From: Sphingopyxis sp.
GTDB lineage: Bacteria; Pseudomonadota; Alphaproteobacteria; Sphingomonadales; Sphingomonadaceae
Reading direction: 5' to 3'
DNA length: 64,000 nucleotides
NCBI RefSeq assembly: GCF_025869345.1
Contig: NZ_JAOZVW010000004.1
Coordinates: 26,128 to 90,127 of the forward strand
Below, piece by piece: positions 1 to 64,000 of the stretch. Within the stretch, counting starts at the first letter, position 1; every line of letters starts with the position of its first letter. The notes beneath the pieces were generated by a model. The model did no database searches. It saw nothing but the letters and a program-made list of their open reading frames with translations, and was not told where the DNA came from. A program made the position numbers and the translations under genes.

Positions 1-172
1 CGGCGGCTTCGGTGCGCCGATCGTCCGGGCAGCGCGGGGCGCACCCCAGGGCCGGGCGGACGCGCGACACGCCCCGCCCCGGCAGCGCAAGGCCCTCGAT
101 CCTGTCTGGCATCGCCCGAATCGCGACCGACTTCATTGCCAGAATGCTCGATCTGAACGATGAGATCGCACC

Positions 173-1525
173 ATGCGCCGCACCCAAGGCCGGCGCTCCG
201 GCCCGTCACCTTCAATCGATTGGACCCATCCGTTGACCCAAGCTCCGACCGTGACCGCCGGCCCGGCATCGGCAAAGAAAATGCCCCGAAAGGCATGGTT
301 TATCATCGGCCTTGCGATGGCGCTGCTGGTCCTCAACTATTTCGATCGGCAGACGCTGGCCATCCTCAAGCCGGTCATGAAGGCGCAGCTTGCCTTCGAC
401 GACGAAGCCTATTCGCTGCTGACCTTCGCGTTCATGCTGCCCTACATCGTCATGTATGTGGTGAGCGGGCGGCTGATCGACCGGGTCGGTACGCGGGTGT
501 GCATGACCGTGTTCGCGATCGGCTGGTCGGTTGCGAACATCGCCTCGGGCCTGTCTCACAGCTTCGGGCATCTTGCCGCGTCCCGGGTGTTGATGGGCGC
601 CGCGGAACCGGGGGCCTTTCCGGTCGTTCAGCGCGCCATCCTCAACTGGGTTCCTGTCGAACGCCGCGCCCTCGCGATCAGCATTGCGACGCCGGCCGGA
701 AATATCGGCGCCATCCTCGCCCCGCCGTTGATCGCCTTGCTGGCAACGGGCCTCAACTGGCGCGCGGCGTTCGTGATACCGGGGGTGATCGGGATCGTCG
801 TCGCGGTCATGTGGTGGTTCACCGACACCAGGCACGGCTCTTCCGCGCAGCCGGTGCCGAACGCTCCGTCGCCATTGCCCGAAGCCGTCGATGAAGAGGC
901 TCCGTCGGTCAAGGCGCTGCTCAGGGACAAGAGATTCCTGGCGATCGTCGCGGCGCGCATGATCAGCGACCCGGTTTGGTATTTCTATCTGTTCTGGAGC
1001 GCCGGCTATCTCCAGGAGCGCGCCGGGCTGTCGCTCGCCGAACTGGGCTTCGTCGGCGGCATCCCCTATATCGTCGCGGTGCTGGTCTGCATCGCGCTCG
1101 GCCGCCTGGTCGACCGCTATACGGAGCGCGGACATGATCCCATCCGCGTTCAGCTTCGCGTCTTCGCCCTCAGCGCCGCGCTGATGCCCTTGGGCGCGCT
1201 CATTACCATGGCGTCGAGCGCGTTCGTCGCGGTGGCCATCATCACCGTCGTCGTCGCCGTCTGCCAGGCCTGGTTCGTCGGATATAACGTCCTCCTGGCG
1301 GGCCTGTTTCCGGTCAAGATCAACGCGTCCGCGGTGGGGATACTCGGCGCGGTCGGCGCCAGCACGTCGCTCGTTCTCAACCTTCTGGCCGGATCGCTTC
1401 TCGCCCAGTTCGACTATATCGCGCTGTTCGCGGGACTGGCGATCCTGCATCCGGTCTCCGCGGTGATCCTGTTCATGGTGATCGGGCGGAGCAGGGCAAG
1501 GCGTGCGGCCGCGACCGGTGCGTGA
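173..1525 (+). CDS. MFS transporter (anion:cation symporter / hexuronate-like)
   Basis: 450-aa ORF with many hydrophobic helices and an MFS-like N-terminus (LNYFDRQTLAILKPVMKAQL); alternative start at 281. Confidence 0.85.
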   Translation: MRRTQGRRSGPSPSIDWTHPLTQAPTVTAGPASAKKMPRKAWFIIGLAMALLVLNYFDRQTLAILKPVMKAQLAFDDEAYSLLTFAFMLPYIVMYVVSGRLIDRVGTRVCMTVFAIGWSVANIASGLSHSFGHLAASRVLMGAAEPGAFPVVQRAILNWVPVERRALAISIATPAGNIGAILAPPLIALLATGLNWRAAFVIPGVIGIVVAVMWWFTDTRHGSSAQPVPNAPSPLPEAVDEEAPSVKALLRDKRFLAIVAARMISDPVWYFYLFWSAGYLQERAGLSLAELGFVGGIPYIVAVLVCIALGRLVDRYTERGHDPIRVQLRVFALSAALMPLGALITMASSAFVAVAIITVVVAVCQAWFVGYNVLLAGLFPVKINASAVGILGAVGASTSLVLNLLAGSLLAQFDYIALFAGLAILHPVSAVILFMVIGRSRARRAAATGA

Positions 1526-2584
1526 TCAGCGCGTCGTCGATGCCCGGATCGCGAGTTCCGGAACGATGCGCTCGGTCACGATCCGATCGTCGGCCATGCC
1601 CTGAATATGGTCGAGAAGGCGCCGCGTGGCGCGCCGCGCAACCTCCTCGAAAGGCAGGAGCAAGGTGGAAAGCGGTGGCTCCATGAACCGCGTGAACGGA
1701 AGGTTTCCCCATCCCATCACCATCACATCATCGGGAATGCGGATATTGCGCTCGCGCAGCGCACGGTAGAGGCCAAGGGCGTAATAATCGTCCCCTACGA
1801 CGAAGGCATCGGGGCGCCGGCCACGATCGAGCAAGTCGGCGGCGACGCGATAGGCATCGTCGGCATGCCACGATTGGGAAACGCGAAACGAACGGGCAGG
1901 GGGAATGAGCGCGAGATTGTATCGAGGATCGAACGTCAGCCCGTGCCGCTCGAGCGAGTGCCGGAATCCCTCGGTCCGAAGCCGGATGGTCGAAAAGGGC
2001 ATGTCTTCATCGAGCAGCACGACGTCCTTCGCGCCCCTGGCCAGAACGGCGTCGGTTGTGAGCTGGATGCCCGCGTCATTGTCGGTGGAGTAGAAATCGA
2101 CTCCCAGTTCCGGAAGTTCGCGGCTGACGAGGACCAGCGGAATGCCCGCCTTGATCACCGGTGTCCATGCGGTGGAGCGTTCCTGCACCGGCGCCGCGAT
2201 GAGGCCGTCCAGTCCGGATCGCAGCGCCCGGTCAATGGCATCGCGCTCGCGTTCCGCCGATTCGTACGAAAGGAGCAGCAGGACGGTGTAGCCGGCATGT
2301 TGCGCCTGAAGCTCGACCTCGCTGACCAGATCCGAGAAAAAGGGGTTCGAAATATTGCTGACGATTACGCCGATCGTCTTGCGTGCGCCGAGGACGAGCG
2401 AACGGGCATGGATATTGGGAACATAGCCGAGGCGTTCGGCCTCCGCCTTGATCAATGCGCGGGTGGTCGCGCTGACCCCCGGCCGGTCGTTCAACGCGCG
2501 CGATATCGTATTCGCCGTCAGCCCCACGACCTTCGCGAGATCCTGGAGCGTGGGCTGACGCCGCCCCCTGCTTACTTCCGCCAT
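1526..2584 (-). CDS. LacI family transcriptional regulator
   Basis: N-terminal HTH PTLQDLAKVVGLTANTISRALNDRPGVS followed by a periplasmic-binding-like domain; likely start MAEVSRGRR at 2584. Confidence 0.92.
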   Translation of the reverse strand: MAEVSRGRRQPTLQDLAKVVGLTANTISRALNDRPGVSATTRALIKAEAERLGYVPNIHARSLVLGARKTIGVIVSNISNPFFSDLVSEVELQAQHAGYTVLLLLSYESAERERDAIDRALRSGLDGLIAAPVQERSTAWTPVIKAGIPLVLVSRELPELGVDFYSTDNDAGIQLTTDAVLARGAKDVVLLDEDMPFSTIRLRTEGFRHSLERHGLTFDPRYNLALIPPARSFRVSQSWHADDAYRVAADLLDRGRRPDAFVVGDDYYALGLYRALRERNIRIPDDVMVMGWGNLPFTRFMEPPLSTLLLPFEEVARRATRRLLDHIQGMADDRIVTERIVPELAIRASTTR

Positions 2585-2682
2585 GCACGCACCTCCTTGA
2601 ATGATAAGTCTAGCGCCCATCGCGGCACGCAAAACAACATTATCGTTATCTTATAATTCCATTTTCAGCAATTTCTGTGATA

Positions 2683-2697
2683 TGCTAACAATTAGCA
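2683..2697. promoter_or_regulatory. Inverted repeat TGCTAA-CAA-TTAGCA in the divergent intergenic region (candidate LacI-type operator)
   Basis: Perfect 6-bp arms in AT-rich DNA between the lacI-like gene and the FAD oxidoreductase gene; a second IR GATGA-TAAAG-TCATC lies at 2726-2740. Confidence 0.45.
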
Positions 2698-2877
2698 AGA
2701 TTTAGATAATATCCTAATATATCATGATGATAAAGTCATCATTGACTGGATGATGAGCATGTGGCAGAGATACATTATCGATATCTAACATCTTTGCAGC
2801 GAGTGATTCAGGCCACGGCTCCAAGGCAGCCGAACGCCTCTCCCATTCAACCACCCGAACTGGCCAGTAGAAGAAGT

Positions 2878-4272
2878 ATGTCCGCGATATTCAAACAAAA
2901 TGCGTCGATCAGCGTGCCGCGCAGCGAGGTGCCTGTCGGTGGCAGCTATGACGTCGTCGTCTGTGGGGGCGGGCCCGCCGGCCTGATCGCTGCCGTGGCG
3001 GCCGCCCGCAACGGCGCGAAGACGCTGCTCATCGAACGCTACGGATTCGTCGGCGGGATGTCGACGAGCGCGCTGGTGACGCCGATTAGCGAATTTCGTC
3101 ATTTCGGTAAGCAGCATATCGGCGGAATTCCGTTTGAGCTCCTCCAGAAAGCCGCCGAGCTCGGCGGCGCAAACGTCGCGCTCGAGAGCGGGAATTTCCC
3201 CGTCAACGACGAGATACTGAAACTCGCAGCGCAGCGTCTTCTGCTCGAAAGCGGGGTGACTTTGCTCTATCATAGCTGGTTTTCGGACTGCGTCGTCGAG
3301 GGCGACCGCGTTACCCATGTCATCGTGCAGAACAAGGCGGGCCGCGTCGCCTATGAGGCGGAGGTGTTCGTCGATTGCACCGGCGACGCCGATCTCGTGC
3401 GCGCGGCGGGCTTCCCGACCACCAAGGGCGACGTCCTGCAGCCGGCGACGTTGTGGTTCCAACTCGGCGGCGTCGATACGGACGCGCTCGATTATCTGTT
3501 CCGCGACGCCGTCGACGGGATGCTGCCGGTGTCCGAAATGATCCGCGGCCGGCTGCTCGAACTCAATGAACAGGGCGAGATTCCGATTTTCGGCGGCCCG
3601 TGGATCAACAAATTCTTCCACGACGGCATGGTCAGCATCAACGTGCTCCGCGAGGCGACCGACGCCAGCGACCCCGAATGGTTCACCAGGACCGAATGCA
3701 GCCTGCGCGAGAATCTGCAGCTCATCATCGAGATCCTGCGCCGCGAGTTTCCGGAATTTCGCGACTGCTGGCTGGCGAAATCGGGCATCCAGACGGGGGT
3801 GCGCGAATCCTATCACATCGTCGGCCTCTATGAGCTGCAACGCGACGACATTCTGTTTCCGAAGGCTTTTCCCGATACGATCGCGAAGGGCGCGCACGTC
3901 ATCGACATCCACTCGAGCGACAGCAACGACCAGGACGGCCTCGTCATCCCGCGGCAGGAATATAATGTTCCCTTCCGCTGCCTGGTGCCGCGCGGCAGCG
4001 TCAATCTCGTTACGGCGGGCCGCTGTCTGAGCGCGGACGGTCCCGGCTTCGGCTCGGTTCGCGTGATGGCGACCTGCATGGCGATGGGGCAGGGTGCGGG
4101 AACGGCGGCGGCGTTGAGCGTCCAGCACGGCTACAGCATGTCGGCGATGAATTTCGAGCATCTGCGCGAAACGCTGATCGCGCAGGGCGCGGTGATCGAT
4201 TTCGACAATGTCGTCGCCCCCGCGGCTCCGATCGAACTGACCGTCTATCCCGCGGTCAGTGCTGCCCGGTGA
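2878..4272 (+). CDS. FAD-dependent oxidoreductase
   Basis: Rossmann motif DVVVCGGGPAGLIAAVAAARNGAKTLLIE; start probably ATG 2878, although the ORF extends to GTG 2761. Confidence 0.85.
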   Translation: MSAIFKQNASISVPRSEVPVGGSYDVVVCGGGPAGLIAAVAAARNGAKTLLIERYGFVGGMSTSALVTPISEFRHFGKQHIGGIPFELLQKAAELGGANVALESGNFPVNDEILKLAAQRLLLESGVTLLYHSWFSDCVVEGDRVTHVIVQNKAGRVAYEAEVFVDCTGDADLVRAAGFPTTKGDVLQPATLWFQLGGVDTDALDYLFRDAVDGMLPVSEMIRGRLLELNEQGEIPIFGGPWINKFFHDGMVSINVLREATDASDPEWFTRTECSLRENLQLIIEILRREFPEFRDCWLAKSGIQTGVRESYHIVGLYELQRDDILFPKAFPDTIAKGAHVIDIHSSDSNDQDGLVIPRQEYNVPFRCLVPRGSVNLVTAGRCLSADGPGFGSVRVMATCMAMGQGAGTAAALSVQHGYSMSAMNFEHLRETLIAQGAVIDFDNVVAPAAPIELTVYPAVSAAR

Positions 4273-4302
4273 TCATGGCCCGGCTTTCCGAAAGAATGTG
4301 AG

Positions 4303-5736
4303 ATGAGCGTCGCCCGTCCCCGATATGACCGCGCGCGGCTGACGCCAGGAATTCTCCATATCGGCCTGGGCAATTTCCACCGGGCCCATATGGCGACCTA
4401 CCTCGACGATCTGTTCGCGCTGGGTGAGGGGCATGACTGGGCGATCCTCGGCGCGGGTGTGCGTCCGGCCGATGCCCGGATGCGCGAAGCGCTCGAGGTG
4501 CAGGACTGGCTATCGACGGTCATCGAACTCGACCCCCGGGGCAAGCGCGCGCGCCGTGTCGGCGCCATGATCGGCTTCGTGGAGGTCGATCCCGCGAACG
4601 GTCCGCTGATCGAGGCGATGCGCCGGCCGGAGATCCGCATCGTCTCGCTCACCGTCACCGAAGGCGGCTATTTCATCGATCCCGCGACCGGGCGCTTCGA
4701 TCCGGCGGCACCCGAGATCGCCGCCGACGGCGCGGCGCCCGATCGCCCGGCGACCGCCTTCGGGGCGATCGTCGCGGCACTTAGGGCCCGCCGCGACGCC
4801 GGCATCATGCCCTTTACGGTGCTGTCGTGCGACAATCTGCCCGGCAACGGCGATGTCGCGCGCGCCGCGGTGGTGGGGCTGGCCCGCCTGTCCGACCCCG
4901 GCCTTGCCGACTGGATCGACACCCACGTCGCCTTTCCCAACGCCATGGTCGATCGCATCGCGCCGGCGACCGGCCCCCGCGAGCGCGCGATCGCGGCGGC
5001 GTTCGGCCTTGGCGACGATCCGGTGCCGGTGACCTGCGAGCCGTTCCGGCAATGGGTGATCGAAGACCGCTTCCCCGCCGGTCGTCCCGCCCTCGAAAAG
5101 GTCGGCGCCATTTTCACGCCGCGCGTGCACGACTTCGAGACGATGAAGATCCGCATCCTCAATGGCGGCCATGCCGCCATCGGCTATCCGGCGGAGCTTC
5201 TGGGGATCGGGCATGTCCACGAAGCGATGGCCGATGGCAGGATCGCGGCCTTCCTCGACAAAATCGAAACCGACGAGATCGTGCCGATCGTCCCCCCGAT
5301 TCCGGGTCACGATCTGCACGACTATAAGGAGCTCGTTCTGCAGCGTTTCTCGAACCCCGAGATCGCCGACACCGCGCGCCGCCTGTGCTTCGACGGATCG
5401 AACCGCCAGCCGAAGTTCATCATCCCGTCGATCAGGGACAATATCGCCAGAGGTGTCATGCCGACGGGGCTGATCCTCGCCAGCGCCTTGTGGTGCCGCT
5501 ATTGCGAGGGCACCGACTCCCGAGGCCGCACGACCCTTCCGAACGACCCCCATTGGGACATGTTGACGGCGGCAGCGCGCGCGGCAAAGCAGGATCCCGC
5601 CAGATGGATCGGAATGCGCGCGATCTACGGCGATCTTTCGGACGATCCCGCGTTCGTCGCCGCGTTCGGGCAGGCGCTGCGTCTCGTCTGGAACGAAGGG
5701 GCAGGCGCGGCGATGGCGCGCTATGCAGAAGGCTGA
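4303..5736 (+). CDS. Mannitol dehydrogenase family protein (mannitol 2-dehydrogenase / fructuronate reductase-like)
   Basis: HIGLGNFHRAHMATYLDDL N-terminus and KIRILNGGHAAIGYPAELLG motif typical of polyol-specific long-chain dehydrogenases. Confidence 0.88.
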   Translation: MSVARPRYDRARLTPGILHIGLGNFHRAHMATYLDDLFALGEGHDWAILGAGVRPADARMREALEVQDWLSTVIELDPRGKRARRVGAMIGFVEVDPANGPLIEAMRRPEIRIVSLTVTEGGYFIDPATGRFDPAAPEIAADGAAPDRPATAFGAIVAALRARRDAGIMPFTVLSCDNLPGNGDVARAAVVGLARLSDPGLADWIDTHVAFPNAMVDRIAPATGPRERAIAAAFGLGDDPVPVTCEPFRQWVIEDRFPAGRPALEKVGAIFTPRVHDFETMKIRILNGGHAAIGYPAELLGIGHVHEAMADGRIAAFLDKIETDEIVPIVPPIPGHDLHDYKELVLQRFSNPEIADTARRLCFDGSNRQPKFIIPSIRDNIARGVMPTGLILASALWCRYCEGTDSRGRTTLPNDPHWDMLTAAARAAKQDPARWIGMRAIYGDLSDDPAFVAAFGQALRLVWNEGAGAAMARYAEG

Positions 5737-5822
5737 CCGATGCGACCTGCGCTCGCAGAAATCGACGAGAGCCAGACGCCGCCGAACACATCCGCCAGCA
5801 TGAGCAGAGCGAGCCTTACCTT

Positions 5823-7382
5823 ATGATGGAATATCCGCCCAGCCGCCGCACCCTTCTTCGTGCCGGTGGACACGCCGTGCTGTTTGCCGCGCTGGCGCGG
5901 ACGCCTGCGTTCGCCGCGCCAAAATTTCTCGACGACCCGTTTACGCTCGGCGTCGCCTCGGGTGATCCGGCGCCCGATGGCTTTGTCATCTGGACCCGCC
6001 TCGCGCCGAAACCGCTCGAACCCCATGGCGGCATGCCGGCCGAGGCCGTGCCGGTCGGCTGGGACGTCGCCGAGGACGAAACATTCCACAGGATCGTGCG
6101 AACCGGCACCGCGCTGGCGCGGCCCGAACTGGCGCATTCGGTTCATGTCGAGGTCGAGGGCCTCGGCAGCCATCGCCGCTATTGGTATCGTTTCGTCGCT
6201 GACGGAATCCCCAGCGACATCGGCACCGTCCGCACCGCGCCCGCCGCCGGGGCGGTGCTGGACCGGTTGCGGATCGCGGTCGCCGGATGCCAGCATTACG
6301 AACGCGGGCTCTTCACGGCATGGCGCCATATCAGCGAGGAGCCCGACCTCGATCTCGTCTATCATTACGGCGACTATATCTACGAAGGAAAGACCGCCGG
6401 CCCGGCGGCGGCCGCCAAAGCGCCCCTCGTGCGCCACCACAACAGCGATAAGCTCTATAGTCTCGATGATTATCGGCAGCGTTATGCGCTCTACAAGGTC
6501 GATCCCGATCTTCGGGCCGCCCACGCCGCCACGGCGTTCGTGTCGACATTCGACGATCATGAAGTGGAGAATAATTGGGCGGGCGATCTCGATGACGGCA
6601 GTACGCCCAGCGAAGTCTTTCTGCTCCGCCGCGGCGCCGCGATGCAGGCGTGGTACGAGCATATGCCCGTCCGCAGGAGCCGGTTCCCCTATGGCGGATC
6701 GCCGCAGATATATCACCGGCTCGATTTCGGTCGGCTCCTGCGCCTTCACGTCCTCGACAAGCGCAGCTACCGCAGCATTCGTCTTTGCGAAAAGCCGGGT
6801 GACGGCAACTGCGTCGATGTGCGGGACAAGCCTGACACGATGCTGGGCGATGTGCAGGAACGCTGGCTCGGCAAAGGCCTGACGTCCGATTTCGCCTGGA
6901 ATCTGCTGGGACTGGGCGGCCTCGTCATGCCGTTCGACCGGTCGGCGCAGAAAATTCCATCGAACGGCTACGACAATTGGACGGGCTATCCCGACGCACG
7001 CGAGCGGCTGGTCAGGATGATCCAGAAACGCGGCAAGAATGTCGTGATCGCCGGGGGCGACAGCCACATGTTCTTCATCGGCAATCTGCCGTCGCGTCGC
7101 GGGGACCTAGAAAGCCCGCCTGTCGCGCCCGAGTTCCACGGAACGTCGGTCAGCTCGATCAGCACCAACGGGCTTCCCATCGGCCCCGATCCGCGCGCGG
7201 CGACCAACCCGCATATCTCGATGATCCATGATCAGCGCGGCTATCTGTTGTTCGACGTCAAACCCGAAATATGGCACACCGATCTGCGCGTCGTCGACCA
7301 GCTGTTCACCCCGGGCGGCCGCATCGGCACGCTGGCGCGCTACGTCGTGGAGCCCGGCAGGCCGCAAGCGGTCAGGGCCTGA
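5823..7382 (+). CDS. PhoD-like alkaline phosphatase, predicted exported (Tat-like SRRTLLRAG signal)
   Basis: FTLGVASGDPAPDGFVIWTRLAP and YHYGDYIYEG, TFDDHEVENNWAGD, GGDSHMFF motifs; ATG at 5823 in frame with the listed ORF. Confidence 0.88.
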   Translation: MMEYPPSRRTLLRAGGHAVLFAALARTPAFAAPKFLDDPFTLGVASGDPAPDGFVIWTRLAPKPLEPHGGMPAEAVPVGWDVAEDETFHRIVRTGTALARPELAHSVHVEVEGLGSHRRYWYRFVADGIPSDIGTVRTAPAAGAVLDRLRIAVAGCQHYERGLFTAWRHISEEPDLDLVYHYGDYIYEGKTAGPAAAAKAPLVRHHNSDKLYSLDDYRQRYALYKVDPDLRAAHAATAFVSTFDDHEVENNWAGDLDDGSTPSEVFLLRRGAAMQAWYEHMPVRRSRFPYGGSPQIYHRLDFGRLLRLHVLDKRSYRSIRLCEKPGDGNCVDVRDKPDTMLGDVQERWLGKGLTSDFAWNLLGLGGLVMPFDRSAQKIPSNGYDNWTGYPDARERLVRMIQKRGKNVVIAGGDSHMFFIGNLPSRRGDLESPPVAPEFHGTSVSSISTNGLPIGPDPRAATNPHISMIHDQRGYLLFDVKPEIWHTDLRVVDQLFTPGGRIGTLARYVVEPGRPQAVRA

Positions 7383-7434
7383 TCGCCGTTCAGGACGGAT
7401 CGGATTTTTCGTCACCACTGGCTCGGAAGTTCCC

Positions 7435-8334
7435 ATGACATATTCTCCATTGATTGCCGGTCTCGAACTGGGCGGCACGAAATGCGTCGCCATTCTGGGG
7501 ACCGGGCCCGACGATGTTCGGGCCCGCGAAACAGTGCCGACCACCGATCCCGCGACGACGTTGGCGGCGCTGGAGAAGATACTCGACGGCTGGTGCTTCG
7601 ATGCGCTCGGCATCGCCGCCTTCGGTCCGCTCGATCTCGACCCGCGCAGCCCGGATTATGGCTCCATCAGCGCCACCCCCAAGCCCGGTTGGAGCGGGAC
7701 CGATCTCACGCGCCGGTTCGCAGCGCGCTACGGTGTGCCGCTGGCCATCCAGACCGATGTGGTCGGCGCTGCGCTTGCCGAACAGCGCTGGGGCGCTGCG
7801 CGGGGATTATCGAGCCATTGCTATATCACGGTAGGCACCGGCGTTGGCGTCGGGCTGATCTCGGGCAACCGGCCGGTGCAGGGCGTGGCGCATGGCGAGG
7901 CGGGGCATATGCGCGTGCACCGGGCGCCCGGCGACGATTTCGCCGGCGCGTGCCCGTTCCACGGCGATTGCATCGAGGGTTTGATATCCGGGCCGGCGCT
8001 CGCCAGGCGGTTCGGCCGACCGGCGCACGAGCTTCCCGATGAAGGCGTCGAATGGGATCTGTTTGTTCATGACCTTGCGGGGTTGCTGCATAATCTGGTC
8101 GTCACGGCAGCGCCCGAGCGGATCGCGATCGGTGGCGGCGTGATGGCTTCGCGCGAACGGCTGTTTCCCAGGCTGCGCGCCGCACTCGCCGCGAGTATCG
8201 CCGCCTATGGGTCGCTCGCCCCTTATGCCGCGCAGCTCGACGACCGCCTTGGCCCGCCTGGACTGGGGACGATGGCTGGTCCCTTGGGCGCGCTCGCGGT
8301 AGGGTTCGATGTTTTGGACAAAGCGGACGGATAA
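7435..8334 (+). CDS. ROK family sugar kinase, fructokinase-like
   Basis: MTYSPLIAGLELGGTKCVAILG N-terminus; TVGTGVGVGLI; ROK-type CPFHGDCIEGLISGPAL motif. Confidence 0.88.
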   Translation: MTYSPLIAGLELGGTKCVAILGTGPDDVRARETVPTTDPATTLAALEKILDGWCFDALGIAAFGPLDLDPRSPDYGSISATPKPGWSGTDLTRRFAARYGVPLAIQTDVVGAALAEQRWGAARGLSSHCYITVGTGVGVGLISGNRPVQGVAHGEAGHMRVHRAPGDDFAGACPFHGDCIEGLISGPALARRFGRPAHELPDEGVEWDLFVHDLAGLLHNLVVTAAPERIAIGGGVMASRERLFPRLRAALAASIAAYGSLAPYAAQLDDRLGPPGLGTMAGPLGALAVGFDVLDKADG

Positions 8335-8695
8335 GCAGCGGCCGGAAACGTTGGCCGGGTTCTTATGACTCAGCGCCTGCTTTGGACGCGCCTCTGCTGA
8401 GAGCTGCCAGTCCACACATGGCCAATGGCCGTCCAATTCATATCTTCAGGTATTTGGCTGTCATTCTTGAAAAGGGCCAGCGCGCATCGGTCCAGTATGA
8501 TTCGCGTAGACGCGATCAAGATCGACTTGGGAGACCAAGGCAGCGAAAACCTAAACGACTGTGCAGGGTTCGAACAAAAAATCGCTCCATTTCAAGCGCA
8601 CAAAAGAGCCTGAAACTTGAGCTTGTGCTATGTAATAGAAATATCGAACCCTAAATCTTTAAAAAATTGTGTAAATTCAGGGAGTGCACATATGG

Positions 8696-8771
8696 TGGTG
8701 AGCCCTGCTGGGTTCGAACCAGCGACCTACTGATTAAAAGTCAGTTGCTCTACCGACTGAGCTAAGGGCCC
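8696..8771 (-). tRNA. tRNA-Lys (anticodon TTT)
   Basis: Reverse complement GGGCCCTTAGCTCAGTCGGTAGAGCAACTGACTTTTAATCAGTAGGTCGCTGGTTCGAACCCAGCAGGGCTCACCA folds as a cloverleaf with encoded CCA. Confidence 0.97.
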
Positions 8772-8813
8772 ATCGTGGCGCCGGTGGCCGACGCCAGAAA
8801 AGGAGCGGTCGCC

Positions 8814-9362
8814 CTAGTGCGCTGCGGCGCGCCGGTCAACTGCCTTGCGGGCGACCGGCTTGGGACGGATAAGGCGCGCGGCGAGTTGACGGATCGTGTG
8901 CCCGCTCAGCGGATGGCGCCAGCCGGGCGCGATGGCGCGGAGCGGGCCGAGCACGAAGGCGCGGTCGGTCATCGCCGGATGCGGGATGTGGAGTTCGCCG
9001 TCGCTCCACGCGCCGCCCGACCATAATAATATATCGAGATCGAGCGTCCGCGCGCTCCAGCGCTGGCCGGTGCGGCGGCCGAACTCGGCCTCGATCCGTT
9101 GCAGGCGTGCGAGCATGTCGGGCGGGCTGAGCGGCGAGGCGACGAGCGCGACCGCATTGGCATAGCGGCGGCGCGAAGGGCCGATCGGCTCGCTGGTGAT
9201 GATCGGGCTGACATCGACCGGCTCGACGTCGTCGGCCTCGATCGCCGCCAGCGCCGCCAGCAGCACCCGTCGCGGATCGCCGTGGCGCGCGTGCCGGCGA
9301 TTGGAGCCGAGTCCGATGGCATAAAGCGGCAGGGGGGCCGGGAAGGGCGTTGCGCTGGTCAT
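8814..9362 (-). CDS. folK: 2-amino-4-hydroxy-6-hydroxymethyldihydropteridine diphosphokinase
   Basis: YAIGLGSNRR N-terminus and RWSARTLDLDILLW signature. Confidence 0.93.
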   Translation of the reverse strand: MTSATPFPAPLPLYAIGLGSNRRHARHGDPRRVLLAALAAIEADDVEPVDVSPIITSEPIGPSRRRYANAVALVASPLSPPDMLARLQRIEAEFGRRTGQRWSARTLDLDILLWSGGAWSDGELHIPHPAMTDRAFVLGPLRAIAPGWRHPLSGHTIRQLAARLIRPKPVARKAVDRRAAAH

Positions 9363-10075
9363 CCCCCCGCGCCTATCGCAGCCGCGTGGAGATTGACAGC
9401 CCCTTGCCCGGCACCGAGCCGCCGCGCGATTGCCCGCGCTGTCCGCGGCTCGTGGCGCTGCGCCGCGAATGTCAGGCCGAATATCCCGACTGGTGGAACG
9501 CGCCCGTTCCCTCTTTCGGCGATCCCGATGCGTGGCTGGCCTTTGCGGGACTCGCGCCGGGCAAGCATGGCGCGAACCGCACCGGGCGGCCCTTCACCGG
9601 CGACTATGCGGGCGATCTGTTGTTCGCGACGCTCGCCGAGTTCGGGCTCAGCAGGGGGCATTATGACGCCCGGATCGACGACGGGCTGACTCTCGACGGC
9701 GCGATCATCGTCAACAGCGTCAAATGCCTGCCGCCGCAGAACAAGCCGATCCCTAGCGAAATCGCCCATTGCCGCCCGTTCTTCGAGGGGCAGATGGCGG
9801 CATTGCCGAAAGTGAAGGTGGTCATCGCGCTCGGGCGGATCGCGCATGATGCCGCGTTGAGGGCGGAAGGCGTCCGGCTCGCCGCTTGCCCCTTCGCGCA
9901 CGGCGCGGTTCATGCGCTGCCGAGCGGGCGGCATCTCGTCGACAGCTATCATTGCTCGCGCTACAATACGAACACCGGGCGGCTGACGCCGGAGATGTTC
10001 GCAGATGTCTTTCGCACCGCGCTCGCGCTGCGCGATCAGACGAGCGAACGAAATTCCTCGACGACGGCGCGGTAA
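9350..10075 (+). CDS. Uracil-DNA glycosylase, family 5 (UdgB-like)
   Basis: GLAPGKHGANRTGRPFTGDYAGDLLF motif, NSVKCLPPQNKP, and C-terminal DSYHCSRYNTNTGRL. Confidence 0.88.
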   Translation: MRWSSPRAYRSRVEIDSPLPGTEPPRDCPRCPRLVALRRECQAEYPDWWNAPVPSFGDPDAWLAFAGLAPGKHGANRTGRPFTGDYAGDLLFATLAEFGLSRGHYDARIDDGLTLDGAIIVNSVKCLPPQNKPIPSEIAHCRPFFEGQMAALPKVKVVIALGRIAHDAALRAEGVRLAACPFAHGAVHALPSGRHLVDSYHCSRYNTNTGRLTPEMFADVFRTALALRDQTSERNSSTTAR

Positions 10076-10509
10076 AGCTGGCGCTTGAACGGCACGATCA
10101 GCTTTTCGAGATCGTCGAGTTCGACCCAGCGCCACGAACGGAATTCGGGGTGCGGGGTCGCGATATCGACGTCGCCATCGTTGCCCATGAAGCGCATCAG
10201 GAACCAGTGCTGGCGCTGGCCGCGATATCGGCCGCCCCACATCTTGCCCATCAGATGATCGGGCAGGTCATAGAAATGCTCGGTCCGGCTGCGCGCGATA
10301 ATCTCGACAAGGCCGCCGTGGATGCCGGTTTCCTCGCCGAGTTCGCGGATCGCGGCGTCCTCGGCTTCCTCGCCCGGATCGATCCCGCCCTGCGGCATCT
10401 GCCATGCGTCGGCGGACGAATCGAGTCGCTGGCCGACGAAGACGCGGCCGTCGCGGTTCGCCAGCATCACGCCGGCGCAGGGGCGATAGGGGAGAGAGTC
10501 GTCGCTCAT
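10036..10509 (-). CDS. rppH: RNA pyrophosphohydrolase (Nudix)
   Basis: Nudix box GGIDPGEEAEDAAIRELGEETGI; internal start MSDDSLPYRPCAGVML at 10509; overlaps the UDG gene end by 40 bp (convergent). Confidence 0.9.
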   Translation of the reverse strand: MSDDSLPYRPCAGVMLANRDGRVFVGQRLDSSADAWQMPQGGIDPGEEAEDAAIRELGEETGIHGGLVEIIARSRTEHFYDLPDHLMGKMWGGRYRGQRQHWFLMRFMGNDGDVDIATPHPEFRSWRWVELDDLEKLIVPFKRQLYRAVVEEFRSLV

Positions 10510-11447
10510 GCGGTCGCTTCGGTGACGATCGCCTTCAGCACCGTCAAGGCGCTGCGGATATCGTCCTTTGCGCTCGGGATGCCCTGCGCGAGGCAGATAT
10601 AGCCGTGGATATTGCCTTTCGCCTCGCGATAGGTCGTCGGTACGCCGGCTTCGATCAGCTTCGCGGCATAGGCACGGCCCTGGTCGCGGAGCGGGTCGAG
10701 CCCCGCGGTGATCAGCAGCGTCGGCGGCAGGCCCTCGGCGGGAAAATCGATCGGTGAGGCACGGCGGTCGACGGGGTCGGCGGCATATTGGTCGCCGAAC
10801 CAGATCATGCCGGCTTCGGTCAGCAGATGGCCCTCGCTGAAATCGCGGTAGCTCTGCCAGTCGTTGTGCGTCGTCACGGCGGGATAGATCGGGTGGATCG
10901 CCACCACCGGCTTCGACGCGGGCGCGTCGCGCAGCGCGAGCGCGGTGACGATGGTCAGGTTGCCGCCCGCGCTGTCCCCCGACAGAACAAGGCCGGTGCA
11001 GGGGATGTTGTCCGCGACCCAGCGCGTCGCCGCCTCGCAGTCGATCGGCGCGGCGGGGAAGGGATGCTCGGGCGCGAGCCGGTAATCGACCGCGACCACC
11101 GGCATGTCGAGGATGCGCGCGGCTTCGGCGCAATAGGGGTCGTGGGTTTCGAGGTCGCCGATCACCCAGCCGCCGCCGTGATAGAAGACCATCACCGGCC
11201 CCGCCGCGCGGTCGGGGCGGTTGTCGTAGATGCGGATCGGGATGTCGCCCGCGGGGCCGGGAATCGCCTTGTCCTCGACCTTCGCGATCTCGCCGCGCGG
11301 CACGTCGGCCATCTGCCCCATCACGCGCATCATCTGGCGGCCCGCCTCGGGCGGCATCTCCTCCATCTTCGGACCTTCCTGCGCGTTCAGGAAAGCGAGA
11401 AAGGCGGCCACGTCGGGCCGGGTGTAATGGGTCGTGCCGTCGGTCAT
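10506..11447 (-). CDS. Alpha/beta hydrolase (HSL/acetyl-esterase type)
   Basis: FYHGGGWVIGD oxyanion motif and GDSAGGNL nucleophile elbow; likely start MTDGTTHYTRP at 11447. Confidence 0.88.
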   Translation of the reverse strand: MTDGTTHYTRPDVAAFLAFLNAQEGPKMEEMPPEAGRQMMRVMGQMADVPRGEIAKVEDKAIPGPAGDIPIRIYDNRPDRAAGPVMVFYHGGGWVIGDLETHDPYCAEAARILDMPVVAVDYRLAPEHPFPAAPIDCEAATRWVADNIPCTGLVLSGDSAGGNLTIVTALALRDAPASKPVVAIHPIYPAVTTHNDWQSYRDFSEGHLLTEAGMIWFGDQYAADPVDRRASPIDFPAEGLPPTLLITAGLDPLRDQGRAYAAKLIEAGVPTTYREAKGNIHGYICLAQGIPSAKDDIRSALTVLKAIVTEATA

Positions 11448-11593
11448 CCTGTCATCCCTCGATTGTTTTTCGGCCCCAGCTATTCGGCATCGCCCGCCGA
11501 TATTCAATCGCAAAATGAAACCCGTCGCGGCCTTCGCCTTTGCGGCGCACAATTTTTTCTGAATTGCGGCTTGCGGCTCGCGGGCCTAGGCCC

Positions 11594-13495
11594 ATGTCAG
11601 AGGTTCGCAAGATTCAAAGGCAGACACAGAAAATGGCGACAGCGGTAGCGGACGAAGCCGGCAAGCGGCAGTCCCCTCTTTCCGACGCAGTGGTGGTTCG
11701 ATTTGCAGGCGATAGCGGCGACGGGATGCAGCTGACCGGCGGTCAGTTCACGCTATCGTCGGCCCTGGCGGGCAATGATTTCGCGACCTTCCCCGATTTT
11801 CCCGCGGAAATCCGGGCGCCGCAGGGGACGCTGTTCGGCGTTTCGGCCTTTCAGATCAACTTCGGATCCTCGTCGATCGACACCGCGGGCGACGCGCCCG
11901 ACGTGCTCGTCGCGATGAACCCGGCGGCGCTCAAGACCAATGTCGGCAATCTCAAGATCGGCGGCCTGATCATCGCCGATGAGGGCGAGTTCAACGACCG
12001 CAACCTCGCCAAGGCCAAATATGAGTCGAATCCGCTGGACGACGGCAGCCTCGCGAAATGGCAGCTTCTCAAGCTCAACATCAGCCAGCTCACGATGGAC
12101 GCGGTGAAACCGTTCGGGCTCGGTAACAAGGAAGCGCTGCGCTGCAAGAATATGTGGACGCTGGGGCTGGCGCTCTGGATGTTCGACCGCGACCGCCAGC
12201 CGCTGATCGACTGGCTGAATGCCAAATTCGCCAAGGCGCCCGAACTGGCCGCGGCCAACGTCGCGGCGCTCAACGCGGGCCACGCCTATGGCGAGACCGC
12301 CGAGCTCGCGGGCCCGCTCAAACAGCATCATGTCGATCCCGCGCCGGTCGCGCCGGGCCTCTATCGCACGCTGACCGGGGCCGAGGGCATCGCGCTCGGC
12401 CTCGTCGCGGGGGCGCAGCTTGCCGAGCTGCCGATGTTCTTCGGCGGCTATCCGATCACGCCGGCGTCGGCGATCCTGCATCACCTGTCGCGGCTCAAGG
12501 AATATGACGTCACGACCTTTCAGGCCGAGGACGAAATCGCCGCCATCTGCTCGGCGATCGGCGCGAGCTATGGCGGCTCGCTCGGCGTGACCTCCTCGTC
12601 CGGGCCCGGCATCGCCCTCAAAGGCGAGGCGATGGGGCTCGCGATCATGACCGAGCTGCCGCTCGTCATCGTCAATTCGCAGCGCGGCGGACCGTCGACG
12701 GGCCTTCCCACCAAGACCGAGCAGTCGGACCTCTATCAGGCGGTCTATGGCCGCAACGGCGACGCGCCGATGCCGGTGATCGCGGCGCGCTCGCCCGGCG
12801 ACGCCTTCGAATGCGCGATCGAGGCGTGCCGGATCGCGGTGCAATATATGACCCCGGTGATGCTGTTGACCGACGGCTATATCGCCAATGCGGCCGAGCC
12901 TTGGGCGGTTCCTGATCTGACGGCCTACGAAGCCTTTCCGGTCGAATTTCTGACCGAAGTGCCCGAAGGCGGCTTCAAACCCTATAGCCGCGACGAAAAG
13001 CTCGCGCGGCCGTGGGTCAAGCCGGGCACGCCGAACCTGCTGCACCGTATCGGCGGGATCGAGAAGGAGGTCGATACCGGCCACCTCAATTACGCCCCCG
13101 CCAACCATCAGGCGATGACCGACCTGCGCAAGGCGAAGATCGACGGGATCAAGGTCGCCGACCAGATCGTCGAACTCGGCGCCGAGGGCGGCAAGCTGGC
13201 GGTCGTCGGCTGGGGCTCGACCTTCGGCCCGATCCACCAGGCGGTGCGCCGCAAGCGTGCCGAGGGCGTGGACGTCAGCCATATCCACATCCGCCACATC
13301 TGGCCGCTGCCCGCGAACCTGAGCGCGCTGCTCAAAAGCTATGACAAGGTGATCGTGCCCGAAATGAACACGGGGCAGCTCAAGACCGTGTTGCGCGACC
13401 AGTATCTGGTCGATGCGAAGCCGGTGAACAAAGTGTCGGGCCAGCCCTTCACCATCGCCGAAATAGAGAGCGCGATCGAGGAGGCGCTGGGGTGA
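11594..13495 (+). CDS. korA: 2-oxoacid (2-oxoglutarate):ferredoxin oxidoreductase subunit alpha
   Basis: Fused gamma-alpha architecture, VVVRFAGDSGDGMQLTGGQF and GGYPITPASAILHHL...FQAEDEIAAI motifs; exact start uncertain (11594 or 11633). Confidence 0.9.
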   Translation: MSEVRKIQRQTQKMATAVADEAGKRQSPLSDAVVVRFAGDSGDGMQLTGGQFTLSSALAGNDFATFPDFPAEIRAPQGTLFGVSAFQINFGSSSIDTAGDAPDVLVAMNPAALKTNVGNLKIGGLIIADEGEFNDRNLAKAKYESNPLDDGSLAKWQLLKLNISQLTMDAVKPFGLGNKEALRCKNMWTLGLALWMFDRDRQPLIDWLNAKFAKAPELAAANVAALNAGHAYGETAELAGPLKQHHVDPAPVAPGLYRTLTGAEGIALGLVAGAQLAELPMFFGGYPITPASAILHHLSRLKEYDVTTFQAEDEIAAICSAIGASYGGSLGVTSSSGPGIALKGEAMGLAIMTELPLVIVNSQRGGPSTGLPTKTEQSDLYQAVYGRNGDAPMPVIAARSPGDAFECAIEACRIAVQYMTPVMLLTDGYIANAAEPWAVPDLTAYEAFPVEFLTEVPEGGFKPYSRDEKLARPWVKPGTPNLLHRIGGIEKEVDTGHLNYAPANHQAMTDLRKAKIDGIKVADQIVELGAEGGKLAVVGWGSTFGPIHQAVRRKRAEGVDVSHIHIRHIWPLPANLSALLKSYDKVIVPEMNTGQLKTVLRDQYLVDAKPVNKVSGQPFTIAEIESAIEEALG

Positions 13496-14040
13496 GCAAG
13501 GCCGCCCTGATAGTGATCGACGTTCAGCGGGGCATGTTCGCCGTTCCGGACCAGCCGCCGCATGACGGAGAGGTGGTACTGTCGCGGATTGCCGATCTCG
13601 TGGCGCGCGCGCGCGAAACATCGACGCCTTTGATCTTCGTCCAGCATGACGGCGGGGCGGGCCACCCGCTCGAAAAGCCGACCGAAGGTTGGGGCGTGCA
13701 TCCGGATACGGGCTATCGCGCGGGCGATGCGGTGGTCGAAAAGCGCTATCCTGACGCCTTTCAGGATACCAATCTGCAAGAACGCCTCGCGGATCTGGAT
13801 GTCTCCACGCTCGTTCTCACCGGGATGATGACCGAATATTGCGTGGACACGACCTGCCGCCGCGCTTTTTCGCTGGGATATGATGTCGTTTTGGCAAGCG
13901 ATGCGCATACGACATTCTCGAAGCCCGGCATCAACGCCGACATGATCGTGCGGCATCATAATGAAGTTCTCGGCAACGGTTTCGCGAAGGTCGAGGCCGC
14001 GGCGGATATTGAATTCAAGCAGTACGAGGCGCTCCAATGA
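13492..14040 (+). CDS. Isochorismatase-family cysteine hydrolase encoded between korA and korB
   Basis: ALIVIDVQRGMF (Asp), VEKRYPDAF (Lys), LTGMMTEYCVDTTCRRAFSLGYDV (Cys); GTGA overlap with korA and ATGA overlap with korB. Confidence 0.9.
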   Translation: MSKAALIVIDVQRGMFAVPDQPPHDGEVVLSRIADLVARARETSTPLIFVQHDGGAGHPLEKPTEGWGVHPDTGYRAGDAVVEKRYPDAFQDTNLQERLADLDVSTLVLTGMMTEYCVDTTCRRAFSLGYDVVLASDAHTTFSKPGINADMIVRHHNEVLGNGFAKVEAAADIEFKQYEALQ

Positions 14041-15074
14041 ACGAAATGACCACCATCGCGCGGACGACGACGCTCAAGGATTGGGAGACCGATCAGGAGG
14101 TCCGCTGGTGCCCCGGCTGCGGCGACTATGCGATATTGAAGGCGGTGCAACGCACCTTGCCCGACATCGGCGCGGTGCCCGAAAATACGGTGTTCGTCAG
14201 CGGCATCGGCTGCTCGTCGCGCTTTCCCTATTATATGGAAAGCTATGGCTTCCACACGATCCACGGCCGCGCGCCGGCGTTCGCGACGGGGCTGAAGCTC
14301 GCCAATCCCGAACTCGACGTGTGGATCGTCACCGGCGACGGCGACGGGCTGTCGATCGGCGGCAACCACACGATGCACCTGATCCGCCGCAATCTCGATT
14401 GCCAGATCATGCTGTTCAACAACGAGATTTATGGCCTGACCAAGGGGCAATATTCGCCGACCAGCCGCGTCGGCACGACCAGCCCCTCGACCCCCTATGG
14501 CTCGGTCGACCGGCCGGCGCAGCCCGCGGCCTTCGCGCTCGGCGCCGGCGCGCGCTTCGTCGCGCGCGGGTTCGACGTCTCGAAGGAACTGCCGAACGTG
14601 CTGAAGGCCGCGCACGCGCACAAGGGCGCGGCCTTTATCGAGATTTTCCAGAACTGTATCGTCTATAATAAAGATGTGTTCGAGGATTTCGCTGCGCCCA
14701 AGGGCGCCGAGGACCGCCAGCTCTGGCTCAAGCAAGGCGAGCCGATGCTGTTTGCCAAGGGCATGAAGGGCATCGCGCTCGACAATCAGGCGCTGACGCT
14801 GAAAGTCGTCGATGTCGTCGACGGCGACTGGCAGGCAGCGGGCGTGATCGTCCACGACGTCACTAACCGTAGCGTTGCCCATATGCTCGTCGAAATGCGT
14901 TTCGGCGAATTCCCGATGGCGCTCGGCGTCCTCTACGACGACCCGCGCCCGACCTTCGAGGCCGACGTCTGGCGCCAGAACAAGGCCGCCAGCGAAGGCA
15001 AGACCGCGGACCTGCAAAGCCTGCTCAAGAAGGGGCAGACCTGGACGGTAGCCGAGGGCGGGCCGGAGCTCTAA
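14037..15074 (+). CDS. korB: 2-oxoacid (2-oxoglutarate):ferredoxin oxidoreductase subunit beta
   Basis: VRWCPGCGDYAIL, GIGCSSRFPYYM, and TPP-binding GDGDGLSIGGNH...LFNNEIYGLTKGQYSPTS. Confidence 0.93.
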   Translation: MNEMTTIARTTTLKDWETDQEVRWCPGCGDYAILKAVQRTLPDIGAVPENTVFVSGIGCSSRFPYYMESYGFHTIHGRAPAFATGLKLANPELDVWIVTGDGDGLSIGGNHTMHLIRRNLDCQIMLFNNEIYGLTKGQYSPTSRVGTTSPSTPYGSVDRPAQPAAFALGAGARFVARGFDVSKELPNVLKAAHAHKGAAFIEIFQNCIVYNKDVFEDFAAPKGAEDRQLWLKQGEPMLFAKGMKGIALDNQALTLKVVDVVDGDWQAAGVIVHDVTNRSVAHMLVEMRFGEFPMALGVLYDDPRPTFEADVWRQNKAASEGKTADLQSLLKKGQTWTVAEGGPEL

Positions 15075-15075
15075 T

Positions 15076-15106
15076 AAATCTCGCACAAAGGCACGAAGGC
15101 ACAAAG
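15076..15106. repeat. Left 31-bp terminal inverted repeat of the GxxExxY element
   Basis: aaatctcgcacaaaggcacgaaggcacaaag; exact reverse complement of 15518-15548; contains GCACAAAG-GCACGAAG-GCACAAAG. Confidence 0.95.
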
Positions 15107-15115
15107 GGGGCGGGC

Positions 15116-15502
15116 GTGCACGATGTCGAGAAAATGGCGGCCGCCGCCGTTGATTGCGGTTACAGACTACATCGGGAAACCGGGCCGGGCCTGCTGGAGT
15201 CGGTATATGAGATTCTGCTTTTTTAAGAACTGAAAGAGGCGGGTTTCTTTGTCGAAAGACAAAAGCCGATTCCCATTAGCTTCCGAGGTCGGGTTCTTGA
15301 TGAAGGGTTTCGAGCGGACATTCTCGTTGAACGGCGCTTGCTGATCGAACTCAAATCCACCGAGCGGAACGCTCCTGTTCATGCAAAGCAAGTCCTCACT
15401 TATTTGCGTCTCATGGATTTGCCACTGGGGCTGCTCATGAATTTCGGAATGGAGACGTTCCGCGACGGCGTCAAACGGCTTGCCAATCATTATTATAGGT
15501 GA
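15116..15502 (+). pseudogene. GxxExxY / PD-(D/E)xK-like protein gene interrupted by an in-frame TAA (15224-15226)
   Basis: Same frame on both sides of the stop: ..GYRLHRETGPGLLESVYEILLF*ELKEAGFFVERQKPIPISFRGRVLDEGFRADILVERRLLIELKSTERNAPVHAKQVLTYLRLMDLPLGLLMNFGMETFRDGVKRLANHYYR; not in the ORF track. Confidence 0.88.
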
Positions 15503-15517
15503 AATTCCGCACTTTAT

Positions 15518-15548
15518 CTTTGTGCCTTCGTGCCTTTGTGCGAGATTT
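15518..15548. repeat. Right 31-bp terminal inverted repeat of the GxxExxY element
   Basis: ctttgtgccttcgtgcctttgtgcgagattt; ends 5 bp before the ATG of the next gene (15554). Confidence 0.95.
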
Positions 15549-15553
15549 TTCTG

Positions 15554-16507
15554 ATGGACAATCTGACCCATAGCCTCGTCGGTGCCGTTCTCGGCCAGAT
15601 GGGGCTCAAGCGGAAGACCGGCCTTGCGATGCCGGCGCTGATTCTGGCCGCGAACCTGCCCGACATCGACGCGGGCTGCACCGTCTATGACATCGAATCG
15701 CTCGCGATGCGGCGGGGGATCACGCATGGGCCGATCGCGTTGTTCGTTCTGCCGCTCTTGCTGTGGGGGCTGCTGATCGCGATCGATCGCTGGCAGACGC
15801 GGCGCGGCACGCGTCCGGTAACGCGTATGCCGGTTCGCAAGGGCTGGCTGCTCGCGCTCTGCTATGTCGGCTGTCTCAGCCATCCGGCGTTCGACTGGTT
15901 CAACAATTACGGTATCCGGTTGCTCGAACCTTTCAGTCATCGCTGGTTCTACGGCGATACGCTGTTCATCATCGACCTGTGGATATGGCTCGCGCTCGGC
16001 CTGTCGGTCTGGCTTTCGCTCCGGGATGAGCGGCGCGGAGAGGCCGGTTGGCGGCGCCCCGCCTGGATCGGCTTCGCGGCGGTTTGCGCCTATATCGCCG
16101 CGAACGGGCTGATCACGAGCGCCGCCGAGCGGACGACGGCCGAAGCGCTGCGCGCAACGGGAAAAACCGGAATAATCGCGGTCGCCAGCCCGCCGCCGCT
16201 GGCTTTCTGGAAGCGCGACATCTTCTGGCGCGCCGGCGATCGCTACGGCAGCGGCACCTTCGTGCCCGGTGTCGGCGGCACGCTCGATATCAGCGGCAAA
16301 CCGACGGGGATGGCGGACCCGCGCCTCGCGACGTGGGCAAAGGCCGATCCCGCGGCGCGCGCCTTTCTGTTCTGGGCGCGGATGCCGGTCGTCGAGCGCG
16401 ACGGCGATGCGATCGTTCTGCGCGACCAACGCTATATGCAGCCCTTCGCGCGCGACCGCTTCATGGTTCGCGTGACCGCGCCCGATACCGCCAGCCATCC
16501 CGAATGA
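15554..16507 (+). CDS. Inner-membrane metal-dependent hydrolase (DUF457/YdjM-like)
   Basis: MDNLTHSLVGAVLGQMGLKRKTGLAMPALILAANLPDID...RGITHGPIALF; multiple TM helices. Confidence 0.85.
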   Translation: MDNLTHSLVGAVLGQMGLKRKTGLAMPALILAANLPDIDAGCTVYDIESLAMRRGITHGPIALFVLPLLLWGLLIAIDRWQTRRGTRPVTRMPVRKGWLLALCYVGCLSHPAFDWFNNYGIRLLEPFSHRWFYGDTLFIIDLWIWLALGLSVWLSLRDERRGEAGWRRPAWIGFAAVCAYIAANGLITSAAERTTAEALRATGKTGIIAVASPPPLAFWKRDIFWRAGDRYGSGTFVPGVGGTLDISGKPTGMADPRLATWAKADPAARAFLFWARMPVVERDGDAIVLRDQRYMQPFARDRFMVRVTAPDTASHPE

Positions 16508-16650
16508 TCGCACGCAACTCCCCAAAGATGCGCGCGTTACTCGTCCGGAAACGCCGATCGCCGCGCGTTTCGCTCCGCTTCGCCGTGTGACGCCATGACG
16601 GCGCGCGCGGCCGATTGTCAGGATGCTGCTTTTGCGGCAGAAAGGCGATA

Positions 16651-17931
16651 ATGAACACGCATGTCAGCCCCCGCCGCGGCAAGGCCCTGCTTCGCGCCGA
16701 CCGGGCGTTCAGCTCGGGGGGCGCGCTGGCGCGGCTGATGGCGCTGGCGCCGGCGCGCTTTTTTCATCGCCAGCTCGACCGGATCGACGCCGGGCTCGCG
16801 CACGGAACGCTCGAGGGGTATCTGCCCGACGGTAGCGTGCGTATCCTCGGCGGGCGCGGCAAGGGGCCGACCGCGGTCGTTCATCTCAAAAGCTGGACCG
16901 CGCTGGTGCGGCTGGCGCTGTCGGGGTCGGTCGGCTGGTATCGCGCCTGGGACATGGGGGAATGGGATTCGCCCGACCCGGTGCCCTTGTTCGACCTGTT
17001 CATGCGCAATGGCGAGGCGCTCGGCAATGCGGGGCGGTCGCGCGGGCCGTGGCGGTGGATGGCGCGCGCCGTCCATTTCCTCAATCGCAACAATCGCGCG
17101 GGCGCTCGCCGCAACATCCACGCCCATTACGACCTCGGCAATGATTTCTACCGGCTGTGGCTCGACAAGGGGATGAGCTATTCCAGCGCGCTTTTCGCCG
17201 ATCCGGGCCAGTCGCTCGAAGACGCGCAGGCGGCGAAGGTCGACGCGATCCTCGACCGGCTCGACCTTCGATCGGGCAGCCGGTTGCTGGAGATCGGCTG
17301 CGGCTGGGGGGCGCTCGCCGAGCGTGCGGTCGAACGTCACGACGTGATCTATACCGGCATCACCCTGTCTCCCGCGCAGGCCGAGGTCGCCGACCGGCGG
17401 CTGAACGCGATCGATCTGTCGGGCCGTTCGGCGATCGAGCTTTGCGATTATCGCGACGCCGTGGGTCCCTATGACGCGATCGCCAGCGTCGAGATGGTCG
17501 AGGCGGTGGGGCAGGCCTATTGGCCCGCCTATCTCGACGCGATTGCAGGGCTGCTGCGCCCCGGCGGGCGCGCTGCGATCCAGTATATCCTGATCAGCGA
17601 CGCGCTGTTCGAGCGTTATGCGGCGAGTACGGACTTCATCCAGGCCTATATCTTTCCGGGCGGCTGCCTGATGTCCGAGAGCCGTTTTCGCGCGCTCGCT
17701 GAGGAGCGGGGGCTTGCGTGGCGCGACGTCCGCCGCTTCGGCGCCGACTATGCCGAGACGCTGCGCCAGTGGCGCGAGCGCTTCGACGCGGCGGTCGCGG
17801 ACGGGCGGCTCCCCGCGGGCTTCGACGAGCGCTTCGTGCGGCTCTGGCGCTATTATCTGCAATATTGCGAAGGGGGCTTTCGCGGCGGCGGCATCGACGT
17901 CGCGCAGGTCACTTTGGAAAAAACAGCCTGA
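16651..17931 (+). CDS. Cyclopropane-fatty-acyl-phospholipid synthase family SAM methyltransferase
   Basis: NIHAHYDLGNDFYRLWLDKGMSYSSALF, LLEIGCGWGALAE, and C-terminal YYLQYCEGGFRGGGIDVAQVTL. Confidence 0.9.
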   Translation: MNTHVSPRRGKALLRADRAFSSGGALARLMALAPARFFHRQLDRIDAGLAHGTLEGYLPDGSVRILGGRGKGPTAVVHLKSWTALVRLALSGSVGWYRAWDMGEWDSPDPVPLFDLFMRNGEALGNAGRSRGPWRWMARAVHFLNRNNRAGARRNIHAHYDLGNDFYRLWLDKGMSYSSALFADPGQSLEDAQAAKVDAILDRLDLRSGSRLLEIGCGWGALAERAVERHDVIYTGITLSPAQAEVADRRLNAIDLSGRSAIELCDYRDAVGPYDAIASVEMVEAVGQAYWPAYLDAIAGLLRPGGRAAIQYILISDALFERYAASTDFIQAYIFPGGCLMSESRFRALAEERGLAWRDVRRFGADYAETLRQWRERFDAAVADGRLPAGFDERFVRLWRYYLQYCEGGFRGGGIDVAQVTLEKTA

Positions 17932-17945
17932 AAACGGGGGAGAGG

Positions 17946-19133
17946 ATGATGCGAAGATTTTGGGCGGCCGTGCTGCTGGGCACGGCGACGGCGGCATTGA
18001 CCGCCCCCGCGACGGCGCAGACCGCCGACACCATTTCCCAGAAACTGCCGGAGGATTTGAACGTGCTGTTTTGGAGCCAGGATCAGCGTGACGCCGCTTT
18101 CCGCACGATGGAGACGGTCCCCAAGGTGGTCGTCCACACGATTAAGGCGGGCGGCCCCGTCTATCCGCTGCCCGAGGGTAAGCCGATCGACCTCGGCCTC
18201 GATGTAGACGCGCATATGGCGCAGCAGCGCAACGCGGGGCTGATCATCGTCCAGGACGGTAAGATCCGGCTGGAGAAATATGCGCTCGGCTATGGCGCCG
18301 CGGGCCGCTGGACGAGCTTTTCGGTCGCCAAGAGCTTCACCTCGACGCTCGTCGGCGCGGCGGTGAAGGACGGTTATATCAAGAGCCTCGACGACAAGGT
18401 GACCGTCTATATCCCCGGCCTGCGCGGTTCGGCCTATGACGATGTCAGCGTGCGGCAGCTGCTGACGATGACCTCGGGCGTCAAATGGAACGAGGATTAT
18501 ACCGACCCCAAGTCCGACGTCGCGCAGTTCAACCTGCAAAAGCCGGTCGCGGGCGAGGACATCACCGTCAGCTATATGAAGACGCTGCCGCGCGAGGCGC
18601 CTGCGGGGTCGAAATGGGTCTACAAGACCGGCGAGACGAATTTGATCGGGGTGCTGGTGTCGAGCGCGACCGGCAAGACGCTGTCCGACTATCTGTCCGA
18701 AAAGGTGTGGAAGCCCTTCGGGATGGAGCAGGACGCGGTGTGGATGCTCGGGCCGACGGGGCATGAGATCAGCGGCTGCTGCATCTCGGCGAGCCTGCGC
18801 GACTATGCGCGTCTCGGCGAATTCATCCTGAACGGCGGCGTCGCGGGCGGGCAGAAGGTGCTGCCCGACGACTGGCTCCCCGCGGCAACCACCAAGCAGG
18901 CCGACATCGACTTGCCGGGGCGCGGCTATGGCTATCAATGGTGGACGAACGACGACGGCAGCTTCGCCGCGCAGGGCATTTTCGGTCAGGGCATCTTCAT
19001 CGACCCGAAGCGGGGGCTGGTGATCGCCTCGAACGGCAACTGGCCGACCGCCACCGATCCCGAAGGCGTCGGCAAGGCGCGCGAGGCCTTTTACAAGGCG
19101 GTGCAGGCCGCGGTGGATCGGGAAGCGAAATAA
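17946..19133 (+). CDS. Serine hydrolase (class C beta-lactamase-like), exported
   Basis: Signal peptide, SFSVAKSFTSTLVGAA (SxxK), YKTGETNLIGVL, GYGYQWWTN. Confidence 0.88.
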   Translation: MMRRFWAAVLLGTATAALTAPATAQTADTISQKLPEDLNVLFWSQDQRDAAFRTMETVPKVVVHTIKAGGPVYPLPEGKPIDLGLDVDAHMAQQRNAGLIIVQDGKIRLEKYALGYGAAGRWTSFSVAKSFTSTLVGAAVKDGYIKSLDDKVTVYIPGLRGSAYDDVSVRQLLTMTSGVKWNEDYTDPKSDVAQFNLQKPVAGEDITVSYMKTLPREAPAGSKWVYKTGETNLIGVLVSSATGKTLSDYLSEKVWKPFGMEQDAVWMLGPTGHEISGCCISASLRDYARLGEFILNGGVAGGQKVLPDDWLPAATTKQADIDLPGRGYGYQWWTNDDGSFAAQGIFGQGIFIDPKRGLVIASNGNWPTATDPEGVGKAREAFYKAVQAAVDREAK

Positions 19134-19138
19134 AACCC

Positions 19139-19212
19139 GTCGCCCCGCGAAGGCGGGGCCGCGGGCCGCTTTGCGCTACGCCGATAGCGGCCCCCGCCTT
19201 CGCGGGGGCGAC
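19139..19212. repeat. REP-doublet-like palindrome A (family 1: CCCCGCGAAGGCGGGG core)
   Basis: Inverted arms gtcgccccgcgaaggcggggccgc / gcggcccccgccttcgcgggggcgac between convergent genes. Confidence 0.85.
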
Positions 19213-19214
19213 GA

Positions 19215-19598
19215 TCAGGCGGCCGTGCCCGCAGCCCGCTGCGCGGCCCAGGCCGCAACCAGCGGAACGAGCACGCCCAGCGCCATGATCCACCAGCTGT
19301 CCGAAAAATCGGCGGCGCTGTAGAGCGCCGCGCCGATCACCGCGCCCGCGACGACCCAGCCCGGACCGTTGCCGCCCGAAACGCGCATCGCGAGCCACGC
19401 GCCGCCGAAGGTGCCGACGAACCACCCCACGATCAGCGCGATCGTCGAGCCCAGCGGGATCAGGATTTCGCCGGTGTCGACGTCATATTCGGCGGGGGCG
19501 ACCTCGCTGCCCGCATATTGCGACAGCCAGAGCAGGGCGAAGGCGAGGAGAATACCGACCAGAGCGGCGATCACCGATCGCAGGATGCTGCTTTTCAT
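19215..19598 (-). CDS. Small multi-TM membrane protein of unknown function
   Basis: MKSSILRSVIAALVGILLAFALLWL...; four hydrophobic segments; start chosen at 19598. Confidence 0.7.
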   Translation of the reverse strand: MKSSILRSVIAALVGILLAFALLWLSQYAGSEVAPAEYDVDTGEILIPLGSTIALIVGWFVGTFGGAWLAMRVSGGNGPGWVVAGAVIGAALYSAADFSDSWWIMALGVLVPLVAAWAAQRAAGTAA

Positions 19599-19661
19599 TC
19601 CCAAAACCTTTGCCCCAACTCCAAACCTGCCCGCATTTGGCACAGAGTTGCAAAGAACGGG

Positions 19662-20396
19662 TTAAGCGTCCAGCATCACTTTGGGCAGCGCGTGAAAGGC
19701 GGTGCTGTCGAACCCCTCGACCATCATCGCGGCGACGAATTCGCCGACCGCCGCAGGGTCCTTGATGCTGTGCGGATCTTCGCCGGGATAGGCGCGCGCG
19801 CGCATCTGGGTGCGGGTGCCGCCGGGATCGAGGATTGCGGTGCGGACGCCCGAGATATTGCGCATCTCGGCGCCATAGCTGGTCACCAGCGCTTCGAGCG
19901 CGGCCTTCGACGCGGCATAGGCGCCCCAATAGGCGCGCGGGTTGCGCGCGACGCCGCTCGACAGCGCGAGCAGGCGGCCGCTCGCCGCGCGGCGGAGAAG
20001 CGGGTCGAAATTGGCGATCAGCGCCTGCTGCGCGACCAGGTTGAGCGTCAGCAGGCGGTTGAATTCCTTGCCGTCGATCGCCGCGACCGGGGTCAGCGTG
20101 CCGAGCATCGCGGCGTTCAGAGCCAGCATGTCGAGCTTTTTCCAGCGCTCGGCCATGGCGCTGGCGAGGCGGGCGATGCTGTCGCCGTCGGTGAGGTCGA
20201 GCGGCGCGATCGTCGCGCTGCCGCCGGCGTTGTGGATGCGGTCCTCAAGCTCCTCGAGCCCGCCCGCGGTGCGTGCGGTGATCACGACATGCGCGCCGCG
20301 CGCTGCGAGCGCTTCCGCGATCGCTTCGCCAATGCCGCGGCTCGCCCCGGTGACGAGCGCGACCTGGCCCGCCAGTTCTTCAGATTTCATGCTCAT
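19662..20396 (-). CDS. SDR family NAD(P)-dependent oxidoreductase
   Basis: GQVALVTGASRGIGEAIA, LNAA, YWGAYAASKAALEAL. Confidence 0.9.
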   Translation of the reverse strand: MSMKSEELAGQVALVTGASRGIGEAIAEALAARGAHVVITARTAGGLEELEDRIHNAGGSATIAPLDLTDGDSIARLASAMAERWKKLDMLALNAAMLGTLTPVAAIDGKEFNRLLTLNLVAQQALIANFDPLLRRAASGRLLALSSGVARNPRAYWGAYAASKAALEALVTSYGAEMRNISGVRTAILDPGGTRTQMRARAYPGEDPHSIKDPAAVGEFVAAMMVEGFDSTAFHALPKVMLDA

Positions 20397-20400
20397 GTCG

Positions 20401-21858
20401 TCAGACAACCCGCTCGGCAAGCAGCGAAAACTGATCGTCGATGCTGTTTTCGTCGAAATCGGTCAGCGTCGTCGGATAGTCGCCGGTGAAGCAGGCGTCG
20501 CAATATTGCGGGGCGTCGTCGGCGCGCTTCGCTTCGCCGAGCGCGCGATAGAGGCCGTCGATGGTCAGGAAGGACAGGCTGTCGGCGTTGATGAAGTTCG
20601 CCATCTGTCCGACCGTCATCTGCGCCGCGAGCAGTTTCGCGCGCTCGGGCGTGTCGACGCCGTAGAAGCAGCTATGCTGGGTCGGCGGGCTGGCGATGCG
20701 CATATGCACCTCGGCCGCGCCGGCATCGCGCATCATCTGCACGATCTTGAGGCTGGTCGTGCCGCGTACGATCGAATCGTCGATCAGCACGATGCGCTTG
20801 CCCGCGATCAGCGCGCGGTTGGCGTTGTGCTTGAGCTTGACGCCGAGATGGCGGACCTTGTCGCCGGGCTGGATGAAGGTGCGGCCGACATAGTGCGAGC
20901 GGATGATGCCGAGCTCGAAGGGAATGCCCGATTCCTGCGCATAGCCGATCGCCGCGGGGGTGCCCGAATCGGGGACCGGGATGACGAGGTCGGCATCGAC
21001 CGGATTTTCGCGCGCCAGTTCGGCGCCGATCGCCTTGCGCACCGAATAGACGCTCGTCCCGTCGACGATCGAATCGGGGCGCGAGAAATAGACATATTCG
21101 AAGATGCACGGGCGCGCCGCGCGCTCGGCGAAGGGATGGTGCGATGTCAGTTCGCCGTCGCGGATGATCACCAGTTCGCCGGGCTCGACCGACCGCACGA
21201 ACTCGGCCCCGACGACGTCGAGCGCCACCGTCTCGGACGCGAGGATATAGGCGTCGCCCAGCTTGCCGAGAACAAGCGGGCGAATGCCGAGCGGGTCGCG
21301 GCACCCGATCATTCCCTCGGCGGTCAGGCAGATCAGTGAATAGGCGCCTTCGACCTGTTTCAGCGCGTCGATGAAGCGGTCGAGCAGGGTGCGGTAGTTG
21401 GAGGTCGCGACGAGGTGGATGATCACCTCGGTATCGCTGGTAGACTGGAAGATCGAGCCGCGGCGGACGAGGATCTTGCGCAGCGCCGTCGCGTTCGAGA
21501 TATTGCCGTTGTGCGCGACCGCGAAGCCGCCGGTCGCCAGGTCGGCGAACAGGGGCTGGACGTTGCGCAGCGCGGTTTCGCCTGTCGTCGAATAGCGGAC
21601 ATGGCCGATCGACGAGGCGCCCGCGAGCTGGCGCATGATGTCGTCGCGGTCGAAATTCCCCGCGACGTGCCCCATCGCGCGGTGCGTGTGGAACTCCTTG
21701 CCGTCGAAAGCGGTGATCCCCGCGGCTTCCTGCCCGCGGTGCTGTAGGGCGTGCAGCCCGAGCGCGACCACGGCGGCGGCGCTTTCGGCGCCATGGATAC
21801 CAAAGACGCCACACTCCTCGCGGAGTTTGTCGTCATCGAAAGGATGCGTCGTCAGCAT
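20401..21858 (-). CDS. purF: Amidophosphoribosyltransferase
   Basis: REECGVFGIHG N-terminal nucleophile region, RHVRYSTTG-like motif, and PRPP motif RIVLIDDSIVRGTTS. Confidence 0.96.
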   Translation of the reverse strand: MLTTHPFDDDKLREECGVFGIHGAESAAAVVALGLHALQHRGQEAAGITAFDGKEFHTHRAMGHVAGNFDRDDIMRQLAGASSIGHVRYSTTGETALRNVQPLFADLATGGFAVAHNGNISNATALRKILVRRGSIFQSTSDTEVIIHLVATSNYRTLLDRFIDALKQVEGAYSLICLTAEGMIGCRDPLGIRPLVLGKLGDAYILASETVALDVVGAEFVRSVEPGELVIIRDGELTSHHPFAERAARPCIFEYVYFSRPDSIVDGTSVYSVRKAIGAELARENPVDADLVIPVPDSGTPAAIGYAQESGIPFELGIIRSHYVGRTFIQPGDKVRHLGVKLKHNANRALIAGKRIVLIDDSIVRGTTSLKIVQMMRDAGAAEVHMRIASPPTQHSCFYGVDTPERAKLLAAQMTVGQMANFINADSLSFLTIDGLYRALGEAKRADDAPQYCDACFTGDYPTTLTDFDENSIDDQFSLLAERVV

Positions 21859-22004
21859 GTCGATCCAGGGGCAGGGGGCGGTGACTGCCGCGCATATAGG
21901 AGCGGTTGTTCCAAATGTCGCCCCCCATCTTCACACTATTGTCATCGAACGCCGCCGCCGGTGGCAACGCCAGTTGGTTTTGGAAGAATCCATTGTCCTT
22001 TTTT

Positions 22005-22080
22005 CGTCACCCCGGACTTGATCCGGGGTCCCGCTTGTCGACGTCGCGGAGCGGGACTCCGGATCAAGTCCGGGGTGACG
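22005..22080. repeat. Dispersed palindrome G (family 3: CGTCACCCCGGACTTGATCCGGGG)
   Basis: Approximately 31-bp arms cgtcaccccggacttgatccggggtcccgct / agcgggactccggatcaagtccggggtgacg. Confidence 0.85.
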
Positions 22081-22160
22081 GGAAGAGATGGAAAAGCAGT
22101 GCCGCCTTCATCGCTGCGGTGGGGTGACAGCGGCCCCGGTCCTGCTCTAAAGCGCTGCAC

Positions 22161-22535
22161 ATGGACCCGACCAGCGATGAAACCGACCGCTTCCTGCCGC
22201 GCTTCGACGCCGCGGGCCTCGTCACCGCGATCGTCACCGATGCGGAGACCGGCACGCTGCTGATGGTCGCGCATATGAACGCCGATGCGATCCGGCTGAC
22301 GCAGCAGACCGGCGCGGCGCATTTCTGGTCGCGCTCGCGCCGCTCGCTGTGGCGCAAGGGCGAGACGTCGGGCAATGAACTGACGCTCGTCGAGATGCGC
22401 GTCGATTGCGACCAGGACGCGCTGCTGCTGCGCGTCCGGCCGGCGGGGCCAGCGTGCCACACCGGGCGCCGCTCGTGCTTCTATCGCCGGGTCGAGAACG
22501 ATGGATCGCTGACGTTCCTGGGCGACGATGCCTGA
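22161..22535 (+). CDS. hisI: Phosphoribosyl-AMP cyclohydrolase
   Basis: [55 protein letters not shown]. Confidence 0.95.
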
Positions 22536-23067
22536 TCGCGGCGCTCTCTGGTTGATCCTGCCGCTTCTGCTCGCCGGCTGCGACCGGGGGGCGCCCGATC
22601 GCGCGGGCAGCGAAATCGACGCGGGCAATCCGCTCGAAATCGCGGCGCGCGAGCGCGGGGTCGTTCGCCCCGACACGGCGACGCCCACCGGCGTGTTCGA
22701 GCGGAGCCATGAGCTGGGGCGCGACGCGATGTGCGCGGTCCCCGATGGGGCAGGGCGCTGGCGCTTCGCGGTCACCGCGGCGTTCGGCCCCGGCCTGCGC
22801 TGCACCGCGCGCGGCACGATGACGAGCGAGCGCGACGGCTGGCGGATGCGCTTCGCCGGTGTCGAGGGCTGCGACATGTTGGTGCGCGAGGAGGAGGACG
22901 AGCTTCGCCTGCCCGGAAAGCTGCCGTCGCAATGCGACAGCCTGTGCCCCGCGCGCGCGTCGCTCGCCGGGCTCGACCTGCCGCGCGCGAGCTGGTCCGA
23001 AGAGGATGCGAAACGCTTGCGTATCAGCGACGGGCGCGGCAATATCATCGGGCTTTGCGGGGATTGA
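22528..23067 (+). CDS. Putative lipoprotein of unknown function
   Basis: N-terminal [10 protein letters not shown] lipobox; 8-bp overlap with hisI. Confidence 0.65.
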
Positions 23068-23132
23068 TGTTGCAGGCTCCCCACCGCTCGGCCAGCCTTG
23101 ACGTTCACGTCAACGGAAACTATCCTCGCCGC

Positions 23133-23564
23133 ATGACCGAAGAATACGGCCACGCCCATATCGATACGCCCGATCACCTCGGCCGCGACCAGTTCAGTAT
23201 CACCGATCTGTCGACCGAATTCGGTGTCACCGCGCGCGCTCTGCGCTTTTACGAGGACGAAGGGCTGATCAGCCCTTCGCGCCGCGGCTTGTCGCGCATC
23301 TATTCGAAGCGCGACCGCGCGCGGCTCGCCTGGATATTGCGCGCGAAGCGCACCGGCTTCAGCCTGGCCGACATTCGCGAGATGATTGATCTCTACGACG
23401 TCGGCGACGGGCGCAAGACCCAGCGCCAGGTGACGATCGAAAAATGCGAGCAGCGCATTGCGCTGTTGCAGCGCCAGCGCGACGATATCGATAGTGCCGT
23501 CGATGAACTGACACGGTTCATCGATACGGTCAAAAAGGTCGAGGCGGGCCGAAAAGTGCGCTGA
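23133..23564 (+). CDS. MerR family transcriptional regulator
   Basis: FSITDLSTEFGVTARALRFYEDEGLISPSRRGLSRIYSKRDRARLAWIL. Confidence 0.92.
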   Translation: MTEEYGHAHIDTPDHLGRDQFSITDLSTEFGVTARALRFYEDEGLISPSRRGLSRIYSKRDRARLAWILRAKRTGFSLADIREMIDLYDVGDGRKTQRQVTIEKCEQRIALLQRQRDDIDSAVDELTRFIDTVKKVEAGRKVR

Positions 23565-23628
23565 GCTTCGGCTCCTGGCCTCCCCGGGCGAGATGTTTGC
23601 CAACCCGTGATTTTCAGAAAGACGAGTC

Positions 23629-25431
23629 ATGCCCGTTTACCGCGCCCCCGTTCAAGATACGCTGTTCCTGCTCAACGACGTGCTCGGCATCGATCGCTAT
23701 GCGGCCCTGCCGGGGTTCGCCAACGCATCGCCCGACATGGTCGAGGCGGTGCTGACCGAAGCGGCCAAATTCTGCGAGGAAGTGCTGTTCCCGATCAACT
23801 ATTCGGGCGATCAGCAGGGCTGCACCCGCCACGACGACGGATCGGTGACGACGCCCGACGGGTTCATGGAGGCCTATAAGGCCTATTGCGAGGCCGGCTG
23901 GACGCTGCTGACCCAGCCCGAGGAATTCGGCGGGCAGGGCCTGCCGCACGTCGTCGGCTTTCCGGTCGAGGAATATCGCATGGCCGCGAACCAGGCCTTC
24001 GCCATGTATCCGGGGCTGACGCAGGCCGCGGTCGCCGCGATCCTCGTCAAGGGGTCGGAGGAGCAGAAGGCGACCTATGCGCCGCGGATGATCTCCGGCG
24101 AATGGGGCGGGACGATGAACCTGACCGAGCCGCATTGCGGCACCGACCTCGGCCTCATCCGCACCCGCGCGGTGCCGAACGGCGACGGCAGCCACGCGAT
24201 CACCGGCACCAAGATCTTCATCTCGTCGGGCGAACACGACCTCACCGACAACATCATCCACCTCGTCCTCGCCAAGACCCCCGACGCGCCCGACAGCGTC
24301 AAGGGCATCTCGCTGTTCATCGTGCCCAAGTTCCTCGTGAACGAAGACGGGTCGCTCGGCGAGCGCAACACGCTGTCGTGCGGATCGATCGAGCACAAGA
24401 TGGGCATCCACGCCAACGCGACCTGCGTGATGAATTATGACGGCGCGAAAGGCTGGATGGTTGGCGAGGAGAATAAGGGCCTCGCCGCGATGTTCGTGAT
24501 GATGAACGCCGCGCGCCTCGGCGTCGGCATCCAGGGGCTGGGACAGGCCGACATCGCGTTCCAGAACGCGGTGCAATATGCGCAGGACCGCCGTCAGGGC
24601 CGCGCGCTCACCGGCCCCGCCGACCCGCAGGAAAAGGCCGATCCGTTGTTCGTCCACCCCGACGTGCGCCGGATGCTGATGGACGGCAAGGCGGTGGTCG
24701 AGGGGCTGCGTGCGCTCTGCCTGTGGGGCGCGCTGCAGGTCGATCTCGCCCATGCCGCCGAAAGCGAGGAGGAACGCCAGCAGGCCGACGACCTCGTCAG
24801 CCTTCTCACCCCCGTCATCAAGGGCTACGGCACCGACAAGGGGTTCGAGGTCGCGGTGAACGCGCAGCAGGTGTTTGGCGGCCACGGCTACATCGAGGAA
24901 CAGGGCATGAGCCAATATGTCCGCGATGCCCGCATCACCATGATCTACGAAGGCGCGAACGGGGTGCAGGCGATGGACCTCGTCGGGCGCAAGCTGGCGC
25001 AGAACGGCGGCCGTGCGATCCAGGCCCTCTTCGCGATCGTCGACGCCGAATGCGCCGCCGCGAAGGACAAGCCCGCCTTCGCCGATTTTGCGGGACGCCT
25101 CGAAAAGGCGAACGGCGAGCTCAAGGCCGCGACGATGTGGTTCATGGCGAACGGCATGGCCAACCCGAACAATGTCGGCGCGGGCGCGCATCATTATATG
25201 CACATCACCGGCATCGTCGCGCTCGGCCTGATGTGGCTCCGCATGGCTGAAGCGGCGCAGAAGGCGCTCGACGAAGGCCGCGGCAGCAAGGAGTTTCTCG
25301 AGGCGAAAATCGTCACCGCGCGCCACTTCGGCGAACGCTTCATCCCCGACGCCGGCGCGCTGCGCCGCAAGATCGAGGCGGGCAGCGAGGCGATGATGGC
25401 GCTGACCCCGGAGCAATTCTTCGGCGCTTGA
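23629..25431 (+). CDS. Acyl-CoA dehydrogenase (600-aa FadE-like, extended C-terminal domain)
   Basis: MNLTEPHCGTDLGLIRTRA, KIFISSGEHDL, NAQQVFGGHGYIEEQGMSQYVRDARI. Confidence 0.93.
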   Translation: MPVYRAPVQDTLFLLNDVLGIDRYAALPGFANASPDMVEAVLTEAAKFCEEVLFPINYSGDQQGCTRHDDGSVTTPDGFMEAYKAYCEAGWTLLTQPEEFGGQGLPHVVGFPVEEYRMAANQAFAMYPGLTQAAVAAILVKGSEEQKATYAPRMISGEWGGTMNLTEPHCGTDLGLIRTRAVPNGDGSHAITGTKIFISSGEHDLTDNIIHLVLAKTPDAPDSVKGISLFIVPKFLVNEDGSLGERNTLSCGSIEHKMGIHANATCVMNYDGAKGWMVGEENKGLAAMFVMMNAARLGVGIQGLGQADIAFQNAVQYAQDRRQGRALTGPADPQEKADPLFVHPDVRRMLMDGKAVVEGLRALCLWGALQVDLAHAAESEEERQQADDLVSLLTPVIKGYGTDKGFEVAVNAQQVFGGHGYIEEQGMSQYVRDARITMIYEGANGVQAMDLVGRKLAQNGGRAIQALFAIVDAECAAAKDKPAFADFAGRLEKANGELKAATMWFMANGMANPNNVGAGAHHYMHITGIVALGLMWLRMAEAAQKALDEGRGSKEFLEAKIVTARHFGERFIPDAGALRRKIEAGSEAMMALTPEQFFGA

Positions 25432-25470
25432 CGAAAAGAGGGGCGGAGATTCCGAGCGCCATCCTGCCTA

Positions 25471-25580
25471 CCTGTTCCCCCGCGAAGGCGGGGGGCCATC
25501 TCCTACGCTGTCGTTTTTAGCACCGCGCGCTGAATCTCGAGAGGGCTGGAGATGGGCCCCCGCCTTCGCGGGGGAACAGG
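25471..25580. repeat. REP-doublet-like palindrome B (family 1)
   Basis: 33-bp arms cctgttcccccgcgaaggcggggggccatctcc / ggagatgggcccccgccttcgcgggggaacagg, one mismatch. Confidence 0.87.
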
Positions 25581-25646
25581 GTGGGCTCGGAACCGCAAAA
25601 ATGCCGAAAGCGCTTGCAACCATCGCCGCCACGGTGCGTGCTGGCG

Positions 25647-27134
25647 ATGATGGGGAGCGAATTGACACCGATCGTCGTCGAGGGCCGCAACTGCTGGCGC
25701 ATCGAGCGCGCCGACAAGGTGCGGATGATCGTCGATGCCGCCGATTATTATGCGCTGCTCGAACGGCTGATGGCCAACGCGAAGGAACGCATCCTGCTCA
25801 TCGGCTGGGATTTCGATCCGCGCATTGCGCTAAAGCCCGACAGCCAGGGGCAGGGTGAACCGCTCGGCGACTATCTGCTCCGCCTCGCGAAGAACTGCCC
25901 CGATCGCGACATCGACATCCTGCGCTGGAATTTCGGCGGGCTCAAACAGTTCGCGATGCCGCGCATCGTCTCGATGGTGCTGCGCTGGAAGATCACGCGC
26001 TCGATCAGCTTCCGCCTCGACAGCGCGCATCCGGTTGGGTGCAGCCATCATCAGAAGGTCGCGGTGTTCGACGATCACCTCGCGGTCTGCGGCGGCATCG
26101 ACGTCGGCGCGCGCCGCTGGGACACGCGCGGGCACAAGGACGGCGACCCGCATCGCACCGCGCCCGATGGCAAGCCCTATATGCCGTGGCACGACAGCAC
26201 GATGATCCTCGCCGGGCCGGTCGGCACCGCGCTCGCCGACCTTGGCAACGAGCGCTGGCAGCGCGCGACGAAGAAGCCGCTGCGCGAGTTGAACGGCAAG
26301 GGCGAGAATTGGCCGGACGATCTCGATCCGGATTTCGAGGGCGTCGACGTCGCCATTTCGCGTACACGCGCCGAATATGACGGCCATCCCGAAATCCGCG
26401 AGATCGAGCGTCTCTATCTCGACATGATCGCCGCCGCGAAGCGCTTCGTCTATTTCGAGAATCAATATTTCACCTGCGGCAAGATCGCCGCCGCCATCGC
26501 CGAGCGGCTGGATGAGGACGATCCGCCCGAATTCGTGATGGTGATGCCTCAGCAGGCCGACGGCTGGCTCGAACAGATGGCGATGGACGCGGCGCGCGTG
26601 CAACTCGTCCGCGCGGTCGCCAAGGCGAAGCATGGCGACCGGCTGAAAGTCTATTATCCGCGCACGCACGACGGCGAGGCCATCTATGTCCACGCCAAGA
26701 CCGCGATCGTCGACGACCGGATGCTGCGCGTCGGGTCGGCGAACATGAACAACCGCTCGATGGGGCTCGACAGCGAGTGCGACGTGACGATCGACACCGC
26801 ACTGCCCGCGAACCATGGCGTCGAACCCGTCATCCGGCGCCTGCGCGAGTCCTTGATCGCCGAGCATCTGGACGCCGACCCCGCGGAGGTCGCGCGCCGT
26901 TTCGACGCCGCGGGATCGCTGATCGAGACGATCGAGGCGCTGCGCGGCGCCGGCCGCTCGCTCGAATTGCTCGACCTCGTCCCGCCGGGGCCGCTCGACG
27001 AGTTCATCGCCGATAACGAACTGCTCGATCCGACGAGTCCCGATGCGATGTTCGAAGGAATCGCCGAGCGCGGGCTGAAGAAAAGCTGGCACCGCGGCAA
27101 GGCGTGGATGAAGCGGCATCGGCCTTTTCGGTGA
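25647..27134 (+). CDS. Phospholipase D-family protein (two HKD motifs)
   Basis: SHHQKVAVFDDHLAVCGG and VHAKTAIVDDRMLRVGSANMNNRS. Confidence 0.92.
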   Translation: MMGSELTPIVVEGRNCWRIERADKVRMIVDAADYYALLERLMANAKERILLIGWDFDPRIALKPDSQGQGEPLGDYLLRLAKNCPDRDIDILRWNFGGLKQFAMPRIVSMVLRWKITRSISFRLDSAHPVGCSHHQKVAVFDDHLAVCGGIDVGARRWDTRGHKDGDPHRTAPDGKPYMPWHDSTMILAGPVGTALADLGNERWQRATKKPLRELNGKGENWPDDLDPDFEGVDVAISRTRAEYDGHPEIREIERLYLDMIAAAKRFVYFENQYFTCGKIAAAIAERLDEDDPPEFVMVMPQQADGWLEQMAMDAARVQLVRAVAKAKHGDRLKVYYPRTHDGEAIYVHAKTAIVDDRMLRVGSANMNNRSMGLDSECDVTIDTALPANHGVEPVIRRLRESLIAEHLDADPAEVARRFDAAGSLIETIEALRGAGRSLELLDLVPPGPLDEFIADNELLDPTSPDAMFEGIAERGLKKSWHRGKAWMKRHRPFR

Positions 27135-27138
27135 ACCC

Positions 27139-27214
27139 CGTCATTGCGAGCGAAGCGAAGCAATCCAGGGCGTAACAAGCCGCCCTGGATTGCTTCGCTT
27201 CGCTCGCAATGACG
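27139..27214. repeat. Dispersed palindrome E (family 2: CGTCATTGCGAGCGAAGCGAAGCAATCCAG)
   Basis: Perfect 34-bp inverted arms (27139-27172 and 27181-27214) with an 8-nt loop taacaagc, between convergent genes. Confidence 0.95.
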
Positions 27215-27226
27215 AAGGGGCGGGCG

Positions 27227-28078
27227 CTAATCCGCCAGCGACAGGATATGCTGCGCCTGCTTGAGGTGCGGCGCGTCCACCATCTTGCCGTCGACCTGCA
27301 GCACGCCGACCCCCGGATTGGCCGCGAAGGCATCGACGATCGCCTGCGCGCGCGCGACCTCGTCGGCCGAAGGCGTGAAGGCCGCGTTGATCGGTCTGAT
27401 CTGCGAGGGATGGATCGCCATCATGCCGGTGAAGCCGTCGCGCCGCGCCCGCGCGGCATAGGCGGCGAGCCCCGCTTCGTCCTTGATCGCCGGGAAGACG
27501 GTGTCGATCGCCGCGACCCCCGCGCCATGCGCTGCGAACAGCGTCAGCGCACGCGCGACTTCATAGGGCGAGGTGTAGCTGCCGTCCTCGTTCCGGCTGG
27601 TGGTCGCCCCGATCGCGGCGGGCAGGTCCTCGGCGCCCCAGGTCAGCCCGACGAGCCGTTCCTTCGCCTCGCGATAGCTGCCGAGCGTGAAGACCGCCGC
27701 GGGCGTTTCGGTTGCGATCGGCAGGATCGGCGGCAGCGAGGCATCGCGCGCGGATTCGCTGCGCAGGATCGTGTCGAGCTGCTGGATGCTCGGCGCGCCC
27801 TCGGCCTTGGGAAGCATGATCGCGTCGGGCCGCGCGGCGGCGATCGCCGCGACGTCGGCCGCGGTCATATGCCCGTCGAGCGGATTGACGCGCACGAGCG
27901 TGATCACCTCGCGTTCGCCCGCCAGATAGTCGGCGATCGCGGCGCGCGCGACCTCCTTGTTCGCAAGCGAAACCGAATCCTCAAGGTCGAGGATGATCGC
28001 ATCGGCGCCCGACGCGGCCGCCTTGGCGAAGCGTTCGGGGCGGTCGCCGGGGACGAAGAGCAGGGAGCGGAGGCGCAT
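27227..28078 (-). CDS. HpcH/HpaI aldolase / citrate lyase family CoA-ester lyase
   Basis: RLRSLLFVPGDRPERFAKAAASGADAIILDLEDSV, LVRVNPLDGHMTAADVAAI, GMMAIHPSQI. Confidence 0.9.
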   Translation of the reverse strand: MRLRSLLFVPGDRPERFAKAAASGADAIILDLEDSVSLANKEVARAAIADYLAGEREVITLVRVNPLDGHMTAADVAAIAAARPDAIMLPKAEGAPSIQQLDTILRSESARDASLPPILPIATETPAAVFTLGSYREAKERLVGLTWGAEDLPAAIGATTSRNEDGSYTSPYEVARALTLFAAHGAGVAAIDTVFPAIKDEAGLAAYAARARRDGFTGMMAIHPSQIRPINAAFTPSADEVARAQAIVDAFAANPGVGVLQVDGKMVDAPHLKQAQHILSLAD

Positions 28079-28530
28079 CAGGCGTCCTTCTTCTTGATCA
28101 GCGCCGAGCGTTCACACTGGCAGACGGTCTCATCGCGCTGGTTGATACAGCGATGCAGGAAAGTGACGATACCCGCATTCGGCCGCGATTTCGATTCCTT
28201 GAGGCCGATCACCTCGCTCGTCGCGCGCAGCGTGTCGCCGAGGAACACCGGCTTCGGCATCACCAGCTTGTCGTAGCCGAGATTGGCGACGAGCGTGCCG
28301 AGCGTCGTGTCGCCGACCGACAGCCCGACCATCAGGCTGAAGGTGAAGGTGCCGTTGACGAGAATCTGCCCGAACTCCGACGCCTTCGCCGCCTCGATGT
28401 CGAGGTGCAGCGGCTGCGGATTGTGGGTCATCGTCGTGAACAGCAGATTGTCGGTCTCGGTCACCGTGCGCCGGATATCGTGCGCCAGTGTGTCGCCGAT
28501 AGCCCATTCATCGAAAAACCTGCCTGCCAT
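28078..28530 (-). CDS. MaoC family (R)-specific hydratase/dehydratase
   Basis: [44 protein letters not shown]...[13 protein letters not shown]. Confidence 0.88.
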
Positions 28531-28532
28531 CG

Positions 28533-28991
28533 TCAGTCCCTCAAATGCAATTTCATGCCGACATGGCTCTGTACGAAGCCGAGCCGGGCATAGAAGCGGT
28601 GCGCCGCGGTGCGTGTAGACGACGACGTCAATTGGACAAGCTTGCAGTCGCGCGCGCGGCACTGGTCGACCGCCCACAGGATCATCTGCTCGCCCAGTCT
28701 CTGTCCGCGCAGGTCGGCGACGATGCGCACCGCCTCGATCAGTCCGCGCCAGCTTCCGATAAAGGAAAGCCCCGGCAGGAAGCTGAGTTGCATCGTCCCG
28801 ACGACGCGGCCGTCGAGCTCCGCCGCGATCAGGCGCTGGTTCGGGTCGGCGTCGATCGCCTCGAACGCGGCGAGGTAACGCGGGTCCGATGGGTCGGCCT
28901 CGCGGCCCGGCGGGATCACATCCTCGGCGAGCATCGCGAGGATCGCGGGAAGGTCGGCCTTCGTTGCGTCGCGGAGGATCAGGCCGCTCAT
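28533..28991 (-). CDS. GNAT family N-acetyltransferase
   Basis: [15 protein letters not shown]..., [25 protein letters not shown] acetyl-CoA binding motif. Confidence 0.88.
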
Positions 28992-30907
28992 TTGGCCGCC
29001 TCGATCTTCGCGAGCAGCGCCTCGACCTGCACCTGCGCGCCCGCGATGGCGTTGAGTTCGGCGACCACGCCGTCGAACGGGGCGGTCAGGCTATGCTCCA
29101 TCTTCATCGCCTCGAGGGTCAGCAGCTTCTGTCCCTTCGTCACCGCGTCACCCGCCGCGACATCGACCGCGATGATCTTGCCCGGCATCGGCGACAGGAT
29201 CGCGCCGTCGCCTGCTGCGCCGGTAGACGCTCCACCGGCGCGGAACGGCTCGAACCGGTGCGGCCAACCTTTGTCGACGATCAGGATTTGATCGCCATGC
29301 TGCCAGAGCAGCGAGCCCACGCCGAGGCGCGTCGAGCCGATCACGGTGCTGCGCGGTTGCCCGTCCACAAGCATCCAGATCGTTTTGTTGGCGGGCGCAT
29401 TGGCTCTGAAACCGAAGAGGTCAGTCCAAGCGTCGACGAACTCATCGCTATATTTCTGCGGTGCGATCGCGACATCGGTTCCGCCAGTTCGCTTGAAAAT
29501 GTTGATCGCACCCATTTCAAGCAGGGGGTCGGTCGGTTCGGCCCCGGCAACGAGCGTGTCGAGATTGGCGGCGATGAAGCCGGTATCGAGCGCCGCCGCG
29601 CGGACGGCTTCGTGACGGAGCAGGGCCGAGAGAAAACCGGCGTTGTTCTTGACCGGCCAAGTCAGGGTTGAATCGCAAGTGAAGGCGAGGCGTTCAAGTG
29701 CGTCCGCCCGGTTGACCCCCTTTACCACGAGCTTCGCAATCATCGGATCATAGAACGGAGACACTGTATCGCCGCCCGTCACGCCGGTCTCAATTCGCGC
29801 GATCTCGTCGTCGAGATGGAAGTTGTTCAGCGCGCCCGTGCTTGGAAGAAAACCGGTCAGCGGATCCTCAGCGTAAAGGCGAGCTTCCATCGCCCAGCCG
29901 TCGATTGTCAGTTCGTCTTGGCGAAGCGGCAACGGTTCGCCCGACGCGACGCGGAGCTGCCATTCGACCAGATCGACGCCGGTGATTTCCTCGGTCACCG
30001 GATGCTCGACCTGCAGCCGCGTGTTCATCTCCATGAACCAGATGCGGTCGGCGCGCAGGCCCTCGCTGGCGTCGGCGATGAACTCGATCGTGCCGGCACC
30101 GACATAATCGACCGCCTTCGCGGCGCGCACTGCGGCGGCGCAGAGTTCGGCACGCGTCGCTTCGTCCATGCCGGGGGCAGGGGCTTCCTCGATTACCTTC
30201 TGGTGGCGGCGCTGGAGCGAGCAGTCGCGTTCGAACAGGTGGACGACATTGCCGTGCGTGTCGCCGAACACCTGCACCTCGATATGGCGCGGGGTCAGGA
30301 TATATTTCTCGATCAGCACATGGTCGTTGCCGAACGACGCCGCCGCCTCGCGCTGGCACGAGGCGAGCGCGTCGGCGAAATCGGCCGCGGCATCGACCTT
30401 GCGCATCCCCTTGCCGCCACCGCCCGCGACCGCCTTTATGAGGACGGGATAGCCGATCTTCGCGGCCTGTTCGGCGAGGAAAGCCGGGTCCTGATTCGCA
30501 CCCATATAGCCCGGCGTCACCGGCACCCCGGCCTCGGTCATCAGCTTCTTGGCTGCATCCTTGAGACCCATCGCGGTGATCGACGAAGGCTTCGGGCCGA
30601 CCCACACGAGCCCGGCATCGATGACCGCCTGTGCGAACCCGGCATTTTCGGACAGGAAGCCATAACCCGGATGGATCGCCTCGGCGCCAGTGGCCTTCGC
30701 GGCGGCGATGATCTTTTCGCCCACCAGATAGGATTCACGTGCCGGCGACGGCCCGATATGCACCGCTTCGTCGGCCTCCCGCACATGCAGCGCCTTGGCG
30801 TCGGCGTCCGAATAGACCGCAACAGTGCGAATGCCCATCTCGCGCGCGGTGCGGATGATACGGCAGGCGATCTCGCCACGATTGGCGATGAGGAGGGATT
30901 GGATCAT
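28988..30907 (-). CDS. Biotin-dependent acyl-CoA carboxylase alpha subunit (3-methylcrotonyl-CoA carboxylase-like)
   Basis: [36 protein letters not shown], biotin carboxylase motifs, biotinyl-Lys motif [10 protein letters not shown]. Confidence 0.92.
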
Positions 30908-31170
30908 TCTTCTTCTACCAATTTTGCCAATCGAGCTGAAATGGCAGTCAGGCCCTTTTCGGTTTCAGCGAGGAGAGTTGCTTTTTCGTTTTGCCGTCCG
31001 AAGGGTGATTTTTCCCAAAGGAGATCGGCAACATCGTCGCTGACTTTGAAAAAGAGTGGGTGCTCGAACATTCTCTTCACTAGGGAGTCGACTGGCTCTC
31101 CAAATTCCGAACTGCCATGGTGCAAGATGTCAGTGAAAGGGTGGTCACCGGGACGTCCGTTTGCCATCAT
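30904..31170 (-). CDS. Small protein of unknown function encoded between carboxylase alpha and beta genes
   Basis: 88-aa ORF with 4-bp overlap with the downstream carboxylase alpha start; no recognised domain. Confidence 0.6.
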   Translation of the reverse strand: MMANGRPGDHPFTDILHHGSSEFGEPVDSLVKRMFEHPLFFKVSDDVADLLWEKSPFGRQNEKATLLAETEKGLTAISARLAKLVEEE

Positions 31171-31179
31171 AGTCTCCTG

Positions 31180-32778
31180 TCACATCCTGAACACGCCGAA
31201 CCCGCGGTCCTCGACCGGAGCGTTCAGCGTTGCGGCGAAGGCCAGCCCCAGCACATCCCGCGTCTGCGCGGGATCGATGATACCATCGTCCCAGAGGCGC
31301 GCGGTTGCGTGATAGGGGTTGCCTTCATCCTCATATTTCTGGCGGATCGGCACCTTGAAGGCTTCGGCTTCCTCTGCCGTCCATTTGTCGGCGTCGCGGT
31401 GGACGGTCGCCAGCACCGATGCCGCCTGCTCGCCGCCCATCACGCTGATCCGCGCATTGGGCCAGGTGAAGAGGAAGCGCGGCGAATAGGCCCGCCCACA
31501 CATGCCGTAATTGCCCGCGCCGAAGCTGCCGCCGATCAGCACCGTGATCTTCGGCACCGTTGCCGTCGCCACCGCGGTCACCAGCTTCGCGCCGTGTTTG
31601 GCGATCCCCTCGGCCTCATATTTGCCGCCGACCATGAAGCCGCTGATGTTCTGGAGGAAGAGCAGGGGAATGCGCCGCTGCTGCGCCAGTTCGATGAAAT
31701 GCGCGCCCTTGACCGCGCTTTCGCTGAACAGCACGCCGTTGTTGGCGAGGATCGCGACCGGAATACCCCAGATATGCGCGAAGCCGCAGACGAGCGTGCT
31801 CCCGTAGTTCGCCTTGAACTCGTGAAACTCGCTGGCATCAACGATGCGCGCGATAACCTCGTGCACGTCATAGGGTGCGCGCACGTCCTGCGGGATGATG
31901 CCGTAAAGCTCCTCCGCGGCATATTTGGGTGGGCGCGGGTCTTTCATCGCCACCTCGAAGCCTTGCTCGGCCCCGAAGGTCGAGACGATGTCGCGGACGA
32001 TCGTCAGCGCATGTTCGTCATTCTCGGCCAAGTGGTCGACGACGCCCGATTTCTTCGCGTGTAAATCGCCGCCGCCGAGATCCTCGGCGCTGATCTCCTC
32101 GCCCGTCGCCGCCTTCACGAGCGGCGGGCCGGCGAGGAAGATCGTGCCCTGATTGCGAACGATCACCGTCTCGTCGCTCATCGCGGGGACGTAAGCGCCG
32201 CCCGCGGTGCAGCTGCCCATCACGCACGCGATCTGCGGAATACGTTTCGCGCTCATATTCGCCTGGTTGAAGAAGATGCGCCCGAAATGGTCGCGGTCGG
32301 GAAAGACCTGATCCTGATGCGGCAGGTTGGCACCGCCGCTGTCGACGAGATAGAGGCAGGGCAGACGGTTCGCTTCGGCGATCTCCTGCGCGCGAAGATG
32401 CTTCTTGACGGTCATCGGATAGTAAGTGCCGCCCTTCACCGTCGCGTCGTTGCAGACGATCATCGCTTGCCGCCCCGACACGCGGCCGATGCCGGCGATC
32501 ATGCCCGCGCCGGGAACCTCGCCCTCATACATGTCGCCCGCCGCAAGCTGCCCGATCTCGAGGAAGGGCGAGCCCGGATCGAGCAGCCGCTCGACCCGTT
32601 CGCGCGGCAGCAGCTTGCCGCGGCTCGTGTGCCGCTCGCGCGATTTTTCATTGCCGCCGAGCGCCGCCGCGGCGACCCGCGCATGGAGCTCGTCGCGCAG
32701 GCCGCGATTGTGCGCGGCATTGGCGCGAAACGCGTCGCTTTCCGCATCGATCATCGTTCCCAAGACAGGCGCGCTCAC
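31180..32778 (-). CDS. Acyl-CoA carboxylase carboxyltransferase beta subunit (methylcrotonyl-CoA carboxylase-like)
   Basis: [80 protein letters not shown] start at 32778 likely. Confidence 0.92.
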
Positions 32779-32924
32779 GTCTTTCACTCTCCCGCTGAAG
32801 TCCGGCGGGATACCCCGCCGCTCGTCGACCCACAAGGACCGCAGGCCGAAAATGGTTGGCATTGAAACCGGATCGTCACAGGCCTATGCCCCTTCGCATC
32901 CCCCATAAAAGCAAGGCCGACCCC

Positions 32925-35012
32925 ATGAAAAAGACCGTCTTCGCCATCCTTCTGTCCACCGCCGCGATCGTCGCGGGCCCGGTCGCCTGTTCGAAGGGCG
33001 GCGACAAGGCCGACGCCAGCTACACCGTCGGCACTGAACTCGGCATCAGCAAGACCGCGATGGACACCAGCGTGAAGCCCGGCGACGACTTTTACGCTTA
33101 CGCCAATGGCAATTGGCAAAAGACGACCGCGATCCCGGCGGACCGCTCGTCGACCGGCGCCTTCTACATCGCCTTCCTCGAAACAGAGAAGCGCACCCGC
33201 GAACTGGTCGACGCGATCGTCAAGAGCGGCGGCGACCCCAAGACCGACGACGGCCGCATCGCCGCCTTCTACAACGCCTATATGAATACCAAGGCGATCG
33301 ACGCCGCGGGGATGAAGCCGGTCGCGGCCGATCTCGCGCGCTTCGCGGCGATCGCCGACAAGGCTGCGCTGTCGAAGGTGCTGGGCGAGCAGACCCGCGC
33401 CGACGTCGACCCGCTGAACGCGACCGATTTCAACACCGAAAATCTGTTCGGCATCTTCGTGACGCAGGGCCTCGCTACCCCCGGCGAAGTGATCCCCTAT
33501 GTGCTGCAGGGCGGCCTCGGCCTGCCCGAGCGCGAATATTATCTGTCGGCCGATCCCAAGATGGCGACGATCCGCACCCAATATCAGACCTATATCGCCA
33601 AGCTGCTGACCGCCGCCGGGCAGAGCGATGCCGAGGCGAAGGCGAAGCGCATCTATGACCTCGAGGTCAAGATCGCGAAGGCGCACGCAAGCCGCGAAGA
33701 GAGCGAAGATTTCGCCAAGTCGGCGGGCGTCTGGGCGAAGGGCGATTTCGCGACGAAGGCGCCGGGCATCGACTGGGATGCCTATTTCGCGGCGGCGGGG
33801 CTCGGCAAGGCGGCGAAGTTCGGCGCCTATCATGCGAAGGCGATCACCGGCCTGTCGGCGCTCGTGGCGTCGGAGCCGCTCGATACGTGGAAGGACTGGC
33901 TGGCGTTTCACCAGATCAACAGCCACACCGACGTGCTGCCGAGCGCGCTCGATAATGCGCACTTCGCCTTTTACGGCACGACGCTTTCGGGCACACCGCA
34001 GCAGCGCAGCCGCGACAAGCGCGCGCTCGACGCGCTGAACACCGACCTCGGCGACGCGGTCGGCCGCGTCTATGCCGAGAAATATTTTCCGGCATCGGCG
34101 AAGGCCGAGGTCGGCGACATGGTGAAGGGCATCAAGGCGGCGTTCGCCACGCGCGTGAACGCGATCGACTGGATGGCCCCCGAAACCAAGAAGGAAGCGA
34201 TCAAGAAGGTCGAGACGATCGTCGTCGGCGTCGGCTATCCCGAAACCTGGCGCGATTACGGCAGCTACACCGTCAGCACCGACAATGCCTATGCCAACGA
34301 GATCGCGGGCGAGAAGGCCGAATATGCGCATCAGCTCGCCAAGATCGGCAAGCCGATGGACAAGGCCGAATGGTGGATGACGCCGCAGACGGTCAATGCC
34401 GTCAACCTGCCGGTGCAGAACGCGCTGAACTTCCCCGCCGCGATCCTGCAGCCGCCCTTCTTCAACGCTGCCGCCGACCCAGCCTATAATTATGGCGCGA
34501 TCGGCGCCGTCATCGGCCACGAGATCAGTCACAGCTTCGACAACAATGGCGCGGCGTTCGATTCGACCGGGGCGCTGCGCAACTGGTGGACGGCCGCCGA
34601 CCTCAAGAAGTTCGAGGAAGCGGGCGCCGCGCTCGCCGCGCAGTTCGACACCTATAAGCCGTTCCCCGACCTGGCGGTGAACGGCAAGCTGACGCTGGGT
34701 GAGAATATTGCCGACGTCGCGGGCTTGCAGGCGGCCTACGACGCCTATCACGCTTCGCTCGGCGGCAAGGCCGCGCCGGTGATCGACGGCTTTACCGGCG
34801 ACCAGCGCTTCTTCATCGCCTATGCGCAGACCTGGGCGACCAAGATGCGCGACGAGGCGCTGCGCGCGCGCATCGCGACCGACGGCCATGCGCCGGGCAT
34901 GTACCGCGCGCTGACCGTGCGCAACCTCGACGCCTGGTACAAGGCGTTCGACGTCAAGGAAGGCGACAAGCTCTACCTCGCGCCCGACAAGCGCGTGCGG
35001 GTGTGGGGATGA
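32925..35012 (+). CDS. M13 family metallopeptidase (neprilysin-like), exported
   Basis: IGHEISHSFDNNGAAFD (HExxH), NGKLTLGENIADVAG (ExxxD), signal/lipobox-like N-terminus. Confidence 0.94.
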   Translation: MKKTVFAILLSTAAIVAGPVACSKGGDKADASYTVGTELGISKTAMDTSVKPGDDFYAYANGNWQKTTAIPADRSSTGAFYIAFLETEKRTRELVDAIVKSGGDPKTDDGRIAAFYNAYMNTKAIDAAGMKPVAADLARFAAIADKAALSKVLGEQTRADVDPLNATDFNTENLFGIFVTQGLATPGEVIPYVLQGGLGLPEREYYLSADPKMATIRTQYQTYIAKLLTAAGQSDAEAKAKRIYDLEVKIAKAHASREESEDFAKSAGVWAKGDFATKAPGIDWDAYFAAAGLGKAAKFGAYHAKAITGLSALVASEPLDTWKDWLAFHQINSHTDVLPSALDNAHFAFYGTTLSGTPQQRSRDKRALDALNTDLGDAVGRVYAEKYFPASAKAEVGDMVKGIKAAFATRVNAIDWMAPETKKEAIKKVETIVVGVGYPETWRDYGSYTVSTDNAYANEIAGEKAEYAHQLAKIGKPMDKAEWWMTPQTVNAVNLPVQNALNFPAAILQPPFFNAAADPAYNYGAIGAVIGHEISHSFDNNGAAFDSTGALRNWWTAADLKKFEEAGAALAAQFDTYKPFPDLAVNGKLTLGENIADVAGLQAAYDAYHASLGGKAAPVIDGFTGDQRFFIAYAQTWATKMRDEALRARIATDGHAPGMYRALTVRNLDAWYKAFDVKEGDKLYLAPDKRVRVWG

Positions 35013-35020
35013 ATTAGCCC

Positions 35021-35115
35021 CGTCATTGCGAGAACCCCGGGCTTGATCCGGGGGACGCGGCAATCCAGAGCGGGCGTAAACCGCTCTGGATTGCTTCGCT
35101 CCGCTCGCAATGACG
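35021..35115. repeat. Chimeric dispersed palindrome F (family 2 outer arms with a family 3 core inserted in the left arm)
   Basis: cgtcattgcgag + aaccccgggcttgatccggggg + acgcggcaatccagagcgg ... ccgctctggattgcttcgctccgctcgcaatgacg. Confidence 0.85.
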
Positions 35116-35394
35116 TCAATCATTGGGAGCCTGTTTTTTCGCCGGCTTCTTGCGGATCAAATGGCTGTAGACGCCGACCAGATTGATGCAGAGCAGCGCG
35201 ACATTTTGCCAGCCGATGCCCTCGCTGTCGGGTTGCAGGAAGCCCCAGCCGATCAGCGCGAGGCTGCTCGTCACGAAGATCACGAACGCCCAGCCGTTCC
35301 ACCGCTCGCCGAGATTGAGCGAGACGAGCAGCGCCGCGAGCGTCGCGGCGGCGGCGCCATAATATTGCAGCGCGTCGAGCAGGGTTTGATTCAT
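35116..35394 (-). CDS. Small membrane protein of unknown function
   Basis: [56 protein letters not shown]...; hydrophobic segments. Confidence 0.7.
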   Translation of the reverse strand: MNQTLLDALQYYGAAAATLAALLVSLNLGERWNGWAFVIFVTSSLALIGWGFLQPDSEGIGWQNVALLCINLVGVYSHLIRKKPAKKQAPND

Positions 35395-35741
35395 GCGAAA
35401 CCGCCGATCAGGGCGAAAAGCCCCGCCGCGCTCAGCACGGGCCAGGCGATGTGGCGGCCCTTCGTATAAGCGGCGTTGAAGAGGCCCGTCGCCAGCCAGG
35501 CTGCGCCGATGGCTATCAGCAGCCCCTTCGGCGTGCCCGGCCACACAACCGCCGCCGCCGAAACCAGCATCAGCACCGATGTCGCATGCCAGGCGAAGCG
35601 GACGATCCGGCGGACCAGCGCGTCGGCGAGCAGGCCGTCGCCGCTCCGCAGCAGCGGCGCGATCAGGCGCCGATAGCCGAGCACCGAATGCACCAGCGCT
35701 GCCGCCACCATGAAGGCGGACGACAGCCCGGTCCAGATCAC
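35391..35741 (-). CDS. Small membrane protein of unknown function
   Basis: Hydrophobic ORF coupled by 4-bp overlaps at both ends; GTG start at 35741 inferred. Confidence 0.6.
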
Positions 35742-36913
35742 GCGCCGGCGCCGATCAGTTCGCGGCCGATCAGCATGCGGCGAATCTCGTTGGTCCCCGC
35801 ACCGATGTCGAGCAGCTTGGCGTCGCGCCAGTAACGCTCGACCGGCCAATCCTTCGTATAGCCCGCGCCGCCCAGCGCCTGGATCGCTTCGCCCGCGACC
35901 TTCACCGCATTCTCGCTCGCGAGCAGGATGCAGCCCGCGGCGTCGAAGCGCGTCGTCTGCCCCGCGTCGCACGCCTTGGCGACGTTGTAGACATAGGAGC
36001 GCGCCGACTGGAGCATGACATACATGTCGGCGACCTTCGCCTGCATGAGCTGGAACGACCCGATCGGCTTGCCGAACTGCTTGCGCTCGCGAACATAGGG
36101 AATGACCGTGTCCAGGCACGCCTGCATGATGCCGAGCTGGAGCCCCGCGAGCACGACGCGCTCATAATCGAGCCCCGACATCAGCACGCCGACGCCGCCG
36201 TTCTCCGGCCCCATCACCTGGCTCTCGGGCACCTCGCAATCGGTGAAGACGAGCTCGGCGGTCGGCGAACCGCGCATCCCGACCTTGTCGATCTTCTGCC
36301 CGATGGCGAAGCCCGGCATGTCCTTCTCGATCAGGAAAGCGGTGATGCCGCGCGATCCCGCTTCGGGGCTGGTCTTGGCATAGACGACGAGCGTGTCGGC
36401 ATAGGTCGCGTTGGTGATCCAGAACTTCGTGCCGTTGAGGATGAAGCGGTCGCCCTTCTTTTCGGCCTTCAGCTTCATCGACACGACGTCGCTGCCCGCA
36501 CCCGCTTCGGACATGGCGAGGCTGCCGACATGCTCGCCGCTGATCAGCTTGGGGAGATATTTCGCCTTCTGCTCGGCATTGCCCCAGCGGCGGATCTGGT
36601 TGACGCACAGGTTCGAGTGCGCGCCGTAGCTGAGGCCGATCGCGCCCGATGCCCGCGACACTTCCTCGACCGCGATGACATGTTCGAGATAGCCGAGCCC
36701 GAGCCCGCCCCATTCCTCCTCGACGGTGATGCCGTGCAGGCCGAGCGCGCCCATCCCGGGCCAGAGTTCGGCGCGCGGGAACCAGTCCTCGGCGTCGGCT
36801 TTGGCAGCGAGCGGAGCGATCTGCTCGTCGGCGAAGCGGGCGGTGGTCTCGCGGATCATGTCGGCGGTTTCGCCGAGCGCGAAGTCGAAATCGGGGGTGG
36901 CGCGCATGAGCAT
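35738..36913 (-). CDS. Isovaleryl-CoA dehydrogenase-like acyl-CoA dehydrogenase
   Basis: [78 protein letters not shown]. Confidence 0.9.
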
Positions 36914-37007
36914 CCCTTCGGTCAGGGGCGGAACAGGACCCCTGTCTGCCCGAAAGCGCGTTCATATGAAAATTGAAACTACGCGCGATTCAGCATAAGG
37001 AAAATTT

Positions 37008-37910
37008 ATGATAAAGCGCTCGCACATCCGGCAGTTCCTCGCGGTCGTCGATGCGGGCAGCTTCACCCGCGCGGCGCAGCAGATCCGCGTGACCCAGCCC
37101 GCGCTCTCGACGGGAATCGCCGACCTCGAACGCCTCGTCGGCGCGCCGCTCTTCATCCGCAACCGCCGCCAGATCCGGCTGGCCGAGGCGGGCGGGCGCT
37201 TCCTGCCGATCGCGCGCGACCTCGAACGCGGCTTTCGCGCCGCCGACGGCTTCGGCCGCGTCGAAGAGGGCGACAAGCCGCTGCTGCGGCTCGGGACGAT
37301 CCGGTCGGTTCCCGGGGAGGTTCTGCAAAATATCGCGGGCCTCCTCGCGCGCGATTTCGGGCTCGAGATCGGCGAGAACAGCGAGTCCGAACTGCGCGCC
37401 GCGATCCACGGCGGACGTCTCCACATGGCGATCGTCCCGCTCCGCCCCGGCGAGCGAGCGCCCGACGTCGTGCCGCTCTATGACGAACCTTTCGTGATGT
37501 TCGTCGCCGCCGATCATCCGCTCGCGGGGCGGGGAGAGGTCGATCCCGAGGAACTCGCGTCCGAAACGATGATCGCGCGCCGGTCGTGCGAACTGCTCGA
37601 TGCGACAAGCCGCTTCTTCACGCGCCGCCGCGTTCGTCCGCGGTTCGCGCTGCGCAGCGACAGCGACGAGCGCTGCCTGCGCATGGTTGCCGCCGGGGTC
37701 GGGATCACCACGGCGCCCGTGTCGCTGGCGATCGGCGGCGTCGTGCCGCTGAAGGTGACGGGCTATGACTTCCGGCGCGAACTGGGGCTGGTCCTCGACC
37801 CGGCGTGGCGCGCATCGTCCGCGGTCGCGCCACGGCTGGGCCGCGCGCTCGAAGCGATCGGCTCGATCGGCGCCGAATGGCGGCAGGGAAAGGTCGATGC
37901 CGCCGGATGA
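37008..37910 (+). CDS. LysR family transcriptional regulator
   Basis: IKRSHIRQFLAVVDAGSFTRAAQQIRVTQPALSTGIADLERLVGAPLF. Confidence 0.93.
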   Translation: MIKRSHIRQFLAVVDAGSFTRAAQQIRVTQPALSTGIADLERLVGAPLFIRNRRQIRLAEAGGRFLPIARDLERGFRAADGFGRVEEGDKPLLRLGTIRSVPGEVLQNIAGLLARDFGLEIGENSESELRAAIHGGRLHMAIVPLRPGERAPDVVPLYDEPFVMFVAADHPLAGRGEVDPEELASETMIARRSCELLDATSRFFTRRRVRPRFALRSDSDERCLRMVAAGVGITTAPVSLAIGGVVPLKVTGYDFRRELGLVLDPAWRASSAVAPRLGRALEAIGSIGAEWRQGKVDAAG

Positions 37911-38001
37911 ACCCGCGATCTCACAAGCCAGACTTGCAACGCCCAAAGGCCATAATGTTTGCCCATATGCCGGGCGCGGCGTTACGGCGGCCCGCATATC
38001 C

Positions 38002-38015
38002 CGTCCAATTGGACG
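38002..38015. promoter_or_regulatory. 14-bp perfect palindrome CGTCCAATTGGACG upstream of cysD
   Basis: Self-complementary over all 14 bases; 58-72 bp upstream of the cysD start. Confidence 0.4.
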
Positions 38016-38072
38016 TAGGGCGAAATGAAGAATGCGCTAATCCGTTGCCCGGCGGACATATGAGGAGGCTGG

Positions 38073-39002
38073 TTGGTGTCGTCTGATTTGCGGGCAGGAT
38101 CGTCCGAGTTGACCCATCTCGACCGGCTGGAGGCCGAGAGCATCCATATCATGCGCGAAGTGATGGCCGACGCCGCCAAGCCCGTGATGCTCTATAGCGT
38201 CGGCAAGGACAGCGCGGTGATGCTGCATCTCGCGCGCAAGGCCTTCTATCCCTCGCCGCCGCCGTTTCCGCTGCTGCATGTCGACACGACGTGGAAGTTC
38301 AAGGCGATGTACGAATTGCGCGACCGCATGGCGCGCGAGAGCGGCATGGAACTCATCGTCTATCAGAATCCCGAGGCAAAGGAGCGCGGGATCAATCCGT
38401 TTGATCACGGCCCGTTGCACACCGACATGTGGAAGACCGAAGGTCTGAAGCAGGCGCTCGACCTGTACGGCTTCGACGTTGCCTTCGGCGGCGCGCGGCG
38501 CGACGAGGAGAAGAGCCGGGCGAAGGAGCGCATCTTCTCGTTCCGCACCGCGAGCCATGGCTGGGACCCCAAGAAACAGCGCCCCGAGCTTTGGAACCTC
38601 TACAACGCCCGCAAGGCGAAAGGAGAGAGCATCCGCGTCTTTCCGATCTCAAACTGGACCGAACTCGACATCTGGCAATATATCGCGCGCGAGAATATCC
38701 CGATCGTGCCGCTCTACTTCGCCGCGCCGCGCCCGACCGTGGAGCGCGACGGGCTGCTGCTGATGGTCGATGACGAGCGCTTTCCGTTGAAGGCGGGCGA
38801 GGTGCCGGTGGAGCGCTCGGTGCGCTTCCGCACCCTCGGCTGCTACCCGCTTACCGGCGCGGTCGAGAGCGAGGCGGCGACTTTGTCCGAAGTCATTCAG
38901 GAGATGCTGCTGACCACGACCAGCGAACGCCAGGGCCGCATCATCGACAAGGACGGCGGCGACGCCAGCATGGAGAAGAAGAAGCAGGAGGGGTATTTCT
39001 GA
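38073..39002 (+). CDS. cysD: Sulfate adenylyltransferase subunit 2
   Basis: [58 protein letters not shown] 38073 or GTG 38076 start. Confidence 0.95.
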
Positions 39003-40915
39003 TGCCAAATACCTCCGACACTCCTGTTTACGTCACCGACGCGCTGATCGCCGAGGACATCGACGCCTACCTCACGCAGCACGAGAAGAAGTCGCTGCTG
39101 CGCTTCATCACCTGCGGCTCGGTCGACGACGGCAAATCGACGCTGATCGGGCGGCTGCTCTATGACTCGAAGATGATCTTCGAGGACCAGCTCGCCGCGC
39201 TGGAGGCGGACAGCAAACGCGTCGGCACGCAGGGGCAGGAGATCGATTTCGCGCTGCTCGTCGACGGCCTGGCCGCCGAGCGCGAGCAGGGCATCACGAT
39301 CGACGTCGCCTACCGCTTCTTCACCACCGAAAAGCGCAAGTTCATCGTCGCCGACACGCCGGGGCACGAACAATATACGCGCAACATGGTCACCGGCGCT
39401 TCGACCGCCGACCTCGCCGTCATCCTGATCGACGCGCGCAAGGGCGTGCTGACGCAGACGCGGCGGCACAGCTTTCTCGCGCATCTGCTCGGCATCCGGC
39501 ACATCGTGCTCGCGGTGAACAAGATGGACCTCGTCGGTTACGACAAGGCGGTGTTCGATCGCATCACGCTCGCCTACCGCGCCTTCGCGAGCGAGATCGG
39601 GATCACCAGCTTCACCGCGATCCCGATTTCGGGTTTCAAGGGCGATAATATCACCGGCCTTTCGGCGAACACGCCGTGGTTCAAGGGACCGGCGCTGATC
39701 GAACATCTCGAAAATGTCGAGGTCGGCAGCGCCGCCGATGAAGCGAAGCCGTTCCGCATGCCGGTGCAGTGGGTCAATCGCCCGAACCTGGATTTCCGGG
39801 GCTTTTCGGGCCAGCTTGCCAGCGGCACCGTCAAGCCCGGCGATGCGGTGCGCATCCTGCCGAGCGGCAAGACGACCAGCGTCAGCCGCATCGTCACGCT
39901 CGATGGCGATCTGCCCGAAGCCGTCGCGGGCCAGTCGGTGACGTTGACGCTCGCCGATGAGGTCGATTGTTCGCGCGGCGACGTCATCGCCGCCACCGAT
40001 GCGCCGCCCGAGGCCGCCGATCAGTTCGAAGCGACGCTCGTCTGGATGGCAGACGAGGCGATGATCCCGGGACGCGCCTATTGGCTGAAGCTCGCGACGC
40101 AAAGCGTGTCGGCGACGGTGCAGGCGCCGAAATATGAGATCAACGTCAACACGCTCGACCATCTCGCGGCGAAGACGCTCGACCTCAACGGCATCGGCGT
40201 CGTCGAGTTGTCGACCGACAAACCGGTGGTGTTCGAGGCCTATGCCGACAACCATAGCCTCGGTGGCTTCATCCTGATCGACAAGCTGACCAACGCGACC
40301 GTCGCGGCGGGGATGCTGCATTTCAGCCTGCGCCGCGCGCAGAACGTCCATTGGCAGGCGACCGACATCGACCGCGACATGCGCGCGAACCTCAAGAACC
40401 AGCGCCCCGCGCTGCTCTGGTTCACCGGGCTCTCGGGCTCGGGCAAGTCGACGATCGCCAACCTCGTCGAAAAGAAGCTGCACCGGATGAACCGGCACAG
40501 CTTCCTGCTCGACGGCGACAACGTCCGCCACGGGCTCAACCGCGACCTGGGGTTCACCGAGGCCGACCGCATCGAGAATATCCGCCGCGTCGGCGAGGTT
40601 GCGAAGCTGATGACCGACGCGGGCCTGATCGTGATCACCGCCTTCATTTCGCCCTTCAAGGCCGAACGCGACATGGTGCGGTCGATGCTGCCCGAAGGCG
40701 AGTTCCTCGAAATCTTCATCGACACGCCACTTGCCGAAGCCGAGAAGCGCGACGTAAAGGGCCTTTATAAAAAGGCACGCGCCGGTCAGCTCAAGAATTT
40801 CACCGGGATCGACAGCCCCTATGAGGCACCCGGCGCGCCCGAAATTCGCATCGACACGACCGCGATGTCGCCCGAGGAAGCGGCCGACCTGATTATCGAT
40901 CGCTTGCTGGGGTGA
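39002..40915 (+). CDS. cysNC: Bifunctional sulfate adenylyltransferase subunit 1 / adenylylsulfate kinase
   Basis: GTPase motifs [31 protein letters not shown], fused to APS kinase [18 protein letters not shown]. Confidence 0.95.
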
Positions 40916-41661
40916 GCATGGCCGAGAGTGACGAGCAACTCGCCGAAAGGCTGGCGACCGCCGCGGGGGCGATCCTGCTGAACCTTCGGACGCGGGGCGA
41001 TCTTGTGGGCAAGGACCTCGGCAAGGCCGGGGACGCCGAGGCCAATGCGATGCTGTGCCGCGAACTTCGCGCCGCGCGCCCCGGCGACGCGCTGCTGTCC
41101 GAGGAAGAGAAAGACAATCCGGCGCGCTGCGACCGGAACCGGGTGTGGATCGTCGATCCGCTGGACGGGACGCGCGAATATGGCGAGGGCCGCGACGACT
41201 GGGCGGTGCATGTCGCGCTGGCGGTGGGCGGCGCTGCCACGGTGGGCGCGGTCGCGCTGCCGGGGCTCGGCGTCACGCTGACTTCGGGCGCTCCCGCGCC
41301 GCTCCGCCCCGCGAATGCACCGCTCAGGATGCTCGTCAGCCGCACGCGCCCCGCTGCCGAGGCCGTGTTCGTCGCGGAGAGGCTGGGCGCGGAGCTTGTC
41401 GCCATGGGTTCGGCAGGCGCGAAGGCGATGGCGGTGGTGCGCGGCGAGGCCGATATCTATCTCCACACCGGCGGCCAATATGAATGGGACAATTGCGCCC
41501 CCGTCGCGGTGGCGCAGGCCGCGGGGTTGCACGTCAGCCGCGCCGACGGGTCGCCGCTTTGCTACAACAGGCCGAATCCCTATCTTCCCGATCTGTTGAT
41601 CTGCCGGACGGAATTGGCCGCGGACGTCCTCCGGCTCGCCGCGGAATATTCGCCCGCCTGA
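40912..41661 (+). CDS. cysQ: 3'(2'),5'-bisphosphate nucleotidase
   Basis: [33 protein letters not shown]; follows cysNC with 4-bp overlap. Confidence 0.9.
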
Positions 41662-41737
41662 CGGGCAGGCCATTGCCAGCAAGGCTGGCGCCCCCTAATT
41701 CGGTTGCATCGAAAAACCGAACCACGGGAGACGCGCG

Positions 41738-42874
41738 ATGACCGACCTGCCTGAAACCAACACCGTCATGGTGACCCTCGTGAAGCCCGAGGGACAACTC
41801 GAGGTTTATTTCGAGCGCCGCCCGATGCCCGAGCCCAAGCCGCACGAAGTGCTGGTGAAGGTGCTGACGACGCCGATCAATCCGTCGGACCTCGGCCTGC
41901 TGTTCGGCGGCGCCGACATGACGACAGCGCGCGCGGGAACGCGCGACGGCCTGCCGATGATCACCGCCGATGTGCCCCCGGCGGGGATGCGCGCGATGGG
42001 CGGGCGGATCGGCGACGCGCTGCCGATCGGCAACGAAGGCTGCGGCACCGTCGTCAAGGCGGGGGACTCGCCCGAAGCGCAGGCCCTGATAGGCAAGACC
42101 GTCGCGCTGCTCGGCGGCGAGATGTATGCCGAATATCGCTGTCTGCCTTTGCAGATGGTGATGCCGCTCCCCGATGGCACCGATCCGGTCGACGGCGCTT
42201 CCTGTTTCGTCAATCCGCTCACCAGCCTTGCCTTTACCGAGACGATGCGGATGGAAAATCACAGCGCGATCGTCCACACCGCCGCCGCCTCCAACCTCGG
42301 CCAGATGCTCGTCAAGATCTGCGCGAAGGACGGCATCCCGCTGGTCAACATCGTGCGCAGCGACGCGCAGGTCGACATATTGAAGGGCATCGGCGCGCAG
42401 CATATCGTCAACAGCAGCGACGAGGATTTTCAGGACAGGCTGGTTGCGGCGATCGTCGAGACCGGCGCGACGCTGGGCTTCGATGCGATCGGCGGCGGCA
42501 AGCTGGCGGGCCAGATCCTCTCGGCGATGGAGGTCGCGGCGGTCAAGCGCATGACCACTTACAGCCGCTATGGTTCGGACACGTTCAAGCAGGTCTATAT
42601 CTATGGCGCGCTCGACGTCGGCCCGACGATCCTCAACCGCAGCTTCGGCCTGACCTGGTCGCTATCGGGCTTCCTGCTTACGCCCTTCATGGCGAAGGCG
42701 GGGATGGAGGTCGTCGGCCGTATGCGTCAGCGCGTCGTGGACGAGCTGACGACGACCTTCAAGAGCCACTACAGCCACGAAATCTCGCTGACCGAGGCCC
42801 TGAGCCTCGATATCGCGCACGCCTATAATGCGAAGCGGACCGGTGAGAAATATCTGATCCGTCCGCATGGTTGA
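41738..42874 (+). CDS. Zinc-binding dehydrogenase family (MDR) oxidoreductase
   Basis: PEPKPHEVLVKVLTTPINPSDLGLLFG, GNEGCGTVVKAG, AAASNLGQMLVKIC. Confidence 0.85.
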   Translation: MTDLPETNTVMVTLVKPEGQLEVYFERRPMPEPKPHEVLVKVLTTPINPSDLGLLFGGADMTTARAGTRDGLPMITADVPPAGMRAMGGRIGDALPIGNEGCGTVVKAGDSPEAQALIGKTVALLGGEMYAEYRCLPLQMVMPLPDGTDPVDGASCFVNPLTSLAFTETMRMENHSAIVHTAAASNLGQMLVKICAKDGIPLVNIVRSDAQVDILKGIGAQHIVNSSDEDFQDRLVAAIVETGATLGFDAIGGGKLAGQILSAMEVAAVKRMTTYSRYGSDTFKQVYIYGALDVGPTILNRSFGLTWSLSGFLLTPFMAKAGMEVVGRMRQRVVDELTTTFKSHYSHEISLTEALSLDIAHAYNAKRTGEKYLIRPHG

Positions 42875-42917
42875 GAGGCGCTAGCGACCGGAAGCGGGGA
42901 TAGGTAAGGATCATAGT

Positions 42918-43070
42918 CTCTCCCCTTGAGGGAGAGATACGAAGGCTTGGTAGCTTGCTGCCTAGCCGAAGTTGAGAGGGGGTTTTGCGTCCGCTGGCGT
43001 CGCACCCCTCTCCAAGCTTCGCTAGCTCCCAAGGGAGCAAGCTGGGCTATCCTCTCCCTCAAGGGGAGAG
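42918..43070. repeat. Long imperfect palindrome H (family 4: CTCTCCCCTTGAGGGAGAG)
   Basis: Terminal arms ctctccccttgagggagag / ctctccctcaaggggagag, with partly complementary interior, between convergent genes. Confidence 0.8.
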
Positions 43071-43120
43071 GAGGCTATGGCCGCTCCCCACCCCAAAGCC
43101 GCCATTTCGGCTAGTCTTTT

Positions 43121-44272
43121 CTACCGCTTCATGCACTGACGCGTGTCGTCGCGCTTATATTCGCTGCAGTTCCACAGCGCCTTCTCGAACCCCGCCTTGT
43201 CGTCGCGGAGGTAGGAGAAGGTCATGGCTGCGCGCTGCATGTCGCTCATCGTGTCGCTGTCGGGTTTCAGTGTCGGGTTGGTCCAGCCCATGAACTTGCA
43301 ATAGGGCTTGTCGCCGCACAGCCGGAGCGCGGTCGTGACGAAGCTCTCGGGCGCGGCGCGCCGGTCGAGCGCGACATAGATGGTGTCGCGGCCCGCGGCC
43401 TCCCCGGCGCCGGCGACGACCTTGGGCGCGCCGATCGCGGCATTGGCGTCGACCCCGGCGAGCTCGACCGGCGGCGCGCCGACCGCGACCGCGTGGGCAG
43501 GGGAGAGGGCGGCCATCTTGGCAACCCCGGCGTCATTCCCCGACACCGCGCCGCGAAACGCCCCCGGCGTTCCCCAATAACCCGGCCAGCGAAAGAAGAG
43601 GTGGGTATCGACGATCGCGATCTTTTCCAGGCTGTCACTCCAATAGGGGCGCACCCAGTCGGTGTGATAATGGGTCGCGAGCCCGACCCTGGGGTCGGTG
43701 GTGCCCGACAACATGCTCTCGGCATTCGCCTGCGCCCGCGCCCAGGCGGCGTCGGAATAGCGGCGGTTCAGCGCGCCGTCGCAGGTGAAGGTGAACTGGC
43801 ACCCGGTCGCGCGCTCTGACCCCTGGAATACGACGCCGCAGATCGATTTGGGAAAAGCCGGATGCCGCGCGCGGTTGATCACCACCTGACCGACCGCAAG
43901 CTGCCCCTTCGAATCGTCGCCCGCCTCATAGAGCATCGCGGCGGCAAGACAGTCGCGCGCGCGAACGCGGGCGTCACCGCTCCCGGCATAGAGAAAGGGC
44001 CGCGCCGCGACGAACCCCTTGGTAACGAGGGGGATATCGGCATTTTGCGCGCGCGCGTCGGCCTCGGTGACCGGCGCGAGTTCCATCGGCTGGACGTCGG
44101 GGACGACGTCGGCGGGTGGCGCCACCGGGTGCGGCCGCGCGCCATGCCGGCCCGCGCTTGTCTGCCCGCTTGCATAAAGCACCGCGACGATCGCCGCGAC
44201 GGCGATCAGGACGAATAGCCAGCCGGTCCAATCAAGACGCGACGTCGCCGATGAATCGCCGGTCAGGCGCAT
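43121..44272 (-). CDS. Cell wall hydrolase (SleB-like)
   Basis: DCLAAAMLYEAGDDSKGQLAVGQVVINRARHPAFPKSICGVVFQGSERATGCQFTFTCDG; N-terminal TM; internal start MRLTGDSS at 44272. Confidence 0.9.
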   Translation of the reverse strand: MRLTGDSSATSRLDWTGWLFVLIAVAAIVAVLYASGQTSAGRHGARPHPVAPPADVVPDVQPMELAPVTEADARAQNADIPLVTKGFVAARPFLYAGSGDARVRARDCLAAAMLYEAGDDSKGQLAVGQVVINRARHPAFPKSICGVVFQGSERATGCQFTFTCDGALNRRYSDAAWARAQANAESMLSGTTDPRVGLATHYHTDWVRPYWSDSLEKIAIVDTHLFFRWPGYWGTPGAFRGAVSGNDAGVAKMAALSPAHAVAVGAPPVELAGVDANAAIGAPKVVAGAGEAAGRDTIYVALDRRAAPESFVTTALRLCGDKPYCKFMGWTNPTLKPDSDTMSDMQRAAMTFSYLRDDKAGFEKALWNCSEYKRDDTRQCMKR

Positions 44273-44280
44273 TCGAGGGT

Positions 44281-45201
44281 TCAGATCTCGGGCAGGAAGT
44301 CGGGAACCGAAAGATAACGCTCGCCGGTGTCGTAGTTGAAGCCGAGGATGCGCGTGCCGGGCGGAAGCTCCGCCAGCTTCTGCTCGATCGCCGCCAGCGT
44401 CGCGCCCGACGATATGCCGACGAGCATCCCTTCCTCGGTCGCTGCGCGCAGCGCCCAACGCTTGGAGTCGGCGGCCTCGACCGTGATCACCCCGTCGAGG
44501 AGGTCGGTGTGGAGGTTGCGCGGGATGAATCCGGCGCCGAGGCCCTGGATCGGGTGCGGGCCGGGCTGACCGCCCGAAATGACGGGCGACTGGGTCGGCT
44601 CGACCGCGAAGACCTTGAGGTTCGGCCAATGCTGCTTGAGGAACTGCGCCGCCCCGGTGATATGGCCGCCGGTGCCGACGCCGGTGATCAGCACGTCGAT
44701 CGGCGTGTCCTTGAAGTCGGCGAGGATTTCCGGCCCCGTGGTGCGGACGTGGACGTCGATATTCGCCTCATTTTCGAACTGCTGGGGCATCCAGGCGCCG
44801 GGGGTCGTCTCGACCAGCTCGATCGCGCGCTCGATCGCGCCCTTCATGCCCTTTTCGCGCGGAGTCAGGTCGAAGGTCGCGCCATAGGCGAGCATCAGGC
44901 GGCGGCGTTCGAGCGACATGCTTTCGGGCATGACGAGGATCAGCTTGTAGCCCTTGACCGCGGCGGCCATCGCCAGGCCGATGCCGGTGTTCCCCGACGT
45001 CGGCTCGACGATGGTGCCGCCGGGCTTCAGGCTGCCGTCGCGTTCGGCGGCCTCGATCATCGCCAGGCCGATGCGATCCTTGATCGAACCGCCGGGATTG
45101 CTGCGTTCGGACTTGATCCAGACTTCGGCGTCCGGAAACAGCTTTGCCATGCGGATGTGCGGCGTGTTCCCGATGGTATCGAGGATCGAATTGGCTTTCA
45201 T
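44281..45201 (-). CDS. cysK: Cysteine synthase A (O-acetylserine sulfhydrylase)
   Basis: [53 protein letters not shown]; start MKANSILD at 45201. Confidence 0.95.
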
Positions 45202-45866
45202 GATCGGTACGCTCTTTCCTTGAATTCGAACCGCGGGTCGCGGCGGACGCGGTTCGGCCAGTCTCCGGCGCGCAGCCACTGGCTTTCGTCCGCCAGCGCC
45301 GGCGTCGGCGCGGGTTGTAACGAGGCGAGCAGATACTGTCCATAAGGCCAGTCCCCGATCCCCGAGTCGGCGTTGATGTGCCCGAACGGCCCGGCGTTGA
45401 CGAAGCGCGCGTCCCACTGGCGCGCGAGGCGCCAAACGTGCGCGGTCTTGGCATAGGGATCGTCGTCGCTCGCCACGACGATGATCGGCGTCTGCGAGGT
45501 GAAGCCGGGCGTGTCGGCAAAGCCGGTGATGCGCTTTTCGTGCTGCAGGCGCCCGAGGTCGGGCGGCGCGACGAGCAACGCCCCCGCGATACGGCTGCGC
45601 GTCGGCGTGCTCGCCGCCGCGAACCAATGCGCGAAGGCGTGGCAGCCGAGGCTGTGCGCGGCGATCAGCACCGGCGCGCTTTCGGCCTCGATCACTTCGG
45701 CGATGCGGCGCATCCACGCCTCGCGGTCGGGGTGCGACCAGCGGCCGAGTTCGACTCGGCCGGCGTTCGCGAACTTGCGTTCCCACAGGCTCTGCCAGTG
45801 GGTCGGGCCGCTGTTGTGCAGGCCCGGAATGGTCAGGATTTTATGGCGGATGCTGGTATCTTGCAT
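45198..45866 (-). CDS. RBBP9/YdeN family alpha/beta hydrolase
   Basis: [35 protein letters not shown]; 4-bp overlap with cysK. Confidence 0.9.
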
Positions 45867-45918
45867 GGCGGGTTCTCCATCGATGAAAGGGAGGGAAACC
45901 GCGGTGACGGGTGCATCC

Positions 45919-45946
45919 TATATAATTCAACTAAATAAATTGACAA
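45919..45946 (-). promoter_or_regulatory. Candidate sigma70-type promoter for the hydrolase-cysK-sleB run
   Basis: Minus-strand TTGTCA - 16 bp - TATATA in an AT-rich patch upstream of 45866. Confidence 0.4.
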
Positions 45947-46034
45947 TAGCTTTGTGGCGAAAGGAGCACGACTTGCGACGAGCGGATTCGAGGGTTGGGC
46001 TTGCGGAGATCCAGATGCCGCCATTCCTGATTGT

Positions 46035-46120
46035 GTGTCCCCGCGAAGGCGGGGACCCATCTCCGGTCGGTTCAAAATAGGGCGGGCCGGAGATGGCCCC
46101 CCGCCTGCGCGGGGGAACAC
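46035..46120. repeat. REP-doublet-like palindrome C (family 1)
   Basis: gtgtccccgcgaaggcggggacccatctccgg / ccggagatggccccccgcctgcgcgggggaacac. Confidence 0.85.
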
Positions 46121-46189
46121 GGCTTCTTATAAAATCGACGCGATTAGTCCGAACCCGCACAGGTCGTGGCCAAGCGGCGCGGAAAAGCG

Positions 46190-47500
46190 TCAGTCGCTCA
46201 TGTCGAACCGCGCCTCGAAAGTCCGCGCCCGCCGCAATTCGGGAAAGAGCCACGACCAGAGCGCGGTGACGCCGATCGCCGCGGCGCCCCCGACGACGAC
46301 CGCGTTGATCGGCCCCAGCGCCGCCGCCATCGCGCCCGCGCGCATCTCGCCGAGCTCGTTCGAGGCCGAAATCGCCAGCCCCGACGCGGCGCTGACGCGG
46401 CCGCGCATATGGTCTGGAGTGTTGAGCTGGATCAGCGTGCCGCGCACGAAGACCGAGAACATATCGGCCGCGCCCATCAGGACGAGCAGCGCCAGCGAGA
46501 GCAGGAGGTTGGTGGAAAAGCCGAAGGCCACCGTCCCGGCGCCGAACACCGCGACCGCCCACAGCATCTTGACCCCGACGTTGCGCTCGATCGGGCGGAT
46601 GGCGAGTCCGAGCGCGACGACCGCGGCCCCGACCGCCGGTGCGGCGCGCAGAAGGCCGAGTCCTTCGGAGCCGACATGCAATATGTCGCGGGCATAGACG
46701 GGCAGCATCGCGGTCGCGCCCGACAGGATGACCGCGAACAGGTCGAGCGTAATCGTGCCGAGCAGGAAGCGCTCGGCCCACACGAATTGCAGGCCGTCGA
46801 CCATTTCGCGCAGCGGATGGCGGCGCACCTCGGCGGGCGGCGGCAGCACGGGCCGCACCCGGCTGATCGTCCAGGCCGAGATGACGAGGAGGATCGCGGC
46901 GAAGATATAGACCGACGTCGGATGCGCGGCATAGAGCAGCCCGCCTGCCGCCGGGCCGATCACCGACGCCGATTGCCAGGCGATGCTGCTCATCGCGATC
47001 GCGCGGGGCAGGATCGCGGGCGGGACGATATTGGGCGCGATCGCGCTCATCGCCGGGCCCGAAAAGACGCGCGCGACGCCGTGCATGGCGGCGAGGCCGA
47101 ACAGCAGGGAAAGCGTCAGCCCGCCGCTCCAGGTGAACCAGCCGAGCGCCGCCGCAATCCCGAAATCGATGGCGTTGGAAAAGATCGCGACGCTGCGCCG
47201 CTCGAAGCGGTCGGCGGCCCAGCCCGCGACGGGGGTCAAGAGCGCGATCGGCACGAACTGGACGAGCCCGAGCAGGCCGAGCTGGAACGACGCTTCCTTG
47301 ATCGTCATGCCATAGTCGGTGCGCGCGGTGTCGTAGAGCTGATACCCGATCACCACGACCACCGCGATCGTCGCCATCACCGCGGTGAAGCGCGCGATCC
47401 AGTAATAGCGATAATCGGGGATGCTGAGCGGGGAGGGGTCGAGGATCGCCGGACCCGGCATTTCCGGTTCTTCGCCGTCGGGGGGGAATATCGTCGCCAT
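46190..47500 (-). CDS. MFS transporter (enterobactin exporter / MFS_3-like)
   Basis: 436-aa, about 12 hydrophobic segments; YRYYWIARFTAVMATIAVVVVIGYQLYDTARTDYGM. Confidence 0.88.
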   Translation of the reverse strand: MATIFPPDGEEPEMPGPAILDPSPLSIPDYRYYWIARFTAVMATIAVVVVIGYQLYDTARTDYGMTIKEASFQLGLLGLVQFVPIALLTPVAGWAADRFERRSVAIFSNAIDFGIAAALGWFTWSGGLTLSLLFGLAAMHGVARVFSGPAMSAIAPNIVPPAILPRAIAMSSIAWQSASVIGPAAGGLLYAAHPTSVYIFAAILLVISAWTISRVRPVLPPPAEVRRHPLREMVDGLQFVWAERFLLGTITLDLFAVILSGATAMLPVYARDILHVGSEGLGLLRAAPAVGAAVVALGLAIRPIERNVGVKMLWAVAVFGAGTVAFGFSTNLLLSLALLVLMGAADMFSVFVRGTLIQLNTPDHMRGRVSAASGLAISASNELGEMRAGAMAAALGPINAVVVGGAAAIGVTALWSWLFPELRRARTFEARFDMSD

Positions 47501-47627
47501 CGGCCCTACGCCCTAGAGGGGAATTCGCCTCTGTCCAGAGCGCATGACCATGCCGTTCGTCGATTAACGGGTGTCATTCGTCGGACGCGGTGGCAGAAAC
47601 CCGCCATCGATTGAGGGAGACTATCGA

Positions 47628-49349
47628 ATGACACGTCAATTTGCCCGCTTCGGCGGTGCCGCCATGGCCGCGGCGCTGCTCGTCCTCACCGCCTGCAACG
47701 CATCGGGCGACAAGCCCGCGTCGGGATCGGACGCGAAGAGCTGGACCGAATTTCGCGACAATTTCCTTGCGGGCTATTTCCCGCTCAACCCCAATTTCGC
47801 GGTCTATCAGGGCAAGCATGAATTTGACGGCCAGCTTCCCGACTGGTCGGCCGACGGCCTTCAGAAACAGATCGCGTTCCTGGAGAAGACGATCGCCGAC
47901 GCCAAGGCGTTCGACGGCAAGATGACCGATGCCGAGAAGTTCGAGCGCGATTATCTGGTCCATGTCGCGCAGGGGCAGCTCTTCTTCCTGAAGGACGCCG
48001 ATTTCCCGCACAAGAACCCGGCCTATTATGTCGGGCAGCTCGACCCCAACGTCTATGTCTCGCGGCCCTATGCCGATGCGCCGACGCGGATGAAGGCGTT
48101 CATCGCCTATGCGCAGAAGGTTCCGGCGGCGGCCGAGCAGATCAAGGCGAACATCAAGCTGCCGCTGCCCGCGACCTTCGTCAAATACGGCACCGCGGGC
48201 TTCGGCGGTTTCGCCGACTATTATACCGGCGACGCCAAGAAGGCCTTTGCCGAAGTCAAGGACCCCGAGCTTCAGAAGCAGTTCGACGAGGCGGCGGCCA
48301 AGGCCGCGGCGGCGATGAAGGATCTCGCCGCCTATATCGGCTCGAAACCCGGCACGACGGACGGCTACGCGCTCGGTGCCGACAAGTTCGCGAAGATGAT
48401 CCTGACCAACGAAGCGGTCGACACGGCGCTGGATGAGCTGGAGCGCATCGGCCAGGCCGACCTCAAACGCAATCAGGATGCGCTGAAGGCCGCCTGCGCG
48501 ACTTACGCCGCCGGCATGACGATCGCCGATTGCATGAAGAAGATGAACGACGACAAGCCCGAGGGCGGCCCGGTCGCCGAGGCGCGGCGCCAGCTTCCGG
48601 CGCTGCGCGCCTTCATCGTCGAAAAGGACCTCGTCTCGATTCCCGGCACCGAGCAGGCCAAGGTCGAGGAATCGCCGCCCTACAACCGCCAGAATAGCGC
48701 CTATATCGACATTCCGGGGCCGTATGAGAAAGGTCTGCCGTCGGTCTTCTATATCTCGCCGCCCGACCCGAGCTGGGACAAGGCGACGCAGGATGCGTTC
48801 GTTCCGGGCAAGAAGGACCTGCTCTTCACCTCGGTCCACGAGGTGTGGCCGGGTCACTTCCTCAATTTCCTCCACGCGAACCGCGCGGAAAGCATCTTCG
48901 GCAAATTGTTCGTCGGCTATGCCTTCGCCGAGGGCTGGGCGCATTATACCGAGGAGATGATGTGGGATGCGGGGCTCGGCAACGGCGACCCCGAAACGCA
49001 TATCGGTCAGTTGTCGAACGCGCTGCTGCGCGACTGCCGCTTCATCTCGGCGATCGGGCTCCACACCAAGGGGATGACCGTCGCGGACTCGGAAAAGCTG
49101 TTCAAGGATCAATGCTATCAGGACGAAGGCAACGCCCGCCAGCAGGCGGCGCGCGGCACATATGATCCGCTCTATCTCAACTATACGATGGGCAAGCTGA
49201 TGATCCGCAAGCTGCGCGACGACTGGACCAAGGGGGACAGGACGAAGTGGAAAGCGTTCCACGACGAATTCCTCTCATACGGCGGCCCGCCGATCCCGAT
49301 GGTGCGCGCCGCGATGATGAAGGAGGACTCGCCGAAGGCGGTCTTCTGA
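47628..49349 (+). CDS. DUF885 family protein, predicted lipoprotein
   Basis: Lipobox LLVLTACNASGD; HEVWPGHFLNFLHANRAES; FAEGWAHYTEEMMWDAGLG. Confidence 0.9.
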   Translation: MTRQFARFGGAAMAAALLVLTACNASGDKPASGSDAKSWTEFRDNFLAGYFPLNPNFAVYQGKHEFDGQLPDWSADGLQKQIAFLEKTIADAKAFDGKMTDAEKFERDYLVHVAQGQLFFLKDADFPHKNPAYYVGQLDPNVYVSRPYADAPTRMKAFIAYAQKVPAAAEQIKANIKLPLPATFVKYGTAGFGGFADYYTGDAKKAFAEVKDPELQKQFDEAAAKAAAAMKDLAAYIGSKPGTTDGYALGADKFAKMILTNEAVDTALDELERIGQADLKRNQDALKAACATYAAGMTIADCMKKMNDDKPEGGPVAEARRQLPALRAFIVEKDLVSIPGTEQAKVEESPPYNRQNSAYIDIPGPYEKGLPSVFYISPPDPSWDKATQDAFVPGKKDLLFTSVHEVWPGHFLNFLHANRAESIFGKLFVGYAFAEGWAHYTEEMMWDAGLGNGDPETHIGQLSNALLRDCRFISAIGLHTKGMTVADSEKLFKDQCYQDEGNARQQAARGTYDPLYLNYTMGKLMIRKLRDDWTKGDRTKWKAFHDEFLSYGGPPIPMVRAAMMKEDSPKAVF

Positions 49350-49401
49350 GGCTGGCGAATCGAATGACCCCCGGCTAGCCTCTCACCAAAGGGGCTAGCC
49401 G

Positions 49402-50547
49402 ATGGTCGATGTCTTCATTTCCTATTCGCGCGACAACAAGGCGCGCGTGGCCGAGATCGCCGAGGCGGTCGCGGCGGCGGGCTATGACGTCTGGTGGGAC
49501 GCCGAACTGCCGCCGCATCGCTCCTACGGCGATGTGATCACCGAAAAGATCGGCAGCGCCAAGGCGGCGATCGTCGTCTGGTCGCAGACCTCGGCGCAAT
49601 CCGAATGGGTGCGCGCCGAGGCCGATGTCGCGCGCAACCAGAAAAAGCTGGTGCAGACGTCGATCGACGATGTGATGCCGCCGCTGCCCTTCAACCAGAT
49701 TCAATTCGCCGAACTCGCCGACTGGAACGGCGAGCCCGACCATCGCGGCTGGCGCAAGGTGATGATGAGCCTGGAGGAGCTGTGCGGACGGGAGGCGGCG
49801 CCTGCGGCCGCCTCGCAGCCCGCACCGCCCAGACCGGCTGCGGCCGACCGGCAGGAGCCCCCCCCGGCCCGAAAGCCATCTTTCCTGCCATGGGCGCTGC
49901 TGGGGCTTGCGGTCGTTGCCGTCGCCCTGCTCGCGTGGAAACTGCTTCAGCCGTCGCCCGAACCCGCGACGGCGGCGGCGCCCACCGAAACCACGGCGGC
50001 CCCCAAGGAAGCGGATGCAAGAGCGACACCGGTCGCCACGTCGCCCGCAGAGGCCTTCACGCTGGCGGCGGTGATCGACGATCCCGACGGCTTCACCAAC
50101 ATCCGCTCGGGGCGGAGTGCCAAGGCGGCAATCATCGGCAAGGTGCTCGAGGGCGAAAAATTCCTGACTTATCAGCAACCCGGTTCATGGTGGCGGGTGC
50201 GCAAGGCCGACGGCACCACCGGATATATGTTCCGCAAATATATCCGGCTGATCGAAGGGGGAGGGCCTCCGCCGCCGCCCGCCGACACGGGCAAGGGCGC
50301 GATCATCGCCGATTCCTCGACGCGCGCGCTGACCGCGGCCGATGTCGCGGGCCTCACCCCGGAGCAGGCGCGGCTGGCGCGCAACGAGATTTTCGCGCGG
50401 CACGGCCTGCGCTTCAAGGACCCCGGCCTGCAAGCCTATTTCACGTCCTTGCCCTGGTATCGGCCGACCAGCGACAGCGTCGCGCTGTCGGCGGTCGAAA
50501 AGGCGAATGTCGCGCTGCTCCAATCGGCCGAAACCGCCGCGCAATGA
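49402..50547 (+). CDS. Membrane TIR-domain protein: TIR - TM - SH3b - YARHG
   Basis: MVDVFISYSRDNKARVAEIAEAVAAAGYDVWWDAEL...WSQTSAQSEWVRAEAD (TIR with candidate catalytic E73); TM SFLPWALLGLAVVAVALLAWKLL; SH3b TNIRSGRSAKAAIIGKVLEGEKF...WWRVRKADGTTGYMFRKYIRLI; YARHG LARNEIFARHGLRFKDPGLQAYFTSLPWYRP. Confidence 0.92.
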   Translation: MVDVFISYSRDNKARVAEIAEAVAAAGYDVWWDAELPPHRSYGDVITEKIGSAKAAIVVWSQTSAQSEWVRAEADVARNQKKLVQTSIDDVMPPLPFNQIQFAELADWNGEPDHRGWRKVMMSLEELCGREAAPAAASQPAPPRPAAADRQEPPPARKPSFLPWALLGLAVVAVALLAWKLLQPSPEPATAAAPTETTAAPKEADARATPVATSPAEAFTLAAVIDDPDGFTNIRSGRSAKAAIIGKVLEGEKFLTYQQPGSWWRVRKADGTTGYMFRKYIRLIEGGGPPPPPADTGKGAIIADSSTRALTAADVAGLTPEQARLARNEIFARHGLRFKDPGLQAYFTSLPWYRPTSDSVALSAVEKANVALLQSAETAAQ

Positions 50548-52319
50548 CGGCATCGGCCGCCGCCGTCGAAGCCGAGGTCGCGCACCGGCTGGGGCAGGGC
50601 GATGCGCTGAGCGCGTTCGACTGCGCGGCGGCGGCGCGGCGCGAGGGGATCGAGAGCCCGCGGCTGCGCTATCTGATGGTGCGCGCGCTCGCGGCGTCGG
50701 GCGACAGCCTCGGCGCGATGCACCTTTACGAACAACTCGACCTTGGCGCGACGGGCGATGTCGACAGCCTCGCGCTCGCCGGGCGCATCTGGAAGGACGA
50801 AGCCTTCGATCATGACGGCGACCAGCGCGCTGGTTTCCTGCGCAAGGCCGCCGCCGCCTATGACCATGCGTTTCAGGCATCGGGCGCCGATTTCCCGGCC
50901 ATCAACGCGGCCAGCCTGTATGCGATGCTCGGCGAGCGCGAGCGCGCGGCGGCGCTGGCCGAACCGATCGCGGCGCATGGCGCCGCCGACACTTATTGGG
51001 ATCAGGCGACGCTCGTCGAGGCGCTGCTGCTGCTCGGGCGCGGCGAGGAGGCGCTCGTCCATGCGCGCGGCGCCAATGCGCAGGCGGGAACGCGCGCGGG
51101 TGACCGCGCCTCGACCTGCCGCCAGATCGCCCGGCTTGCGGCCAGCGGCGCGATCGACGCGGGCGATGCGCAAGACATCGCCGCGCTGCTGCGTCCCGCG
51201 CCGGTCGGCGTCTATTGCGGCCGCATGTTCCGCGCGGGCGGGGCGGGGGAGGCGAATGCGGCGCGGGCGATCGCGGGGGCGCTTGACGCGCAGCCGCTTT
51301 CGGCGCTGATCGGCCCGCTGGCGTGCGGCGCCGACATCCTGTTCGCGGAGGCCGCGCTCGATCGCGGCATTGACCTGACCATCGTCCTGCCCTTTGCCGA
51401 GGATGATTTCATCGCCCAGTCGGTCCGGTCGGGCGGCGCCGAATGGCTTCCGCGCTATCGCCGCTGCCGCGACGGCGCCGCGATGGTCCATTTCGCGAGC
51501 AACGCGGGCTATGTCAGCGACGATTGCCAGTTCATCCTCGGCTCGCACACCGCGATGGGGCTTGCCAGGCTGCGCGCGCGCGAACTCGAAACCGCCGCGA
51601 TCCAGCTTGCGGTGGTCGATCCGGCGGTCGCCGCGCGTTCGGGGGCGGAGATTGCCGGAACCAACGCCGATATCGCGCTCTGGCAGGGCGGGGGCGGGGA
51701 GACGCGGACGATCCCGGTCGGCGATCTCGACCGCAATCTCGATTTTCCGCCGGCGCCGAAACCGCCCGCAGGCACGCAGCGGGGTCTCTACGCGATATTG
51801 TTCGCCGATTTCGCGGGCTTTTCGAAGCTCGGCGAGGCCGAACTGCCGGTCTTCGCGCACGAGGTGATGGGCGGCATCGGCCGCATCCTCGACGGGTTCG
51901 GCGACGCCGTGCTGTTCCGCAACACCTGGGGCGACGCGGTCTATGCGGTGATCGACACCCCCGGCGCGGCGGCACGGATCGCGCTCGCGATGCAGGAACG
52001 GCTCAACGTGCTGCCCCCGGGGCTGCGGCTGGAGGGGCATAAGGCGGGGATGCGCACCGGCATCCACTTCGGTCCGATCTATCGCGGGATCGACCCGGTG
52101 GTCGGCAACGAGCTGTGGTACGGCACCGAGGTTACGCGCACCGCGCGGATCGAGCCGGTGACATTGGTCGGGCAGGTCTATTGCACCCAGCCGCTCGCCG
52201 CGATGCTCGCGCTCGACAATGCGCGCGATTTCGACTGCGATTATGTCGGCAAGGTCGGGCTTGCCAAGGATTATGGCGAACTCGCGCTCTATCGCCTCTC
52301 CCGCCGCTCAGGCGGCTGA
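50544..52319 (+). CDS. TPR - SLOG-like - class III nucleotide cyclase fusion protein
   Basis: 591 aa; TPR-like N-terminus (ALAGRIWKDEAF..AINAASLYAMLGER), SLOG-like centre (LIGPLACGADILFAEAALDRGIDLTIVLPFAEDDFIAQSV), C-terminal cyclase (YAILFADFAGFSKL, NTWGDAVYAV, YGTEVTRTARIEP); ATGA overlap with the TIR gene. Confidence 0.88.
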   Translation: MTASAAAVEAEVAHRLGQGDALSAFDCAAAARREGIESPRLRYLMVRALAASGDSLGAMHLYEQLDLGATGDVDSLALAGRIWKDEAFDHDGDQRAGFLRKAAAAYDHAFQASGADFPAINAASLYAMLGERERAAALAEPIAAHGAADTYWDQATLVEALLLLGRGEEALVHARGANAQAGTRAGDRASTCRQIARLAASGAIDAGDAQDIAALLRPAPVGVYCGRMFRAGGAGEANAARAIAGALDAQPLSALIGPLACGADILFAEAALDRGIDLTIVLPFAEDDFIAQSVRSGGAEWLPRYRRCRDGAAMVHFASNAGYVSDDCQFILGSHTAMGLARLRARELETAAIQLAVVDPAVAARSGAEIAGTNADIALWQGGGGETRTIPVGDLDRNLDFPPAPKPPAGTQRGLYAILFADFAGFSKLGEAELPVFAHEVMGGIGRILDGFGDAVLFRNTWGDAVYAVIDTPGAAARIALAMQERLNVLPPGLRLEGHKAGMRTGIHFGPIYRGIDPVVGNELWYGTEVTRTARIEPVTLVGQVYCTQPLAAMLALDNARDFDCDYVGKVGLAKDYGELALYRLSRRSGG

Positions 52320-53603
52320 CGGTGCGCGCAGCCGGGCGATGAAGAAGCCGTCGAGCCCGCCAGCACCGGTGAGTATGCCGGGCAGCGTGCGCACGAAACC
52401 GCTGTCGTCGGGGACGATGCCGCCGGGCAATTCGTCGGGCGTCACCGGGGCGATGGCCCAATCGCGATGCCAGTCGAGAAAGGCCGCGACCTGATCTTCC
52501 CCCTCGGCGCGTTCGAGCGAGCAGGTCGCATAGATCAACGTGCCGCCGGGCTTGACCCATTGTGCGGCGCGCGCCAGCAGTTCGCCCTGCAATTCGGCCA
52601 TCTCTTCGATCTGGCGCGGCTCAACGCGGTGCAGCACGTCGGGATGGCGGCGAAAAATTCCCGTCGCCGAGCAGGGCGCGTCGAGCAGCACCGCGTCGGC
52701 AGGGGTATCGGGCTGCCATCGGCGAATATCGCCCTGGACGATCTCGGCGCGGAGGCCGGTTCGCGCCAGATTGTCCGAAAGCCGCCCCAGCCGCTTGGCG
52801 CTCGAATCGACCGCGACGACATGCCAGCCCGCCGCCGCAAGCTGCATCGTCTTGCCGCCGGGCGCGGCGCAGAGGTCGAGCAGGCTTTGCCCGTTCCCCG
52901 GCCCCAAAAGCCGCGCGGGAAGGCTCGCCGCGAGATCCTGCACCCACCAGCCGCCTTCGCGATAGCCAGGCATCGCCTCGACCGCCTGACCGCGCGGCAG
53001 GCGGCGGTGGAGGGGGGCGAGCGCGGTCGCCTCGGCCCAGTCCTCACCGTCGGGTTCGGCGGCGAAGCTGAGGTCGATCGGCGGCGGCGCGCTCCATGCC
53101 GTCGCGGCGGCGGCGGCGATCGCGTCGCCCCACTCTGCCGCCCAGCGCTCGGCGACCGCTTCGGGCAGGCTGGCGCTCTCGGGCAGGCTCCACTCTTCCT
53201 GCTGGGCGCGCGACAGGAGCGCGTGGACGAGGCGGCGCGGACCGCCCGCAACGAGCGGCAGCGCGGTCGATACGACGGCGTGCGGCGATGTCTTGAGGAC
53301 GAGCAATTGCGCCAGCGCCAGCCGCAGCACCGCGCGCGACTTGACGTCTTCGGGCAGGGCCTGTTCGGTCGCGCCGTCGATCAGCGCATCGATGTCGCTC
53401 ATCCAGCGCAGGGTTTCGGATGCGATGGCGATGGCGAAGCCGCGGTCGGCGGGCGGCAGGCCCTGCGTCGCGGCGTGCGCTGCGATGTCGAGCGGGTCGC
53501 CGCGCCGCAGAACGGCATCGAGCAGGCGCAGCGCGGCGCGCCGCGATGCCGTGCCCGGCGGATCGGTTTCGGCCGGGCGGCGGCGTTTTCTAGGATCGGC
53601 CAT
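52308..53603 (-). CDS. rsmB: 16S rRNA (cytosine-C5)-methyltransferase, RsmB/NOL1-NOP2-sun family
   Basis: SLLDLCAAPGGKTMQLAAAG, LLDAPCSATGIFRRHPDVL, YATCSLERAEGEDQVAAFL; N-terminal NusB-like domain; 12-bp convergent overlap with the cyclase gene. Confidence 0.88.
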   Translation of the reverse strand: MADPRKRRRPAETDPPGTASRRAALRLLDAVLRRGDPLDIAAHAATQGLPPADRGFAIAIASETLRWMSDIDALIDGATEQALPEDVKSRAVLRLALAQLLVLKTSPHAVVSTALPLVAGGPRRLVHALLSRAQQEEWSLPESASLPEAVAERWAAEWGDAIAAAAATAWSAPPPIDLSFAAEPDGEDWAEATALAPLHRRLPRGQAVEAMPGYREGGWWVQDLAASLPARLLGPGNGQSLLDLCAAPGGKTMQLAAAGWHVVAVDSSAKRLGRLSDNLARTGLRAEIVQGDIRRWQPDTPADAVLLDAPCSATGIFRRHPDVLHRVEPRQIEEMAELQGELLARAAQWVKPGGTLIYATCSLERAEGEDQVAAFLDWHRDWAIAPVTPDELPGGIVPDDSGFVRTLPGILTGAGGLDGFFIARLRAPSAA

Positions 53604-53661
53604 GGCTTTCCATCCCGTTATGGCTGGCGCGGAGCAAGCGAAATCCTGTAGGAGGGGCGCC

Positions 53662-53868
53662 ATGGCCACGAATGATGATAGGATGATGGGCGGAACGCCG
53701 CGCGCAACGCGGCGTCCGGCGCATGTGAAACCGCCCGCGAACTGGACGAACAGCCCGCTGCCCGAACCCCTGCCGCCCCGCGAGGACAAGGCCGAGGATC
53801 AGCCAGGCGGGCGCAATCCCGTGCGCTATGGCGACTGGGAGCTGAAAGGGCTCGCGATCGATTTTTGA
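53662..53868 (+). CDS. DUF1674 / SdhAF4-like protein
   Basis: C-terminal GGRNPVRYGDWELKGLAIDF signature. Confidence 0.88.
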   Translation: MATNDDRMMGGTPRATRRPAHVKPPANWTNSPLPEPLPPREDKAEDQPGGRNPVRYGDWELKGLAIDF

Positions 53869-53946
53869 GGGCGTCCGGCGGGACCAGGGCCGCAAGCGCG
53901 GAGCGGTTCGGCTCCGGCGCTCGCGGCGATGATCCCGGCTTTTCCG

Positions 53947-54723
53947 TCAGACCGCCGGAACCTGGACCAGTTCCGGCACCCGGCCCGACTTCACCTGCTC
54001 GGCAAAGACTTCGCGCATCAGCTGAAGCGAGAAGAGGTGGGCGAAGATCAGGCCGAGGATGCCGTTCTGCATCATCTTGCGCAGCACGTCGCCGCGCAGT
54101 TCGCGCAGCTTGTTCTCATCGACCATCTGGAAGCCGCGATAGACATAGGGCTTGTCGCTGCCTTCGGGTTGAATCGCGACTTCGCCGTCCATCAGCAGAT
54201 CGGCCTTCTTGAGCTCTTCCATGAAAAAGCCGGTGCGCTGGCCCGCTTCCTCGAAATTCTTGCAGAATTCGAGGATCGCGTTGACCGGCTCGGTCGGCTT
54301 GCCGTCTTCGAACAGCGCGTCGCCATCCTCGAACTTGCCGATCGCGGCCGACGTCGGGTCGAAGCACAGCGACAGTTCCTCGCTGTCGGGGTTCAGCCGC
54401 GCGAGAAGGAAGGGATAGCGGCGGATATAGGCCGGGACATAGACCGGATTGAGCAGCTTGCCGTCGCTATCGACGAACGTGTTCACGCCCTCGTTGAGCC
54501 CCATCAGCGCCAGCGGCACCGGATTGTCACCCGCCGAAAAGACGATCGGATAGAAACGGCAGGCCGACACGAACTCGTCCGACGTCAGCGGCACCGCGTG
54601 CTGGTTGACCAGGAACCCCGCATTGTCGAGCGGGCGGGCGCGGAAATCGGCATGGTCGACGCTCGAAAGCGGAACGATGTCGTTATAGAAAATCGGCAGA
54701 TTGTTGGCGGGCGCGGTGGCCAT
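53947..54723 (-). CDS. SapC family protein
   Basis: PIFYNDIVPLSSVDHADFRARPLDNAGFLVNQHAVPLTSDEFVSACRFYPIVFS. Confidence 0.88.
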   Translation of the reverse strand: MATAPANNLPIFYNDIVPLSSVDHADFRARPLDNAGFLVNQHAVPLTSDEFVSACRFYPIVFSAGDNPVPLALMGLNEGVNTFVDSDGKLLNPVYVPAYIRRYPFLLARLNPDSEELSLCFDPTSAAIGKFEDGDALFEDGKPTEPVNAILEFCKNFEEAGQRTGFFMEELKKADLLMDGEVAIQPEGSDKPYVYRGFQMVDENKLRELRGDVLRKMMQNGILGLIFAHLFSLQLMREVFAEQVKSGRVPELVQVPAV

Positions 54724-54835
54724 GATGAAACTCCGGATCGGGCGCCCCGGGGTGCCGGGGCAAAAAGACTGATGGCGCGCCATATTGGCAGGCGAGGCGC
54801 GGCGCAAGGGGCGATGGCGCGGAGCGGCGCCCCGA

Positions 54836-56260
54836 TCAGCCGATCAGTTTGCCGGGATTGAACAATCCGGCGGGATCGAGCCCCGCCTTGATCGCGCGCA
54901 GCGCGGCGAGGCGCGCCGGGCTGTCGAGCTCGGCCAATATGTCGCGCTTCATCTGCCCGATGCCATGTTCGGCGGAAATCGAGCCGCCCAGTTCGACGAC
55001 ATGGGCGTAGACGAGGCGGCTTGCCGCCGCGCCGTGTTCGGCGAGCCAGACGGCGCCGTCGGCGCTTTCGGGCGGCTGGACATGATAATGGATATTGCCG
55101 TCGCCCAGATGCCCGAAGGACGCGGTGCGGATGCCGGGAAAGGCCGCGGCGAGCCGGCCGGGATTGTCGGCGATGAAACGCGGCATCAGGTCGACCGGGA
55201 CGCTGATGTCATGCTGCAACGCCGGCCCCTCGGCGCGCTCGGCCTCCGATATCGAATCGCGAAGGCGCCAGAAATCCTCGCTCTCCCGGTCGTTCTTCGC
55301 CATCGCGACGTCGTGGATCAGTCCCGCGTCCAGCGCCGCCGCCAATTCACGCTCCAGCTCTTCGCCGAGCAGGGCGGCATCGTCACCGGCCAGTTCGACC
55401 AGCGCATACCAGGGGCTGGGTTCGGCAAGCGGATGGCGGGTCTGGGGAATGTGGCGCAGCACCGCCTCCAGCACGGGATGCGGTATGATCTCGAACCCTT
55501 CGAGCGCATCGCCGAGCGCCGCGTCGAGGCGGCGGAGCAGCAGCAGCGCGTCGTCGGGCGAGGCGAGGCCGATCCAGGCGGTCTGGCGCGCCGCACTGGC
55601 GGGAACGAGGCGCAGGCTGGCCGCCGTCACGACCCCCAACGTCCCCTCGGCGCCGCAGAACAGATGTTTGAGGTCATAGCCGCGATTGTCCTTCTTGAGC
55701 GGCGCGAGCCCCTCGAAGATGCGGCCGTCGGGCAGCACCGCCTCGATCCCCGCGACGAGTGCGCGCATCGTGCCGTGGCGCAGCACCTGGGTTCCGCCCG
55801 CATTGGTCGAAACCAGCCCGCCGACCGTCGCGGATCCCTTGCCGCCCAGCGTCAGCGGGAAGCGCAGCCCCCGGTCGAGCGCGGCGTGGTGGAGATTTTC
55901 GAGGATGACGCCCGCCTCCGCCACGACGATCCGCGCCGTCGTGTCCAGCGCCCGGATATGGTTCATGCGCCGCAGGCTGAGCAGCAATTGCCGCCCCGAC
56001 GCATCGGGCGTCGCGCCGCCGACCATGCCGCTGTTGCCCCCCTGCGGAACGAGCGCGACGCCTTCGGCCGCGCAGGCGCCGACCACCGCGGCAACCTCGG
56101 CGGTGGTCGCGGGCGACAGCATCGCCGCCGTCTGGCCGTGATATTTGCCGCGCCAGTCGGTGAGCCACGGCGCCAGGACATCGGGGTCGGCGCTGAAACC
56201 CTTCGGTCCCAATATGTCCGTGAGCCTTGCGAGCAATGCGGGAGATGGGGAGCGGGACAT
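54836..56260 (-). CDS. FAD-binding oxidoreductase (GlcD/D-lactate or D-2-hydroxyglutarate dehydrogenase-like)
   Basis: ALVPQGGNSGMVGGATPD, GGLVSTNAGGTQVLRHG, GHLGDGNIHYHV, ISAEHGIGQMK. Confidence 0.92.
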   Translation of the reverse strand: MSRSPSPALLARLTDILGPKGFSADPDVLAPWLTDWRGKYHGQTAAMLSPATTAEVAAVVGACAAEGVALVPQGGNSGMVGGATPDASGRQLLLSLRRMNHIRALDTTARIVVAEAGVILENLHHAALDRGLRFPLTLGGKGSATVGGLVSTNAGGTQVLRHGTMRALVAGIEAVLPDGRIFEGLAPLKKDNRGYDLKHLFCGAEGTLGVVTAASLRLVPASAARQTAWIGLASPDDALLLLRRLDAALGDALEGFEIIPHPVLEAVLRHIPQTRHPLAEPSPWYALVELAGDDAALLGEELERELAAALDAGLIHDVAMAKNDRESEDFWRLRDSISEAERAEGPALQHDISVPVDLMPRFIADNPGRLAAAFPGIRTASFGHLGDGNIHYHVQPPESADGAVWLAEHGAAASRLVYAHVVELGGSISAEHGIGQMKRDILAELDSPARLAALRAIKAGLDPAGLFNPGKLIG

Positions 56261-56294
56261 GGCGGACCTCCGGGAATCGACGCCGACCGACCAT

Positions 56295-56972
56295 ATGGGT
56301 CTCGACAGCAATTCATTTGATGTTCAATCAGGGGCGTTAAAGGGGCGATGGACGATAGTTGGCTTTTCGTCCAGCATCGAAGCGGGAGTTGCGGGTGGAC
56401 ATCATCTTCTGTCAGGGCGCTGGAAGGACGGCCGCGCGGCCGTGCTGACCGTTGCGACCCTGTTGGCGATGATCTGGGCGCCCGCCGCGGATACGCCGAT
56501 GCCGTCGATTCCGCCCGAACCCTTGGTCGTCGTTTCGATGCCGGAGCCGGGCGAGCAGACGGCGGGTTTTTGGCAGATGGTGATCGAGCAGCGGCTGATC
56601 ATCCGCGTTCCGGCGCAACGGTCGCCGCTGAACAATTTCTCCGCCGCCCCCGCCCCGCAGGCGCGGTTGCGGCAGCTGCCGGTCGAGTGGAAGGAAAAGA
56701 AGGCGCCGAAATGCGTCGCGATGCGGAACATCGCGGGGATGCAGGCGACCGAGCATGACAGCATCGACCTGCTCACGCGCCAACGCCAGCGATTGCGCGC
56801 CGAATTGAGCCGCGGATGCCGCGGACTCGATTTCTATGCCGGCTTTTACATGCAGGGAACCAAGGACGGGCAACTCTGCGAGGATCGCGACGAGATTCAC
56901 GCCCGCACCGGCGCCAAATGCCAGATCAAGAAATTCCGCCTGATGGTTCCTGTCGTGCGCGACGACGATTGA
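56295..56972 (+). CDS. Protein of unknown function with one hydrophobic N-terminal segment
   Basis: In-frame ORF AAVLTVATLLAMIWAP...FKD-like Cys-containing C-terminus; start uncertain. Confidence 0.55.
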   Translation: MGLDSNSFDVQSGALKGRWTIVGFSSSIEAGVAGGHHLLSGRWKDGRAAVLTVATLLAMIWAPAADTPMPSIPPEPLVVVSMPEPGEQTAGFWQMVIEQRLIIRVPAQRSPLNNFSAAPAPQARLRQLPVEWKEKKAPKCVAMRNIAGMQATEHDSIDLLTRQRQRLRAELSRGCRGLDFYAGFYMQGTKDGQLCEDRDEIHARTGAKCQIKKFRLMVPVVRDDD

Positions 56973-57085
56973 TCGCGGCAATCGACGCCTTTTCTTGACT
57001 TTTCGTCCCCGCTTCCGCAAGGGGCGCCGCAGCAACGGCGCTCGTGGGACGCCATGCCGAAACATTTTCCGGACAGTTTGCCCTT

Positions 57086-58459
57086 ATGAAATTTGCCGAC
57101 CTCGGCCTTTCCGATGAACTTTTGCGCGCCGTGACGGAAGCGGGCTACGACGAACCGACGCCGATCCAGGCCGGCGCGATCCCTTCGGTGCTGATGATGC
57201 GCGACATGATCGGCATCGCCCAGACGGGGACGGGCAAGACCGCGTCCTTCGTGCTGCCGATGATCGACATATTGGCGCATGGCCGCGCCCGCGCCCGGAT
57301 GCCGCGCTCGCTGATCCTCGAGCCGACGCGCGAACTGGCGGCGCAGGTCGCGGAAAACTTTGAAAAATACGGCAAGTATCACAAGCTGTCGATGGCGCTG
57401 CTGATCGGCGGCGTGCAGATGGGCGATCAGGTCAAGGCGCTCGAAAAGGGCGTCGACGTCCTCATCGCGACCCCGGGCCGCCTGATGGACCTGTTCGAGC
57501 GCGGCAAGATATTGCTCACCGGCTGCAACATGCTCGTCATCGACGAAGCCGACCGGATGCTCGACATGGGCTTCATCCCCGATATCGAGAATATCTGCAC
57601 CAAGCTGCCCGCGAATCGGCAGACGCTGCTTTTTTCGGCGACGATGCCGCCGCCGATCAAGAAGCTGGCCGACAAATTCCTGTCGAACCCCAAGACGATC
57701 GAGGTCGCGCGCCCGGCCAGCCGTAACGAGAATATCGAGCAGTTCGTCGTCAAGACGGCGGAGCGCGGCAAGCGCGACACGCTGCGCGGGCTGATCGAGG
57801 CCGAGGACGTCGGCACCGCGATCATCTTCTGCAACCGCAAGACGACGGTGCGCGAACTGGCGAAGTCGCTTCAGCGTTCGGGTTACCAGGCGGGCGAAAT
57901 CCACGGCGACATGGACCAGTCGAGCCGCATCGCCGAACTCGACCGCTTCAAGGCGGGGACGATCAACATATTGGTCGCATCGGACGTTGCCGCGCGCGGG
58001 CTGGACGTGAAGGGCGTCAGCCACGTCTTCAACTTCGACGCCCCGTGGCATCCGGACGATTATGTCCACCGCATCGGCCGCACCGGCCGCGCGGGGGCCA
58101 AGGGCCGGGCCTTCACGCTGGTGACGCCGTCGGACGACGAAGCGCTCGACAATATCCAGAAGCTGACCGGCTATCAGATCCCGGTTTACGACACCGGCAA
58201 GGCGGAGGCGCGGCCGGAGCGCGACAGCGACGAGCCGCGCGAACCGCGGCGCGGCGGCCGCTCCGAACGCGGCGGGCGCTCGAACGCCGAAAAGACGCCC
58301 CGCGGCACCAAGCGCGCGGCGGAGAAAAAGCCCGAAGCGCCGAAGAAGGATGCCGGCCGCAAACCTGCACCGGCTGCTTCGCGGCACGACGATGACGGTC
58401 CCGACGACGGCTGGAACGGCCCGATGCCGGGATTCCTCTCGGTCGGTTTCGGCAACTGA
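57086..58459 (+). CDS. DEAD/DEAH box RNA helicase (RhlE-like)
   Basis: PTPIQAGAIP, AQTGTGKTASF, PTRELAAQ, DEADRMLDMGF, SATMP, HRIGRTGRAG, basic Lys/Arg-rich tail. Confidence 0.95.
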   Translation: MKFADLGLSDELLRAVTEAGYDEPTPIQAGAIPSVLMMRDMIGIAQTGTGKTASFVLPMIDILAHGRARARMPRSLILEPTRELAAQVAENFEKYGKYHKLSMALLIGGVQMGDQVKALEKGVDVLIATPGRLMDLFERGKILLTGCNMLVIDEADRMLDMGFIPDIENICTKLPANRQTLLFSATMPPPIKKLADKFLSNPKTIEVARPASRNENIEQFVVKTAERGKRDTLRGLIEAEDVGTAIIFCNRKTTVRELAKSLQRSGYQAGEIHGDMDQSSRIAELDRFKAGTINILVASDVAARGLDVKGVSHVFNFDAPWHPDDYVHRIGRTGRAGAKGRAFTLVTPSDDEALDNIQKLTGYQIPVYDTGKAEARPERDSDEPREPRRGGRSERGGRSNAEKTPRGTKRAAEKKPEAPKKDAGRKPAPAASRHDDDGPDDGWNGPMPGFLSVGFGN

Positions 58460-58463
58460 GCTG

Positions 58464-58555
58464 ATCGTCGCCCCCGCGAAGGCGGGGGCCGCTGTCGTTT
58501 TACGCAGCGATGCAGAAGCAACCCGTCAGCGGCCCCCCGCCTTCGCAGGGGCGAT
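58464..58555. repeat. REP-doublet-like palindrome D (family 1)
   Basis: atcgtcgcccccgcgaaggcgggggccgctg / cagcggccccccgccttcgcaggggcgat between convergent genes. Confidence 0.85.
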
Positions 58556-58568
58556 GGCCGGAAATGCT

Positions 58569-59585
58569 TTACAACCGAATCAGCATCTTGCCGATATTCT
58601 CGCCCGAAAACAGGCCAAGAAAGGCGTCGGGCACCGTATCCAGTCCCTCGCGCACCGTCTCGCGCATCGTCACCGCACCGCTGGCGATCAGCCCGCCCAT
58701 ATCGGCGTAGAATTCCTCGGCGCAGTCGATGAACTGGTCGGTATAGATAAAGCCCTCCATGCGGATGCGCGCCGGGATGGTGCGGATCAGATGCTTCATC
58801 TCCTGGGGCTTGCCGTCGTTATAGACGTCGATCATCCCGCAGATCGCGAAGCGCGCGAAGTCATTGGCGGCCGCGAAAGCGGCGTCGAGATGCTCGCCGC
58901 CGACATTGTCGAAATAGACGTCGATGCCCGGCTTGCCGAGGCGTTCGAGCGCCGCGGCGAGCTGCGGCAGGACCGGACCGGCCTTATAATCGACCACCGC
59001 ATCGGCGCCGAGTTCGTCGACCCAGCACCCCTTTTCCGCGCCGCCCGCCGAGCCGATGACCGTCATCTCGCGCGCCTTGGCGATCTGCACCACCGCCGAG
59101 CCGACCGCGCCCGCCGCCGCCGAAACGAAGACCGTGTCGCCGGGTTTCGCGGCCGCGACGCGGAGCAGGCCGATCCACGCGGTTCCGCCGGTCAGGCCCA
59201 TATTGTGCAGAAAGGTCTGCGGCGATAGGCCCGCCGCGAGCGCCTCGGCGGGAAGCTTGTTCGGCATCATGTCGAGGCCGATGATGCCGCCATCGCGCCA
59301 GCCGCCCATATGCAGGATCAAGTCGCCCGGCGCGAAACCCTCCATCCGGCTTTCGACGACCTCGCCGATCGCGCCGCCGGTCATCGGCTGGTCGAGCTGA
59401 AACCCCGCCGCATAGCTTTTCGCGTCGTTCATCCGTCCGCGCATATAGGGATCGACCGAGAGCCACAGGTTGCGGACGCGGATCTGGTCGGCGTCGAGTG
59501 GGCTGTCGGGAAGGTCGCGCAATGCGAAATCGTCGTGCGTCGGCAGTCCCTGCGGACGGCGGATCAAATGCCATGCCTTGCTCAT
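58569..59585 (-). CDS. NADP-dependent oxidoreductase (CurA/leukotriene B4 dehydrogenase-like MDR)
   Basis: LRNLWLSVDPYMRGRMND, GGAIGEVVESRMEGFAPGDLIL, FVSAAAGAVGSAVVQIAKA, VYFDNVGGEHLDAA. Confidence 0.9.
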   Translation of the reverse strand: MSKAWHLIRRPQGLPTHDDFALRDLPDSPLDADQIRVRNLWLSVDPYMRGRMNDAKSYAAGFQLDQPMTGGAIGEVVESRMEGFAPGDLILHMGGWRDGGIIGLDMMPNKLPAEALAAGLSPQTFLHNMGLTGGTAWIGLLRVAAAKPGDTVFVSAAAGAVGSAVVQIAKAREMTVIGSAGGAEKGCWVDELGADAVVDYKAGPVLPQLAAALERLGKPGIDVYFDNVGGEHLDAAFAAANDFARFAICGMIDVYNDGKPQEMKHLIRTIPARIRMEGFIYTDQFIDCAEEFYADMGGLIASGAVTMRETVREGLDTVPDAFLGLFSGENIGKMLIRL

Positions 59586-59681
59586 GGTGCCCGTTTCCCC
59601 CAATTTTTCCGGTCGCGGCGACAATCGTCAGAAAAGCCGTTGCCACTGTCAACCAGTCTCGCTAAGAGCCGCCCGGTCGCG

Positions 59682-59757
59682 GGGCCGTAGCTCAGATGGG
59701 AGAGCGCTGCAATCGCACTGCAGAGGTCAGGGGTTCGATTCCCCTCGGCTCCACCAG
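59682..59757 (+). tRNA. tRNA-Ala (anticodon CGC)
   Basis: GGGGCCGTAGCTCAGATGGGAGAGCGCTGCAATCGCACTGCAGAGGTCAGGGGTTCGATTCCCCTCGGCTCCACCA; cloverleaf with encoded CCA, anticodon loop ATCGCAC. Confidence 0.97.
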
Positions 59758-59776
59758 CGACCATATTTCCCCAACT

Positions 59777-60838
59777 CTATCCCTCGCCATAGCTGTCGAT
59801 CGCCGAGAATATCCGCGTCAACTGCGCGCGTTCGTCGGCGTCGATGTCGGGCCGCCATATCTCGAAGATCAGGACGATACGGTCGGCCGTGCCCCGATTC
59901 CAGGCTTCATGTTCAAAGCTGTCGTCGAAGATCAGCAATTCGCCTTCGCGCCACGCGCGCGTCTCGCCGCCGACTCGAATGCCGCAGCCATCGGGAACGA
60001 TCAGCGGCAGATGACAGATCAGCCGCGTGTTGAGCAGCCCGTGATGCGGCTCGATATGCGTCCCGGGCTTGAGGCGCGAAAAGAGCGCGAACGGAGCGCG
60101 GGCCGGAATCACCGGCTGTGGAACCAGAGCGAGCGCGGCGAGCGCCTGCGGGCAGAGCGCATCCATGCCTTCGACGACCGCGCCTTCCTTCCACAGCCAG
60201 GCGGCGCCCCAATCGGCATTATCGAGCAGCGGATTGTTCGGCGGCGGCCTGTCCGCGCTGGCCGTCACATAGGGGCCGAAGCGGTCGGCGGATTGCTCGA
60301 TCAGCGCCGCCAGTTCGGCGCGGATCGCGCCGGTGGCGGCTTCGAGCGCGGGAACCCAATCGAACGCGGCCCGCTCGAAGAACGGGCGCTGCGCCAGGCC
60401 CGGAAAATAGAACATATTCGGTTGTTGCAGATAGAGCGGCTGCTCGCCCGCCAGCATCCGCAAGGCCTCCGCCACCCGCGGCGCCGCGTTCCGCTGGTCG
60501 ATCCCCGCGCCGCGAAGCTGACCGAGAAGATGGTCCGAAAAGGCCTGTTCATTCGCTGTCAGAAATGCCTGGGCGCGTTCCAGGCCGGAATGCAGGGCGG
60601 GATGGACCGTCCGTGCCTGCGCGGCCACTCCGAGCGCGAGGCGATAAAAGCTCTGCGCGGCGCGATCGTCCTGCTGGCGCCGCTTGAGTTCGGCCATGGC
60701 GAGGATCGCGGCAATATTGCCGCGATCGGCCCGGATCGCGGCATCGAGCGCCGCCGTCTCCGCCGCGATGTCGCCGCGGCGATGGGCGTCGCGCGCCTGG
60801 TCCAGCCATATCGTCTGCCCCGTCATGGCCCAAGCCAT
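59777..60838 (-). CDS. TPR + aspartyl/asparaginyl beta-hydroxylase domain protein
   Basis: FALFSRLKPGTHIEPHHGLLNTRLICHLPLIVPDGCGIRVGGETRAWREGELLIFDDSFEHEAWN. Confidence 0.9.
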   Translation of the reverse strand: MAWAMTGQTIWLDQARDAHRRGDIAAETAALDAAIRADRGNIAAILAMAELKRRQQDDRAAQSFYRLALGVAAQARTVHPALHSGLERAQAFLTANEQAFSDHLLGQLRGAGIDQRNAAPRVAEALRMLAGEQPLYLQQPNMFYFPGLAQRPFFERAAFDWVPALEAATGAIRAELAALIEQSADRFGPYVTASADRPPPNNPLLDNADWGAAWLWKEGAVVEGMDALCPQALAALALVPQPVIPARAPFALFSRLKPGTHIEPHHGLLNTRLICHLPLIVPDGCGIRVGGETRAWREGELLIFDDSFEHEAWNRGTADRIVLIFEIWRPDIDADERAQLTRIFSAIDSYGEG

Positions 60839-60883
60839 AACGCGGCGCCGGACCTTTGCAAGCGACGCCCGCGCCGGTGATTT

Positions 60884-61771
60884 CTATTCCGCCGCCGCCG
60901 CCGCATCGGCCGTGCGGCGTCCGCCGAGCCATTGCCGCACGCGGACGGCAGGCGCGGTGCGCCAGAGGAACAGCAAGAACGCGAACAGCAGCGCCCAGGG
61001 CAGCACCGCGGCGCCGACGACAAGCACGAAGGAAAGCAGGGTGCCGCCGCTGCGGACGAGCACGGTGGCGGCTTCGCGGAACGGATTGCCATAGCCGATT
61101 CCGGGCAGCCCGCCCGTGCCCTGATAGTCGAAGGTCATCGGGGTCGTCGCCAGCAGGGCTTCGCCGGCGCGACGAGTGTCGCGCTCGCTGCCCATCTGCT
61201 GGCGCAATTCGGCGATCTGCTGCTGGATCTCGGTGCGTTCGCGGTCGCCGAGGCCGCTCTGCCTCAGGCGCGCCTCGATGCGGGCGACCTCGTCCGCGAT
61301 CCCGGCGCTGCGGCGCTGCGAGTCGCTGATCTGCGTTCCGACATCCTCGCCGCTGATGCTGGCGAGCGCGAGAACGCCTTCGGCCTTTTCGACGCTGGCG
61401 ATGGCATCCTTGCCGAATCGGCGCGCGATGGCGGGATCGAGTTTGAACTGAAGCTGCCCCTCGACCTCATGTTCGCGAACGAGGCGATAGCTCATGCCGG
61501 TAATGCGGCATCGCGCGATGCCCAGCGCTTCGCACGCGGCCGCATGTTCTTCCTGCACGCGCGCGATGCGGTCGTCATCAAGGCGGAAGGTATATTGGTA
61601 GTTGAAGGCGACGCCGGGCGCCGCGGTGACGGCTACATCGGGCCCGCCGGCGGCGTCGGCGGCTTCGGCAAGGGCAGGCGGACTGGCTTCGCTGGAGCTT
61701 CGATCGGGGGCCTTTTGGCCGCAGCCGACCAGGGCGAGCGCCATCGCGCCCGCCAAGAGCCTGTTTCGCAT
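60884..61771 (-). CDS. DUF4349 domain-containing lipoprotein
   Basis: Lipobox ALALVGCGQKA; coiled coil EVARIEARLRQSGLGDRERTEIQQQIAELRQQ; C-terminal TM; start MRNRLLAG at 61771. Confidence 0.82.
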   Translation of the reverse strand: MRNRLLAGAMALALVGCGQKAPDRSSSEASPPALAEAADAAGGPDVAVTAAPGVAFNYQYTFRLDDDRIARVQEEHAAACEALGIARCRITGMSYRLVREHEVEGQLQFKLDPAIARRFGKDAIASVEKAEGVLALASISGEDVGTQISDSQRRSAGIADEVARIEARLRQSGLGDRERTEIQQQIAELRQQMGSERDTRRAGEALLATTPMTFDYQGTGGLPGIGYGNPFREAATVLVRSGGTLLSFVLVVGAAVLPWALLFAFLLFLWRTAPAVRVRQWLGGRRTADAAAAAE

Positions 61772-61845
61772 ATGCTTTCTCCCAAAACGCGACTCGTCGA
61801 TCGCGGGAGATGGAATATCATAAGTAATGTAGTTGACAATAAGAT

Positions 61846-63999
61846 TCAGGCGGCGCGCACGAAGCCGTCGAGAACCTTCTTGCTGCCTGCCTGATCGAAT
61901 TCGACGTCGAGCTTGTTGCCGTCGATGTCGATGATCTCGCCATAGCCGAACTTTTCGTGGAACACGCGCATCCCGATCGCGAGGTCGGAGCGCGGCTTGG
62001 CGCCGACCGAGGCGGCGGGGCCGCGCTCGCTGGGCGCGGGGGCGCGGGTGATCGTCGGGGATTGCGCCGCGGCACGCTGCCACGCCGGGCCGCGCGTCAT
62101 CGTGCGCGCGGGATTACGTTCGGCGACATGCGCGAAGGGGTCGCCCTGCGCCGACCAGTTGGCGCGCCACAGGCTCTGCCCACCGCCGAAGCTGTTTTCG
62201 CTTGTCACATGCTCGGGCGGAATTTCGCCGATGAAACGGCTCGGGATGCTGCTCATCCACTGGCCATAGATGCGGCGGTTCGCGGCGTGATAGATGCTCG
62301 CGCGCCGCCGCGCGCGGGTGATCGCGACATAGGCGAGGCGGCGCTCCTCCTCCAGGCTCGCGGTGCCGCCTTCGTCCATCGCGCGCTGCGACGGAAAGAC
62401 GCCGTCCTCCCAGCCGGCGAGGAAGACATGATCAAATTCGAGGCCTTTCGCCGCGTGGATCGTCATGATCGTGACCGTCTCGGTGTCGTCATTCTGGTCG
62501 CGGTCCATGACGAGGCTGACATGCTCGAGAAAGGCTTCGAGCGAGTCATACTCCTCCATCGCGCGAACGAGTTCGGAGAGGTTTTCGAGCCGCCCCGCCG
62601 CCTCGGCGCTGCGGTCGGCCTGGAGCATTGCGGTATAGCCCGATTCGTCGAGGATGAGCTGGGTCAGTTCGGGATGCGACAGCTCGGCCGCCTTGCCCTG
62701 CCAGCCGTGCATCTGCGCGACGAAATTGGCGAGCTGTCGGCGCGCCTGCGGCGTGAGCTCGTCGGTCTCGGTGATCCGCGACGCGGCGTGAAACAGCGGC
62801 GCGTGCTCGTGCCGCGCGAACTGGTGGATGCGCGCGAGCGCCTTGTCGCCGAGCCCGCGTTTCGGGACGTTGACGACGCGCTCGAAGGCGAGATCGTCGG
62901 CGGGCGACTGGACGAGACGCAGATAGGCGAGCGCATCGCGGATTTCGGCGCGCTCATAGAAGCGGAAGCCGCCGACGATGCGATACGGCATCCCGATCGC
63001 GATGAAGCGATCCTCGAACTCGCGCGTCTGGAACTGCGCGCGGACGAGGATCGCGGCGCGGTCGAGCGACAGGCGCTGGCGCTGAAGGTCTTCGAGTTCC
63101 TCGCCGATCCGCCGCGCTTCCTCCGGCCCGTCCCACACGCCGACGACGCGCAGCTTGTCGCCCGCGTCGAGTTCGGTCCACAGCGTCTTGCCCAGCCGGT
63201 CGCTGTTCTGTGCGATCAGCGCCGAGGCGGCGGCCAAAATCTGCGGGGTCGAGCGGTAATTCTGTTCGAGGCGGATCACCGTCGCGCCGGGGAAATCCTT
63301 TTCGAAACGCAGGATGTTCGCAACTTCGGCGCCGCGCCACGAATAGATCGACTGGTCGTCGTCGCCGACGCAGCAGATATTCTTGCGCGACTGCGCGAGC
63401 AGCCGCAGCCAGAGATATTGGCTGGCGTTGGTGTCCTGATATTCGTCGACGAGGATATATTTGAAGCGGCCCTGATACTGCTCCAGCACGTCGCGGTGCG
63501 TCTTCAATATCACCAGCATGTGGAGCAGCAGATCGCCGAAATCGCAGGCGTTCAGCGTCTTCAGCCGTGCCTGATAGAGCGCATAGAAATGCTGCCCCTT
63601 GCCGTCGGCATAGGCTTCGCGGTCGGCAACATCGAGGTCGCCGGGGACGAGCCCGCGGTTCTTCCATTTGTCGATCAGCCCGGCGAGCTGGCGCGCCGGC
63701 CAGCGCTTTTCGTCGAGCCCTTCGGCCTGGATGAGCTGTTTCAGGACGCGAAGCTGGTCGTCGGTGTCGAGGATGGTGAAATTGCTTTGCAGCCCGACCA
63801 GTTCGGCGTGGCGGCGCAGCATCTTGGCGCAGATGCTGTGGAAGGTGCCGAGCCACGGCATCCCCTCGACCGCGTCGCCGATCATCCGTCCGATGCGCTC
63901 GCGCATCTCGCGCGCCGCCTTGTTGGTGAAGGTGACGGCGAGGATTTCGGACGGCCAGGCGCGACGGGTCGCGATGATATGCGCAAGCCGCGCGGTCAA
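61846..63999 (-). CDS. UvrD/PcrA-family ATP-dependent DNA helicase (5' part beyond window)
   Basis: EILAVTFTNKAAREMRERIGRM, YILVDEYQDTNASQYLWLRLL, VGDDDQSIYSWRGAE, TIMTIHAAKGLEFDHVFLAGWEDGVFPSQRA. Confidence 0.93.
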   Translation of the reverse strand: MTARLAHIIATRRAWPSEILAVTFTNKAAREMRERIGRMIGDAVEGMPWLGTFHSICAKMLRRHAELVGLQSNFTILDTDDQLRVLKQLIQAEGLDEKRWPARQLAGLIDKWKNRGLVPGDLDVADREAYADGKGQHFYALYQARLKTLNACDFGDLLLHMLVILKTHRDVLEQYQGRFKYILVDEYQDTNASQYLWLRLLAQSRKNICCVGDDDQSIYSWRGAEVANILRFEKDFPGATVIRLEQNYRSTPQILAAASALIAQNSDRLGKTLWTELDAGDKLRVVGVWDGPEEARRIGEELEDLQRQRLSLDRAAILVRAQFQTREFEDRFIAIGMPYRIVGGFRFYERAEIRDALAYLRLVQSPADDLAFERVVNVPKRGLGDKALARIHQFARHEHAPLFHAASRITETDELTPQARRQLANFVAQMHGWQGKAAELSHPELTQLILDESGYTAMLQADRSAEAAGRLENLSELVRAMEEYDSLEAFLEHVSLVMDRDQNDDTETVTIMTIHAAKGLEFDHVFLAGWEDGVFPSQRAMDEGGTASLEEERRLAYVAITRARRRASIYHAANRRIYGQWMSSIPSRFIGEIPPEHVTSENSFGGGQSLWRANWSAQGDPFAHVAERNPARTMTRGPAWQRAAAQSPTITRAPAPSERGPAASVGAKPRSDLAIGMRVFHEKFGYGEIIDIDGNKLDVEFDQAGSKKVLDGFVRAA

Positions 64000-64000
64000 T

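What the first reader, a model, noticed from the sequence alone, without database searches (positions are those of the whole stretch)
49402..52319. Two-gene TIR + nucleotide-cyclase signalling unit with a periplasm-facing sensor (Pycsar-like layout, different architecture)
Seen in sequence: a membrane TIR protein (N-terminal TIR, one TM, then SH3b and YARHG domains predicted outside the cytoplasm) overlaps by ATGA a 591-aa protein combining a TPR-like region, a SLOG-like domain and a class III cyclase domain. Established knowledge: Pycsar pairs a class III-type pyrimidine cyclase with a TIR or TM effector, and SLOG, TIR and specialised TPR sensors recur in nucleotide-dependent conflict systems. 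Inference: envelope damage or phage entry sensed by SH3b/YARHG could couple to the TIR NADase and a cyclic or other nucleotide signal. This effector has no visible cyclic-nucleotide-binding domain, so it is not canonical Pycsar. The SLOG-like domain could be the ligand binder or enzyme instead. Flanking genes are ordinary housekeeping genes, so a conserved signalling role is an equally live alternative.
Basis: partly seen in the sequence, partly recalled or inferred. Interest (0 to 1): 0.88.

Follow-up and report, generated by a model that had tools for sequence, protein, structure and literature searches.

The report
Envelope TIR receptor paired with nucleotide cyclase
Two overlapping Sphingopyxis genes encode a membrane-anchored TIR protein that looks like an envelope receptor and a partner that joins a predicted nucleotide-binding domain to a cyclic-nucleotide-making enzyme; together they look like an uncharacterised signalling relay fixed in the chromosome, not a Pycsar phage-defence system.

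Summary
At 49402-50547 lies a TIR-TM-SH3b-YARHG protein; it overlaps (ATGA) a 591-aa TPR-S/SLOG-like/class III cyclase protein at 50544-52319. AlphaFold models agree (cyclase protein pLDDT 94.5; TIR protein 78.7). In Sphingopyxis the two are present or lost together: about 27 of 80 genomes have the full-length cyclase gene, at the same site wherever context was held, with clean empty sites and one decayed remnant of both genes. Across Sphingomonadales different TIR proteins, mostly membrane-anchored with swapped outer modules (SH3b, YARHG, LprI, TPR), sit beside the same cyclase; elsewhere in Pseudomonadota it usually lacks a TIR neighbour. Catalytic residues of both enzymes are invariant, but the cyclase carries an N-x-W-G-D signature unlike adenylyl, guanylyl or three known Pycsar cyclase clades. 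It is not Pycsar: no cyclic-nucleotide-binding domain, and the TIR is lost repeatedly while the cyclase persists. Phage defence is not supported: no viral and almost no plasmid relatives, housekeeping neighbours, strong purifying selection. Best reading: envelope cue -> TIR makes an NAD+-derived messenger -> SLOG/TPR-S -> cyclase -> cyclic nucleotide, Thoeris-like logic with a cyclase as output. The mechanism is inferred.

The parts
49402..50547 (+). Gene 1: transmembrane TIR protein, 381 aa (TIR - TM - SH3b - YARHG)
   Evidence: ORF; Pfam TIR_2 3e-19, SH3_3 2e-9, YARHG 5e-22; AF2 model; Foldseek: SARM1/PdTIR/AbTIR TIR domains
49402..49791 (+). TIR domain, aa 1-130 (cytoplasmic); W69 and putative catalytic E73 (codon 49618-49620) invariant
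   Evidence: W69 and E73 in 34 of 34 partner TIRs aligned; E73 aligns with the E of PdTIR 3h16; dN/dS 0.088
49879..49944 (+). Transmembrane helix, about aa 160-181
   Evidence: hydropathy peak 2.29 and charge asymmetry; isolated helix 162-181 between disordered linkers in the model
50077..50256 (+). SH3b domain, about aa 226-285 (predicted periplasmic)
   Evidence: Pfam SH3_3; Foldseek to SH3b of an endolysin (4krt) and a dipeptidyl-peptidase VI (3npf)
50290..50535 (+). YARHG domain, about aa 297-378 (predicted periplasmic)
   Evidence: Pfam YARHG 78.1 bits; fastest evolving folded domain of the pair, dN/dS 0.227
50544..50547 (+). ATGA overlap of the two genes (translational coupling likely)
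   Evidence: the same -4 spacing in nearly all Sphingopyxis homologues
50544..52319 (+). Gene 2: TPR-S / SLOG-like / class III nucleotide cyclase protein, 591 aa
   Evidence: ORF; AF2 model mean pLDDT 94.5, pTM 0.92
50556..51191 (+). TPR-S helical region, aa 5-216
   Evidence: Pfam TPR-S 46.8 bits and MAP3K_TRAF_bd 24.8 bits; helices 5-216 in the model; absent in one clade that keeps TIR + SLOG + cyclase
51195..51743 (+). SLOG-like Rossmannoid domain, aa 218-400, invariant G226, G257, G262, D264, E269, R304, G339
   Evidence: model strands and helices, DprA-like Foldseek match, invariance in 45 of 45; no Pfam match
51774..52307 (+). Class III nucleotide cyclase domain, aa 411-588; metal Asp D422 and D464, transition-state R535 and K575 invariant
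   Evidence: Pfam Guanylate_cyc; Foldseek to adenylyl and guanylyl cyclases; residues in 45 of 45; dN/dS 0.064
51921..51938 (+). N460-T-W462-G-D464-A465: noncanonical base-specifying motif (Asn at the adenylyl-cyclase Lys / guanylyl-cyclase Glu position, Trp two before the second metal Asp)
   Evidence: N, W and D in 45 of 45; NxWGD also in most class- and phylum-wide homologues; alignment to 3mr7 and 3et6

Best explanation
The two genes form a chromosomal signalling relay. The first is a receptor: SH3b and YARHG face the periplasm and sense the state of the envelope (perhaps peptidoglycan), and a single TM helix links them to a cytoplasmic TIR NADase. When the cue appears, TIR domains cluster and convert NAD+ to an ADP-ribose-type messenger. 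The second is the output enzyme: its SLOG-like domain (with TPR-S, where present) binds that messenger and switches on a class III cyclase dimer, which makes a 3',5'-cyclic mononucleotide of still unknown base; that messenger acts on other proteins, plausibly Crp/Fnr-type regulators. It works like Thoeris (TIR enzyme -> SLOG-bearing effector) with a cyclase in place of the NAD-destroying SIR2, and opposite in direction to Pycsar. Shown by sequence and model: domains, predicted topology, coupling, presence and loss as a unit, conserved catalytic residues, modular outer domains, noncanonical cyclase motif. Inferred: NADase activity, identity of both messengers, ligand binding by SLOG, direction of flow, cue, physiological output.
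For: Receptor module sits on the TIR protein and candidate ligand-binding domains on the cyclase protein. The TIR domain is near-constant while the outer part swaps between SH3b+YARHG, SH3b alone, YARHG alone, LprI, TPR, WD40 or an unassigned domain, nearly always after a TM helix. Several TIR architectures neighbour the same cyclase family; 12 label changes on the tree against 34 shuffled. In Sphingopyxis the cyclase is in 30 of 80 genomes (about 27 full length), none of 20 cyclase-less genomes tested keeps the TIR gene, and one genome has a joint remnant. Invariant W69/E73 in TIR; D422/D464/R535/K575 in cyclase. TPR-S was lost in one clade that retains TIR + SLOG + cyclase, so the core is TIR-SLOG-cyclase. 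A cNMP-binding Crp-type regulator abuts homologues with an intact motif in L163 and L165. Precedent: ThsB TIR product binds the ThsA SLOG domain (PMC11204291; PMC9503650).
Against: No activity or ligand is shown. SLOG assignment is by fold only. Outside Sphingomonadales the cyclase protein is usually without a TIR neighbour, and within Erythrobacteraceae and Parasphingopyxis the TIR is absent next door in several species; all ten genomes of that kind tested have TIR genes elsewhere, so action in trans is neither shown nor excluded. TIR could act as a scaffold. No cNMP receptor gene lies beside the window pair.
Confidence: 0.42

Rival explanations
1. Direct protein contact: the TIR domain is a scaffold, not an enzyme. 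Cue-driven TIR assembly binds the TPR-S/SLOG part of the partner and activates the cyclase allosterically, with no NAD+-derived messenger.
For: Translational coupling and tight co-inheritance fit a physical complex; TPR-S is related to the MAP3K TRAF-binding region, a protein-protein module.
Against: W69 and E73, the NADase signature, are invariant in all 34 TIR partners aligned, which a scaffold need not keep; TPR-S is dispensable in one clade that keeps the TIR; the SLOG-like motif residues are also invariant.
Confidence: 0.25
2. Anti-phage abortive-infection system: envelope perturbation by phage triggers the pair, and NAD+ loss and/or a toxic cyclic nucleotide stops the infected cell.
For: TIR, TPR-S and SLOG are recurrent in conflict systems (PMC9503650, PMC8195603); patchy presence in the genus; neighbouring STAND NTPases in two distant homologues.
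Against: Same chromosomal site in the genus, flanked by housekeeping genes; no relative found in the viral collection and only two ~33% identical plasmid hits; no PADLOC model hits protein 2, and neighbours show only generic methyltransferase/helicase hits; catalytic domains as constrained as flanking genes; cyclase kept without TIR.
Confidence: 0.17
3. Pycsar-like order: the cyclase senses something through TPR-S/SLOG, makes a cyclic nucleotide, and that activates the membrane TIR as effector.
For: Same two catalytic classes in two adjacent genes; in relatives the pair stays linked.
Against: The TIR protein has no cyclic-nucleotide-binding domain; its other domains are predicted to face outward; the TIR is lost repeatedly while the cyclase stays intact; the cyclase lacks the base-specifying residues reported for PycC clades B, D and E.
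Confidence: 0.08
4. The two genes are independent neighbours kept together by chance or co-transcription.
For: Outside Sphingomonadales the cyclase mostly has no TIR neighbour.
Against: Conserved 4-bp overlap, presence and loss together in Sphingopyxis, joint decay in one genome, and several TIR architectures next to the same cyclase family.
Confidence: 0.05

Closest known systems
Thoeris (ThsB TIR + ThsA SIR2-SLOG)
   Same: Two-gene unit in which one protein carries a TIR enzyme and the other a SLOG(-like) domain fused to an output enzyme.
   Different: Output domain is a class III cyclase, not SIR2; TIR is membrane-anchored with an outer sensor; TPR-S added; SLOG assignment by fold only; fixed chromosomal locus, no defence evidence.
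Pycsar (PycC cyclase + PycTIR/PycTM)
   Same: A class III cyclase next to a TIR protein.
   Different: No cyclic-nucleotide-binding domain on the TIR; different base-specifying residues; the sensor is on the TIR and the ligand-binding domains on the cyclase, so the flow is probably reversed.
TPR-S conflict/signalling systems (Burroughs and Aravind 2020; recalled from memory, full text not held)
   Same: TPR-S domain (PF20308 above cut-off) in a gene neighbourhood with TIR; predicted sensing of NAD+-derived signals.
   Different: Whether this exact two-gene architecture with an envelope-facing TIR receptor and the N-x-W-G-D cyclase was listed there could not be checked.
Class III adenylyl/guanylyl cyclases with regulatory domains
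   Same: Fold, metal-binding aspartates and transition-state Arg/Lys conserved.
   Different: Asn replaces the adenine-selecting Lys / guanine-selecting Glu, Trp two residues before the second metal Asp, and no Asp at the second purine position.

Membership tests
Pycsar | Effector with a cyclic-nucleotide-binding domain (PycTIR) or PycTM fold | tested here: not met
   Pfam finds TIR, SH3 and YARHG families only; no cNMP_binding
Pycsar | Base-specifying residues of known PycC clades (B: Y50/D94/R97; E: F100/R142/Q144; D: F60/K104/F109) | tested here: not met
   Homologues carry F420, N460, W462, A465; compared by position relative to the metal Asp, not by superposition; clades A and C not compared
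Pycsar | Makes cUMP or cCMP and gives phage resistance | not testable with these tools
   needs biochemistry and phage challenge
Thoeris | TIR protein of the ThsB families | tested here: inconclusive
   ThsB_TIR PF08937 19.1 bits, below its 21.2 cut-off; PADLOC ThsB models weak; ThsB_TIR just passes in some partner TIRs
Thoeris | ThsA with SIR2-SLOG or TM-macro architecture | tested here: not met
   protein 2 is TPR-S / SLOG-like / cyclase; no SIR2 or macro domain
TPR-S systems | TPR-S domain | tested here: met
   PF20308 46.8 bits against cut-off 27.6; 23 of 25 homologues match
TPR-S systems | Senses an NAD+-derived signal | not testable with these tools
   needs binding assays
SLOG superfamily | Rossmannoid fold of the DprA/LOG type | tested here: inconclusive
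   DprA-like Foldseek match E=3e-4, TMt 0.72; no Pfam match at E up to 10
Class III nucleotide cyclase | Two metal-binding Asp plus transition-state Arg and Lys | tested here: met
   D422, D464, R535, K575 in 45 of 45; fold
Adenylyl or guanylyl cyclase proper | Purine-selecting pair Lys/Asp (or Thr) or Glu/Cys | tested here: not met
   N460 in 45 of 45; second position T/L/N/S/G; alignment to 3mr7 and 3et6
TIR NADase | Catalytic Glu with preceding Trp (W-x3-E) | tested here: met
   W69 and E73 in 34 of 34; nearest folds include SARM1, SPARTA TIR, PdTIR, AbTIR; activity itself not testable

The most novel reading that the evidence does not exclude
A bacterial two-messenger cascade: a Toll-like transmembrane TIR receptor turns an envelope cue into an NAD+-derived nucleotide, which gates a cyclase of new base specificity (N-x-W-G-D) that makes the second messenger. 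This would be Pycsar run backwards, used for ordinary signalling and not for cell death.
Probability: 0.25. Interest if true: 0.87.

Novelty: new variant of a known kind. Interest (0 to 1): 0.64.

Why it matters
The characterised bacterial TIR enzymes mostly feed abortive infection. A TIR receptor with swappable outer sensors that controls a second-messenger cyclase would show TIR-derived nucleotides used as ordinary intracellular signals, resembling Toll-type receptors in layout. The cyclase is widespread (about 6-7% of sampled genomes in the class and the phylum) and its base specificity cannot be read from any known class, so a direct assay could reveal a new cyclic mononucleotide pathway. 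The pair is small, the cyclase protein is modelled with high confidence, and Sphingopyxis can be worked with safely.

Tried and rejected
PADLOC and NCBIfam: no system match for protein 2; TIR-only weak matches for protein 1. Sequence proof of SLOG by Pfam or PDB profiles failed; only fold supports it. Viral contigs: no relative; plasmids: two Caballeronia records at ~33% identity over 57% of the query, and the gene overlapping that homologue gave no TIR hit. The idea that TIR linkage is universal for this cyclase was dropped after the class- and phylum-wide samples. The idea that W462 itself sets base choice was weakened by homologues with K-T-W-G-D or E-S-W-G-D: W marks the clade, and Asn is the likelier specificity change. 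Simple gene calling failed in low-GC loci, so TIR adjacency was counted on six-frame ORFs with profile HMMs built here. The key earlier paper on TPR-S (J Bacteriol 2020, 10.1128/JB.00365-20) is not held, so priority could not be checked. Foldseek of whole protein 2 against PDB is dominated by cyclases, so a ThsA comparison by fold was not obtained.

Full report
What is there. The window holds two overlapping genes, 49402-50547 and 50544-52319, on the + strand. The first product has TIR_2, SH3_3 and YARHG domains above their Pfam cut-offs and one TM helix. The second has TPR-S and Guanylate_cyc above cut-off, and between them a 180-residue region that no Pfam model recognises. AlphaFold2 on 45 relatives gives a model of mean pLDDT 94.5: a helical TPR-like array (aa 5-216), a Rossmann-like domain (about 218-400) and a class III cyclase fold (411-588). 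Foldseek finds the cyclase in PDB and a DprA-like protein for the Rossmann-like domain (E=3e-4, TMt 0.72), so 'SLOG-like' is supported by fold, not by sequence. The TIR protein model (mean pLDDT 78.7) has TIR, TM, SH3b and YARHG joined by disordered linkers; nearest TIR folds include SARM1 and bacterial NADases, and the SH3b matches those of an endolysin and a dipeptidyl-peptidase.

Is it a unit? Yes, in its lineage. Named relatives show that the window comes from Sphingopyxis or a very near relative. Of 80 genomes of the genus, 30 have a match and about 27 a full-length cyclase gene. The Sphingopyxis loci fetched with upstream context all have the TIR gene directly upstream, almost always with the same 4-bp overlap. 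Of 20 cyclase-less genomes tested with the TIR protein, none keeps it; in those resolved, the flanking genes lie at the same place without the pair. One genome (G984) keeps small remnants of both genes between those same neighbours. So the pair is present or lost as one unit at one site.

How far does the link reach? Among 69 named loci with at least 2 kb of context on both sides, 49 have a TIR gene within 200 bp; outside the Sphingopyxis-type loci it is 35 of 55. The partners are of several kinds: TIR-TM with SH3b and/or YARHG or an unassigned outer domain; TIR-TM-LprI; TIR-TM-TPR; TIR-TM-WD40; TIR with a coiled coil and two TM helices; and TIR-FHA. In three FHA cases from the first family search a kinase and a phosphatase gene follow (assigned by eye). 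On a tree of the cyclase protein the partner types change 12 times against 34 expected by shuffling. In one clade (Erythrobacter, Novosphingobium and relatives) TPR-S has been lost, leaving SLOG + cyclase, and within it the TIR was later lost in some species at a conserved locus. In samples drawn across the class and phylum, however, the cyclase protein is found in 26 of 385 and 19 of 299 genomes and only about 3 of ~40 loci have a TIR within 1.5 kb. The cyclase is therefore probably the older, self-standing element, and TIR proteins are partners recruited mainly in Sphingomonadales.

Catalytic capacity. W69 and E73 of the TIR are invariant in 34 partner proteins; D422, D464, R535 and K575 of the cyclase are invariant in 45 relatives. 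The position that selects adenine (Lys) or guanine (Glu) is Asn in all 45, and a Trp precedes the second metal Asp by two residues. Known pyrimidine cyclases use other residues near these positions (PMC11224242). Wider relatives mostly keep NTWGD, with rare KTWGD and ESWGD, so Trp marks the clade and Asn is the likelier specificity change. Whether the base is a purine or a pyrimidine cannot be told.

Role. dN/dS in Sphingopyxis is 0.088 for TIR, 0.064 for cyclase, 0.15-0.16 for SLOG, TPR-S and SH3b and 0.23 for YARHG, against 0.09-0.19 for three flanking genes. There are no relatives in the viral collection, only two distant hits on plasmids, and no defence genes beside the pair beyond generic methyltransferase and helicase matches. 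This is the profile of a maintained signalling function, not of a mobile defence module, although patchiness and the domain vocabulary leave defence open.

Mechanism. The part facing outward and swapping between species is on the TIR protein; the predicted nucleotide-binding domains are on the cyclase protein. In Thoeris a TIR product binds a SLOG domain and switches on the attached enzyme (PMC11204291; PMC9503650). The simplest reading here is the same logic with a cyclase as output: cue -> TIR -> NAD+-derived nucleotide -> SLOG (and TPR-S) -> cyclic mononucleotide. In two distant relatives with the intact NxWGD motif a Crp-type regulator lies beside the cyclase gene, a plausible receiver. 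Every biochemical step is inference. The main rival is direct activation by TIR assembly without a small messenger.

Novelty. TPR-S, TIR and SLOG in nucleotide-based systems are known; the TPR-S proposal (Burroughs and Aravind 2020) is recalled and could not be read. The searches of the paper library made here found no paper on a TIR-SH3b/YARHG receptor paired with a SLOG-cyclase, but most subscription papers are not in it. I therefore file it as a new variant of a known kind.

Noticed in passing
L065-L070 and L072-L074 (matches listed): A sister subfamily in the same family of bacteria keeps TPR-S and the SLOG-like domain but its cyclase domain has lost the metal Asp and NxWGD motif or is degenerate; it sits with a TIR-TM-TPR type gene, a small unknown gene and, in most, a Crp-like protein on the other strand.
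   Followed up: partly
L163:756-1460 and L165:3341-4042: cNMP-binding Crp-type regulators directly beside homologues with an intact NxWGD motif in one distant genus.
   Followed up: partly
L159:5-1486 and L161:3384-4718: nSTAND1 NTPase genes beside two distant cyclase homologues, a conflict-system-like neighbour.
   Followed up: no
L050, L053, L055 (also L113, L117, L122): Cyclase followed by TIR-FHA; in the first three also a Ser/Thr-kinase-like and a PP2C-like gene (kinase and phosphatase assigned by eye), suggesting a link to phospho-signalling.
   Followed up: partly
L097 and L108: Two tandem TIR-TM-YARHG genes upstream of the cyclase.
   Followed up: no
L114, L123, L127, L130, L139: Outer domain of the TIR partner replaced by an unassigned module (motif like RDVTLINQSGETIMYLYWS); three of the five scanned, no Pfam match for it.
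   Followed up: partly
L088, L210, L221/L225: Decaying copies in Sphingopyxis: an early-ended cyclase reading frame, one with an internal TAG reported, and a remnant of both genes.
   Followed up: partly
L170, L185, L187, L188: Homologues with K or E instead of N in the NxWGD motif (KTWGDG, ETWGDG, ESWGDA), natural comparators for base specificity.
   Followed up: no
G000 contigs C55, C128, C133 (L031, L033, L034): Three further TIR_2 genes elsewhere in the window's genome.
   Followed up: no

Follow-up and report, generated by a model that had tools for sequence, protein, structure and literature searches.

A TIR-linked TPR-S/SLOG protein of Sphingopyxis with a probable class III nucleotidyl cyclase and a family-specific active site

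Introduction

The locus described here raises the question of whether a class III cyclase domain that keeps its two metal-binding Asp residues and its transition-state Arg, while lacking the canonical adenine-selecting Lys/Asp pair and the transition-state Asn, is still an enzyme and, if so, what it makes and which signal it serves. The domain forms the C-terminal part of a protein encoded directly behind a TIR gene in a 64,000-nucleotide stretch of Sphingopyxis DNA, the whole of which is referred to below as the window. A first-pass annotation made from the sequence alone had singled out positions 51783-52262, which are most of the cyclase domain, and had suggested an altered substrate, an alternative product or a regulatory near-pseudoenzyme. 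Here, we examine these suggestions with profile alignments, structure models, selection estimates and the gene neighbourhoods of related proteins.

Results and Discussion

Domain organization of the cyclase protein

The features of the two genes are listed in Table 1. The ATG at 50544 fits the residue numbering of the first-pass annotation and overlaps the stop codon of the TIR gene as ATGA, as read from the sequence; a 941-aa open frame starting at 49494 was rejected as a GC-rich artefact. The closest public loci of the cyclase protein are mostly in Sphingopyxis genomes, at 78-89% protein identity.

Pfam recognizes TPR-S (PF20308; 46.8 bits against a cut-off of 27.6) and Guanylate_cyc (residues 417-574; 28.6 bits against a cut-off of 21.9) in this protein, whose AlphaFold model has a mean pLDDT of 85.2. 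Its N-terminus superposes on the ASK1 structure 5ulm_A with a Z-score of 19.1 and an rmsd of 2.8 over 216 aligned residues; the TPR scaffold of TPR-S is also present in ASK1. For residues 216-400, Pfam gives no family. Modelled separately (pLDDT 90.1), this region matches YpsA (2nx2, Z 16.8), DprA (Z 12.4), LOG (Z 10.3) and the MoCo carrier protein (Z 10.3), and by sequence it finds LOG weakly (E 0.21). By its modelled fold, we assign it to the SLOG superfamily, with the Rossmann-type fold of SMF/DprA-LOG and putative binding of a nucleotide or NAD-derived ligand. In the TIR protein, a single membrane helix is predicted from hydrophobicity.

Table 1. Positions of the cyclase and TIR genes and their parts in the window
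Feature	Position	Strand	Basis
TIR gene: TIR_2 aa 4-111, membrane helix near aa 160-182, SH3_3 aa 232-281, YARHG aa 299-377	49402..50547	+	Pfam, hydrophobicity
Cyclase protein, 591 aa, TPR-S / SLOG / class III cyclase	50544..52319	+	ORF numbering, Pfam, AlphaFold model
TPR-S scaffold folded like the ASK1 central regulatory region, residues 1 to about 215	50544..51188	+	Pfam, structure match
SLOG domain, residues 216-400	51189..51743	+	Separate structure model
Class III cyclase homology domain, residues 412-586	51777..52301	+	Pfam, profile, structure match
F420 and metal Asp D422	51801..51809	+	Each 45/46 in the family
NTWGD motif: N460 (Lys position), W462, metal Asp D464	51921..51935	+	Family versus control cyclases
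L524 (Asp position), T531 (Asn position), R535 (transition-state Arg)	52113..52148	+	Profile alignment

The active-site substitutions belong to a family

When 46 related domains are combined into a profile, it finds the solved class III cyclases at E 2e-17. Superposing residues 406-590 of the model on the structures of soluble guanylate cyclase beta, Ma1120 and Rv1900c gives Z 20-21 and rmsd 2.2-2.8 Å (Foldseek, VIA-align); the structure matches of the domain span 159-177 residues, the best of them having Z 20.9 and rmsd 2.8 over 177 aligned residues. The by-eye alignment of the first-pass annotation fares well under this scrutiny. Its numbering is right from the ATG at 50544, the profile places D422 and D464 on their usual metal-binding partners, and R535 stands at the transition-state Arg by numbering and profile alignment alike. 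Aligned to Ma1120, N460 falls on K101, L524 on D157 and T531 on A164 (residue names from PMC4215837), in agreement with the claim that the Lys/Asp pair and the Asn are replaced. A proper profile alignment had been named as the check that could overturn this claim; it was run and does not restore K, D or N, and superposition of the AlphaFold model on class III cyclases agrees with it. The domain hence combines a class III nucleotidyl cyclase fold with two metal Asp residues and the transition-state Arg, and lacks the canonical Lys/Asp pair and Asn, which are usual in class III but not essential to membership.

How the family treats these positions is informative. Among the 46 related domains, R504 and H508 are invariant (46/46) and, besides F420 and D422 (Table 1), W462 (45/46), D464 (44/46) and R535 (43/46) are nearly so. 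N460 is kept in 38/46, the others having mostly E, and positions 524 and 531 vary widely. As a control, 29 ordinary alphaproteobacterial class III cyclases were aligned, and these carry mostly F, D, I, D and R at the positions of F420, D422, W462, D464 and R535: position 464 is D in 29/29, position 462 is I in 24/29 and never W, position 460 is K in 26/29 and position 531 is N in 28/29. Given that the controls read K/I/N, the differences at N460, W462 and T531 are not a matter of chance; given that N460 and W462 are fixed or nearly fixed in the family and K and I in the controls, the two residues together are a clade signature. We conclude from these alignments that the active-site substitutions are a family signature and not decay. 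Both the family-wide conservation of N460 and W462, the most distinctive residue of all, had been overlooked at first. The suggestion of altered base selection is thereby well supported, and it applies to the family at large, in which N460 and W462 are conserved and 524 is variable; the substrate may well be altered.

The domain is also under purifying selection. Between the window protein and eight Sphingopyxis relatives, dN/dS is 0.05-0.22 for the cyclase domain, 0.09-0.39 for TPR-S and 0.08-0.29 for SLOG, the cyclase domain having the lowest value of the three in every pair compared. These results bear on the idea of a regulatory near-pseudoenzyme, which would bind nucleotides without turnover. 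Such a loss of function would fit the absence of Lys, Asp and Asn, but the metal Asp residues, the Arg and the pocket residues are strongly constrained; near-invariance of F420, W462, H508 and R504 together with the low dN/dS of the domain goes against what the first-pass annotation had proposed here. Furthermore, Ma1120 does without the Asn: it works as an adenylyl cyclase although it has Ala at this position, and A164N lowers its activity (PMC4215837). Rv1900c, too, is active, with His reported at the same position (PMC4886424). Since neither enzyme has the Asn and since relatives about 50-55% identical to the window protein (L018-L021) have N, not T, at 531, T531 is weak evidence for inactivity. 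On this sequence evidence, the pseudoenzyme reading is disfavoured, and the cyclase domain is likely to be an active nucleotidyl cyclase.

Linkage to TIR genes

A TIR gene lies within the sequence stretch of 52 of the 68 non-redundant family loci and is absent from the examined stretch in the other 16. Only 4 TIR_2 genes are present in the 4.0 Mb of the window genome, which gives a chance expectation of about 1% per 13-kb stretch, the loci not being independent of one another. The SxWxxxE motif is retained by nearly all of the intact TIR partners that were scanned. The partners come in several architectures (TIR-SH3-YARHG, TIR-FHA and TIR-TPR), and the order of the genes changes as well. In L098-L101 the order is swapped, with the TIR gene downstream of the cyclase and carrying FHA instead (checked with Pfam for L098). 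In L126-L129 the cyclase comes first and TPR-S last, with the SLOG match absent; a TIR gene adjoins this reversed-order cyclase in two of the four (L126 and L128), and in L128 it is fused to FHA and GGDEF. Proteins of the L018-L021 type are without TPR-S. From this pattern of linkage, the two genes very probably make up a functional TIR module.

The locus could also be thought to hold a conventional cAMP cyclase whose active site is relaxed and which is tied to the TIR gene loosely through shared regulation and with no messenger relay. Rv1900c, a fold neighbour of the domain at Z 20.1, is active without the Asn (PMC4886424), and the locus occupies a stable chromosomal position and not a mobile island, both of which would suit this explanation. 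It is nevertheless decidedly unlikely, as the TIR linkage recurs even where the genes are rearranged or the TIR protein is built differently, and both TPR-S and SLOG have links of their own to NAD-derived signalling.

As a separate observation, kinase-like and PP2C-like genes, judged by eye, adjoin the TIR gene in L098, L100 and L101.

CRP-like neighbours and decayed cyclases

Distant relatives have a TIR-TPR gene first, then a small gene, then the TPR-S-SLOG-cyclase gene, and next to it a CRP-like gene in which cNMP_binding and HTH_Crp domains are recognized. In the window, a CRP gene does not adjoin the system, and none of the 11 CRP-like matches in the window genome is singled out as specific to it. 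The small gene between TIR and cyclase matches pNTSase1 (PF20301) only in some loci. The window locus does not have it, and the signal may accordingly come from elsewhere in this system. In L104, L105, L108-L111 and L113 the small gene ends in an IIDP-like motif, and the Pfam model seems to cover only part of its family.

Where an intact cyclase (D-D-R, or K in place of R) has a CRP neighbour, the phosphate cassette of the latter retains Glu and Arg in 15/15 scored; beside decayed cyclases, the CRP phosphate-binding cassette is broken in 23/23. L183, an ORF fragment scored as degenerate, was set aside from this count, and L185, scored as lost in the tree count, is cut by a contig end. A Fisher test treating the co-loss as many events (p 6e-10) was discarded: on the TPR-S/SLOG tree, cyclase and CRP cassette are lost together once, on the same branch, and the p-value is not usable for what is a single evolutionary event. 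The comparison lends support to the idea that the ligand of the CRP protein would be made by the intact cyclases, most of which have F420/N460/W462 like the window protein.

The decayed tails are found on TPR-S-SLOG proteins of one clade (L130, L131, L146-L162, L165, L174, L176 and L178), which mostly retains the TIR gene and the CRP-like neighbour, the CRP being without its cyclic-nucleotide cassette. Thus, pseudo-cyclases did arise once in the wider family, as a near-pseudoenzyme reading of the window protein might expect, but they are a different clade from it; in them the metal residues are gone, as is the phosphate cassette of the accompanying CRP. That the window domain is itself a near-pseudoenzyme is, in our judgement, very improbable.

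Which nucleotide is made

If the domain is active, the identity of its product would depend on a base pocket lined from the positions that also serve in a pyrimidine cyclase. EaPycC reads CTP through F100, R142 and Q144 at pocket positions D1-2, D2-4 and D2-2 (PMC11224242), and, counted from the metal Asp residues, F420, N460 and W462 map to exactly these positions. The same active cyclase might therefore make cUMP or cCMP in the manner of Pycsar. The bulky, near-invariant and family-specific W462 would be in keeping with such a product, and the family profile does reach the uridylate cyclase 8jsz, though only at E 0.008. The receptors speak against it: the CRP-like partners of the relatives best match CRP-type regulators in sequence, including cAMP-dependent ones, and they have T or S at the base-contact position, where PycTIR has an Asn that reads uracil. 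Moreover, the PycC models of PADLOC match neither the window protein nor the four relatives tested. We regard a pyrimidine product as unlikely; the match of the CRP partners to cAMP-type CRPs and their T/S in place of Asn point tentatively to a purine product.

In L106 and L119, Glu at cyclase position 460 occurs together with Leu for Thr at the CRP base contact. These two cases, which are probably related, hint in their sequences that the base preferences of cyclase and receptor may change together.

Comparison with known systems and a possible relay

With Ma1120 and Rv1900c, the window protein has in common the fold (Z about 20), the two metal Asp residues, the transition-state Arg and the lack of the Asn; it differs from them in having N460/W462/L524 for K/I/D and in its N-terminal TPR-S and SLOG domains. 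With TPR-S conflict systems it shares a TPR-S above the Pfam cut-off, a TIR partner and, in relatives, a pNTSase1 partner, but its output is a class III cyclase behind SLOG. Burroughs and Aravind are said to have predicted TPR-S and pNTSase1 as parts of conflict systems in 2020; both are already Pfam families, which limits the novelty of the present assignment. Pycsar (PycC with PycTIR or PycTM) likewise places a class III-like cyclase beside a TIR gene, with a pocket built from the same three positions. As regards a Pycsar-type effector, in which a cyclic-nucleotide-binding domain is fused to TIR or TM, Pfam finds only TIR_2, SH3_3 and YARHG in the window TIR protein and no cNMP_binding match. 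Thoeris likewise pairs a TIR gene (ThsB) with a SLOG-bearing protein (the SIR2-SLOG protein ThsA), but in the window system a cyclase takes the place of the effector, and Pfam finds neither a SIR2 nor a macro domain there.

The SLOG fold is that of the cADPR-isomer sensor of Thoeris ThsA (PMC11204291). By analogy with ThsA, we propose that a TIR-derived signal gates the cyclase through SLOG/TPR-S, a proposal for and against which the chances appear to us evenly poised. Judging from the catalytic residues, the purifying selection and the gene neighbourhoods, we lean slightly towards a combined reading in which an active class III cyclase provides the output of a module of two genes, is gated by its TIR partner and has its product read by a CRP-type regulator. 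The full relay with two messengers is more tentative and falls short of an even chance. In it, the membrane-anchored TIR protein, with its SH3/YARHG part predicted to face the periplasm, would sense something and make an NAD+-derived nucleotide; on binding this nucleotide, SLOG and TPR-S of the second protein would activate the dimeric cyclase, which, with its F/N/W pocket, would make a 3',5'-cyclic nucleotide; and a CRP-type regulator, adjacent in distant relatives and perhaps unlinked in Sphingopyxis, would read it.

If true, such a relay would join NAD signalling of the TIR type and gene control by a cyclic nucleotide within a single short pathway, converting one immune-type signal into another on a scaffold with the same fold as in the animal stress kinase ASK1. 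It would also define a clade of cyclases whose substrate escapes the textbook Lys/Asp/Asn rule, and for which the sister clade, where the active site of the cyclase and the phosphate site of the receptor have both been lost, is a natural control.

Distribution of the locus

Across the genus Sphingopyxis, the TIR and cyclase pair occupies one fixed locus, adjoining a DUF885-like gene and/or rsmB wherever the flanks are covered. Full-length orthologues are present in about 27 of 80 Sphingopyxis genomes, as counted from the match list. Family members were not found among the viral contigs searched, and plasmid records yielded just 7 matches, of which two covered most of the query. A TPR-S cyclase relative is carried by the mobilizable Caballeronia plasmid pSBC2-4 (L227, 5179-6945); it has AGD in place of WGD, and the overlapping upstream gene gives no TIR match. 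In one Sphingopyxis genome (G023; L132, 6164-6622), a remnant of the TIR gene is flanked by the DUF885-like gene and rsmB, and a fragment of the cyclase gene lies close by, as though the two genes had decayed together.
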